A stretch of DNA of 40,171 nt from Neiella litorisoli. Its GTDB lineage: Bacteria; Pseudomonadota; Gammaproteobacteria; Enterobacterales; Neiellaceae. The stretch covers positions 1 through 40,171 of the forward strand of contig NZ_JACXAF010000035.1 of assembly GCF_014773395.1 (NCBI RefSeq), in the 5' to 3' direction. A program made the translations under genes and the position numbers. Under the pieces are notes generated by a model that ran no database searches, was not told the origin of the DNA, and saw only the letters and a list, made by a program, of their open reading frames with translations. Shown here one piece after another: positions 1 through 40,171 of the stretch (positions are counted from its first letter, which is position 1; every line of letters starts with the position of its first letter).

Positions 1-59
1 TGTGGAAGCGCTGTGAGGCGTTAAGCTAACCTGTACTAATTGCCCGTGAGGCTTAACCA
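1..59 (+). rRNA. rrl: 23S ribosomal RNA, 3' end (partial)
   Basis: The first ~59 bases match the conserved 3' end of bacterial 23S rRNA, including the ACTAAT motif near position 35 and the terminal CCGTGAGGCTTAACC block. The rest of the gene lies to the left of the window. It is followed by a 139-base spacer and the 5S gene in the same direction, which is the usual rrn order. The exact 3' end is estimated by similarity and could be off by a few bases. Confidence 0.93.
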
Positions 60-198
60 TACAACGCCCGAGTGGTTTTGTATAAATAGCTCTGACTAAA
101 CATGATTGACTCATTAGAGTGACGATAAATCAAATTTTTACCTTAGAGCGAGCAGCCTTGAGCTTGTCGCTTTAACGGGTTTCCGAGTTACCTTTTTC

Positions 199-316
199 GC
201 TTGGCGGCCATAGCGTTGTGGACCCACCTGACTCCATTCCGAACTCAGACGTGAAACGCAACTGCGCCGATGGTAGTGTGGGGCTTCCCCATGTGAGAGT
301 AGGTCACCGCCAGGCA
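199..316 (+). rRNA. rrf: 5S ribosomal RNA
   Basis: The segment contains the hallmark 5S blocks CCACCTGACTCCATTCCGAA, GATGGTAGTGTGGGG and GAGAGTAGGTCACCGCCAGG. The terminal helix can be drawn between roughly 199-207 (GCTTGGCGG) and 307-315 (CCGCCAGGC), which sets the ends. The length of about 118 bases is normal. No tRNA follows it; a terminator starts 15 bases downstream and closes the rRNA operon. Confidence 0.96.
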
Positions 317-330
317 CCTAATAAAGCAAA

Positions 331-359
331 AGCCCGATTCGAAAGAGTCGGGCTTTTTT
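331..359 (+). terminator. Rho-independent terminator of the rRNA operon
   Basis: A 10-bp stem (331-340 with 345-354, one G-U pair) closes on a GAAA tetraloop and is followed by a run of T (355-359). The GNRA loop and T-run make a strong intrinsic terminator directly behind 5S. Confidence 0.93.
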
Positions 360-495
360 GCGTTTAAGGGCCCGACTGCTCCGCCCCCATGTGCGTCATA
401 TCTCTGTTGATATCATTAATAGCCCTTAGGCTGCCCCGAAGGGCGGAGGGCATGACTACAAGACGTAGCAGGTAGCTCGCTAGTATTTCTCCGTT

Positions 496-511
496 TGTTG
501 GTTTACTAACA
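496..511 (+). promoter_or_regulatory. Candidate NifA-type upstream activator site (TGT-N10-ACA)
   Basis: TGTTGGTTTACTAACA fits the NifA upstream activator consensus TGT-N10-ACA and is a near-perfect dyad (TGTTgG with CTAACA). It sits about 62 bases upstream of the candidate sigma-54 -24 element and about 95 bases before the inferred transcription start, a normal distance for such activator sites. It is the only copy I found between the rRNA terminator and cowN. The motif is short, so its value comes from the combination with the sigma-54 promoter and a cowN-like gene. Binding by NifA is inferred. Confidence 0.55.
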
Positions 512-572
512 AAGCTCACAAAAACAACAAGTTAATTATTTGTTAAATGGCAGTATTTCAGTGGCTTATAAG

Positions 573-588
573 TGGCCCATGGTTTGCT
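573..588 (+). promoter_or_regulatory. Candidate sigma-54 (-24/-12) promoter of cowN
   Basis: TGGCCCATGGTTTGCT matches the RpoN consensus TGGCACG-N4-TTGCW. The invariant GG (574-575) and GC (586-587) are separated by exactly ten bases, as required. The main deviation is C for A in the GGCAC block. Transcription would start near 599, about 33 bases before the GTG start of cowN. An RpoN promoter next to an activator-like dyad is what a nitrogen-fixation-linked gene would be expected to have. Confidence 0.65.
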
Positions 589-631
589 GCGTGTCACTAC
601 GGCTAACGTCACTATGTAGAGGGCACCTGTT

Positions 632-922
632 GTGACATCACCAGATCAAACAACGGATCGTTACATTTCATTTTGTGGTATCCAATGTGACGCAAACGCA
701 GATAAGCTCATCGAAATGCTGAAATTGAATTTATCGCAAAAGAAAGGCGGAGGGACTTGGGGCCAGTACTTCGAAATGAAGTTCCAAGAGCAGCATTCAG
801 TTGGCTCTGACAATCTGCATTTCATCGGTAATCAACTCAATCCATTGTATGAATACTTCGAAGCGTGTGGCGATAGCGAGGCAGAAGCCTTGTTATATCA
901 GATTGAGCAAGAGTGCTGCTGA
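632..922 (+). CDS. cowN: CowN-like protein (protects nitrogenase from carbon monoxide)
   Basis: This is a 96-residue protein. The order of blocks fits the CowN family: DRYISFCGIQCDANA at residues 9-23, a central W and F region, a NQL-P-YEYFE helix near 68-76, and the acidic end with terminal ECC. Known CowN proteins are about 90-100 residues and sustain nitrogen-fixing growth when CO inhibits nitrogenase. The start is GTG at 632, with AGAGGG (618-623) eight bases upstream. The gene stands alone behind a candidate sigma-54 promoter and NifA-like site. No nitrogenase gene is in the window, so the nif cluster would have to be elsewhere. The middle of the protein (residues 38-60) is more divergent than the ends. 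Recognition is from memory of the family pattern. Confidence 0.82.
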   Translation: MTSPDQTTDRYISFCGIQCDANADKLIEMLKLNLSQKKGGGTWGQYFEMKFQEQHSVGSDNLHFIGNQLNPLYEYFEACGDSEAEALLYQIEQECC

Positions 923-999
923 GCATGGCGTTGCTCATGTTTTTGTCACAGCGATTTTGTTAAGGTACTAGTTAGCAGTTACACCTTTGAGAACTCCCA

Positions 1000-1683
1000 A
1001 TGCATATCTTACTGACCGGTGCTTCATCAGGCATTGGCCGAGCCCTTGCTGTGGCGCTTGACGCCGCTGGCCATCAATTGAGCTTGTGTGGCCGTAATCC
1101 TGAAAAGCTGCAACAAACGTTGGATCAACTAGCGCACCCTGAGCGTCATTTTGTCCGTGCGTTTTGTTTGAGCGATTTCGATGCCATCGCTGAGTTTGCC
1201 AGCAGCGCCCAAGAGCGCAGAGCGATTGATGTATTGATTAATTGCGCTGGTTTAAATCATGCCAGGGGAGCGGGCCATGAATTGCCGAAGCAAGAATTAG
1301 ACTGGATGCTGACCATTAACTGCCATGCGCCGATTGCGATGATGCAAGCTGTGGTGCCTGATATGCTCGCGCGCGCTAGTGGCATGATAGTCAATGTGTT
1401 GTCGACCGTGTGTTTATTCGCGAATCCCAATTTGGCCGGTTATACCGCTTCGAAAGCAGCGCTCGATGCTTATTGCAAGGTCATGCGCAAAGAGTTGCAG
1501 CCTCAGGGTGTGCAAATGCTGTCTGTTTATCCGGGCGGGGTGGATACCGATTTCCGTAGCCAGCAACGACCGGAGTACTTGTCGCCAGCACAAGTCGCAG
1601 AGGCCATTGTGCCGCATTTGAGTACTAAGGCACATGTTCATGAGCTGGTGTTGCGGCCACAGTGTGAATCGAATTATTGCTAA
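1000..1683 (+). CDS. Short-chain dehydrogenase/reductase (SDR family)
   Basis: This 227-residue classical SDR has a Rossmann fold. The nucleotide-binding motif TGASSGIG is at residues 6-13, NCAG at 81-84, and the catalytic Ser135, Tyr148 and Lys152 lie in the S...YxxxK pattern. Arg32 after the second strand (CGRNPEK) suggests NADP(H) preference. The substrate cannot be read from the sequence. The PGGVDTDFR segment near residues 178-186 is the usual SDR 'PG' loop. The gene ends tail to tail with dnaE2: its TAA (1681-1683) overlaps the reverse-strand TAG (1680-1682). There is no obvious partner gene, so it is probably a stand-alone transcription unit. Confidence 0.88.
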   Translation: MHILLTGASSGIGRALAVALDAAGHQLSLCGRNPEKLQQTLDQLAHPERHFVRAFCLSDFDAIAEFASSAQERRAIDVLINCAGLNHARGAGHELPKQELDWMLTINCHAPIAMMQAVVPDMLARASGMIVNVLSTVCLFANPNLAGYTASKAALDAYCKVMRKELQPQGVQMLSVYPGGVDTDFRSQQRPEYLSPAQVAEAIVPHLSTKAHVHELVLRPQCESNYC

Positions 1684-4600
1684 TGAAAGTCTCGTGAGTG
1701 TACCGCGAGCTGTTCAAGGGCGCTGGTACGATCAATCAGGCGCCCTGCAACAATATGAATCACTGATTCTTCTCGCTCAAGAATGCCGTGAACTTCCAGC
1801 AACTTGGCTTGCAAGAAAGGCTTACGTTGCTCTCTGGCAGTATTGAGCCAGACCACCACATTGATATTGCCAGTGTCATCTTCGAGCGTGACGAAGGTGA
1901 CGCCACTGGCTGTTCCCGGTCGCTGGCGGCCAACCACAAGGCCGGCGACGCGAACCAACTCGCCATGACTAAATTGAGGCAGCTGGGCGGCACTGATGGT
2001 CCGCTTAAACAACTGTTGTTCTCGTAATAACGTCATTGGGTGACGCCCCAAACTCACTCCCAAGTGTCGGTAGTCTTGTAGTAAGTTATCCACTTCGCTG
2101 GGGATACTTAAATAGTTGGCGCTCTCTGGTTCGGCAACGGTTTGTTCGATGTTGGCAAACAATGGTGTGTCATTGGCTTGCGCGGCAACCTGCCAATGAG
2201 CCTGATAGCGGTCGCCAGTTAGCGGATTCAGTGCGCCTGCTGCTGCTAGTGCCTGTTGTTCATGACGAGGCATTGCGCAGCGCTGCTGCAGTTCAAGCAA
2301 TGAGCTGAATCCTTGTGACGGCCGATGGTGACAAATTCGTTCGGCTAACTGTTTCGATAGTCCTTTGATCAAGCGCATGCCAAGACGAATGGCTGCTTGC
2401 TGGTTATCATCGGCAACCAATTGGTGGTCCCAGTCGCTTTGATTGATATCGACAGGCAGTACCGTCACGCCATGTCGGCGCACGTCCTGTAGCAACTGCG
2501 ATGGTGAATAAAATCCCATTGGCTGACTGTTAAGTAGGGCACAGCAAAATGCCGCTGGATAATGACGCTTGAGCCAAGCAGAGACATAAGCCAATAACGC
2601 AAAACTGGCGGAATGGGACTCGGGGAAGCCGTATTCACCAAAGCCGAGAATTTGCTTGAAGATACGATCAGCAAAGCTGGTCGAATAGCCATTCGCAGCC
2701 ATGCCCGTGCGCAGTTTATGCTCAAATTTCGCTAGCTTGCCATTGCGTTTCCAGCTTGCCATCGCTCGCCGTAATTGATCGGCTTCGCCCGCACTAAAAC
2801 CGGCTGCTACCATCGCCAATTTAATCACTTGCTCTTGAAAAATGGGTACCCCCATGGTTCGTTCGAGTACCGCTCTGACCGCTTCATTGGGATAACTAAT
2901 GGGTTCTTTGCCATGACGTCGGCGGAGATACGGGTGAACCATGTCGCCTTGAATTGGCCCTGGCCGGACAATGGCAATTTGCACCACCAGATCGTAGTAA
3001 CAGCGCGGCTTCAGGCGCGGCAGCATATTAGTCTGGGCGCGCGATTCGATTTGAAACACACCAATGCTATCGGCCTGACATAACATGTCGTAAACGGCGG
3101 GTTGCTCCCATTCAACCTGGCTCATATTTAATTGCTGACCGGTAAACTGATTGATTAAATCGAAACTACGACGAATTGCCGTCAACATTCCCAGTGCTAG
3201 CACATCAACCTTTAATAACCCGAGCGCTTCCAAATCATCTTTATCCCACTGGATCACGGTGCGGTCTGCCATCGCGGCATTTTCGGTTGGTACCAGCTGA
3301 TGGAGTGGTCCAGCAGAAATAACAAAACCGCCAACATGCTGAGATAGGTGGCGCGGAAAGCCGATGATTTGCTCGACCAGCTGGCGAAAATGCCGAATCA
3401 AGTGATGATCTGGCGAGCCCAATAACCCCAGCTGTTGGCGCCAGTCTTGCTGCTTATCACGACGATCAACATTGGCCATGAACTGATCGAGTTGACTGTC
3501 AGCGAAACCCAGCGCTTTGCCAACGTCTCTGACTGCACTTTTGAAGCGATAGCTAATGACGGTTGCCGCTAAAGCGGCCCGGTCACGACCATATTTTTGA
3601 TAGATGTATTGAATGACTTCTTCGCGTCGTTCGTGCTCGAAATCAACATCGATATCGGGTGGCTCGCCGCGCTCCTTGGAGATAAAGCGTTCAAACAGAA
3701 CCTGAATTTTGCGCGGATCGACTTCGGTAATACCGAGGCAATAACACACCACCGAATTCGCCGCAGAGCCGCGGCCCTGATAGAGAATTTGCCGTTGTTT
3801 AGCAAACCGCACGATGTCTTCAATGGTTAAAAAGAAATGGGCGTATTCGAGCTCCTCTATGAGTGCCAGCTCCTTAGCGATGATTGCCTGAATCGCTAGT
3901 GGCACGCCATCGGCAAAGCGTCGCTGCTGACCTTGAGCAACCAACTGGCGGAGGTGACTCATCGGCGTATGACCGGGTGGAACCAGCTCCGCCGGATACT
4001 GGTAGCGCAGCTCATCCAAGCTGAATTGGCATTGCTGTGCCAGCAGATAGGTTTGCTCAATGTGCTGTTGTTGAAATAATCGATAGATACTGGATTGAGG
4101 CCGCAAATGGCGCTCAGTGTTGGTACTGGCTTGTGCCAATGTTTGTTGTACCGACTGGTTCAGTCGAATGCTGGTGAGCGTATCGAGCAGTGGTTGACGC
4201 TTGGGATCGTGCATCAGTACGGCTCCGCATGCAGCAACCGGAAGTTCGATAGCCTCAGCAAGGGCGCAGAGTTGTTGGTAGCGCAACTTATCATTGCCAC
4301 ACAACGGTCGAGTGGCTAATAACCACAAGCGCCCTTGTGACCAAGACTGGAGCCAATCTAGACTGGGTTGCCAGTCATTCGGATGGGGGTGAGGTAGCCA
4401 ACCAATGAGCGCGGTTTTCAGTAGTTGTTCGACGTCATCTCGATGCAGTTGATAATGACCTTTCGGGCAGCGCATTTGGCCGCGAGCGATCAGCTGACTG
4501 AGTTCGCTATAGGCCTGTTTGTGTGGTGCCCATACCACTAATTGTTCGCCTTCCACTAAGCGGATATAGCTACCAATAATTAATGGTAAGCCAAGCGCTT

Positions 4601-4766
4601 TGGCGCAAACATGGGCGCGAACGACGCCCGCTAACGAACATTCGTCGGTGATTGCTAGCCCTTGATAGCCAAGTTCAAAGGCGCGCTCCACTAGCTCCTC
4701 GGGGTGTGATGCGGCGTTGAGGAAGCTGAAATTGGATTGGCAAAACAGTTCGACATATTGAGTCAT
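1680..4766 (-). CDS. dnaE2: Error-prone DNA polymerase DnaE2 (ImuC)
   Basis: This 1028-residue protein is a C-family DNA polymerase III alpha-subunit paralogue of the DnaE2/ImuC type, the replicating enzyme of the SOS mutasome. The N-terminal PHP domain begins with FCQSNFSFLNAASHPEELV and ITDECSLAGVV. The polymerase core carries PPDIDVDFEHERREEVI with the catalytic aspartates near residues 374-378, then GRGSAANS and QHVGGFVIS blocks. A C-terminal OB-fold region (VAGLVVGRQRPGTASGVTF) precedes the end. The length is normal for DnaE2 (about 1000-1080) and shorter than replicative DnaE. It starts at an ATG six bases after the imuB stop, so the genes are co-transcribed and under the LexA-type site at 7010-7025. 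Confidence 0.96.
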   Translation of the reverse strand: MTQYVELFCQSNFSFLNAASHPEELVERAFELGYQGLAITDECSLAGVVRAHVCAKALGLPLIIGSYIRLVEGEQLVVWAPHKQAYSELSQLIARGQMRCPKGHYQLHRDDVEQLLKTALIGWLPHPHPNDWQPSLDWLQSWSQGRLWLLATRPLCGNDKLRYQQLCALAEAIELPVAACGAVLMHDPKRQPLLDTLTSIRLNQSVQQTLAQASTNTERHLRPQSSIYRLFQQQHIEQTYLLAQQCQFSLDELRYQYPAELVPPGHTPMSHLRQLVAQGQQRRFADGVPLAIQAIIAKELALIEELEYAHFFLTIEDIVRFAKQRQILYQGRGSAANSVVCYCLGITEVDPRKIQVLFERFISKERGEPPDIDVDFEHERREEVIQYIYQKYGRDRAALAATVISYRFKSAVRDVGKALGFADSQLDQFMANVDRRDKQQDWRQQLGLLGSPDHHLIRHFRQLVEQIIGFPRHLSQHVGGFVISAGPLHQLVPTENAAMADRTVIQWDKDDLEALGLLKVDVLALGMLTAIRRSFDLINQFTGQQLNMSQVEWEQPAVYDMLCQADSIGVFQIESRAQTNMLPRLKPRCYYDLVVQIAIVRPGPIQGDMVHPYLRRRHGKEPISYPNEAVRAVLERTMGVPIFQEQVIKLAMVAAGFSAGEADQLRRAMASWKRNGKLAKFEHKLRTGMAANGYSTSFADRIFKQILGFGEYGFPESHSASFALLAYVSAWLKRHYPAAFCCALLNSQPMGFYSPSQLLQDVRRHGVTVLPVDINQSDWDHQLVADDNQQAAIRLGMRLIKGLSKQLAERICHHRPSQGFSSLLELQQRCAMPRHEQQALAAAGALNPLTGDRYQAHWQVAAQANDTPLFANIEQTVAEPESANYLSIPSEVDNLLQDYRHLGVSLGRHPMTLLREQQLFKRTISAAQLPQFSHGELVRVAGLVVGRQRPGTASGVTFVTLEDDTGNINVVVWLNTAREQRKPFLQAKLLEVHGILEREESVIHIVAGRLIDRTSALEQLAVHSRDFH

Positions 4767-4772
4767 ACTGAG

Positions 4773-6242
4773 CTACCCAAACCAGCCATGGAGAAACCAT
4801 TGATTGGCTGGTGTTCGAAAGACCCAGCACAGCTGCCCATGCTGGTCGACTGCAACAAAATAGTCTCGCTGAATGGCACCGTCATCCCACCAGCCACAAG
4901 CAATGCGCTCGGGTGCTGACTTAAGCTCCCAGGGTTGATTGGGTAGCGGTATCGGCTTAGGTAGCAGCCAGACCGGTCGATTGGCACTATCTTGTATATG
5001 ATCTCGACCGTTATCTTGGACATCACCTCGGCCACTGTTTTGAGTGCCAGCAGTGATTGGCGTGTCACTTTCTGTGACTAACTGAAAAGCGCGTTCGGGG
5101 CGAGGATCAGCAGACAAAACGAGGTGCTTGACGTCGCTTGGTGCGAGACGGCTACGAAGTCGGTTCAGTAATTGCCCGCCATCGAGGGCATGGCTATTGG
5201 TGGCAGCAAACAAATCGGTTGCTGGCTGTTGTTGCGGAACTAACTCGGCAGCAACCACCTGAATGCCGATCACCGCCTCAGGTAACGACAGTTGCTGTAA
5301 TCGCAGTCGGGCGAGTATGAGGAATTCACTGGCCTGATGCTCAGGCTGAGCTAAGCGTAATGATATTTGGCTATCGGTTTGTTCCCGATGTTGCAAGATG
5401 AGCTCGACGGCACAGGCTGCCAGTTGCCGCCGACGTAAGTAGTGATTCAGCTCTTTGAGCATATGCTGCAAAGGAAATAATAAGCCGTTGCTATGGTTGA
5501 TTTCATGCAAGCAGTGCCAGTTGCGGACAAACTGAGCGGGCGGTTCAAACCAGCAATGATCATCGACTTTGTCACCGTTTAACCGCTCCAACCAAGTTGC
5601 GATCTCGCCGCTAAAACGCCGCCGCCACTGAGCCATGGGAATGTTGGTTAAATCAGCCAGTTGTTTGATGCCGACATCAGTCAATGATTGTTGCTGCGAG
5701 GCCGATAGCGGTAATTGTTGTAGTGTCAGTTGTTGCAGCTGCTGGTTGAGCTGCTGGGTAGAGGCTAATGGTAAGTCATAGCCTGCTCGGGCTAACACGT
5801 AAGCGGCCATTGGTGTCGTACCAGCGGCGGCATGAAAGCGTAATTGCCTGCTTTGTAGCGCCTGTTGTAACTGTTGCCAGTAGTTTGCTCGGCCACCAAA
5901 TAAACGCCACATGGTGGCAACTTCGAGCAGCAATCCTTGCTCAAATGACAGCGCTATTCGGGCGCACCATTGGTAACAATAGTCAGCAATTTGCGCCAAG
6001 ATCTGTTGTTGTTCATTGCTGCGCTGCGGCTGTAGCTGTAATTCTGGATCAAGCTGCAGGGCCGTGGTAAATACCATGCCGGTTTGCACCCCGCTCGCTT
6101 GTGCCAGACGGCAGTGCTGCCAAACTCGCTTGCCCTGATCCAGTATCGCAATGGGAGTTTGTGGGTTCTGCAGTGATAACTGATCGGCCTGTAAATGTGG
6201 AAAGTGTAGATACAGCCACACTGGTAAATTGGGGCTTGCCAT
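4773..6242 (-). CDS. imuB: ImuB, Y-family polymerase-like mutasome scaffold
   Basis: This 489-residue protein resembles Y-family DNA polymerases but belongs to the ImuB branch, which bridges DnaE2 to the beta clamp rather than polymerising. The N-terminus LYLHFPHLQADQL replaces the metal-binding Asp motif of active enzymes, and LLLEVATMWRLFGG takes the place of the SxDE motif, which supports loss of catalysis. A helix-hairpin-helix-like segment (LTDVGIKQLADLTNIP) lies near residues 185-200. A low-complexity insert near residues 395-420 has two imperfect G-R-D...Q-D units. The start ATG has a GAGG eight bases upstream, and the gene lies nine bases after the imuA stop. Confidence 0.92.
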   Translation of the reverse strand: MASPNLPVWLYLHFPHLQADQLSLQNPQTPIAILDQGKRVWQHCRLAQASGVQTGMVFTTALQLDPELQLQPQRSNEQQQILAQIADYCYQWCARIALSFEQGLLLEVATMWRLFGGRANYWQQLQQALQSRQLRFHAAAGTTPMAAYVLARAGYDLPLASTQQLNQQLQQLTLQQLPLSASQQQSLTDVGIKQLADLTNIPMAQWRRRFSGEIATWLERLNGDKVDDHCWFEPPAQFVRNWHCLHEINHSNGLLFPLQHMLKELNHYLRRRQLAACAVELILQHREQTDSQISLRLAQPEHQASEFLILARLRLQQLSLPEAVIGIQVVAAELVPQQQPATDLFAATNSHALDGGQLLNRLRSRLAPSDVKHLVLSADPRPERAFQLVTESDTPITAGTQNSGRGDVQDNGRDHIQDSANRPVWLLPKPIPLPNQPWELKSAPERIACGWWDDGAIQRDYFVAVDQHGQLCWVFRTPANQWFLHGWFG

Positions 6243-6251
6243 CGCAATGCC

Positions 6252-6980
6252 TCAAGCTTGTTGGGCAAGTGGCTTGCCTGACCAAGGCCCTTGAATAATC
6301 TGGCCGGTAGGCTGGTTGCTGTTGGTTATCTCGTCCGTTGATGGATAAACCGCAGTGACTTGAATCGGCATTGGCTCTGGCGCCCAGCCGCCACGGCGCT
6401 TGATGCAATGCACTTGTATTTGTTGCTCATCAATGGCGCTGAGTTTAAGGCGACAGGCTGCTGGTGATGACTGCGTTGCAACGTTGCTGGGTCGCATCAG
6501 CCAGAGCTGTGATTGGCCTTGCTCGGCTGCCACTTGTAAGCGGCGAATATCTTTTGATGCCAGAGGCTGAGAGCCATCAAGCCATGCCATCACGGCGCTG
6601 CAACTACCACTTTGTAATGCTTGCTCGGCAGCCCATAGTTGTTGTTTAACATCGTTCGATTGCACTAGTAGTTGTTGCGATACATTCAGACCGGCGTCAT
6701 GGAGTGCTGGCGGGTAGGGCACAAAAGGTGGTGCTAACCATAATTGCCACTGTGATGAGGCGGCTTGTTGTTGGCTCAGTTGCGCAAGGGTAGGCAGTAG
6801 GAGTCGCAGCTCTCCGAGCCCCTGGCCATCATACAGTAGCTCGGTTGCCTGCCCTTTCGGCCAGCCACCAAGGAGTAATTGATCAAGTGTGGCAATACCA
6901 CTACTTAAGACTTGCTGAACCCGCTGATGATTGGTTGCCCGCCATAACCGGCCGGCATTCAGTAGCGATTGTAAACTCAC
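6252..6980 (-). CDS. imuA: ImuA, SOS mutasome accessory protein
   Basis: ImuA-type protein (a RecA/SulA-related fold) that acts with ImuB and DnaE2 in damage-induced mutagenesis. Diagnostic segments are the ALSSG-like VLSSGIATLDQLLLGGWPKGQATELL near residues 25-50 and the closing IKRRGGWAPEP region. I place the start at the GTG at 6980, giving 242 residues: GGAGG stands six bases before it on the minus strand. A longer frame runs back to 7043, but it would place the LexA-type operator inside the coding region and adds a poor, unsupported N-terminus. It is the first gene of the imuA-imuB-dnaE2 operon. Confidence 0.9.
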   Translation of the reverse strand: MSLQSLLNAGRLWRATNHQRVQQVLSSGIATLDQLLLGGWPKGQATELLYDGQGLGELRLLLPTLAQLSQQQAASSQWQLWLAPPFVPYPPALHDAGLNVSQQLLVQSNDVKQQLWAAEQALQSGSCSAVMAWLDGSQPLASKDIRRLQVAAEQGQSQLWLMRPSNVATQSSPAACRLKLSAIDEQQIQVHCIKRRGGWAPEPMPIQVTAVYPSTDEITNSNQPTGQIIQGPWSGKPLAQQA

Positions 6981-7009
6981 CGTTTGCCTCCGAACGCAGA
7001 AAAATATAA

Positions 7010-7025
7010 CTGTATATATATACAG
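7010..7025 (-). promoter_or_regulatory. LexA-type SOS box of the imuABC operon
   Basis: CTGTATATATATACAG is a perfect 16-bp palindrome that fits the gammaproteobacterial LexA consensus CTGT-N8-ACAG with an alternating TA core. It lies 29 bases before the GTG start of imuA and its ribosome binding site. It would repress the operon until RecA triggers LexA cleavage. Confidence 0.9.
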
Positions 7026-7065
7026 TATCAGTGAGTTTGCCATTCGGCAAGTTTGTTATCACCGT

Positions 7066-7782
7066 TTAGTGATTGGCGTGATGGGCAATGCGTTCTTTAA
7101 AAGCTTGCCAAGCGAGACTGTCATGTTGTTTGCAACCAAGAGGAATCCACTGCTTGCCCGTCAATTCGGAGTCGAGTTGGCTAAGATCTTGAACCAAATA
7201 GCAGTCTCCAGATTTCATTCGTACAATCGAAGTGCCATCGGCATGGCGAATTTCCGAAGCGATAGGGTGATCCTTAGGGTACTCCGGCGACTCTTCACGG
7301 CGAGGTCGAGGCTTAGAAGGAGGCGCTTGATTCTGTAAATGCTCAGGTAAATCAGCAGTGCTGATGGATGGCGGTAATAGCTGTTGCCAAGTTGAACTCT
7401 CTTGCTCGGCAATTTCTGATGCGTGCTTTTGGGGGCTGCGAGGCTTGAGCAACTGGCTAATTTGTCGCTGAGTTTGAGCCGATAGGTTGGGCTTGTTTAT
7501 TACTTCTGGTTCAGCAGTCACGGCAGTATCGCTTGGTTGAGGGGCTACAGGGTCTAGCTGAACAGTTTCGTGTTTTGGTTCGTGCTTTGGCTGGTGTTCG
7601 ACTGGTGGTTTAGTGTGAGGTGCTGGGCGGATAATGAGTTTGGCTTGAATGGGTGGCCGCCGCGTAGTCACCGACGGTTTTGCAGCTGACGTCACAGTCC
7701 GCTGCAGCAAACCGATCAACAGTAAATGCAGTAGCGTAGAAATAACCAACAAGCTGGCAAACCGCATCCATCCTTGGGGCAT
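7066..7782 (-). CDS. Proline-rich, membrane-anchored TonB-like protein of unknown function
   Basis: This 238-residue protein has one N-terminal hydrophobic segment (residues ~7-26, FASLLVISTLLHLLLIGLL). A periplasmic linker rich in Pro, Lys, His and Glu follows (~40-170, with repeats such as PKHEPKHE). A small C-terminal domain (~185-238) has two cysteines (SGDCYLVQDL and IPLGCKQH) that could form a disulphide. The layout recalls TonB or TolA energy transducers, but the C-terminal domain does not show the TonB fold motif (YP...A) and no ExbB/ExbD genes are near. The start may be the ATG at 7782 or the one at 7767, which has AAGGA close upstream. It reads in the same direction as imuA but is separated from it by the SOS box. 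Confidence 0.7.
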   Translation of the reverse strand: MPQGWMRFASLLVISTLLHLLLIGLLQRTVTSAAKPSVTTRRPPIQAKLIIRPAPHTKPPVEHQPKHEPKHETVQLDPVAPQPSDTAVTAEPEVINKPNLSAQTQRQISQLLKPRSPQKHASEIAEQESSTWQQLLPPSISTADLPEHLQNQAPPSKPRPRREESPEYPKDHPIASEIRHADGTSIVRMKSGDCYLVQDLSQLDSELTGKQWIPLGCKQHDSLAWQAFKERIAHHANH

Positions 7783-7797
7783 GACGACAACCGTTAT

Positions 7798-7825
7798 TTG
7801 TCATAGAGTTAGTTATCTATGACAA
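7798..7825. promoter_or_regulatory. 10-bp inverted repeat, probable operator or 5' UTR hairpin
   Basis: TTGTCATAGA (7798-7807) and TCTATGACAA (7816-7825) are perfect inverted copies separated by eight bases. The element begins 15 bases before the minus-strand gene that starts at 7782 and lies in the divergent region shared with menF. There is no T-run after either arm, so it is not a terminator. A dimeric regulator site is the simplest reading, and I do not recognise the regulator. Confidence 0.55.
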
Positions 7826-7854
7826 CAAAAATCGTTATGTGTTAGATCATGACC

Positions 7855-7868
7855 TGTGAAATTTCACA
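7855..7868. promoter_or_regulatory. Perfect palindrome TGTGA-N4-TCACA ahead of menF
   Basis: TGTGAAATTTCACA is a perfect 14-bp palindrome ending 75 bases before the menF start. The half-sites equal those of CRP, but the spacer is four bases instead of six, so it is not a standard CRP operator. The 14-bp geometry is that of FNR (TTGAT-N4-ATCAA), although the half-sites differ. It is a plausible operator for the menaquinone operon. Confidence 0.5.
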
Positions 7869-7943
7869 CTGTTACCATGCGCAGCAAGACGATGGGGCGC
7901 CGGAAAAACGTCGGAGTCCAGCAAAACTGAGAGAAAACGAGTT

Positions 7944-9299
7944 GTGTTAACCGTTGCATTTGATCGCCAGATAGACCCTGTGATTGAGCTGCTTGAGCTG
8001 CAGCTGGGGCGTCTTCAGTGTCCGCAACAAGAGAGCTTGGTCCAGCTAGCCGTTGCCATTAGCGAGATCCCTGCACTGGCGTGGTTACAGGCTCAGCGAG
8101 GTTTTCCCAAAATTCACTGGCATTCACGCGATGGCAGTCATGAAGTGTCTGCGGTGGGGAGCATCGATCAATGGTGGTTAACCGAATCACAAGCTAAGCG
8201 CGCCAATTGGCAGCGTCTTTGCCTCGGTGAAGTAACCGCAGAATGGCGCTATTACGGCGGCCATGGCTTTAATCCAGCCGACCCTCGGGTCACTGCACAA
8301 GGCGGCAATCGGCTGCATTTACCACAATGGGAATATCGTCGTATTGGCGAATCTTCCTGCCTCATTTTTAACTTACGGCTGCAGCCTAATCGTTATCAAC
8401 AGCAACTCTCACAAGCAAAGCAAGATTTACAGCAACTGCGAGCGGTAGCGCCATTATCACCGCAGCCGCTTACTATCCTGAGTCAGCAGCACACCCCCAA
8501 TTATCAGGACTGGCAACAGCGCGTACTAGAGCTGACTTCAGACGAGCAACAGGCGCGAACTTCAAAAGTCGTACTGTGCCGCGAAACTCGGCTCGATACC
8601 GAGCAGCTGGCCAACCCTTGGAGCTTGCTGGATAGTTGGCAGGCGCAGCAACATGGCTGTTATCGTTTTGGCATTCAAGTCGATGAGCAACAAGCCTTTT
8701 TTGGCTGCTCGCCGGAGCGGTTGTTTTTACGTAAGCAAGACAAGCTTTACACCGAAGCATTGGCTGGCACTTGTGCGCGTGGTCAGGATCAGCAGCAAGA
8801 CCATATCCTCGCAGGGCAATTGCTGATGGATCGCAAAAACATCTATGAAAATCAGCTGGTCGCAGATGATATTGAGCAGCAGCTGACGCCGTTGGCAAGC
8901 CAGATTGATATTGAGCCTGAGCCCCATTTAGTGCCGCTGGCACAAGTCAGCCATCTATGCCGTATTATCAGTGCCCGACTGCGGCCAGATATTAGCGAAC
9001 AAGCCTTGCTACAGGCATTGCATCCGACTGCGGCGGTGGGCGGTTTACCTCGACAAGCGGCGCAAGCCTACTTAGCCCAACATGAGGCAGTGAATCGCGG
9101 TTGGTATGCTGGGGTTTTTGGCATGATAGGTGAGCAGCGCAGTGAATTTTGTGTCACCATTCGTTCCATGGTCCAGCAAGGTCAGCAGTTGCAACTGTAT
9201 ACCGGTGCTGGCATTGTCGCTGGCTCGGAGCCAACTACCGAATGGCATGAGCTCAACAGTAAACTAAAAAGTGCCATGAGTGTTGTGCAACCTGCATGA
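7944..9299 (+). CDS. menF: Isochorismate synthase MenF
   Basis: This 451-residue chorismate-utilising enzyme converts chorismate to isochorismate, the first step of menaquinone synthesis. The C-terminal half has the family blocks: KVVLCRETRL near 209-218, FFGCSPERLFL near 252-262, the EALAGTCARG segment, HPTAAVGGLPRQAA with the invariant GG-P, and the final YTGAGIVAGSEPTTEWHEL. The start is GTG at 7944, with GAGAG ten bases upstream. It is the first gene of the men operon and overlaps menD by ATGA. A siderophore-type isochorismate synthase (EntC) would look similar, but the menD neighbour decides for MenF. Confidence 0.94.
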   Translation: MLTVAFDRQIDPVIELLELQLGRLQCPQQESLVQLAVAISEIPALAWLQAQRGFPKIHWHSRDGSHEVSAVGSIDQWWLTESQAKRANWQRLCLGEVTAEWRYYGGHGFNPADPRVTAQGGNRLHLPQWEYRRIGESSCLIFNLRLQPNRYQQQLSQAKQDLQQLRAVAPLSPQPLTILSQQHTPNYQDWQQRVLELTSDEQQARTSKVVLCRETRLDTEQLANPWSLLDSWQAQQHGCYRFGIQVDEQQAFFGCSPERLFLRKQDKLYTEALAGTCARGQDQQQDHILAGQLLMDRKNIYENQLVADDIEQQLTPLASQIDIEPEPHLVPLAQVSHLCRIISARLRPDISEQALLQALHPTAAVGGLPRQAAQAYLAQHEAVNRGWYAGVFGMIGEQRSEFCVTIRSMVQQGQQLQLYTGAGIVAGSEPTTEWHELNSKLKSAMSVVQPA

Positions 9300-10996
9300 G
9301 TTCGATCTTCCCCACTGCTTTTAGCCACCATAACCAGTTATGGGCCAGCTTATTGTTGGAAGAATTGGCCCGTCTGGGCGTCCGCCATGTTTGTCTGGCG
9401 CCAGGCTCTCGTAGCACGCCACTGACCTTGGCTGCGGTCGCTAACCCTAAGTTACAGTGCCACAGCCATTTTGATGAACGTGGCTTAGGCTTTATGGCGT
9501 TAGGCTTATGCAAAGCCAGCGCTTCGCCAGTGGCGGTGATTGTTACCTCTGGTACCGCGGTGGCCAACCTTTACCCGGCAGTGGTTGAGGCCTTTCAAAC
9601 CCAGCAACCATTGATTCTATTAACGGCCGACCGACCAGAAGAGCTGATTGATTGTGGCGCGAATCAGGCCATTGAGCAGGTTGGTATTTTTGCTCACTTT
9701 GTTGTGGCACGACAAAACCTGCCAGCCCCCCATGCCAGTGAATCGGCCAGCGATTTACTAACCCGCATTGATGGCATTTACCAGCGTTGCTGCGTACAGC
9801 CGGTACGCGGCCCCATTCATCTTAATTGCCCTTATCGAGAGCCTTTGTATCCGACGGCGCAACAGCAAGACTTCGCTGCCGAATTAGCTGAGTTAAATGA
9901 GTGGCGACAGCATCAGCAGCCATTCGTTAGGGCTGAATTGAATGATCCTGAGCCGGTCGTTTTCACGGTTCCAGCATTGCCTGGGGTGATTATTGCTGGC
10001 GCCTTGGGCCCAGATGAGCAAGCCGCGGCGCTGAAGTTACAACGTCAACTCGGCTGGCCTTTGTTGGCGGATGTCCAAAGTGGTTTGAGAGGGCAAGCGA
10101 ACGTCATTAACCATCCTGAATTGGCGTTGGCGCAACAGCCTGCTGCCCTGATGCAGGCAAGGCAATTTATCCTGTTAGGCGGTCGTCTGATCAGCAAATC
10201 GTTATTGCGTTGGTTGGAGCAGCACGAATGGCATCATTCGGTACAAATCAGTGATCATCCCGGCCCGTTCGATGCTGGTTTGGTGATCATGCAGCGGCTC
10301 AACTGCCGTGTTGACCAGTTTGAGTTAAACAATCCACCCGTTCATCCGCCAGCCGTTTGCGTGAGTGATGCCATTAACCAAGCGAGTCGATCATTGTGGC
10401 AACCCGACGAGTTATCGCTGAGTGAAGTGAATCTGGCTGCTCAGCTCCAGTTCAGTATGCCGGAACAGGGGTTGTTGATGCTGGGCAATAGCCTGCCGGT
10501 GCGGTTGTTTGAGCAGCGTTTTAGCGGCCGCCAGCAGATCATTACCAGTCGTGGCGCCAGTGGTATCGATGGCCTTTTGGCGACTGCCGTGGGCCTTGGC
10601 AAACATGATGCGAGTCGGCCATTAACCTTGGTACTGGGCGATATTTCACTACTGCATGACTTGAATTCATTGGCTCTGTTGAGTCAATTGCAGCAGCCTT
10701 TGGTGGTGATTGTGTTGAACAATGATGGTGGCAATATCTTTGATTTGTTACCGGTGCCTGATGGCCGCACGCTCGATCAATATTACCGAATGCGCCATGG
10801 CTACCAGTTTGCAGCGGCTGCTGAGCAATTTAATCTCAATTACCAGCGGCCAGCCGATATGGCCGAATTCCATCAGGGCTATCAGCAGGCCCTCGCGTTG
10901 GCTCGGCCGACCTTAATTGAACTGCTAACTGAGCCCGGCGAAGCCGCCGCCGATCTGAAGCAGGCCATCGCCGATGCCGCAGCACTTACACGCTGA
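9296..10996 (+). CDS. menD: SEPHCHC synthase MenD
   Basis: This 566-residue thiamine-diphosphate enzyme joins 2-oxoglutarate and isochorismate to give SEPHCHC. Recognisable are LARLGVRHVCLAPGSRSTPL and the catalytic-region FDERGLGFMALG near the N-terminus, TSGTAVANLYPAVVEA near 83-98, and the cofactor motif GDISLLHDLNSL at 448-459 leading to NNDGGNIF. The length fits the family. The ATG overlaps the menF stop, so translation is probably coupled. It also overlaps menH by 23 bases. Because the enzyme needs thiamine diphosphate, it depends on the thiamine pathway that is encoded further right in this window. Confidence 0.96.
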   Translation: MSSIFPTAFSHHNQLWASLLLEELARLGVRHVCLAPGSRSTPLTLAAVANPKLQCHSHFDERGLGFMALGLCKASASPVAVIVTSGTAVANLYPAVVEAFQTQQPLILLTADRPEELIDCGANQAIEQVGIFAHFVVARQNLPAPHASESASDLLTRIDGIYQRCCVQPVRGPIHLNCPYREPLYPTAQQQDFAAELAELNEWRQHQQPFVRAELNDPEPVVFTVPALPGVIIAGALGPDEQAAALKLQRQLGWPLLADVQSGLRGQANVINHPELALAQQPAALMQARQFILLGGRLISKSLLRWLEQHEWHHSVQISDHPGPFDAGLVIMQRLNCRVDQFELNNPPVHPPAVCVSDAINQASRSLWQPDELSLSEVNLAAQLQFSMPEQGLLMLGNSLPVRLFEQRFSGRQQIITSRGASGIDGLLATAVGLGKHDASRPLTLVLGDISLLHDLNSLALLSQLQQPLVVIVLNNDGGNIFDLLPVPDGRTLDQYYRMRHGYQFAAAAEQFNLNYQRPADMAEFHQGYQQALALARPTLIELLTEPGEAAADLKQAIADAAALTR

Positions 10997-11825
10997 GTTA
11001 ATTGGCGCGCCTGTTTCCGCCGACCGACCTGTGGTGGTGATGCTCCATGGGTTTTTGGGCCAGCATCAGGATTGGCTTGCGGTGGTTGCGCCTTGGTTGC
11101 AGCAGCACAGCTTCTTGCTGGTGGATTTACCCAATCATGGCAATAGCCCCACCACAACCAGAAGTCATTCGGGCTTTCAACAGTGGTTGCAATTGTTCGC
11201 CAATACCCTTGCTCATCATGGCGTTGAGCACTATTTATTGATGGGCTACTCCATGGGCGCCCGATTGGCGATGGCAACCGCAGCCACGCAGCCAGCAGGG
11301 TTACGGGGGATACTACTGGAGTCGGGCCATCCCGGTGACATTCGTTGGAACAAACGTTTGGCGCGTCATCGCTGGCATCAGCGCTGGCAAGCGCGCTGGT
11401 TAACGCAGCCGAAACTGCAAAGCTTGCAACAATGGTATCAGCAAGGGGTATTTGCCGATTTAAGTCGGCCACAGCGACAGCAGCAAATTCATCGTCGCCT
11501 GTTGACCATTAAGCCTTGGCGCTTGGCGAGCACGTTGGCGCAGCTATCCCTCGATCAGCAAGATGATTATTGGTCGCTACTCGCTTGTGATCGCAGTAAA
11601 GCCGACAGCCTGCAGGCAATGCCGATTCATTACCTTGCTGGTGGCCAAGACCGGAAATATGCCAAACTGGCTGAAAAGATGAAGCAAACCGGTTTGCCGG
11701 TTCGAGTTCATCTGCTAAAACATGCAGGCCATAACATTCATGCTCACCAGCCTCGGCAGTGGCAGCAGTGTTTTCAGTTATGGTTGCAAGATTGTTTACC
11801 ACAAGGACTTATTCATGCTCGATGA
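10974..11825 (+). CDS. menH: SHCHC synthase MenH (alpha/beta hydrolase fold)
   Basis: This 283-residue alpha/beta hydrolase fold protein eliminates pyruvate from SEPHCHC to form SHCHC. The oxyanion HGFLG motif is at residues 25-29, the nucleophile elbow GYSMG at 91-95 (Ser93), and the C-terminal catalytic His lies in HAGHNIH near 249. The ATG at 10974 lies within the end of menD, and the reading frame stays open with family-like residues ([10 protein letters not shown]) from about residue 20. The C-terminus overlaps the menB start by 11 bases. The generic fold makes the function depend on the menD-menB setting, which is unambiguous. Confidence 0.9.
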
Positions 11826-12666
11826 ACAAACCCTCTATGCGCCAATCGACTGGCAAGAGGTCAGCGAAAAATCGTATCAGGACATCCGTTATCAAAAAGC
11901 CGAAGGCATCGCTAAAATCACCATTAACCGACCGCAGGTGCGAAATGCTTTCCGCCCGCAAACGGTGAAGGAAATGATCGATGCGTTAGCTGATGCCCGT
12001 TACGATGCGGCCATCGGCACGATTATCCTGACTGGTGAAGGTGAGCTGGCATTTTGCTCCGGCGGTGATCAAAAAGTTCGTGGTGACTACGGCGGCTACC
12101 AAGATGATCAGGGCACCCATCACCTTAATGTGTTGGATTTTCAGCGTCAGATCCGCACTTGCCCTAAGCCAATCGTGGCGGCAGTTGCTGGCTATGCCAT
12201 TGGTGGTGGTCATGTGTTGCATATGATGTGCGATTTAACCATTGCCGCTGACAATGCTCGCTTTGGCCAGACAGGTCCCAAAGTTGGCTCCTTTGACGGT
12301 GGCTGGGGTGCGAGCTATATGGCGCGTATTGTTGGACAAAAGAAGGCGCGTGAGATTTGGTTCTTGTGTCGCCAATATGACGCTCAGCAAGCACTCGACA
12401 TGGGCTTGGTCAATACCGTGGTGCCGGTGGCTGAGTTGGAGCGAGAAACAGTGCGTTGGTGCCGCGAAATGTTGCAAAACTCACCGATGGCATTGCGTTG
12501 TTTGAAAGCCGCGCTAAATGCCGACTGCGATGGGCAGGCCGGTTTGCAGGAGTTAGCAGGTAACGCCACCATGCTGTTTTACATGACCGATGAGGGCCAA
12601 GAAGGTCGCAACGCCTTTAATGAAAAACGTGCGCCGGACTTCGACAAGTTCCCCCGTAATCCATAA
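11815..12666 (+). CDS. menB: 1,4-dihydroxy-2-naphthoyl-CoA synthase MenB
   Basis: This 283-residue crotonase-family enzyme closes the naphthalene ring from o-succinylbenzoyl-CoA. Diagnostic segments are [49 protein letters not shown] with the oxyanion hole, [20 protein letters not shown], and the C-terminal [14 protein letters not shown] place the start at ATG 11815, with AAGGA eight bases upstream, because the family begins with short residues before the IDW segment; an upstream ATG at 11722 would add 31 non-family residues inside menH. It is fourth in the operon, ahead of menC, so the ring-closing step is encoded before the dehydration and ligation steps it depends on. Confidence 0.95.
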
Positions 12667-12679
12667 CGGTTATCGGTTA

Positions 12680-13627
12680 GTGGGGGTGTACTGCTATGAC
12701 ATCCCCTTAACACAACCGCTTCAGCTGGCCCACGGCAGATTGCAGCAGCGCCAAGGGCTACTGCTGAAATTTGCCGATCAATCTGGCTTCTACCATTGGG
12801 GCGAAGCTGCGCCGCTGCCCGGTTTTAGTCGGGAAACACTCACCGATGCCATTGATGCGCTGTGGTCATGGCTTGACCGTCAGCTGTCGTTTGAGCAATT
12901 GCCGCCGAGTATTCAGTTTGCCATTGATATGGCGACTAGCGTTGTCACCGAGCGCTTGGCTAAGACAGCCGAGGTATCGACCCAGTCAGTTCCTTTGGCC
13001 GCTCAGTTGGTGACAGCAAATGAGACGCCTCAGCAGCTGGCTCCTCTTGCTAAATTGAAAATCGGCAGTGCTAATGTTGATGCCGACATCAATCGCTTCA
13101 ACCAGCTGCAACGCCAATTCCCAGCAACGCGTTGGCGTCTTGATTGCAATCAGCAATGTTCGCTACAGCAAGCCGAGCAGTTTTGTCACAACGTCGATTT
13201 ATCGGTTATCGATTTTATTGAAGAGCCTTGTAGTCACTTAGATGAAACCGTGGCGCTGGCTGCTCAAGGTGTGCCGGTGGCGCTGGATGAAACCATTCAA
13301 TCAAACCAAGTTGAATTAGCCATGTTTAGTGGCTTGCGGGCCTTGGTTTGCAAACCAACATTGGTAGGCGCCTTGACTCGGTGCCAGCAATGGCAGCAGT
13401 TCTGCCAGCAGCATGAGTTGGCTTTTATCGTCAGCGCCTGTTTTGAAAGTAATTTGACCAATGATTACTTGGCTCGCTTGGCCAAACTGTGGGCGCCAGA
13501 GCAAATCCCAGGGCTTGATACGCTCAAGGCGCTCGGTGCTGACTTAATCCACCCGCGAAGCGCAGATCCTAGCTTGCCGCTGTTGAGCGAAGCCGAGCTG
13601 GACCTTGTTTGGAAATTGCCATCATGA
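12680..13627 (+). CDS. menC: o-Succinylbenzoate synthase MenC
   Basis: Enolase-superfamily enzyme that dehydrates SHCHC to o-succinylbenzoate. The family pattern is complete: GEAAPLPGFS near the N-terminus, LKIG with the catalytic Lys, WRLDCNQ and FIEEP with the metal-binding Asp and Glu, ALDETI, and CKPTLVG with the second Lys. The start is not certain. GTG at 12680 gives 315 residues, close to the usual ~320, and follows the menB stop by 13 bases; GTG 12686 and ATG 12620 (inside menB) are alternatives, and none has a strong ribosome binding site. The TGA forms an ATGA overlap with menE. Confidence 0.92.
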   Translation: MGVYCYDIPLTQPLQLAHGRLQQRQGLLLKFADQSGFYHWGEAAPLPGFSRETLTDAIDALWSWLDRQLSFEQLPPSIQFAIDMATSVVTERLAKTAEVSTQSVPLAAQLVTANETPQQLAPLAKLKIGSANVDADINRFNQLQRQFPATRWRLDCNQQCSLQQAEQFCHNVDLSVIDFIEEPCSHLDETVALAAQGVPVALDETIQSNQVELAMFSGLRALVCKPTLVGALTRCQQWQQFCQQHELAFIVSACFESNLTNDYLARLAKLWAPEQIPGLDTLKALGADLIHPRSADPSLPLLSEAELDLVWKLPS

Positions 13628-15084
13628 GCCAAGTAAGTTCGGTCACCTTACTTGCGCCATCGCCAAACGCAGCAATACAAGTGGGTGATATCACCCTAAG
13701 TGCGGCTGATTGGTGCCGCGCCAGCGATGAGTTACGGCAATTACTCACTGTATCAAGTCAGCCCAAGCGGTTGGCGGTCTGTTCAGAGTCTCCCTTTGAT
13801 TTATTGTTACTGGCATCAGCTTGTTTAGCGGCAGGCTGGACCTTTGTTCCCATCAGTCATCGTTGGCCGTTGCCACAACGGCTCGAACTGGCAAAGCGAG
13901 CCGGCGCCGATTATTGCTGGCCCGAGCACGGCTTTACCACTGATGATGGCTTGCCGCTATTGGTTATCGAGCATCCACTTATTGGGTTGGCGTTGAATGG
14001 TGAGTTGAACACCGAGTGTTCTTCTGCGAGCCGAATCGCCCGTTGGCTGCAACAAGGCTGCCAGCTTGATGCCGCTATACTGCCAGCGATAGCGGCACAA
14101 CCAGCGCTGGAGGCGACTATTTTAATGACCTCCGGCAGCAGTGGCATGCCCAAAGCCGTATTGCATCAGTTGTCATCTCACTTGAGTGCGGCGGCGTTTT
14201 GTAACCCGATCTTAGAATTATCTGCCGCCAGTTGCTGGTTGCTGTCATTGCCGATGTTTCACGCCGCCGGTTATGGCTTATTTATTCGCTGCTTATCAAG
14301 TGGCGCACGTTTAGCCATTGCTGATCCGAAGCTGCCATTGTTTGAGCAGCTGCAACAGAGCGCCGCGAGTCACTGCTCGCTAGTGGCGACGCAATTACAA
14401 CGTTTGTTGGCGTTACCGGCGTTTCATACCGACCATTTGCCGCTGCGCCACATCATGCTCGGCGGTGGTCCTGTTGCTGAGGCCTTGATCCAACAGGCCT
14501 CGCAACGGGGCTTTAAGCTTTATCTTGGGTTTGGCATGACCGAAACAGCTGCAGCGATTGCCTTATCACCGGTTACCGCCGATGGCGGTATTGATATCAG
14601 CAATAACGACAACATATCGCTCGGTGATGATGGCCAAATTAGGGTCAGAGGTCCGCAGCTCGCCAGCGCTTATGTTGAAGGTGATTATCGCAAAGCGCTG
14701 GTGGCGGAAGACGGTTGGTTTGCCACGGGTGATTTAGGCCGAGTCGAAAATGGCCGCTTGTTTGTTGTCGGTAGGGCGGATAATCGTTTTATCTCTGGCG
14801 GCGAGAACGTTCAGCCTGAAATGGTTGAGCAGACTCTCAAGCAGTTACCAGAGATAGAACAAGTGCTGGTGGTACCTGTCGCCGATGACGCCTTTGGCCA
14901 GCGGCCGGTTGCCTTTGTGCGTTGGTACCAGCAACTTGATGACTCAGCAATACAATCCTTTTTAGCGGCTCACTTGCCCAAGTTTATGTGGCCCATTCGC
15001 TGGCTCGACTGGCCGAGCGAGCTCGATGCGGTGAAGCCGAATCGAGCGGTGCTGAAGCAATTAGCACAAAGGTTGGTTCACTAA
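13624..15084 (+). CDS. menE: o-Succinylbenzoate-CoA ligase MenE
   Basis: This 486-residue ANL-superfamily ligase activates o-succinylbenzoate with ATP and CoA. Motifs are the P-loop-like ILMTSGSSGMPKAVLH near residues 165-180, YLGFGMTETAAA, FATGDLGRVENGRLFVVGRADN and the SGGENVQPE hinge region, with the catalytic Lys in AVKPNRAVLKQ near the end. The ATG at 13624 overlaps the menC stop (ATGA); a TTG 15 bases earlier is less likely. It is the last gene of the operon. Its TAA overlaps the reverse-strand TAG of putP by three bases, so the two units converge with no spacer. Confidence 0.93.
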   Translation: MSQVSSVTLLAPSPNAAIQVGDITLSAADWCRASDELRQLLTVSSQPKRLAVCSESPFDLLLLASACLAAGWTFVPISHRWPLPQRLELAKRAGADYCWPEHGFTTDDGLPLLVIEHPLIGLALNGELNTECSSASRIARWLQQGCQLDAAILPAIAAQPALEATILMTSGSSGMPKAVLHQLSSHLSAAAFCNPILELSAASCWLLSLPMFHAAGYGLFIRCLSSGARLAIADPKLPLFEQLQQSAASHCSLVATQLQRLLALPAFHTDHLPLRHIMLGGGPVAEALIQQASQRGFKLYLGFGMTETAAAIALSPVTADGGIDISNNDNISLGDDGQIRVRGPQLASAYVEGDYRKALVAEDGWFATGDLGRVENGRLFVVGRADNRFISGGENVQPEMVEQTLKQLPEIEQVLVVPVADDAFGQRPVAFVRWYQQLDDSAIQSFLAAHLPKFMWPIRWLDWPSELDAVKPNRAVLKQLAQRLVH

Positions 15085-16568
15085 CTTTCTTTGGCGTTTA
15101 CCGCATCAAAGTCGGCTTTGATACTCGCAGGTGGCTCGGCACTTAACCGCGAGCCAATGACAATGGCAATGACCGCCAACAGTACGCCGGGAACCATTTC
15201 ATATAAATCGAACAAGCCACCGCTCAGTGGTCGCCAGATCACGACCGTCAGCCCGCCCACGATCATGCCGGCCAAAGCGCCGATGCGCGTCATCCGGCGC
15301 CAATAGAGCGACAGCAGTAAGACTGGGCCAAACGCCGAGCCAAAACCCGCCCAAGCATAGGCGACCAGATTTAATACTGAAGTGTCGGGATCCCAAGCCA
15401 AGGCTGTTGCCAGCAGACAAACCACGACTACGGTCAAGCGTCCAGTCCACACCAGTTCTTGTTGCGACGCGTGGGGTTTTAGCCAGCGACGATATAAGTC
15501 TTCCGTGAAAGCAGAGGATGAAACCAACAGTTGCGAGTCGGCCGTGCTCATTACCGCCGCCAGAATAGCCGCCAATAGCACGCCAGCAATCCAAGGATGG
15601 AATAACAAGCCCACCATCTGAATGAAGATAGTTTCAGAATCTTGTAACGCTGGCATTTGATGCTGGTGGAGGTAAATCAAACCACACATACCCACTAGCA
15701 AGGCACCAATTTGGCAGAGTAGGTTCCAGCTGACAGAGATTTTTCGTGCCGTGGCAATGGCGCTATCTGATTTAGTCGCGGCAAAGCGCGCCAAAATATG
15801 AGGCTGACCAAAATAGCCTAACCCCCACGCTAACAGAGAGATAATGGCGATGGCTGATAGCGGAAAGCCATCGGCGTCCGTCATGCTATTCAGTAATTGC
15901 GGATTGATATTGGCCAGCGATTCAGAGGGACTGCCGTTGAGTTGCAGCAGAATCACCAATGGCACTAACAGTAGGGCCACCATCATCAGCAAGCCTTGCA
16001 CCACATCGGTCCAGGTTACCGCCAAAAAGCCGCCAAACAGGGTATAGGAAACTACGCAGACGGCGCCAACCACCACGGCCACATGGTAATCCATGGCAAA
16101 CACACTGGCGAATAGTTTACCGCCGGCGACCAGTCCTGAGCCGGTGTAAAACAAGAAGAACAACAAAATGACTATGGCTGCGATTAATTGCAGCAGCCCC
16201 GATTGATCGGCAAATCGCCGTGATAGGTATTCGGGAACAGTCAGCGCATCTTGGCAGCGAATAGTGTACCGACGCAGGCGTCTGGCCATCAATCGCCAGT
16301 TCAACCAGAAACCGAGTAGCAGGCCTGCTGCGAGCCAGAGCGCTTCTGCACCAGCAGCATAGGCGTAGCCGGGTAGCCCGAGTAATAGCCAGCCACTCAT
16401 GTCCGAGGCGCCAGCGCTGAGCGCAGCAGGCACAGGGCCGAGGGAGCGACCGCCGAGAAAATAGTCGGAAACACCTTGGGTCTTGCGATAGGCCCATACT
16501 CCGATTGCCAGCATCATGATGAGATAAGCGGCAAAGGTGAGTAATACAGACATATCGGCAGTAGGCAT
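15081..16568 (-). CDS. putP: Sodium/proline symporter PutP
   Basis: This 495-residue member of the solute:sodium symporter family imports proline with Na+. The first helix and DYFLGGRSLGP, ALSAGASDMSGWLLLGLPG, TGSGLVAGGKLF and FGGFLAVTWTDVVQGLLM follow the Escherichia coli PutP order closely, and about 12-13 hydrophobic segments are visible. ATG 16568 has AAAGGA nine bases upstream on the minus strand; a TTG at 16589 would add seven residues. No putA is next to it, so proline may serve for osmoprotection as well as catabolism. The gene converges on menE with overlapping stops. Confidence 0.93.
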   Translation of the reverse strand: MPTADMSVLLTFAAYLIMMLAIGVWAYRKTQGVSDYFLGGRSLGPVPAALSAGASDMSGWLLLGLPGYAYAAGAEALWLAAGLLLGFWLNWRLMARRLRRYTIRCQDALTVPEYLSRRFADQSGLLQLIAAIVILLFFLFYTGSGLVAGGKLFASVFAMDYHVAVVVGAVCVVSYTLFGGFLAVTWTDVVQGLLMMVALLLVPLVILLQLNGSPSESLANINPQLLNSMTDADGFPLSAIAIISLLAWGLGYFGQPHILARFAATKSDSAIATARKISVSWNLLCQIGALLVGMCGLIYLHQHQMPALQDSETIFIQMVGLLFHPWIAGVLLAAILAAVMSTADSQLLVSSSAFTEDLYRRWLKPHASQQELVWTGRLTVVVVCLLATALAWDPDTSVLNLVAYAWAGFGSAFGPVLLLSLYWRRMTRIGALAGMIVGGLTVVIWRPLSGGLFDLYEMVPGVLLAVIAIVIGSRLSAEPPASIKADFDAVNAKES

Positions 16569-16790
16569 TTGGACGATTCCTTTGGGCAACTGAGAATAAC
16601 GATCAAGCCTAAGACATCTCAGCCAGAAAAAGCCAGTAGCAAATAAAAATGACTGTTGGGCGTGATCCTGCTTGCATCTCGCCGATTTGCATCAATCCGG
16701 TATCACAACCTGCGACAAAAGGGTTGGCGACTTGTCAGATGCTCTTATATGCCTTAAACATCAGTCAAACAAGGTAGTTCAGCCATTCCT

Positions 16791-17234
16791 ATGGAGTTAG
16801 ACATTTGCGCCATTAGCGCTGCCGATACATTGGCCATTCGGCTGCCAGTGCTTCGACCTGGGCGGCCGGCCTCGAGTGCGGTTTTTGATGGCGATGAAGA
16901 GCCGTCCACCATTCACTTGGGAGCCATTGTTGATGATGACATTGTTGCGGTGGTCAGCTTGATGAAGACGCCGATGGTTGAGCAGATCGATCAAGTGGCC
17001 TATCAACTCAGAGGCATGGCCACTCAGCCCCAGTGGCAAGGCCGCGGGTTAGGGCGACAACTGTTGGCGGCCTGCAATCATGCAGTAGACCAAGCTCAGG
17101 GCGATATTATCTGGTGCAATGCCCGCTCCCATGTCGTTGGTTTTTACCGAGCGGCTGGTTATCAAGCTATTGGCGCACCCTTCCACATTGTTGATGTAGG
17201 TCAACATCAGAAAATGTTTTTGCCCCTACCATAA
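16791..17234 (+). CDS. GNAT-family N-acetyltransferase
   Basis: This 147-residue protein carries the acetyl-CoA binding signature QLRGMATQPQWQGRGLGRQLL near residues 71-91 (Q/R-x-x-G-x-G/A motif). The C-terminal strand-helix FYRAAGYQAIGAPF is typical of the fold. The closest broad type is the ElaA/YjdJ-like small GNAT group, and the substrate cannot be inferred. The ATG follows a long (200-base) spacer from putP, with which it diverges. It is upstream of bfd in the same direction but separated from it by 87 bases. Confidence 0.85.
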   Translation: MELDICAISAADTLAIRLPVLRPGRPASSAVFDGDEEPSTIHLGAIVDDDIVAVVSLMKTPMVEQIDQVAYQLRGMATQPQWQGRGLGRQLLAACNHAVDQAQGDIIWCNARSHVVGFYRAAGYQAIGAPFHIVDVGQHQKMFLPLP

Positions 17235-17321
17235 CTTCCTGAAAGTGTTAGATCTAATGTTCTTGATAATTGTTCGTATTTGCATTAAGCTTTGCGTCAT
17301 ACTTTTGAATTGAGGTTCACC

Positions 17322-17516
17322 ATGTACGTTTGTTTATGTCACGGTATTACTGACAAAGACATCCGCGAGGCAGTTGCTGGCGGAGCGACGCGTATGAGCG
17401 AAATTAAACGAACGCTGAAAGCGTCCACCCAATGTGGTAGCTGCGCGATGCAAACTGCAGCCGTGCTGCGTGATGAATTGGCCAAAATAGACACGCCATT
17501 CTACGACGCTGCTTAA
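17322..17516 (+). CDS. bfd: Bacterioferritin-associated ferredoxin Bfd
   Basis: This 64-residue [2Fe-2S] protein donates electrons to bacterioferritin to release stored iron. The four cluster cysteines are Cys4 and Cys6 (CxC) and Cys38 and Cys41 (CxxC), which is the Bfd spacing. The start ATG at 17322 has TGAGGT six bases upstream; a longer in-frame start at 17292 would add ten atypical residues. No bacterioferritin gene is adjacent. A short palindromic terminator follows. Upstream AT-rich sequence (17263-17283) has only a weak resemblance to a Fur box, so iron control is possible but not shown. Confidence 0.92.
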   Translation: MYVCLCHGITDKDIREAVAGGATRMSEIKRTLKASTQCGSCAMQTAAVLRDELAKIDTPFYDAA

Positions 17517-17530
17517 TTCTGATTACCAAG

Positions 17531-17557
17531 TAAACTCCGCTCGGAGTTTATCTATTT
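17531..17557 (+). terminator. Probable terminator behind bfd
   Basis: TAAACTCCG (17531-17539) and CGGAGTTTA (17542-17550) form a perfect 9-bp inverted repeat with a tight loop, 15 bases after the bfd stop. The following sequence is only moderately T-rich (TCTATTTCTC), so it is of medium strength. It could also act on the minus strand. Confidence 0.55.
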
Positions 17558-17660
17558 CTCGATGACACTTTCCTGTTAATTCTTTTCGATTTGAGCAACG
17601 TTACCGTCTTGACCATGAAGCAAGTCGGGTAATGATGCTCAAACCAATTATCCAATCAAG

Positions 17661-17849
17661 TCAACGCCGGCTACCCAGGCCGAAACCATTTTGTAGTTCG
17701 ATATAGGTGCCTAAACACATTTGTTTTTCTCGCACATGGCGCGGCTTGGCTAAATCGGCAGTGAAATTGTTGCGGAGTACAGGAACGGTGGGTGGGGTGA
17801 AAAGTGATTTCACACATTCATTGATCCATTGGGTGCAGTGTCTAATCAT
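17661..17849 (-). CDS. Small hypothetical protein (62 residues)
   Basis: This short open frame lies in a 408-base interval between bfd and the chorismate-lyase-like gene. The ATG at 17849 is preceded on the minus strand by AAAGAGAG six bases upstream, a reasonable ribosome binding site. The peptide has three cysteines (residues 5, 12 and 45), is basic overall, and contains neither a membrane segment nor a motif I know. The rest of the interval holds the bfd terminator and nothing else I can name. It may be a real small protein or a chance frame. Confidence 0.4.
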   Translation of the reverse strand: MIRHCTQWINECVKSLFTPPTVPVLRNNFTADLAKPRHVREKQMCLGTYIELQNGFGLGSRR

Positions 17850-17924
17850 GATGGGCTCTCTTTGTTGGCTTGTGGCCGTTTCAGCCTATCTGCCAAATCT
17901 GAACCCATGCTGAATGGTCCGCCG

Positions 17925-18416
17925 CTATTGTCTCAATTCGTTGTGGCTGCCGTAAGTCGTTATTGGGAAATGCTCGGTAATTAACATCACCGGCTGGCCG
18001 TTCATCACAATTCGGTAGCAGCGCCACACTTCATTGTTTTGCTCATCAATGCCCCAATCCAGCACTTCGCGCAGGGTTTCACTTCTGGCCTGACGTAATG
18101 CTTTGCCGATACCCGCCTCATGCTTTTCGATGCAGGCAAGTGTTTGCGCGGGCACTCGCTCAGCGAGGATCACAGCGGAAGCCCTAAGATAAGTGGTGGC
18201 AGTTGATTTACCGACGATTTGGGTGCTGCGACAAATCACTTCATCGCCTGGTGAGGCATCGAGCATTAATAAATCATGATCAGACACCGGCGCCGTGGTT
18301 TGAACCACTTGCGCGGCTACGGCTTCGTTAAACCAAGCCTCGAGCATGTTAGAAATGGTGCCGTCTGCGCTGATAAGTACCTTCAGCAGTGGCGGCAATT
18401 GTGCGTCTTTGGTCAA
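17925..18416 (-). CDS. Chorismate pyruvate-lyase family protein (former DUF98)
   Basis: This 163-residue protein matches the PF01947-type pattern: an opening LLKVLISADGTISNMLEAWFNE, a central strand run, then GIGKALRQARSETLREVLDWG at about 106-126 and PVMLITEHFPI near the end. Characterised relatives split chorismate to 4-hydroxybenzoate and pyruvate. It is not the classical UbiC sequence, so the role in ubiquinone head-group supply is an inference. It reads after the SLC13 transporter on the same strand with a 44-base gap. The Arg/Glu residues of the active site (R-x-x-R...E) are plausible in the GIG...ETLRE block. Confidence 0.75.
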   Translation of the reverse strand: MTKDAQLPPLLKVLISADGTISNMLEAWFNEAVAAQVVQTTAPVSDHDLLMLDASPGDEVICRSTQIVGKSTATTYLRASAVILAERVPAQTLACIEKHEAGIGKALRQARSETLREVLDWGIDEQNNEVWRCYRIVMNGQPVMLITEHFPITTYGSHNELRQ

Positions 18417-18460
18417 AGCTTGCTACCCGTTACCAATAAGGCAGGCCAGTTTAGCAGCGA

Positions 18461-19900
18461 CTAATTAAATAACAAAGGCAGCAACCATACCGAGGCCGCG
18501 GTGATCAGCGCGGTGGCGACAAAGTTGAGCATCAAGCCTTTGAGAGCCATTTGTTTGATCCGTAATTCGCCCGATGCAAAAACAATAGCATTGGGAGGCG
18601 TCGCCACCGGCATCATAAAGGCGCAACTTGCAGCTAATGCCGCCGGAATGACGATACTTTGGGGGGCGTATCCGAGCGATACGGCCACCGGCCCAAGCAG
18701 CGGTAGGAATCCGGCGGTGGTGGCGGTATTGCTAGTTACTTCGGTCAAAAAGACTATCGCGGCGGTAACCACTAAGATTAGCAACCACAGCTGGCCGCTA
18801 CCGGCTTGGCCAATGCTGGCGCCAATAAATTGTGCCAATCCGCTGGACTTAATCATTCCGGCGAGGGCAAGGCCGCCGCCAAATAGCAGCAATACACCCC
18901 AAGGTAATTTTTGCGTGGTTGGCCAGTCGAGCAGCCGTTCGGCCTGGCCGTTGGCCGTTTTCTTGCTGCTGGGAATAATGAATAACAAGGTGGCAGCAAC
19001 CATCGCAATGGTGGTATCGGAGATTGGCAAGCCGGTCCATTGCGCCAGCGGCACCCGCAATATCCAGCCCGTGGCGGCGCCGACAAAAATAATCAGCACC
19101 CGTTTTTCATGGCGATGGAGTGGGCCGAGTTGTTGCAATTGTTGTTGGAACAGGGCGTGCGTTTGCGCTGAACCACTGCCTTCCAAACCTGAACGAGTGA
19201 GCCAGTACCAAGCCGCAAGCAACATCAGACAGCACATCGGCAGCGCAAATAACATCCATTGGCCAAAACCAATTTCGATTTGATAGGTGTCGCTCAGGTA
19301 TGCCGCGAGCAGTGCATTGGGGGGCGTGCCGATCAGGGTCGCAACGCCGCCGATACTCGCGCTATAAGCGATCCCCAGTAGTAATGCGGGTGACAGCTCA
19401 GAGACATCATGATCCACCTTGAGCAATTCGATCACCGATAAGGCAATGGGCAGCATCATCACCGCAGTGGCGGTGTTTGACATCCACATACTCAAAAATG
19501 CGGTGACTAACATCAAGCCGCCGACTTGCATCCGAGGGTTAGCGCCAACCACTGTCATTGTGGCCAGTGCAATCCGGCGGTGTAGATTACATTTTTCCAT
19601 CGCCAGAGAAAGCAAAAAACCGCCTAGAAACAAAAAGATCAGCGGGTGAGTGTAGAGTGAAGCAACCGCTTTAATCGGCAGAATATTGAGCAATGGCGCT
19701 GCGGTCAGTGGCACCAGCGCGGTCACTGCAACCGGTACGGTTTCGGTGACCCACCAGACCGCCATCATGATGGCCAACCCTGTCGTTAGCCACGCTGTGG
19801 TGGATAATTCAGGAGTAGGTGGCGGAACCAGTATGGTGATCAAAAGGCACGCGCCCCCTAACCATAATCCCCAGTAATTGCCGGTTGTTTTGGTCATCAT
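18461..19900 (-). CDS. SLC13/DASS family sodium-coupled anion transporter
   Basis: This 479-residue membrane protein has about 11-12 hydrophobic helices. The two inverted-repeat signature motifs are visible: SNTATAVMMLPIA near residue 142 and TSNTATTAGFLPLL near residue 393, each with the Ser-Asn-Thr that binds sodium and a carboxylate. ATPPNAIVFASG near the C-terminus is also typical. Family members carry C4-dicarboxylates, citrate or sulfate; the second SNT and PPNA motifs fit dicarboxylate carriers, but the substrate is open. ATG 19900 and ATG 19897 are tandem candidates with no strong ribosome binding site. Confidence 0.88.
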   Translation of the reverse strand: MMTKTTGNYWGLWLGGACLLITILVPPPTPELSTTAWLTTGLAIMMAVWWVTETVPVAVTALVPLTAAPLLNILPIKAVASLYTHPLIFLFLGGFLLSLAMEKCNLHRRIALATMTVVGANPRMQVGGLMLVTAFLSMWMSNTATAVMMLPIALSVIELLKVDHDVSELSPALLLGIAYSASIGGVATLIGTPPNALLAAYLSDTYQIEIGFGQWMLFALPMCCLMLLAAWYWLTRSGLEGSGSAQTHALFQQQLQQLGPLHRHEKRVLIIFVGAATGWILRVPLAQWTGLPISDTTIAMVAATLLFIIPSSKKTANGQAERLLDWPTTQKLPWGVLLLFGGGLALAGMIKSSGLAQFIGASIGQAGSGQLWLLILVVTAAIVFLTEVTSNTATTAGFLPLLGPVAVSLGYAPQSIVIPAALAASCAFMMPVATPPNAIVFASGELRIKQMALKGLMLNFVATALITAASVWLLPLLFN

Positions 19901-20108
19901 CAACTCTGATTGCGAAGCGGTATTTTCAGCTTAGCTGAGCGCGATTAGGACGGTGTTAAAGCGCTCGTTAGTTGCTCGAGTTATTGATAAGGCGCAAGCT
20001 TTCGTTCGAAATTAACTCCTTGCCAGCCGTTGAGTTTCTGGTCAATGTGTCTCACAATAATGCCCGAACACATCTGATATATAGCCTGAAAACATAGGGC
20101 GCGAAGCT

Positions 20109-20696
20109 ATGGCACTGTCGAATCCACTCGAACAAGTTTTTGCTGCAATCGATGCGGTTAACCAAGCCGATCCAAACATGGAACTGCTGGAGGATATTGA
20201 ACTACCAGCAGCACTACTTTACGGCACCCGCATGACCAGCATGCAAATGCGGTTTGCCCCCAAGGCAACCGATGTCGTGCAGATCGCCGCTCGTGCTCAG
20301 CACATCAAGCGCTGGGCGATCCCTCGTGCAGACTTCCCTGCCGGTAAAAAAGGCTATTACGACTGGCGTCAGACGCTGGGTAAAAAACATGCCGAATGGA
20401 CTGCGGAAATCCTGCAATCACTTGATTTTGATGATAATACAATCGCCAGAGTGGGCGCGTTATTACGCAAAGAGCGGCTCAAAGCTGACCCTGAATGTCA
20501 GCAACTTGAAGACATCATTTGCCTCGTGTTCTTGGCCCACTATGCCGAACCATTTGCTGTCCAGCACAGCGAAGAAAAGGTGATTGATATCCTGCAAAAA
20601 ACCTGGCGCAAGATGTCTGCAGAAGGGCACGCTTATGCGCTTGAGCAAAGATACCCTGCCGCGGTTCAGCAATTAATTGAAAAAGCGCTGGCGTAG
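20109..20696 (+). CDS. DUF4202 domain-containing protein
   Basis: This 195-residue soluble protein matches the DUF4202 pattern over its whole length: AIDAVNQADPN at the N-terminus, PAALLYGTRMTSMQ, IAARAQHIKRWAIPRADFPAGKKGYYDWR near 79-107, VGALLRKERLK and QQLEDIICLVFLAHYAEPFA. The conserved histidines and acidic residues suggest an HD-domain-like metal site, which is a guess; no biochemical function is known to me. The gene stands alone, and its stop codon lies in the loop of a terminator hairpin shared with the glycosyltransferase gene that converges on it. Confidence 0.85.
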   Translation: MALSNPLEQVFAAIDAVNQADPNMELLEDIELPAALLYGTRMTSMQMRFAPKATDVVQIAARAQHIKRWAIPRADFPAGKKGYYDWRQTLGKKHAEWTAEILQSLDFDDNTIARVGALLRKERLKADPECQQLEDIICLVFLAHYAEPFAVQHSEEKVIDILQKTWRKMSAEGHAYALEQRYPAAVQQLIEKALA

Positions 20697-20708
20697 CGCT
20701 TTTTCAAT
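20676..20708. terminator. Bidirectional terminator between two convergent genes
   Basis: A perfect 14-bp stem (20676-20689 with 20695-20708) with A-rich and T-rich flanks works on both strands. The five-base loop GGCGT overlaps the TAG stop of the DUF4202 gene (20694-20696), and the glycosyltransferase stop is only five bases beyond. Very compact tail-to-tail arrangement. Confidence 0.88.
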
Positions 20709-20712
20709 CTCA

Positions 20713-21798
20713 TCAGACTTGGTCGATGCACGCGCGATAGAGCTGTAAGTATTGTTCGCGCACCGAGCTTTCAGAAAACTCATGTTCGATTTGCTGGTAA
20801 CCTGCGGTGGCCAGTTGTTGTCGTTTATCAGGATCTTGCAGTAACTCTAGCAGTGCTTGTTGTAACTCGTGCGCGGTGTTATCGAGTGACACGATCAGGC
20901 CTGTTTTGTCATGCTCAATGAGTTCGTTAGCGCCGTCATTTGCGGTTGAAATCACCGCTTTCCCTGCTGCCCATGCTTCCAAAATAACATTGCCCAGTGG
21001 TTCGTGGCGGGACGGGCAGACAAACAATTCTGCGCGTTGAAACCAAGGCCAGATATTGGTTTGCCAGCCCGGCATGAGCAGTCGCTGTTCGAGCCCTAAA
21101 TTTGCCACTTGATCGACTAACGCTTGGCGACCTTTACCATCACCAAGAAGCACTAATTTGAGGGTTTTGCCATTGATTGTTTCTGGCAAACTGGCAAACG
21201 CATTAATCAGGCTATCGAAGCCTTTCTTTGGCACTTGCCGACCTAAACCTAAGATCACCAAATCATTGGCGGCAAGTTGTTGCATTGCCTCAGGTGGCGC
21301 AACCTTTTCACCCGTGCGTTGTTGTTGGCCAACGAAATTGGGAATGTAGTGGCAACGCGATGGCGGTAACCGATGGTCAATCAGGTACTGACGAATTTGC
21401 TGGGTGTTAGCGACCCAGCAGTCGGCGTGCTGGTAACCGTTCAGCTTGTAGTAGCCGCCGAGGCGAGCAATCAATTTGCAGCTTGAACCTTTGGGGATTC
21501 GGGTAAGGCGAGTTGCCCGGCCCATGTAGGTTTGCACCACGTCGGGTTTGATGGTTTTAATGATTTGCTGAATTTGATGGCGAGAGAATGGGCAGAACAC
21601 ACTTCTGAGGGAGACCGGATGAACGGTGACCGGTGTGTCTTTGAGCGCATTAAACACGCCACTGTTGGGTCGACAGATCACATCGACAGGGTGACCGGCA
21701 TTAGTTAGCGATGTCACCAAGCGGATAAAAAAGCTCTCTGCGCCACCTAATTTTTTACTGCCAATAATGTGTAGCGAGTGAACTGGCCGAGCTTCCAT
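20713..21798 (-). CDS. Family 4 (GT-B) glycosyltransferase
   Basis: This 361-residue two-domain glycosyltransferase starts with the acceptor-side loop HIIGSKKLGGAESFF (the Gly-Gly-Ala segment of GT4 enzymes). The donor domain has LGLGRQVPKKGFDSLINAF near 186-204, LVLLGDGKGRQAL, and the EPLGNVILEAWAAG block with the E-x7-E motif near 275-285. The family often works on lipopolysaccharide core or capsule, with an NDP-sugar. No other envelope sugar gene is near, so the acceptor is unknown. Start ATG 21798 lacks a strong ribosome binding site. The gene is 85 bases after ogt on the same strand. Confidence 0.87.
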   Translation of the reverse strand: MEARPVHSLHIIGSKKLGGAESFFIRLVTSLTNAGHPVDVICRPNSGVFNALKDTPVTVHPVSLRSVFCPFSRHQIQQIIKTIKPDVVQTYMGRATRLTRIPKGSSCKLIARLGGYYKLNGYQHADCWVANTQQIRQYLIDHRLPPSRCHYIPNFVGQQQRTGEKVAPPEAMQQLAANDLVILGLGRQVPKKGFDSLINAFASLPETINGKTLKLVLLGDGKGRQALVDQVANLGLEQRLLMPGWQTNIWPWFQRAELFVCPSRHEPLGNVILEAWAAGKAVISTANDGANELIEHDKTGLIVSLDNTAHELQQALLELLQDPDKRQQLATAGYQQIEHEFSESSVREQYLQLYRACIDQV

Positions 21799-21883
21799 GT
21801 GGGTCAGATACCAATATTTTCGATGTCATTAAACTGATCGGCACCATACATCAACGATGACAACGAGGGCAAATGACTTTTAA

Positions 21884-22411
21884 TCAAGGCTGTTGATACC
21901 CTGGTTTGTCGTGGTATTGCTCTGGCTTGCACTCGAGCGCGAGCAATTGTTGCTTTCGTAATATTCCACCTGCGTAGCCGGTTAACTGACCACTGCTGGC
22001 AACAACGCGGTGGCAGGGAATGACTATTGCGATTGGGTTTCGACCGTTGGCAGCGCCAACGGCGCGCACGGCCTTGCGGTTGCCCACTAGTGTCGCTTGC
22101 TCGGTGTAGCTGCGAGTGTTGCCGTAAGGTATTGCCAGTAGAGCTTGCCATACCGATTGTTGAAATGGTGTGCCGGTTGGCGCTATTGGCAAGCTAAAGG
22201 CGTGTCGAGTGGTTGCAAAGTAGTCGTTGAGTTGTTGTTGGGTTTCGCGCAACATTGGGTGATTGGCTGCGGGAGCCGCCGCTGATAGGTCGCCACGAAA
22301 TGAGTCTTCGAATTCAAGCCGAATCAATGGTGAGTGCGGCAATACTGGGTCAACCACAGCAATCATATCGCCCAAGCGAGTGGCAAATTGATGATAGAGA
22401 AACTGACTCAC
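21884..22411 (-). CDS. ogt: Methylated-DNA-[protein]-cysteine S-methyltransferase Ogt
   Basis: Suicide repair protein that removes the methyl group from O6-methylguanine. The active-site motif IPCHRV is at residues 131-136 (Cys133), preceded by TPFQQSVWQALLAIPYG and RAVGAANGRNP and followed by GYAGGILRKQQLL. I choose the GTG at 22411 (175 residues): GGAG lies six bases before it and it overlaps the TGA of the Ada-AlkA gene as GTGA, pointing to translational coupling. A longer frame from 22450 would run into that gene. The N-terminus FLYHQFATRLGDMIAVV aligns with the start of Escherichia coli Ogt. Confidence 0.93.
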   Translation of the reverse strand: MSQFLYHQFATRLGDMIAVVDPVLPHSPLIRLEFEDSFRGDLSAAAPAANHPMLRETQQQLNDYFATTRHAFSLPIAPTGTPFQQSVWQALLAIPYGNTRSYTEQATLVGNRKAVRAVGAANGRNPIAIVIPCHRVVASSGQLTGYAGGILRKQQLLALECKPEQYHDKPGYQQP

Positions 22412-23811
22412 AATCGGCTCCAAAGTTGAAACGTAGCGTAACTTCCCCACGGACTGAGTTGTTCGGGAATAAGCTCGAGTTGTTGCGCTTTTAGTGCATT
22501 TTTAACGCCCAAATCGGAATTGAGGTAAATGTTAGGCTCCGATAATCCTCGAAGTTTGGCGTAATTCACGGTCCATGGCCCAATTCCCTTGAGTGCCAGC
22601 CAATCATCCGGCGAGCAATCTGGTTCTGTCAGAAAATACTGTGCCAGCCGCTTAAGGCATTGACGGCGACTCTCGGGCATTTTCAGGAACATCAGATCCG
22701 ATGCGGCGATCGCCTTCGGCGTAGGGAAGCAACGAGCCAGTTGTGGTTCATTTGCGAGTGTTGCATTCAAGGGCTGGCCCAACTCAGTAACAACTTGCTG
22801 GACCAAGTTACGCGCCGCTTTGACCGACACCTGTTGACCTAAAATTGCTCTGACGCCAGCCTCAAACAAGTTCCAAATACCGGGCAAACGTACACCTGCG
22901 ATAAATCCGGTTGCTAACCCAGTTTGTTGCAGGTGGTGATCGATGACACTACTGTTGGCATCGAGGTCGAATAAGCGGCGAACGTGCTGAATTAATGCTG
23001 GTAATACAGAGAGAGCATCAATCTCAACGGTAAGCGCTAAAGCATGTTTGCTGGCGTGGTGACAGACCTCGAACCAACCGGTTTGACCATCAATGGTAAA
23101 GGTTCGGCGATAACTGTGCTCGTCCACATGCTCTAAACCATCGATCGCGCGAGCACGGTAAAAAGCTAGCATCCGCGGCCAATCAAACGGAGGCCGATAG
23201 CTGAGTAATAGCGTTGGATTAGCGACTGTACTCGATTGCTGCTGACGGCGAATTTGATTGGGTTGTAAACGCAAGGTTTTGACAAAGGCATCGTTGAAGC
23301 GCCTTAAGCTGCTAAAGCCGCTAGCTAGGGCAACGTGGACCATAGGTAATTGAGTTTCGTGCAACAATTGCTTGGCCAGTAGTAATCGTCGGTGACTATC
23401 GTATTGCTTTGGTGACATGCCTATAAAACGCTGAAACAACTGACGTAAATGGCGATCAGTCACGCCAAGTCGTTCGCTTAGTTGAGAGAGGTTTTGGCGT
23501 TGCAATGCGCCTTGATCCATTAGTTCAACTGCTCGTTTCACGGTTGTTTCAACACCGCGCCATGCCCACGAATTGGGAGCTGCGTCAGGGCGGCAGCGCA
23601 AACAGGGGCGGTAACCTAACTGCATCGCTTGGGTCGCATGGACCAGATAACTAACGTTGGATTCCTTAGGTGGGGTTGCCGGACAGATGGGTCGACAAAA
23701 GATGCCGGTGGTTTTCACCGCAACAAAAAACTGACCATCAAAGCGGGCATCACGAGCCAGCCGAGCAGTACGGCATTGCTCGGGCGATAAAGTTGGTTCA
23801 GTCAACGACAT
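22408..23811 (-). CDS. Ada-type regulator fused to AlkA DNA-3-methyladenine glycosylase
   Basis: This 467-residue protein has three parts. Residues 1-80 are the Ada zinc domain with Cys39, Cys43, Cys70 and Cys73 (FCRPICPA and CLRC), where Cys39 corresponds to the methyl-accepting residue. Residues ~90-190 are an AraC-type helix-turn-helix (LSERLGVTDRHLRQLF). Residues ~205-467 are an AlkA glycosylase with the hairpin motif LKGIGPWTVNYAKLRG near 407-422 and catalytic Asp433. The protein senses methyl phosphotriesters, activates transcription and excises alkylated bases. It lacks Ada's own C-terminal methyltransferase, and ogt follows immediately, so the pair restores the full Ada set. Confidence 0.94.
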   Translation of the reverse strand: MSLTEPTLSPEQCRTARLARDARFDGQFFVAVKTTGIFCRPICPATPPKESNVSYLVHATQAMQLGYRPCLRCRPDAAPNSWAWRGVETTVKRAVELMDQGALQRQNLSQLSERLGVTDRHLRQLFQRFIGMSPKQYDSHRRLLLAKQLLHETQLPMVHVALASGFSSLRRFNDAFVKTLRLQPNQIRRQQQSSTVANPTLLLSYRPPFDWPRMLAFYRARAIDGLEHVDEHSYRRTFTIDGQTGWFEVCHHASKHALALTVEIDALSVLPALIQHVRRLFDLDANSSVIDHHLQQTGLATGFIAGVRLPGIWNLFEAGVRAILGQQVSVKAARNLVQQVVTELGQPLNATLANEPQLARCFPTPKAIAASDLMFLKMPESRRQCLKRLAQYFLTEPDCSPDDWLALKGIGPWTVNYAKLRGLSEPNIYLNSDLGVKNALKAQQLELIPEQLSPWGSYATFQLWSRL

Positions 23812-23972
23812 GATGATTCACCGTGTTTGTCTACATAGGCTAAATGGTAACGGTTTTTATGAGCAATACTCGCCATTTTCGGAACTGAAGCAACGACTTT
23901 GATTGGCAAGACTGCAACCGTCCGCACACTAAAAATCATCATTCAATTGCAATGACAATAATCTAATAAGGC

Positions 23973-24002
23973 TTGAGACTCGTTTCGATTCGGGTGTATA
24001 TT
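23973..24002 (+). promoter_or_regulatory. Candidate sigma-70 promoter of thiC
   Basis: TTGAGA (23973-23978) and TATATT (23997-24002) are separated by 18 bases, with TG just before the -10. The predicted start near 24009 falls directly at the 5' end of the TPP riboswitch. The spacing is slightly long, but no better pair is visible in the 200 bases between the Ada-AlkA gene and the riboswitch. Confidence 0.5.
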
Positions 24003-24010
24003 GACCACCG

Positions 24011-24140
24011 CTTTGTCGGAGTGCCCAGAGTCTGAGCTTGATCAGACCCGTTGGCTGAGATTGCAAAGCTTATTGCCACAGGCAGTAAGCCGCGCAGAAT
24101 CCGAGAACCTGATCAGGCTAACACCTGCGGAGGAAACAAG
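24011..24140 (+). ncRNA. Thiamine pyrophosphate riboswitch (THI element)
   Basis: The conserved THI-box blocks occur in order: GGAGTGCC (24018-24025), GGCTGAGA (24053-24060) and CCGAGAACCTGATC (24101-24114), followed by ACACCTGCGGAGGAA (24121-24135). CTTTGT and ACAAG can pair as the closing helix. Two variable hairpins are visible: GTCTGA with TCAGAC near 24030-24048 and a 10-bp stem at 24068-24077 with 24081-24090. The thiC start is about 150 bases downstream. No T-run terminator is evident in that stretch, so control is more likely at translation than by termination. Confidence 0.94.
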
Positions 24141-26238
<2,098 letters not shown>

Positions 26239-26259
26239 ATAGCAGAAGACTATTGATCA

Positions 26260-26323
26260 CACCGAAACGCCGTGAATCCCTCCTTGGAGGCTTAGCGACA
26301 GCATCCATGCTGTCGATATTCGG
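26260..26323. repeat. REP-like palindromic intergenic element
   Basis: Outer arms CCGAA (26260-26264) and TTCGG enclose two hairpins: CCTCC-TT-GGAGG (about 26280-26290) and CGACAGCAT-CC-ATGCTGTCG (about 26297-26316). The double hairpin with a CATCCATG core resembles short repeats scattered between genes in many marine gammaproteobacteria. It also could stop transcription after thiC, although no T-run follows. Confidence 0.6.
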
Positions 26324-26344
26324 CTTAGATCAATAGCCTTCCGC

Positions 26345-26519
26345 TATTTGCAGCGAGCTTGAATGTTGCGACGAAATTGAAAGGCAGGACTGATAGCGCT
26401 TTGTGAAAGCTTCTGCTGGAAGGGTGCAGCAGTAGAGCCATCAGGGATGATTTCTTGGCGTCTTGAAGCAAAGCCCTGTTAGTTCTGGCTTGAGCAGGGG
26501 AATGGTCGTTGAAAAATTC
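26345..26519. repeat. Tandem intergenic repeat, unit 1 (175 bp)
   Basis: The unit begins TATTTGCAG and ends GAAAAATTC, the same borders and length as unit 2. Shared internal blocks include TTGAAAGGCAGGACT, GAGCCATCAGGGATGATTT and GGCGTCTTGAAGCAAAG. The hairpin arm in this unit is degenerate (CTGCTGGAAGGGTGCAGCAG). An open minus-strand frame runs through it. Confidence 0.85.
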
Positions 26520-26547
26520 AGCTGTGGCGCATTTCATAGCTGAAGAT

Positions 26548-26722
26548 TATTTGCAGAGAACTTGAACGTTGCGAAGAGGTTGAAAGGCAGGACTAATCGC
26601 GCTTTGAGAAAGCTTCTGCTGCATGGATGCAGCAGCAGAGCCATCAGGGATGATTTCAAGGCGTCTTGAAGCAAAGCGCTATTAGTTCTGGCTTGAGTAG
26701 GGCAATGGTCGTTGAAAAATTC
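26548..26722. repeat. Tandem intergenic repeat, unit 2 (175 bp)
   Basis: Starts 203 bases after unit 1 and is collinear with it without large gaps. It contains a perfect 9-bp hairpin CTGCTGCAT-GG-ATGCAGCAG (26616-26635). The minus-strand frame of unit 1 is preserved here, with mostly similar residues. Confidence 0.85.
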
Positions 26723-26820
26723 TGTTGCATGGATGCAACAGCAGAGCCATCAGGGATGATTTTACGGCGTCTTGATGCAAAGCGCTGTTAGTCCTGACCT
26801 GAGCCGGGCAATGGTCGTTT
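26720..26820. repeat. Tandem intergenic repeat, unit 3 (partial, ~100 bp)
   Basis: This unit is joined directly to the end of unit 2 and lacks the first ~75 bases. Its hairpin CTGTTGCAT-GG-ATGCAACAG (26722-26741) differs from unit 2 by one change in each arm, which keeps pairing. It ends GGGCAATGGTCGTT like the other units. Confidence 0.82.
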
Positions 26821-26875
26821 AGCCAGATAGCTAGACACCAAATAGATATATAACGACATAAGGTAAACAAAACTG

Positions 26876-28540
26876 ATGAGCTGGCTTCCACATACCGTCA
26901 TTCAACCCTATCAGGTGCTTACGCCAAAGCGAGCTATTGTCTGGGCGATTGGCGGCTCCGATAGCAGTGGTGGCGCTGGTATCCAAGCTGATATTCAAGC
27001 AATTAACGGCTTACGTGATAAGGATGCACTGGGTAACCAAACGGTTGCACAAGCCTGCACCATAGTCACCACGGTCACCGCGCAGAATTCGGAGTCAGTT
27101 TCTGATTTGATGGCATTGCCCATCGACTTGCTGGAACAGCAATGGCTGCAGTTGCTCGCCGATATGCCGCCTGCGGTGATCAAAATATCCTTGCTGGCCA
27201 ACCCTCAGCAGGTTGAATGGCTGGCCGAGCAGTTGGCCAACTGGCCTGCGGGTTTGCCAAGGCCGTTGGTGATTTACGACCCGGTGGCTATCGCCAGTAC
27301 CGGTGATGCACTGACAGCCGAGCCAATCCTCGATGCAGTCAAACAGCAGCTACTGCGCCACGTTGACGTGCTGACACCGAATGCCCAAGAAGTATTGGCC
27401 ATTACCGGTATCGCGCTGCTGTCCAGTCATGATTTACAGCGAGCATTCGAGGTGTTTCGTCAGCATGGCGTCAAAACCGTTTTGTTCAAAGGCGGTCATA
27501 CCGGCTTGCTCATGGACGTACCGATTTCCGATGACCACGTCATTGACGCTTGGACCAATGGCGACTGCTGGCGGTATTGCGCTAGCCCTCAGCTGACAAC
27601 CGAGCATGGTCATGGCACTGGCTGTAGCTTTGCATCTGCGCTGGCGAGCGGTTTGGCTCAAGGTTATGCCTTAGAAGATGCCTTTGCCATCGCTCATGCT
27701 TATGTTCAGCAAGGCCTCAAAGCCGCCGTTGGCCAAGGCAAAGGGCCCGGCCCTGTGGCTCATCTTGGCTGGCCGAAGCGCTGGCAAGACTTTCCACAAA
27801 CGGCCAATGACTTGGCTGAATTGGACGCGGAGCGGCAAGCCTGTGCGCCCTGTGAGCTTCGACTCGGCTTGTATCCGGTAGTGCCGACTGTCGAATGGCT
27901 CGAGCGTTTATTGAAGTGCGGCATTAAAACCATTCAGCTGCGCGCCAAAGACCTGCCGGAAGATCAGGCTGAACCTTTGGTCAAACAGGCGGTATTACTG
28001 GGGCAGCAATACCAAGCTCGGGTATTTATTAACGACTACTGGCAGCTGGCCCTGAAGCACAACGCTTATGGCGTTCATTTAGGGCAAGAAGATGTCACCG
28101 ATGCTGATGTCGAAAAAATAGCCAGATCAGGCGTCAGGCTTGGCCTCTCGACCCATGGCTACTTTGAAATGTTGCGCGCAGCAGCGCTGCAGCCAAGCTA
28201 CTTGGCAATCGGTCATATTTTTGCCACCACAACCAAAGATATGCCGTCCACTCCACAAGGGGTGCTAAAGCTATCGCAGCAAGCGTCATTACTGGCTTCG
28301 CGCGATATAGCTGGCGTTGAAAAAATGCCGACTGTGGCCATTGGCGGTATCGATTTTGAGCGTGCTCAGCAGGTAGTAACCACGGATATTGGCAGTATCG
28401 CCGTGGTCAGAGCCTTTACCGAGGCTGACAACGTCGAATTAGCCGCTGAACAATGGCTGAAATTGGTTGGCGCTGGCGATGAGTTGGGCGCTTTGCATCA
28501 GTCAATGATGCTACAAGAAACACAATCACAAGGAGGTTAA
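26876..28540 (+). CDS. thiDE: Bifunctional HMP(-P) kinase / thiamine-phosphate synthase (ThiD-ThiE fusion)
   Basis: This 554-residue fusion has two enzymes. Residues ~15-280 are ThiD, which phosphorylates hydroxymethylpyrimidine phosphate: GGSDSSGGAGIQADIQAI near 27-44, LTPNAQEVLAITG, and the anion-hole GTGCSFASALASGLA. Residues ~325-540 are ThiE, which joins HMP-PP and thiazole phosphate: KTIQLRAKDL, FINDYWQLALKHNAYGVHLGQEDV, GLSTHG and AIGHIFATTTK. Both active-site sets look intact. Thiamine output therefore comes from one polypeptide acting in sequence. It is followed two bases later by thiS, whose ribosome binding site GGAGG lies in the end of this gene. Confidence 0.95.
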   Translation: MSWLPHTVIQPYQVLTPKRAIVWAIGGSDSSGGAGIQADIQAINGLRDKDALGNQTVAQACTIVTTVTAQNSESVSDLMALPIDLLEQQWLQLLADMPPAVIKISLLANPQQVEWLAEQLANWPAGLPRPLVIYDPVAIASTGDALTAEPILDAVKQQLLRHVDVLTPNAQEVLAITGIALLSSHDLQRAFEVFRQHGVKTVLFKGGHTGLLMDVPISDDHVIDAWTNGDCWRYCASPQLTTEHGHGTGCSFASALASGLAQGYALEDAFAIAHAYVQQGLKAAVGQGKGPGPVAHLGWPKRWQDFPQTANDLAELDAERQACAPCELRLGLYPVVPTVEWLERLLKCGIKTIQLRAKDLPEDQAEPLVKQAVLLGQQYQARVFINDYWQLALKHNAYGVHLGQEDVTDADVEKIARSGVRLGLSTHGYFEMLRAAALQPSYLAIGHIFATTTKDMPSTPQGVLKLSQQASLLASRDIAGVEKMPTVAIGGIDFERAQQVVTTDIGSIAVVRAFTEADNVELAAEQWLKLVGAGDELGALHQSMMLQETQSQGG

Positions 28541-28542
28541 CA

Positions 28543-28743
28543 ATGAAGGTTGAAGTTAATGGCGAGCCGGTTGAGCTATCTGCGCAGGCAACGCTAATGC
28601 AACTGCTCGATGTGTTGCAGCAAGATTTGTCCGGCGTGGCCATCGCCGTCAATCAAACCATTGTGCCACAACATGACTGGGACGATTACTTACTGCAAGA
28701 TCGCGACAATATTGCGATTTTTCGAGCCATCGCTGGCGGCTAA
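28543..28743 (+). CDS. thiS: Sulfur carrier protein ThiS
   Basis: This 66-residue ubiquitin-fold protein ends in Gly-Gly (AIAGG), the C-terminus that ThiF adenylates and that becomes a thiocarboxylate. It delivers sulfur to ThiG for the thiazole ring. The segment VAIAVNQTIVPQHDW is typical. The ATG has GGAGG six bases upstream and follows thiDE by two bases. Confidence 0.96.
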   Translation: MKVEVNGEPVELSAQATLMQLLDVLQQDLSGVAIAVNQTIVPQHDWDDYLLQDRDNIAIFRAIAGG

Positions 28744-28778
28744 GCCGCTTGTCTCAAAACTAATGACGGTCACTCACC

Positions 28779-29552
28779 ATGTTAAAAATTGCCGATAAAA
28801 CCTTTCATAGTCGCTTGTTCAGTGGCACGGGCAAGTTTGCCGATCCGAGTTTGATGACAGAGGCGATTCTGGCCAGTGGCACTGAGTTAGTGACCATGGC
28901 AATGAAGCGGGTAGATTTGAATCGCGCCGATGACGACATTCTCCGCCCGTTGATCAATGCCGGTGTTAACTTGCTGCCGAATACTTCCGGTGCTGGCACG
29001 GCTGAAGAAGCCGTGTTTGCCGCCAAATTAGCGCGTGAGGCGCTGGGTACCCATTGGATCAAGCTCGAAATCCATCCAGATCCCAAGTATTTGCTACCCG
29101 ATCCGATCGAGACGCTGAAGGCCGCTGAAGCGTTGGTGAAAGACGGCTTTGTGGTGTTGCCATACATCCATGCTGATCCTGTCCTTTGTAAGCGGTTGGA
29201 GCAAGTGGGTTGCCAAGCAGTGATGCCACTCGGTGCACCAATTGGCTCCAATAAAGGGCTTAAAACTCGTGATTTTCTGGAGATCATCATTGAACAGGCC
29301 AATGTGCCAGTCATCGTTGATGCCGGCATTGGCGCGCCATCCCATGCCGCACAAGCAATGGAGTTGGGCGCAGATGCGGTGTTAGCAAACACCGCGATTG
29401 CGGTATCACCTAGTCCGGTGGCAATGGCCGAAGCATTCAAGCAAGCAGTTCGCGCCGGACGAATGGCCTATGAAGCAGGCTTGGGCGGCGTCAGTCAGGC
29501 GGCGGTGGCATCGAGCCCGCTCACTGCATTTTTAGACGAGCCGGTTTGCTAG
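28779..29552 (+). CDS. thiG: Thiazole synthase ThiG
   Basis: This 257-residue TIM-barrel enzyme builds the thiazole phosphate from deoxyxylulose phosphate, dehydroglycine and ThiS thiocarboxylate. Landmarks are [25 protein letters not shown] with the Schiff-base region, [34 protein letters not shown] and [18 protein letters not shown] near 186-203. The length is usual. It sits between thiS and thiH with short gaps (35 and about 55 bases), consistent with one transcript. Confidence 0.97.
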
Positions 29553-29607
29553 TCGACGTGCCCACAGTTGTGACAGCAACCGAATTTGAGCGAGAGGTTT
29601 GGCCGAG

Positions 29608-30756
29608 TTGAATAAGCAAGCAGAGAGTTTCCAGCAGGTATTGGATAATCAGGATTGGGATCATGTCCGGTTGAGCATCGGTGCCAAAACAGCCGTTGAT
29701 GTTGAGCGAGCCTTATCGCGCTCAACTGGCAATCAGCGCTTGAATCTCGATGACTTTATGGCGCTGATCTCGCCCGCTGCCGAGCCTTATCTGGAAGCGA
29801 TGGCGCAACGCTCTCTGGCCCTGACTCAGCAGCGTTTTGGTAAAACCATTCAGCTCTATGTGCCGCTGTATCTGTCGAATTTGTGCTCCAATATTTGCAC
29901 CTACTGCGGTTTTTCGATGCACAATGCCATTCGTCGCAAGACACTCGACATGGCTGAGCTTGATGCTGAAGTGGCGGCGATTAAAGCGCTTGGCTTCGAC
30001 CATATTTTACTGGTTACCGGCGAATCTGAACGCAAGGTCGGTATGGACTATTTTCGCCAAGCGATACCGCGAATTCGGCGTCACTTTTCTCACCTGTCCA
30101 TGGAAGTTCAGCCGTTATCCGCCGAAGACTATGCCGAACTCAAAGCGCTCGGGGTTGATGCGGTATTGGTGTATCAAGAAACCTATTCGCGCCGGACTTA
30201 CGCCGAGCATCACTTAAAAGGTCAAAAAAGTGATTTTGATTGGCGCTTGGCAACGCCAGAGCGACTCGGCCAGGTGGGCATGAATAAAATCGGTATTGGT
30301 GCGTTAATTGGTCTTGAAGATTGGCGAACGGACTGCTTTATGGTGGCATCTCACCTGAATTTCTTACAAAAGCGCTACTGGCAAAGCCGCTTTTCGATTT
30401 CCTTTCCGCGCCTTCGCCCTTGCACCGGCGGCTTAGAGCCCAAATCAGTGATGACCGATCGCCAGTTGGTGCAACTCATTTGCGCCTATCGTTTGTTTAA
30501 TCCGGAGCTTGAGTTGTCGTTGTCGACGCGCGAATCGGCCACTTTCAGAGACCAAGTGCTGCCACTTGGCATCACCACCATGAGCGCGTATTCTCAAACT
30601 CAACCCGGCGGTTATGCCAATGCGGAACCTGCTCTGGAACAGTTTTCCATTAGCGATGATCGCCACCCACAAGCGGTTGCTGAGGCGATTCGCCAGCGCG
30701 GCTACCAACCAGTTTGGACCGATTGGCAATCGGCCTACGGACGCCAAATGGTGTAG
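29608..30756 (+). CDS. thiH: Tyrosine lyase ThiH (2-iminoacetate synthase)
   Basis: Radical-SAM enzyme that cleaves tyrosine to dehydroglycine for the thiazole ring. The cluster motif CSNICTYCGF gives Cys93, Cys97 and Cys100 in the 382-residue form. Downstream blocks LLVTGES, MEVQPLS, VYQETYSRRTYAEHHLKG and SFPRLRPCTGG follow the family. No ATG is available. I favour TTG 29608, about ten bases after GAGAGG (29592-29597), over TTG 29599, which would sit one base from it. Using ThiH rather than the oxygen-dependent glycine oxidase ThiO fits an organism that can live without oxygen. Confidence 0.94.
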   Translation: MNKQAESFQQVLDNQDWDHVRLSIGAKTAVDVERALSRSTGNQRLNLDDFMALISPAAEPYLEAMAQRSLALTQQRFGKTIQLYVPLYLSNLCSNICTYCGFSMHNAIRRKTLDMAELDAEVAAIKALGFDHILLVTGESERKVGMDYFRQAIPRIRRHFSHLSMEVQPLSAEDYAELKALGVDAVLVYQETYSRRTYAEHHLKGQKSDFDWRLATPERLGQVGMNKIGIGALIGLEDWRTDCFMVASHLNFLQKRYWQSRFSISFPRLRPCTGGLEPKSVMTDRQLVQLICAYRLFNPELELSLSTRESATFRDQVLPLGITTMSAYSQTQPGGYANAEPALEQFSISDDRHPQAVAEAIRQRGYQPVWTDWQSAYGRQMV

Positions 30757-30791
30757 TGCCGCTTGTCGCATCAAACAATACAAGGACCCCT

Positions 30792-31541
30792 ATGCTGACC
30801 GATCATCAAACCCTGAGATACAGCCGTCACCTGTTGTTACAGCAAGTGGGCGAGGGTGGTCAGTTGCAATTGCAACAAGCGAAAGTGTTGCTGATCGGCT
30901 TGGGCGGGCTGGGCAGCCCAGCGGCGTTATACCTGGCAGCCGCTGGCATCGGTGAGTTGCATCTGGTCGATCACGATCAGGTCGAAATAAGTAATTTGCA
31001 ACGCCAGATTCTCTACCGCGAATCCGATGTTGGTGAAGATAAAGTTGAAGCGGCGGAACGTCAGCTCAGCGACTTGAACGACGACATTGAGCTGGTTATT
31101 CACGCTGAAAAAGTCACGGCAAGTAATGCGCTGACGCTCGTTCAGGGGATGGATGTGGTGCTCGATTGCACCGACAATTTTGCCGTCCGCCATGCCATTA
31201 ACGCAGCCTGTAAACAGGCGGCTGTGCCTTTGGTGTCAGGCGCGGCCATTCGCTTAGAAGGGCAACTCAGTGTATTTGATTTTCGTGATGCGCAGTCGCC
31301 GTGTTACGCCTGCCTGTGCTCGCCAACCGGTCAGGAGCCCAAGTTAAATTGCGCCAATTCGGGCGTGTTGGGGCCGGTGCTGGGGGTGATCGCCAGCTTG
31401 CAAGCGCTCGCCGCGATCAAATTGATCCTTGGCTTACCTGTGGTCAAAGGGCAGTTACAGCTATTCGATGCCCTTCATGGCGACTGGCAACAGTTTGCCA
31501 TCGCTCGCTCATCCCAGTGCCCAGTGTGCGCGGATCACTGA
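30792..31541 (+). CDS. thiF: ThiS adenylyltransferase ThiF
   Basis: This 249-residue E1-like enzyme adenylates the C-terminus of ThiS. It has the ATP-binding GLGGLGSPAALYLAAAG near residues 36-52, DHDQVEISNLQRQILY, DCTDNF and the zinc cysteines CYACLC near 170 and CPVC near the C-terminus. I start at ATG 30792, with AAGGA five bases upstream; a frame from 30714 would extend 26 residues into thiH. MoeB or HesA-type proteins look alike, but the operon position after thiS, thiG and thiH settles the assignment. It is the last thi gene; in many relatives thiF precedes thiS. Confidence 0.92.
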   Translation: MLTDHQTLRYSRHLLLQQVGEGGQLQLQQAKVLLIGLGGLGSPAALYLAAAGIGELHLVDHDQVEISNLQRQILYRESDVGEDKVEAAERQLSDLNDDIELVIHAEKVTASNALTLVQGMDVVLDCTDNFAVRHAINAACKQAAVPLVSGAAIRLEGQLSVFDFRDAQSPCYACLCSPTGQEPKLNCANSGVLGPVLGVIASLQALAAIKLILGLPVVKGQLQLFDALHGDWQQFAIARSSQCPVCADH

Positions 31542-31689
31542 GTTATCATTTCGTAGACCTTGGCCTGCATTCATAAACAATTACAAATTGTCGATGGGAT
31601 TACCTAAATCCTGTGGCTTAGACTGAACAGATATTCCTTATTAACAGGCTCTAATCTAACCATCAGTTCGCTGAGTTAGAGGACTACTC

Positions 31690-32106
31690 ATGTTCCAGCG
31701 CTTTAGCAAAGAAGCTAAATCACTCGTCATTTTTACCATCGTTACTATTGGTTATGGCTGCTATCAGTTGCTCAATGCTGCGTTCCAGCTCAATTGGACC
31801 CATTTGCCAGAAGCGGGTGGCTGGCTCGTGCTTGCCGCGCTTGTGGTGGCGACCGCTTTTAGTGCATTCGCTATGATTGACAAAAAATCACTGGCATTTT
31901 GGGGGGTTGCGGTTTTTTGGCTGTTACAAGCCTGTTATATCCATAGCTCAGTGTTGACGTTGGATCTGGGCGAGTCACCTATGGTTGGTTTCGGCCTCGA
32001 TATAGCGGAAAACCAATTTACGATTCGGGTTATGCCGCTGGTGATGTGTATTGCCACTATCGGCCTATTTATTCGTTACAAATCTGCTCGTTACTGCATT
32101 CAATGA
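31690..32106 (+). CDS. Small integral membrane protein of unknown function
   Basis: This 138-residue protein has four predicted hydrophobic segments (about residues 10-32, 43-62, 68-87 and 112-128), with a short loop containing GESPMVGFGLD before the last. A basic N-terminus and a basic end (RYKSARYC) fit both ends in the cytoplasm. I do not recognise the family. ATG 31690 has a TAGAGGA motif about seven bases upstream. It precedes xdhC by 37 bases and may be transcribed with it, but no functional link is evident. Confidence 0.72.
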   Translation: MFQRFSKEAKSLVIFTIVTIGYGCYQLLNAAFQLNWTHLPEAGGWLVLAALVVATAFSAFAMIDKKSLAFWGVAVFWLLQACYIHSSVLTLDLGESPMVGFGLDIAENQFTIRVMPLVMCIATIGLFIRYKSARYCIQ

Positions 32107-32143
32107 GTTGGGTGCTGACAAAGTTGCTTAACCGGAGAGTCTG

Positions 32144-33202
32144 ATGGCCACGCATACTCAAGACATATTGCAAGCCTGGTATCCTCACCGCGATCGCCAT
32201 CAATGGGTGTTGGGCACTGTCGTTGCAACCCTTGGATCGAGTTATCGAAAGGCCGGCGCACTACTGCTTATCAACGATATGGCTCAGCTGTTTGGTTTGA
32301 TCAGTGGCGGCTGCCTGGAAGCTGACTTGATGCGGCGCAGCAAGCGTGTCATGGCCACCGGCGTGGCCGAGTTAGTCAGTTACGATAGCCGTGATGAAGA
32401 TGATGTCGCGTTCCAACTGGGGCTGGGCTGCGGTGGCAAAATCGATATTCTGCTGCAACCTGTGACTGCCGAAAATCACTACTTGCAGTTGGACCAAATC
32501 TACCAGTCGCTGAGCGCGCACCAGCCAATGGTGTATTGCTCGCCGATCACTCCTTCAGAGTTGACAGCAGCTGGCAATCAAGCCTGTTTGGTTGCGCCTA
32601 CGTTAGCGCAATTGCCGTTTGCTATTGAGCTAGGCGATAAAGCGACGGTGGTCACTTACCGCGGTCAACAATGGTTGTGCCGTTGGATTCGACCCCAGCC
32701 TCATTTGGCGGTATTTGGCGGCGGTTTGGATGCTCAGCCGCTAGTGGCGATGGCAGCAAATTTGGGGTGGCAGGTGTCGGTGATTGACCCGCGACCCAGC
32801 TATGGCCGAAGCGTCGATTTCCCCGCAGCAAGTCGTTTGGTTAATTGCTCCGCTGCCGGTCTTGAACAACAGCCATGGCTTGAGTCGGTGGATGCTGTGG
32901 TGATCATGCACCATCACATTGATCTCGATGTCGAGGCGATTCAACTCTGGCACAACAAGCCGCTGAGTTATTGGGCAGTGCTTGGTCCTGAACATCGAAA
33001 ACAACGCTTATTTGATACCGCAGGCCTTCAACCTGAGCAGTGCCTGCAGCCGTTAGCCGGTCCTGCTGGATTGTCGCTGGGCGGCGAGTTGCCGGAAGGC
33101 GTGGCGCTATCGATACTGGCTGAATGTCACGCCGCCTTGCATGGTGCTTCGGCGCGATCGATTAGCGGCATATTGAATGACACCGCTGGTATCACGTCAT
33201 GA
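32144..33202 (+). CDS. XdhC/CoxI family molybdenum-cofactor maturation protein
   Basis: This 352-residue protein has the N-terminal CoxI domain (VVATLGSSYRKAGALLLI followed by GLISGGCLEADLM near residues 48-60 and LGCGGKIDILLQPV near 95-108). A C-terminal Rossmann domain follows (LAVFGGGLDAQPLVAMAANLGWQVSVIDPR near 187-216). The family binds and matures molybdenum cofactor for xanthine-dehydrogenase-type enzymes. The stop overlaps the next gene as ATGA. No molybdenum hydroxylase lies beside it, which is unusual for a gene of this kind. Symbol withheld because XdhC, CoxI and PucA forms cannot be told apart here. Confidence 0.87.
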   Translation: MATHTQDILQAWYPHRDRHQWVLGTVVATLGSSYRKAGALLLINDMAQLFGLISGGCLEADLMRRSKRVMATGVAELVSYDSRDEDDVAFQLGLGCGGKIDILLQPVTAENHYLQLDQIYQSLSAHQPMVYCSPITPSELTAAGNQACLVAPTLAQLPFAIELGDKATVVTYRGQQWLCRWIRPQPHLAVFGGGLDAQPLVAMAANLGWQVSVIDPRPSYGRSVDFPAASRLVNCSAAGLEQQPWLESVDAVVIMHHHIDLDVEAIQLWHNKPLSYWAVLGPEHRKQRLFDTAGLQPEQCLQPLAGPAGLSLGGELPEGVALSILAECHAALHGASARSISGILNDTAGITS

Positions 33203-33792
33203 CCCTTAACGCCGCTATCTTAGCTGCTGGACAAAGCCAACGCTTTGGTGAGGCCAACAAGCTGTTAGCACCGCTGGGCGATTGTTGTGTATTGCAGCAT
33301 TCGGTTGGCGCTGTACTCTCGCTGTTGCCTGAGCAGCAAGTGCAGTTGGTTGTTGGTCATCAGGCTGCAGCGCTCGCTGCGCTGTATCCAACACTGCACC
33401 ATTGCCACAATTCGAGTTATCAACAAGGGCTCGCCAGCTCACTACATTGCGCGGTTCAACAGGCCGAAGAGTCGCAACATTGCCAAGCATTACTGGTGGT
33501 GCTGGCCGATCAGGTATTACTGAAGGCGGATGATTTCGCCCGTTTAATCAGAGCTTGGCGCCAGCAACCGGATTGCATCATCTGCGCCGACTATGGCCAG
33601 CGGCGCGGCGTACCTGCGATTTTTCCGCGAGCAGTGTGGCCGCAATTGCATGAACTGCAAGGCGATCAGGGAGCCAAAGCGCTATTGCGATCGAATGATG
33701 TTGTGGCAATCGCCATGGCCAATGCGGCGTTCGATATCGATACGCCCGAGGATCTGAAACAGGCCCAGAGTTTGTTACTAGCCCAGCAGTAG
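33199..33792 (+). CDS. mocA: MocA-like molybdenum cofactor nucleotidyltransferase
   Basis: This 197-residue protein belongs to the NTP-transferase (MobA/MocA) group. The nucleotide-binding signature AAILAAGQSQRFGEANKLL is at residues 5-23, the metal-binding region is VVLADQVLL near residue 97, and RRGVPAIFPRAVWPQLHELQGDQGAKALL near 134-162 is typical of MocA. MocA makes the cytosine dinucleotide cofactor for hydroxylases of the XdhC-served class, so the pairing with the previous gene makes sense. The start overlaps its stop by four bases. The end overlaps 15 bases with the convergent exporter gene. Confidence 0.85.
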   Translation: MTLNAAILAAGQSQRFGEANKLLAPLGDCCVLQHSVGAVLSLLPEQQVQLVVGHQAAALAALYPTLHHCHNSSYQQGLASSLHCAVQQAEESQHCQALLVVLADQVLLKADDFARLIRAWRQQPDCIICADYGQRRGVPAIFPRAVWPQLHELQGDQGAKALLRSNDVVAIAMANAAFDIDTPEDLKQAQSLLLAQQ

Positions 33793-34401
33793 CCAAATGC
33801 CAACGCCGATCATCAAGCTGCCAGCGATGCGGTTCATGGTTCGGACGTTACTTGGCTTTAATAACAGGTGGCGCAGGGTCTTGCCGCCGCTGGCATAGAG
33901 CAACATGCAAATGGCTTCAAATAGCAAAATGATCGCCAACAAAATCAGTAGCTGCGGCGCCAATGGTTGCGATTCATTGATGAACGGTGGCAGTAAGGCA
34001 ATATCAAACGCCCATCCTTTGGGGTTGGCGACGGCCGTTACAAAGCCCTGCATGGCGAGGCTTTTAGCGCTGATTTGAGGCGTGATATCGAGTTGCTCGG
34101 GAATAGCTAGTTTGCCGCGAGAGCGCCACATTTGGAGGCCGATCCAAGCTAGGTAAGCGGCGCCTAGCGTTTTCATGATGATGAATGCTTGCGGGTATTT
34201 GAGCACCACTGCGGCAACGCCAATGACGGCGCTGGTGGCGACGACAGCAACCCCCAATAATTCGCCCAGCATCATCCAGCCAGTGCGTTTGACGCCAATG
34301 GTCATACCCAATGTCAGGGCCAGCGTCATGCACATACCCGGCGTCAGCGAGACAAAGAAGAAGGTTGGGATGAAGATGGCAAGAGCGCTGGCATCAATCA
34401 T
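33778..34401 (-). CDS. LysE/RhtB family amino-acid exporter
   Basis: This 207-residue membrane protein has six hydrophobic segments. The N-terminal signature FFFVSLTPGMCMTLALTLGMTIGVKRT with the Thr-Pro-Gly is the RhtB/LysE hallmark, followed by LGAAYLAWIGLQMWR and VTAVANPKGWAFDIALLPPF. Members export homoserine, threonine, lysine or other small metabolites; the substrate is unknown here. The ATG at 34401 has no strong ribosome binding site. It converges on mocA with a 15-base overlap of coding ends. Confidence 0.88.
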   Translation of the reverse strand: MIDASALAIFIPTFFFVSLTPGMCMTLALTLGMTIGVKRTGWMMLGELLGVAVVATSAVIGVAAVVLKYPQAFIIMKTLGAAYLAWIGLQMWRSRGKLAIPEQLDITPQISAKSLAMQGFVTAVANPKGWAFDIALLPPFINESQPLAPQLLILLAIILLFEAICMLLYASGGKTLRHLLLKPSNVRTMNRIAGSLMIGVGIWLLLG

Positions 34402-34533
34402 GATTATCGGACTACCCAGTGGCGAAGGGTGCGCAGCTTATCATTTCACGCGGAAAAATGAGAAGGCTGTGATCGGCCAATGATTTATCACGTACGCTGA
34501 AACTGCTCAGGGAGCAGCATCAAAGAGGAAATT

Positions 34534-35013
34534 ATGACAGATATCTATGGCATTGAGGCAACCACCAACAGCGGTGAGACCATCAGCATGGGCCAGTATA
34601 GAGGCCAAGTGCTGTTGATCGTCAATACTGCCAGTGCATGTGGCTTTACCCCTCAATACGAAGGCTTACAACAGCTCTACGAGCAGTATGGCGAGCAAGG
34701 CTTTAAAGTGTTGGCCTTTCCCTGCAACCAGTTTGGCAAGCAAGAATCAGGAAGTGACAGCGACATCAAGCAGTTCTGCGATTTGAATTTTAAAGTCAGC
34801 TTTCCATTATTCGCCAAAACTGAGGTCAATGGTGCTGGTGCTCATCCGCTTTATCAGTATTTAACGGATGAGAAACGCGGTTTGCTGGGCAGCAAAGCGA
34901 TTAAGTGGAATTTCACCAAGTTTTTGGTCGATCGCAATGGTAAGGTGGTGAAACGCTACGCGCCCACCACCAAACCGGCCGAGTTAACGGCCGATATTGA
35001 AGCCTTGCTGTAA
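34534..35013 (+). CDS. Glutathione peroxidase family protein
   Basis: This 159-residue thiol peroxidase reduces hydroperoxides. The peroxidatic Cys36 lies in NTASACGFTPQYEGL, and LAFPCNQFGKQE supplies the Gln and second Cys. WNFTKFLVDRNGKVVKRY near 129-146 supplies the Trp and Asn. It is a Cys, not a selenocysteine, enzyme, and the resolving Cys suggests that it may use thioredoxin like other bacterial members (BtuE type). ATG 34534 has AGAGGA about seven bases upstream. It converges on msrA, another oxidative-damage gene. Confidence 0.92.
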   Translation: MTDIYGIEATTNSGETISMGQYRGQVLLIVNTASACGFTPQYEGLQQLYEQYGEQGFKVLAFPCNQFGKQESGSDSDIKQFCDLNFKVSFPLFAKTEVNGAGAHPLYQYLTDEKRGLLGSKAIKWNFTKFLVDRNGKVVKRYAPTTKPAELTADIEALL

Positions 35014-35048
35014 CGCCGGCCAATAATGCGTCTCGGCGTTAGTCGTTT
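35011..35048 (+). terminator. Possible terminator between gpx and msrA
   Basis: TAACGCCG (35011-35018) and CGGCGTTA (35034-35041) form an 8-bp stem over a long 15-base loop, followed by GTCGTTTTTT. The T-run supports stopping plus-strand transcription. The long loop and the overlap with the gpx stop codon make it a modest candidate. Confidence 0.45.
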
Positions 35049-35566
35049 TTTAGCAACGGCAGCCAGAGCTTACGAAGCTTAGCCAGCTTCGGCGGAATGA
35101 CTGCATTGCAATACACCTGCTGAGGGTTACGGGCAAAGTAGTCCTGGTGATAATTCTCAGCAGGGTAGTAGTTATTAATTTCAGTTACTTCAGTAACGAT
35201 AGCGTTATCGAAGTCAGCACTGTGTTGGTCGATATAGGCCAGCGCTTGTTGCTGTTGCTCAGCACTGTGATAAAACACCGCAGAGCGATACTGGGTGCCA
35301 ATATCATTGCCTTGGCGATTCAGCGTTGTTGGATCGTGGCTCGTGAAAAACACATTGAGTAAATCGGGATAACTGATTTGCGATTCATCAAACTCGATTT
35401 GAATCACTTCAGCATGACCGGTCTCGCCTGAGCAGACTTGCTCGTAGGTCGGATTTTCGGTGGTGCCACCAGCGTAGCCTGAGGTCAGGCTGTGAACGCC
35501 ACGCAATCGTTTAAAGACAGCCTCGACACACCAAAAGCAGCCGCCGGCAAAAGTAGCAGTTTGCAT
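35039..35566 (-). CDS. msrA: Peptide-methionine (S)-S-oxide reductase MsrA
   Basis: This 175-residue protein repairs oxidised methionine. The catalytic motif GGCFWCVE is at residues 8-15 with Cys10 as nucleophile. [49 protein letters not shown] and [10 protein letters not shown] follow the family order. I place the start at ATG 35566, which has GGAG six bases upstream on the minus strand; a longer frame would add 12 unlikely residues. It faces the glutathione peroxidase gene tail to tail. Confidence 0.95.
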
Positions 35567-35646
35567 TGTTACTCCAGAACGCGCGAGTGTTGGCGCGCCC
35601 AATTATCGGTGATTAGAAAAGAAGTGGCATGGCCCGCACTACTGAA

Positions 35647-35823
35647 TTAACGTCGCTCCTGACAGTCATTCAGTTCTTGGGTGATGCTTTGTAGCTTACG
35701 TAGGTGCTCAAGCAAACGTTCATGGCTTGGGTCATTTTGCGGCACACTGTTCACAATATCTTCAGCTTGCGCACATAATTGATTCAAATCTTTGCTTAAA
35801 TCTAGTAGTTCCGTCACTGTCAT
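35647..35823 (-). CDS. Small hypothetical protein with predicted helices
   Basis: This 58-residue frame starts at ATG 35823. It is rich in Leu, Gln, Asp and Glu, and reads as two helices with heptad-like spacing (LLDLSKDLNQLCAQAEDIV and HERLLEHLRKLQSITQELND) separated by a PQNDPS turn. There is no membrane segment and no motif I know. The upstream GAG is 13 bases away, so the ribosome binding site is weak; a TTG start at 35838 is also possible. It stands alone, 80 bases beyond msrA. The protein-like composition makes it more than a chance frame. Confidence 0.55.
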   Translation of the reverse strand: MTVTELLDLSKDLNQLCAQAEDIVNSVPQNDPSHERLLEHLRKLQSITQELNDCQERR

Positions 35824-35937
35824 GGCTGTGATTCTCAAATCGTTATGTCGCTGTAATGAACGGAAATTAGCAGCTACAGTCCAGTAACGTCAATTTTCAA
35901 ACCGCATTCTTTTTATAAACAAGTTGCACGGAGGCCG

Positions 35938-36723
35938 GTGTTGACCACATTAACCAATCACGATGCCGAGACGGCACATAGTAAGCACTCGACGAGCCTG
36001 TACGAATTCATGATGATGATGTTGTCGATTGTCTCGGTTGTGTTGGCCGTACTGCTGCTGATCAAAGACATGGATCCCGGCATTTATCGTTTGCTTCGAG
36101 TGTTCGACTTAATTGTCTGTGGCGTGTTCTTTATTGCGTTTTGGACTGGTTTCTGGCGCTCCGATCATAAGTGGCAGTACGCTAAATCCCATTGGTACGA
36201 TTTAGTGGCATCCATTCCGTTCAGTGAGTCGTTGCGTTTATTGCGGGTCGTTCAGGTCTATCGTGTGGCAAAAATGCTGTACTTGACCAAAGGCCGGTTT
36301 GATTTCCACTTTGTCTCGCGGCTGGGCAATACCATTGCGGGGTTATTGTTACTGGAACTGCTGATTATCTTTGGCGGTTCATTTTTGGTGTTCTATTTGG
36401 AAACCGGATTGGCGCAGTCGCCGATTAATGAGCCCGAAGAAGCGATATGGTGGGCGCTGGTTACCGTGTCGACCGTCGGCTATGGCGATTTTTATCCAGT
36501 GACGGATATTGGCCGGTTGGCAGCCAGTGTGTTGATTGTGATTGGCGTTGGCAACTATGCCTTGTTGTCGGGGTATTTTGCTCAGCAATTCTTGGGGCGC
36601 GATGAAGAAAAAGAAGCGATTAAAGACGCGGTACGAGAAACCCACATTGAAGTGAAAATATTGCGCAACGAACTCAGAGCGCTGCGCAAGCAGCTCTCTG
36701 AGTTGACTGATAAAGAGAAGTAA
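35938..36723 (+). CDS. Potassium channel family protein
   Basis: This 261-residue membrane protein carries the K+ selectivity filter TVGYGD at residues 179-184 in WWALVTVSTVGYGDFYP. Hydrophobic segments lie at about 25-43, 54-72, 132-154 and 194-216, and LRLLRVVQVYRVAKM near 99-113 is an Arg-rich S4-like segment. That gives a voltage-gated-type layout, though compact. The end (about 225-261) is a charged, predicted coiled coil (VKILRNELRALRKQLSEL), which may help tetramer assembly. The start is GTG 35938 or TTG 35941, both just after GGAGG (35930-35934). No RCK domain is present. Confidence 0.85.
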   Translation: MLTTLTNHDAETAHSKHSTSLYEFMMMMLSIVSVVLAVLLLIKDMDPGIYRLLRVFDLIVCGVFFIAFWTGFWRSDHKWQYAKSHWYDLVASIPFSESLRLLRVVQVYRVAKMLYLTKGRFDFHFVSRLGNTIAGLLLLELLIIFGGSFLVFYLETGLAQSPINEPEEAIWWALVTVSTVGYGDFYPVTDIGRLAASVLIVIGVGNYALLSGYFAQQFLGRDEEKEAIKDAVRETHIEVKILRNELRALRKQLSELTDKEK

Positions 36724-36734
36724 CGGCGGCTGCG

Positions 36735-36929
36735 TCAGACCGCAGTGAACTGGTTGTGAATGGCGTCGTAGTGATAGCCAATCATAGATAACCGTTGTTG
36801 CAGGCCGCCTGCATCAATGTCGTAGCAATCTGCCAAATCATCGACGCTTGAGCATTCGTGACGGAGCTTCATATTAATGATGCCGAGCAACATGCTAGGA
36901 TCCATGGCATTGTAATTAGACAGGTCCAT
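36735..36929 (-). CDS. DUF4250 domain-containing small protein
   Basis: This 64-residue protein matches DUF4250: N-Y-N-AMDPSMLLGIINMKLRHECSSVDDLADCYDIDAGGLQQRLSMIGYHYD then NQF near the C-terminus. The shape suggests a small helix-turn-helix-like fold, but the function is unknown. ATG 36929 has AGGAG seven bases upstream. It converges on the potassium channel gene with 11 bases between the stops. Confidence 0.8.
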   Translation of the reverse strand: MDLSNYNAMDPSMLLGIINMKLRHECSSVDDLADCYDIDAGGLQQRLSMIGYHYDAIHNQFTAV

Positions 36930-37017
36930 GATGGTCTCCTCTTTGTAGGGAACCTATTAATGCTAGCCACTGTTGGTTACTTTTGCATAAAAAATAACCA
37001 GCTCAATCGAACGTGAT

Positions 37018-37920
37018 GTGATCGAGGTAATATCAAAGCCAGCCATGCTCAATACCAAAGCAGGGAAACGTCAGATTGCGGCCTATCGCTACCGCAACGC
37101 CCGATACATATTATTTGAACGGTGCCAAGGCGAAGTGGCACGCTTTGCCCGCTATTTGCAGCAAACCCACAGCTATGCTTCGGCTTATATCTCAGAGACG
37201 CCAACCAAGCGCATTGGCGATAAAGTGGCGCGGATTATTGAGAAAACCTTCGATTTGGAACCTGGCTGGCTCGATAGCGATCGCAGCCAACGCTGGGATC
37301 AGCGCTTGCGAGACGCCATCGGTGGTGCCGTTCACCCGCTTGATCAGGAAGTCCAGCAGTCGGCTGAAGTCGATCACGAGCGCTGGCTGAATCAACTCAC
37401 CGTGCTGCCAGATGCTGGCCCGCAGTTAATTCAAACGGGGCTCGCTTGTCAGCAACGGCTGAGCCAAATTCAACAACAGATCGAGCAATTGAATCGTTTG
37501 CAGCGGGCAATAGTCAGCAAATCAACGCAACTCTACGAGCGCGATCTGGAGGTGCAACTGATTGCTCAGGGTTATGTGGTGCAGACGCCATCGCAAGAGC
37601 AAGGCGCAGTGTTTCGAATTTGGCATGGCGATCCGGCCATCAAACTGTGCTTACAGCTACGAATTTCTCTGGTGTTTGAGCCGGTATTTCAAATGACGCC
37701 ATTACCGCCGGCGGTGCGGGAAATCGTTGCGATTCCTTTTGTCGAGCCGCACTCGCAGCAAGCGTCATACGTGTTTATGGCGGCGGATGCGAGAAGCAGC
37801 CGATTTGATGCCAGCCGACTACATTGGATTGATGGCGCTTTATGGTTACTCGGTCTTGATGGCAACAAACAGCGGGACATGACTTCGGCACTTCGGCTCG
37901 ACCCGCTATTCAACATGTAA
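37018..37920 (+). CDS. Unknown protein with a CI-repressor-like N-terminal segment and a central coiled coil
   Basis: This 300-residue protein has no family I know. Residues ~30-85 end in RIGDKVARIIEKTFDLEPGWLDSD, which is very like the IGxKxARRIE...GxPxGWxD end of phage CI-type helix-turn-helix domains, with SYASAYISE just before it in the position of the recognition helix. Residues ~140-175 (LSQIQQQIEQLNRLQRAIVSK) read as a coiled coil. A C-terminal region (~185-300, with VFRIWHGDPAIKLCLQLRISLVFEPVF) is a mixed alpha/beta domain without known motif. The start is GTG 37018 or ATG 37045; neither has a clear ribosome binding site. A DNA-binding or regulatory role is a guess. Confidence 0.68.
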   Translation: MIEVISKPAMLNTKAGKRQIAAYRYRNARYILFERCQGEVARFARYLQQTHSYASAYISETPTKRIGDKVARIIEKTFDLEPGWLDSDRSQRWDQRLRDAIGGAVHPLDQEVQQSAEVDHERWLNQLTVLPDAGPQLIQTGLACQQRLSQIQQQIEQLNRLQRAIVSKSTQLYERDLEVQLIAQGYVVQTPSQEQGAVFRIWHGDPAIKLCLQLRISLVFEPVFQMTPLPPAVREIVAIPFVEPHSQQASYVFMAADARSSRFDASRLHWIDGALWLLGLDGNKQRDMTSALRLDPLFNM

Positions 37921-37947
37921 CGACGATTCGTAGAGGCTAAGTGCCCG

Positions 37948-38301
37948 TCAGGTAAATCGCGGCGCGTCGTAGTTGTTCGGCTCGTCGCTGTAAACCGTGA
38001 CATTCCAAGCTTCTGCTAGGCCGCCCTCATCGAGACATTGTTGCTGGAAAAACTGCTGAATGGCCGAGCGCTGACAATGAGCAGCAAAGGCATCGTGATT
38101 GGCCCAGATTTCGTTGAACACGATGGGGAAATCGGTACTGCCATCGGCAAATTCACTACTGGTCACTTGTGTCACCAGATATTGCAAACAGCCATCTTCT
38201 CGCTGTGTATCCGGCTCTAGCGATTGCAGTACTTTGAACAAGGCGTCGTGTTGGCCGGGTTTGGCTCGAAACTGAGCTAAGCAGTAAATTTTTGATGACA
38301 T
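37948..38301 (-). CDS. Antibiotic biosynthesis monooxygenase (ABM) domain protein
   Basis: This 117-residue protein has the small ferredoxin-like ABM fold: an opening FRAKPGQHDALFKVLQSL, then EDGCLQYLVTQV, FNEIWANHDAFAAHCQRSAIQQFF and a closing W-N-VTVY strand. It resembles YgiN-type putative quinol monooxygenases and other heme- or quinone-interacting ABM proteins. ATG 38301 has AGAGAG about six bases upstream on the minus strand. It converges with the unknown gene at 37018, leaving 27 bases between stops. The substrate is unknown. Confidence 0.82.
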   Translation of the reverse strand: MSSKIYCLAQFRAKPGQHDALFKVLQSLEPDTQREDGCLQYLVTQVTSSEFADGSTDFPIVFNEIWANHDAFAAHCQRSAIQQFFQQQCLDEGGLAEAWNVTVYSDEPNNYDAPRFT

Positions 38302-38554
38302 GATTTCTCTCTATTGGCATTGCCGTGTTGCTTTGCCTGATCTGTGTATGAAAAGAGTGCCGGTTAAAGGCGGAGGTCGCCTTATTGTTCCAAGCAATCG
38401 GTGATGGTGTCAAAACAGACCCTCGTCATTGCTTGTCGGACGACAACTAGCATTTGAATAGTAACGTATTGATGATATATTTCAGTGGCAGGATTTGTTC
38501 CGCCGAATTCAAACCGCTAACATGCTGAATAGCTCAAGTATCTAAGGGCCAATC
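38302..38554. other. Divergent spacer between the ABM and diguanylate cyclase genes
   Basis: About 250 bases without a supported gene. It must hold the promoters of both divergent genes. I could not single out a -35/-10 pair, a palindrome or a regulatory RNA with confidence. Confidence 0.5.
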
Positions 38555-40030
38555 ATGCCTGAAGCTGTCACCAAACAGCCACAACATTCTGTATTGAAAA
38601 AAGCAGCAATCATTGCCTTGCTGGTGCTGTTTTGGATCCCCATTGACGGCCTGACTCTGCTGTCGCTGCACTCTCTAGAGCGAGTGTTGTGGAGCGCCGA
38701 AATGGGCTACATGTTTGCCCTTTGCTTGTATTTTGGTTGGCGCGGAGCGTTATTGTGTTTGGCGGCCAGCATCCTCAGTAGCGCGTTCTGGCTAAATATT
38801 GATACTGGACCAGTGTCGACTTTAATGGCGAGCTTGCCGGTCGAAAGCTCAGTGCTCACTGCCATTACTAGCGTGACGGTGATCTTTGCCGTCACCCATG
38901 TTTATCACCGATTTTACGGCGAAATTAATCAACGACGTACTCATGTGCAAGTGGTTCCGGCATTTGCGGCCGCGTTGCTCGCTTCGTTTTTAGTGGCCTA
39001 CATCAACCTCACGGGCATTGCCTATTTCTACGATTTACAGCTGAAAACACTCGGCCTGTCGCCATCGATGCTGGCGATGGCGTTTTTCTCAGGGATTGTG
39101 AGTTTGTCTGCTCTGTTTTGCTTGTTGTTTGATTGGCTTAAATTGGCGGGCAAACTCAACTGGCCAGTTAAACTGGTGCTTTCGCGCCAATCTAGGCCAA
39201 GAAATGGCAGTAACTATTTATTATTGCTGGGGGGCTCTACTGGCACTGTAATCGTGCTGTTTTACCTTGGCAATCAGTTTCAAAATGACGTTTGGCATAT
39301 GCTGGCGGGATTGGTGATTATTGCTTCGGTGATGCATATCTCCGTTCGTTTTTCTGAGCTTCAGACCGCTGCAGCGGGTGCTTTTCTGGTCAGCATCTTA
39401 GCTGCTATGGAACATTCAGTTCTAGGTAACTCGGTTAACGATTCAATTGAAATCTTTCTGCCGTTGCTGGCTATTACGGTTTATGCCCAGCGGCTTATCC
39501 CGCAGATGCTGCTGGAACAAGGGCGATTGCGGCGCAAAGCAGAATCTGATCCGTTAACTCATTTGCTGAACCGGCGCGGGTTTACCGCTGCGGCCAATAT
39601 TGAGCTGGAACGTGCCAATCGTTATCGGCGGCCATTGTCGTTACTGATACTGGATATTGACCACTTCAAGCAAGTCAATGATAACCATGGTCACCACAGT
39701 GGCGACTTAGTGCTAAAACTGATGTCGCGCAGTTTAATGCGAGGGTTGCGATCAGAGGCGATTGCGGGGCGCTGGGGTGGCGAGGAATTTGTGGCGATAT
39801 TGCCTGAGTGTGATACCGCAGCAGCCATGATTTGTGCGGAGCGGGTCCGGCAGCTAATTGCTGGCGAAAAAGCGCATTTTGCAACGGGTACTGTGGTGGT
39901 GACCGCTAGCGTTGGGATCGCCCAAATGGCGGTTGATGAGCCGCTCGAACAGCTTATTGAACGTGCGGATAAGGCGCTCTACGAGGCCAAAGGGCAAGGT
40001 CGAGATCGAGCCGTTATTGCATCGTCTTAG
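38555..40030 (+). CDS. Membrane-bound diguanylate cyclase (GGDEF domain)
   Basis: This 491-residue protein has an N-terminal membrane sensor region with about eight hydrophobic helices (residues ~15-310, MASE1-like) and a C-terminal GGDEF domain. SDPLTHLLNRRGF near 333-345 opens the domain, LDIDHFKQVND holds the metal Asp, and the active site is GGEEF at 408-412. It makes cyclic di-GMP. The inhibitory I-site that would be RxxD five residues before GGEEF reads RSEA (Arg399, Ala402), so feedback inhibition is probably absent. No EAL domain is present. The signal it senses is unknown. Confidence 0.93.
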   Translation: MPEAVTKQPQHSVLKKAAIIALLVLFWIPIDGLTLLSLHSLERVLWSAEMGYMFALCLYFGWRGALLCLAASILSSAFWLNIDTGPVSTLMASLPVESSVLTAITSVTVIFAVTHVYHRFYGEINQRRTHVQVVPAFAAALLASFLVAYINLTGIAYFYDLQLKTLGLSPSMLAMAFFSGIVSLSALFCLLFDWLKLAGKLNWPVKLVLSRQSRPRNGSNYLLLLGGSTGTVIVLFYLGNQFQNDVWHMLAGLVIIASVMHISVRFSELQTAAAGAFLVSILAAMEHSVLGNSVNDSIEIFLPLLAITVYAQRLIPQMLLEQGRLRRKAESDPLTHLLNRRGFTAAANIELERANRYRRPLSLLILDIDHFKQVNDNHGHHSGDLVLKLMSRSLMRGLRSEAIAGRWGGEEFVAILPECDTAAAMICAERVRQLIAGEKAHFATGTVVVTASVGIAQMAVDEPLEQLIERADKALYEAKGQGRDRAVIASS

Positions 40031-40067
40031 GCTTTTCACTGACCTAAAAAGCGAACAAAAAAAGGCC

Positions 40068-40096
40068 CCAGCAACGAGCTGAGGCCAAACGCGTTA
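40068..40096 (-). terminator. Minus-strand terminator for a gene to the right of the window
   Basis: On the minus strand GGCCTCAGC and GCTGGGGCC form a 9-bp stem (one G-U pair) with a five-base loop, followed by a run of seven T. The plus-strand side has only A before it, so the terminator serves transcription coming from the right. It ends about 40 bases after the stop at 40136. Confidence 0.85.
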
Positions 40097-40135
40097 ACGT
40101 AGGGGGAGAATTCACAAAACCAGTTGAACCAGAGA

Positions 40136-40171
40136 TTAAGCAGTTGCTGAAAGCACCATATCCATCGAGAT
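40136..40171 (-). CDS. C-terminal end of a truncated, unidentified protein
   Basis: The last 36 bases, read on the minus strand, give ISMDMVLSATA followed by TAA (40136-40138). The placement just ahead of a strong minus-strand terminator suggests the true end of a gene that begins outside the window. Eleven residues are too few to name it. Confidence 0.45.
   Translation of the reverse strand: MSMDMVLSATA

Follow-up and report, generated by a model that had tools for sequence, protein, structure and literature searches.

A cowN gene apart from the nif cluster in Neiella and its probable NifA/sigma-54 promoter

Close behind a 5S rRNA gene of Neiella, near the start of the 40,171-nucleotide stretch of DNA analysed here (the window), lies a short open reading frame preceded by two short promoter-like motifs, which raises the questions of what it encodes, how it is driven and whether it serves a nitrogenase encoded elsewhere. 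The window is one entire contig (G000:C29) of a genome of 4.32 Mb in 46 contigs. In a first-pass annotation the frame had been read as CowN, the motifs as a NifA-like site and a sigma-54 promoter, and a nif cluster had been predicted elsewhere in the genome. In our reading this is, with high probability, the cowN gene of a gammaproteobacterium that fixes nitrogen and is a close relative of Neiella marina, driven by NifA and sigma-54 and protecting against CO.

Between the 5S rRNA gene (200–315, plus strand, Rfam) and a short-chain dehydrogenase gene (1000–1683) the sole open reading frame of at least 60 amino acids spans positions 632–922 of the plus strand and encodes 96 amino acids from a GTG start. 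Residues 1–96 matched both curated CowN profiles far above the cut-off and over nearly their full length, with 110.5 bits for Pfam PF20543 (cut-off 27, profile positions 3–94 of 94) and 101.7 bits for the NCBIfam equivalog NF033689 (cut-off 48, positions 1–89 of 89), which bears out the proposed identity. The start codon is supported by the congener G003, whose ATG stands opposite the GTG in the DNA alignment, and a ribosome-binding-like AGAGGG (618–623, plus strand) lies 8 bases ahead of it. A low-confidence structure model (mean pLDDT 66, pTM 0.52) places helices at residues 21–36, 40–57, 62–79 and 82–95; a sequence search of the PDB yielded no CowN structure and a single match at E 0.14. 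The gene is an ordinary, well-recognised cowN. It could be imagined as a non-functional residue left after the gene had moved or been replaced, given that the nif operon of some relatives includes cowN and here the gene lies elsewhere, but the frame is open, the protein is 97% identical to that of N. marina and 67% to that of G003, the promoter is kept and no other CowN match occurs in the genome, so that this reading has a negligible chance of being right.

As to how the gene is driven, a motif scan located a NifA-type upstream activator site (UAS) of the form TGT-N10-ACA (TGTTGGTTTACTAACA) at 496–511 and, at 572–588, an element (GTGGCCCATGGTTTGCT) resembling the -24/-12 consensus of sigma-54 promoters, both on the plus strand. 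The latter carries GG at 574–575 and GC at 586–587 and shows the exact GG-N10-GC spacing (574–587) claimed for it. From the position of the -12 element, transcription would start at approximately 598 on the plus strand; the dyad, placed earlier some 95 bases ahead of the predicted start, has its centre at that distance from this putative transcription start, whereas it begins 136 bases before the GTG. In 5000 dinucleotide shuffles of positions 316–631 the dyad by itself appeared in 331 and a -24/-12 element of equal score in 255, in keeping with the earlier remark that each signal alone is weak, and the pair appeared in 3, a somewhat favourable figure because the site was already known when the consensus was widened; with a stricter consensus no pair was listed in the window. 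Conservation between congeners, which is independent of this widening, is the better support for the predicted promoter pair. The UAS and the -24/-12 element, both also recognised in the congener alignment, lie 136 and 60 bases ahead of the cowN start in G004 and 138 and 62 bases ahead in G003, which keeps both although its CowN is only 67% identical and the DNA farther upstream has diverged. The proposed NifA-like site and sigma-54 promoter are accordingly present as an ordered, conserved pair.

A second pair in the window, a dyad at 6205 with -24/-12-like sites at 6262 and 6304, one of them scoring 11, falls inside genes of the opposite strand, which means that the combination is not fully specific; pairs at score 11 number 2 in the window, compared with 0.33 in shuffles (maximum 2). 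Upstream of cowN in the 20 genomes of the order that encode CowN, at a lenient score of at least 10 and within 260 bases, the ordered pair was found in seven, a UAS only in two, a -24/-12 element only in seven and neither in four. A true CowN might stand behind motifs that arose by chance, its transcription coming from a different promoter or running on from the rRNA operon: motifs so short are common in shuffles when taken singly, and the second pair lies in coding sequence. This we consider improbable, as the pair is rare in shuffles, is kept in both congeners and recurs before five nif-associated genes (below), a terminator-like hairpin (328–357, plus strand) follows the 5S rRNA gene, and the only sigma-70-like site found in positions 1–1100 is on the minus strand. 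The hairpin scan of 1–1100, with 2 found and 1.4 expected, is weak on its own, and the weak terminator-like hairpin that it placed 3' of cowN (920–937, plus strand) belongs to a number not above chance.

Whether such a promoter has its regulator and its company depends on the rest of the genome. Profile searches recovered nifH (C12:31460, 470 bits), nifD (C12:32410), nifA (C12:10196–11704) and a single copy of rpoN (C5:24315), all four over their cut-offs, and a weaker nifD-profile match on contig C23 is of the kind given by nifE. That the genome has a nif cluster, nifA and rpoN outside the window had been predicted correctly from a single accessory gene and a pair of short motifs. A second role for CowN, suggested for the case that nif were absent, was rejected as unneeded because nifH and nifD are present, and the case does not arise. 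On the 41-kb contig C12 the pair occurs five times at a score of at least 11, compared with a mean of 0.57 in 30 shuffles (maximum 2), and these five precede nifL, a divergent rnf, nifB, nifH and a flavodoxin gene (nifL, nifB, rnf and flavodoxin being named by place and by reading of the translations, not by profile). The proposed search for further pairs was rewarding on C12 and little informative for the genome as a whole, where the motif pattern matched 69 times compared with 45 in a backwards control, and never on C12. Because the same pair stands before five nif-associated genes, cowN seems to belong to the NifA regulon, as a member lying apart from the rest, and its dependence on NifA is inferred from the site. 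Matches to the NifA profile of the sigma-54 activator type, with internal stop codons, were also seen at G000:C7:64644-65720, G003:C39:6208-7302 and G005:C65:26797-27867.

Among 394 genomes of the order CowN was found in 20, all of them within the 26 with nifD over the cut-off (Fisher p 1e-28); nifD without CowN was seen in G002, G126, G162, G185, G304 (51% complete) and G351. Among 369 genomes of the class it was found in four, each with nifD (4/4; Fisher p 5e-5), where G632 has nifD under the cut-off because the gene is split over two contigs. A few genomes, that of the window included, belong to both sets, and the Fisher tests ignore relatedness. CowN is nested within nitrogen fixers; as 28 of the 32 nifD genomes of the class have no CowN, nitrogenase in general does not need it.

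The place of the gene, alone behind 5S, had been called unusual for one often linked to nif, a point that lost weight on comparison. In ten of the 20 CowN genomes cowN and nifD share a contig and are less than 30 kb apart (G001, G039, G059, G110, G124, G136, G174, G226, G246, G256); in three single-contig genomes it lies 283–493 kb away (G015, G300, G364), and in seven drafts the two are on different contigs (G000, G003, G004, G005, G078, G149, G252). In G003 no 5S rRNA gene was found by Rfam in the 10 kb upstream of cowN, while the G004 contig begins 362 bases ahead of the gene and is too short to judge. Because a hairpin intervenes, G003 has no 5S there and cowN lies far from nif in at least three of the 20 genomes, the placement behind 5S, a neighbour outside the cowN unit, looks incidental. 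The first 60 bases of the window we take to be the 3' end of a 23S rRNA gene, and since the window is a whole contig beginning there, the region farther upstream cannot be followed. In an Rfam run on 36 loci, several of which overlap within one genome, 5S was found only in Aliagarivorans, namely A. marinus (L040, L046 and L072, one genome) and A. taiwanensis (L039, 2.2 kb after cowN); apart from these and the two congeners, most loci reach about 1.5 kb to each side. In A. marinus (L040 and L072, 1-2662) cowN and a DUF1275 gene stand between two 5S copies, of which one is truncated where the contig stops; on the Neiella nif contig a DUF1275 relative with 47% identity sits right at the edge (C12:295-954). 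Downstream in the window, positions 1680–7043 hold what we take to be genes for a DnaE2-type polymerase, ImuB and ImuA, which are also near cowN in G003 and G004; the DnaE2-like protein is 99% identical to that of G004, a genome of the same genus.

For the function of the protein we follow one report, according to which CowN cross-links to the MoFe protein and restores nitrogenase turnover under CO (PMC8047169). When fixed nitrogen is short, NifA would bind TGTTGGTTTACTAACA (496–511) and contact sigma-54 polymerase at 572–588, a short transcript would start at about 598, and the 96-residue CowN, predicted to be mainly helical, would bind the MoFe protein and lower its affinity for CO, so that fixation could continue. 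Protection against CO by the Neiella protein is thus proposed by analogy with published work on CowN of Gluconacetobacter, Rhodospirillum and Rhodobacter; what is observed is the protein family, the promoter sequences with their conservation, and a genome that carries nif, nifA and rpoN.

In this lineage the protein might serve nitrogen fixation in some way other than by guarding against CO, for example in a redox- or oxygen-related role. The CowN of the window has five cysteines (15, 19, 79, 95, 96); those at 19 and 95 occur throughout the Neiella/Aliagarivorans/Vibrio branch (17 of 17 rows), and the three rows of family f6 have none. The Gluconacetobacter protein, which has one, is described in the same report as expressed without added CO and possibly doing more than CO protection (PMC8047169). 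Set against an equivalog-level match to CowN, such a role seems unlikely. Equally slight is the probability we give to the wider idea that this branch, marked by cysteines at 19 and 95 and as many as three others, is redox- or metal-responsive and that Neiella drives it by NifA without CO sensing; if true, such a CowN would accompany nitrogenase at all times. In the tree, for which 26 rows were reduced to 23 (L039, L040 and L045, identical in protein to L046, being dropped), the Neiella CowN groups with other families (100/99), apart from G001 and G005 of its own family, and this grouping suggests a possible transfer or replacement of cowN in the Neiella lineage; the protein is short, internal resolution is poor, the program flagged long branches, the true N-terminus is missing from L055, and L059 sits on a long branch. 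The recurring 5S neighbour in Aliagarivorans, the extra cysteines and the possible transfer are taken as leads only.

CO-dependent regulation offers a further contrast between lineages. In Gluconacetobacter cowN sits with algH and cooA, and the sites for CooA and NifA overlap (PMC8047169), whereas no CooA-type site (xGTCx-N6-xGACx) was found within 260 bases upstream of the Neiella gene. A TGTC-N8-GACA palindrome precedes cowN in G252 and G300 (L054, L055), where a CRP-family gene adjoins. The CRP-family gene beside G252 cowN has a 61% relative in G300 and its closest counterpart in the Neiella genome at only 25%; cooA is likely to be absent from Neiella, on the presumption that the G252 gene is cooA. 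CRP-family regulators beside cowN, perhaps CooA, were observed at L069:7041-7694 and G300:C1:3608549-3609175.

A literature search on Neiella and nitrogen fixation returned one list of names. With the CowN of Gluconacetobacter diazotrophicus, Rhodospirillum rubrum and Rhodobacter capsulatus the Neiella protein shares the family (PF20543, NF033689), the size and perhaps the four predicted helices (here from the low-confidence model), and its gene shares the upstream NifA-type TGT-N10-ACA and a genome with Mo nitrogenase; in the report such a dyad stands upstream of a cowN whose product rises 30-fold in diazotrophic growth (PMC8047169). In G001, G039 and G174 cowN ends the nifHDK run, after nifX-like and DUF6129-like genes, whereas in Neiella it forms a unit of its own on a different contig, and a further gene comes after the DUF6129 gene, with cowN standing apart (the nifX-like gene reached 98 bits, under its cut-off of 112; DUF6129 was over the cut-off in Neiella and under it in G039). 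G001 has neither UAS nor -24/-12 element before cowN and carries the pair before nifH. Accepted ideas on CowN are unchanged by Neiella, which clearly illustrates that cowN can stand outside the cluster as a unit probably driven by NifA, while in some relatives it belongs to the nif operon. In Aliagarivorans marinus (L040, L046, L072) UAS and -24/-12 element likewise precede cowN with 5S nearby, at a spacing of 88 between the two elements as compared with 76 in Neiella.
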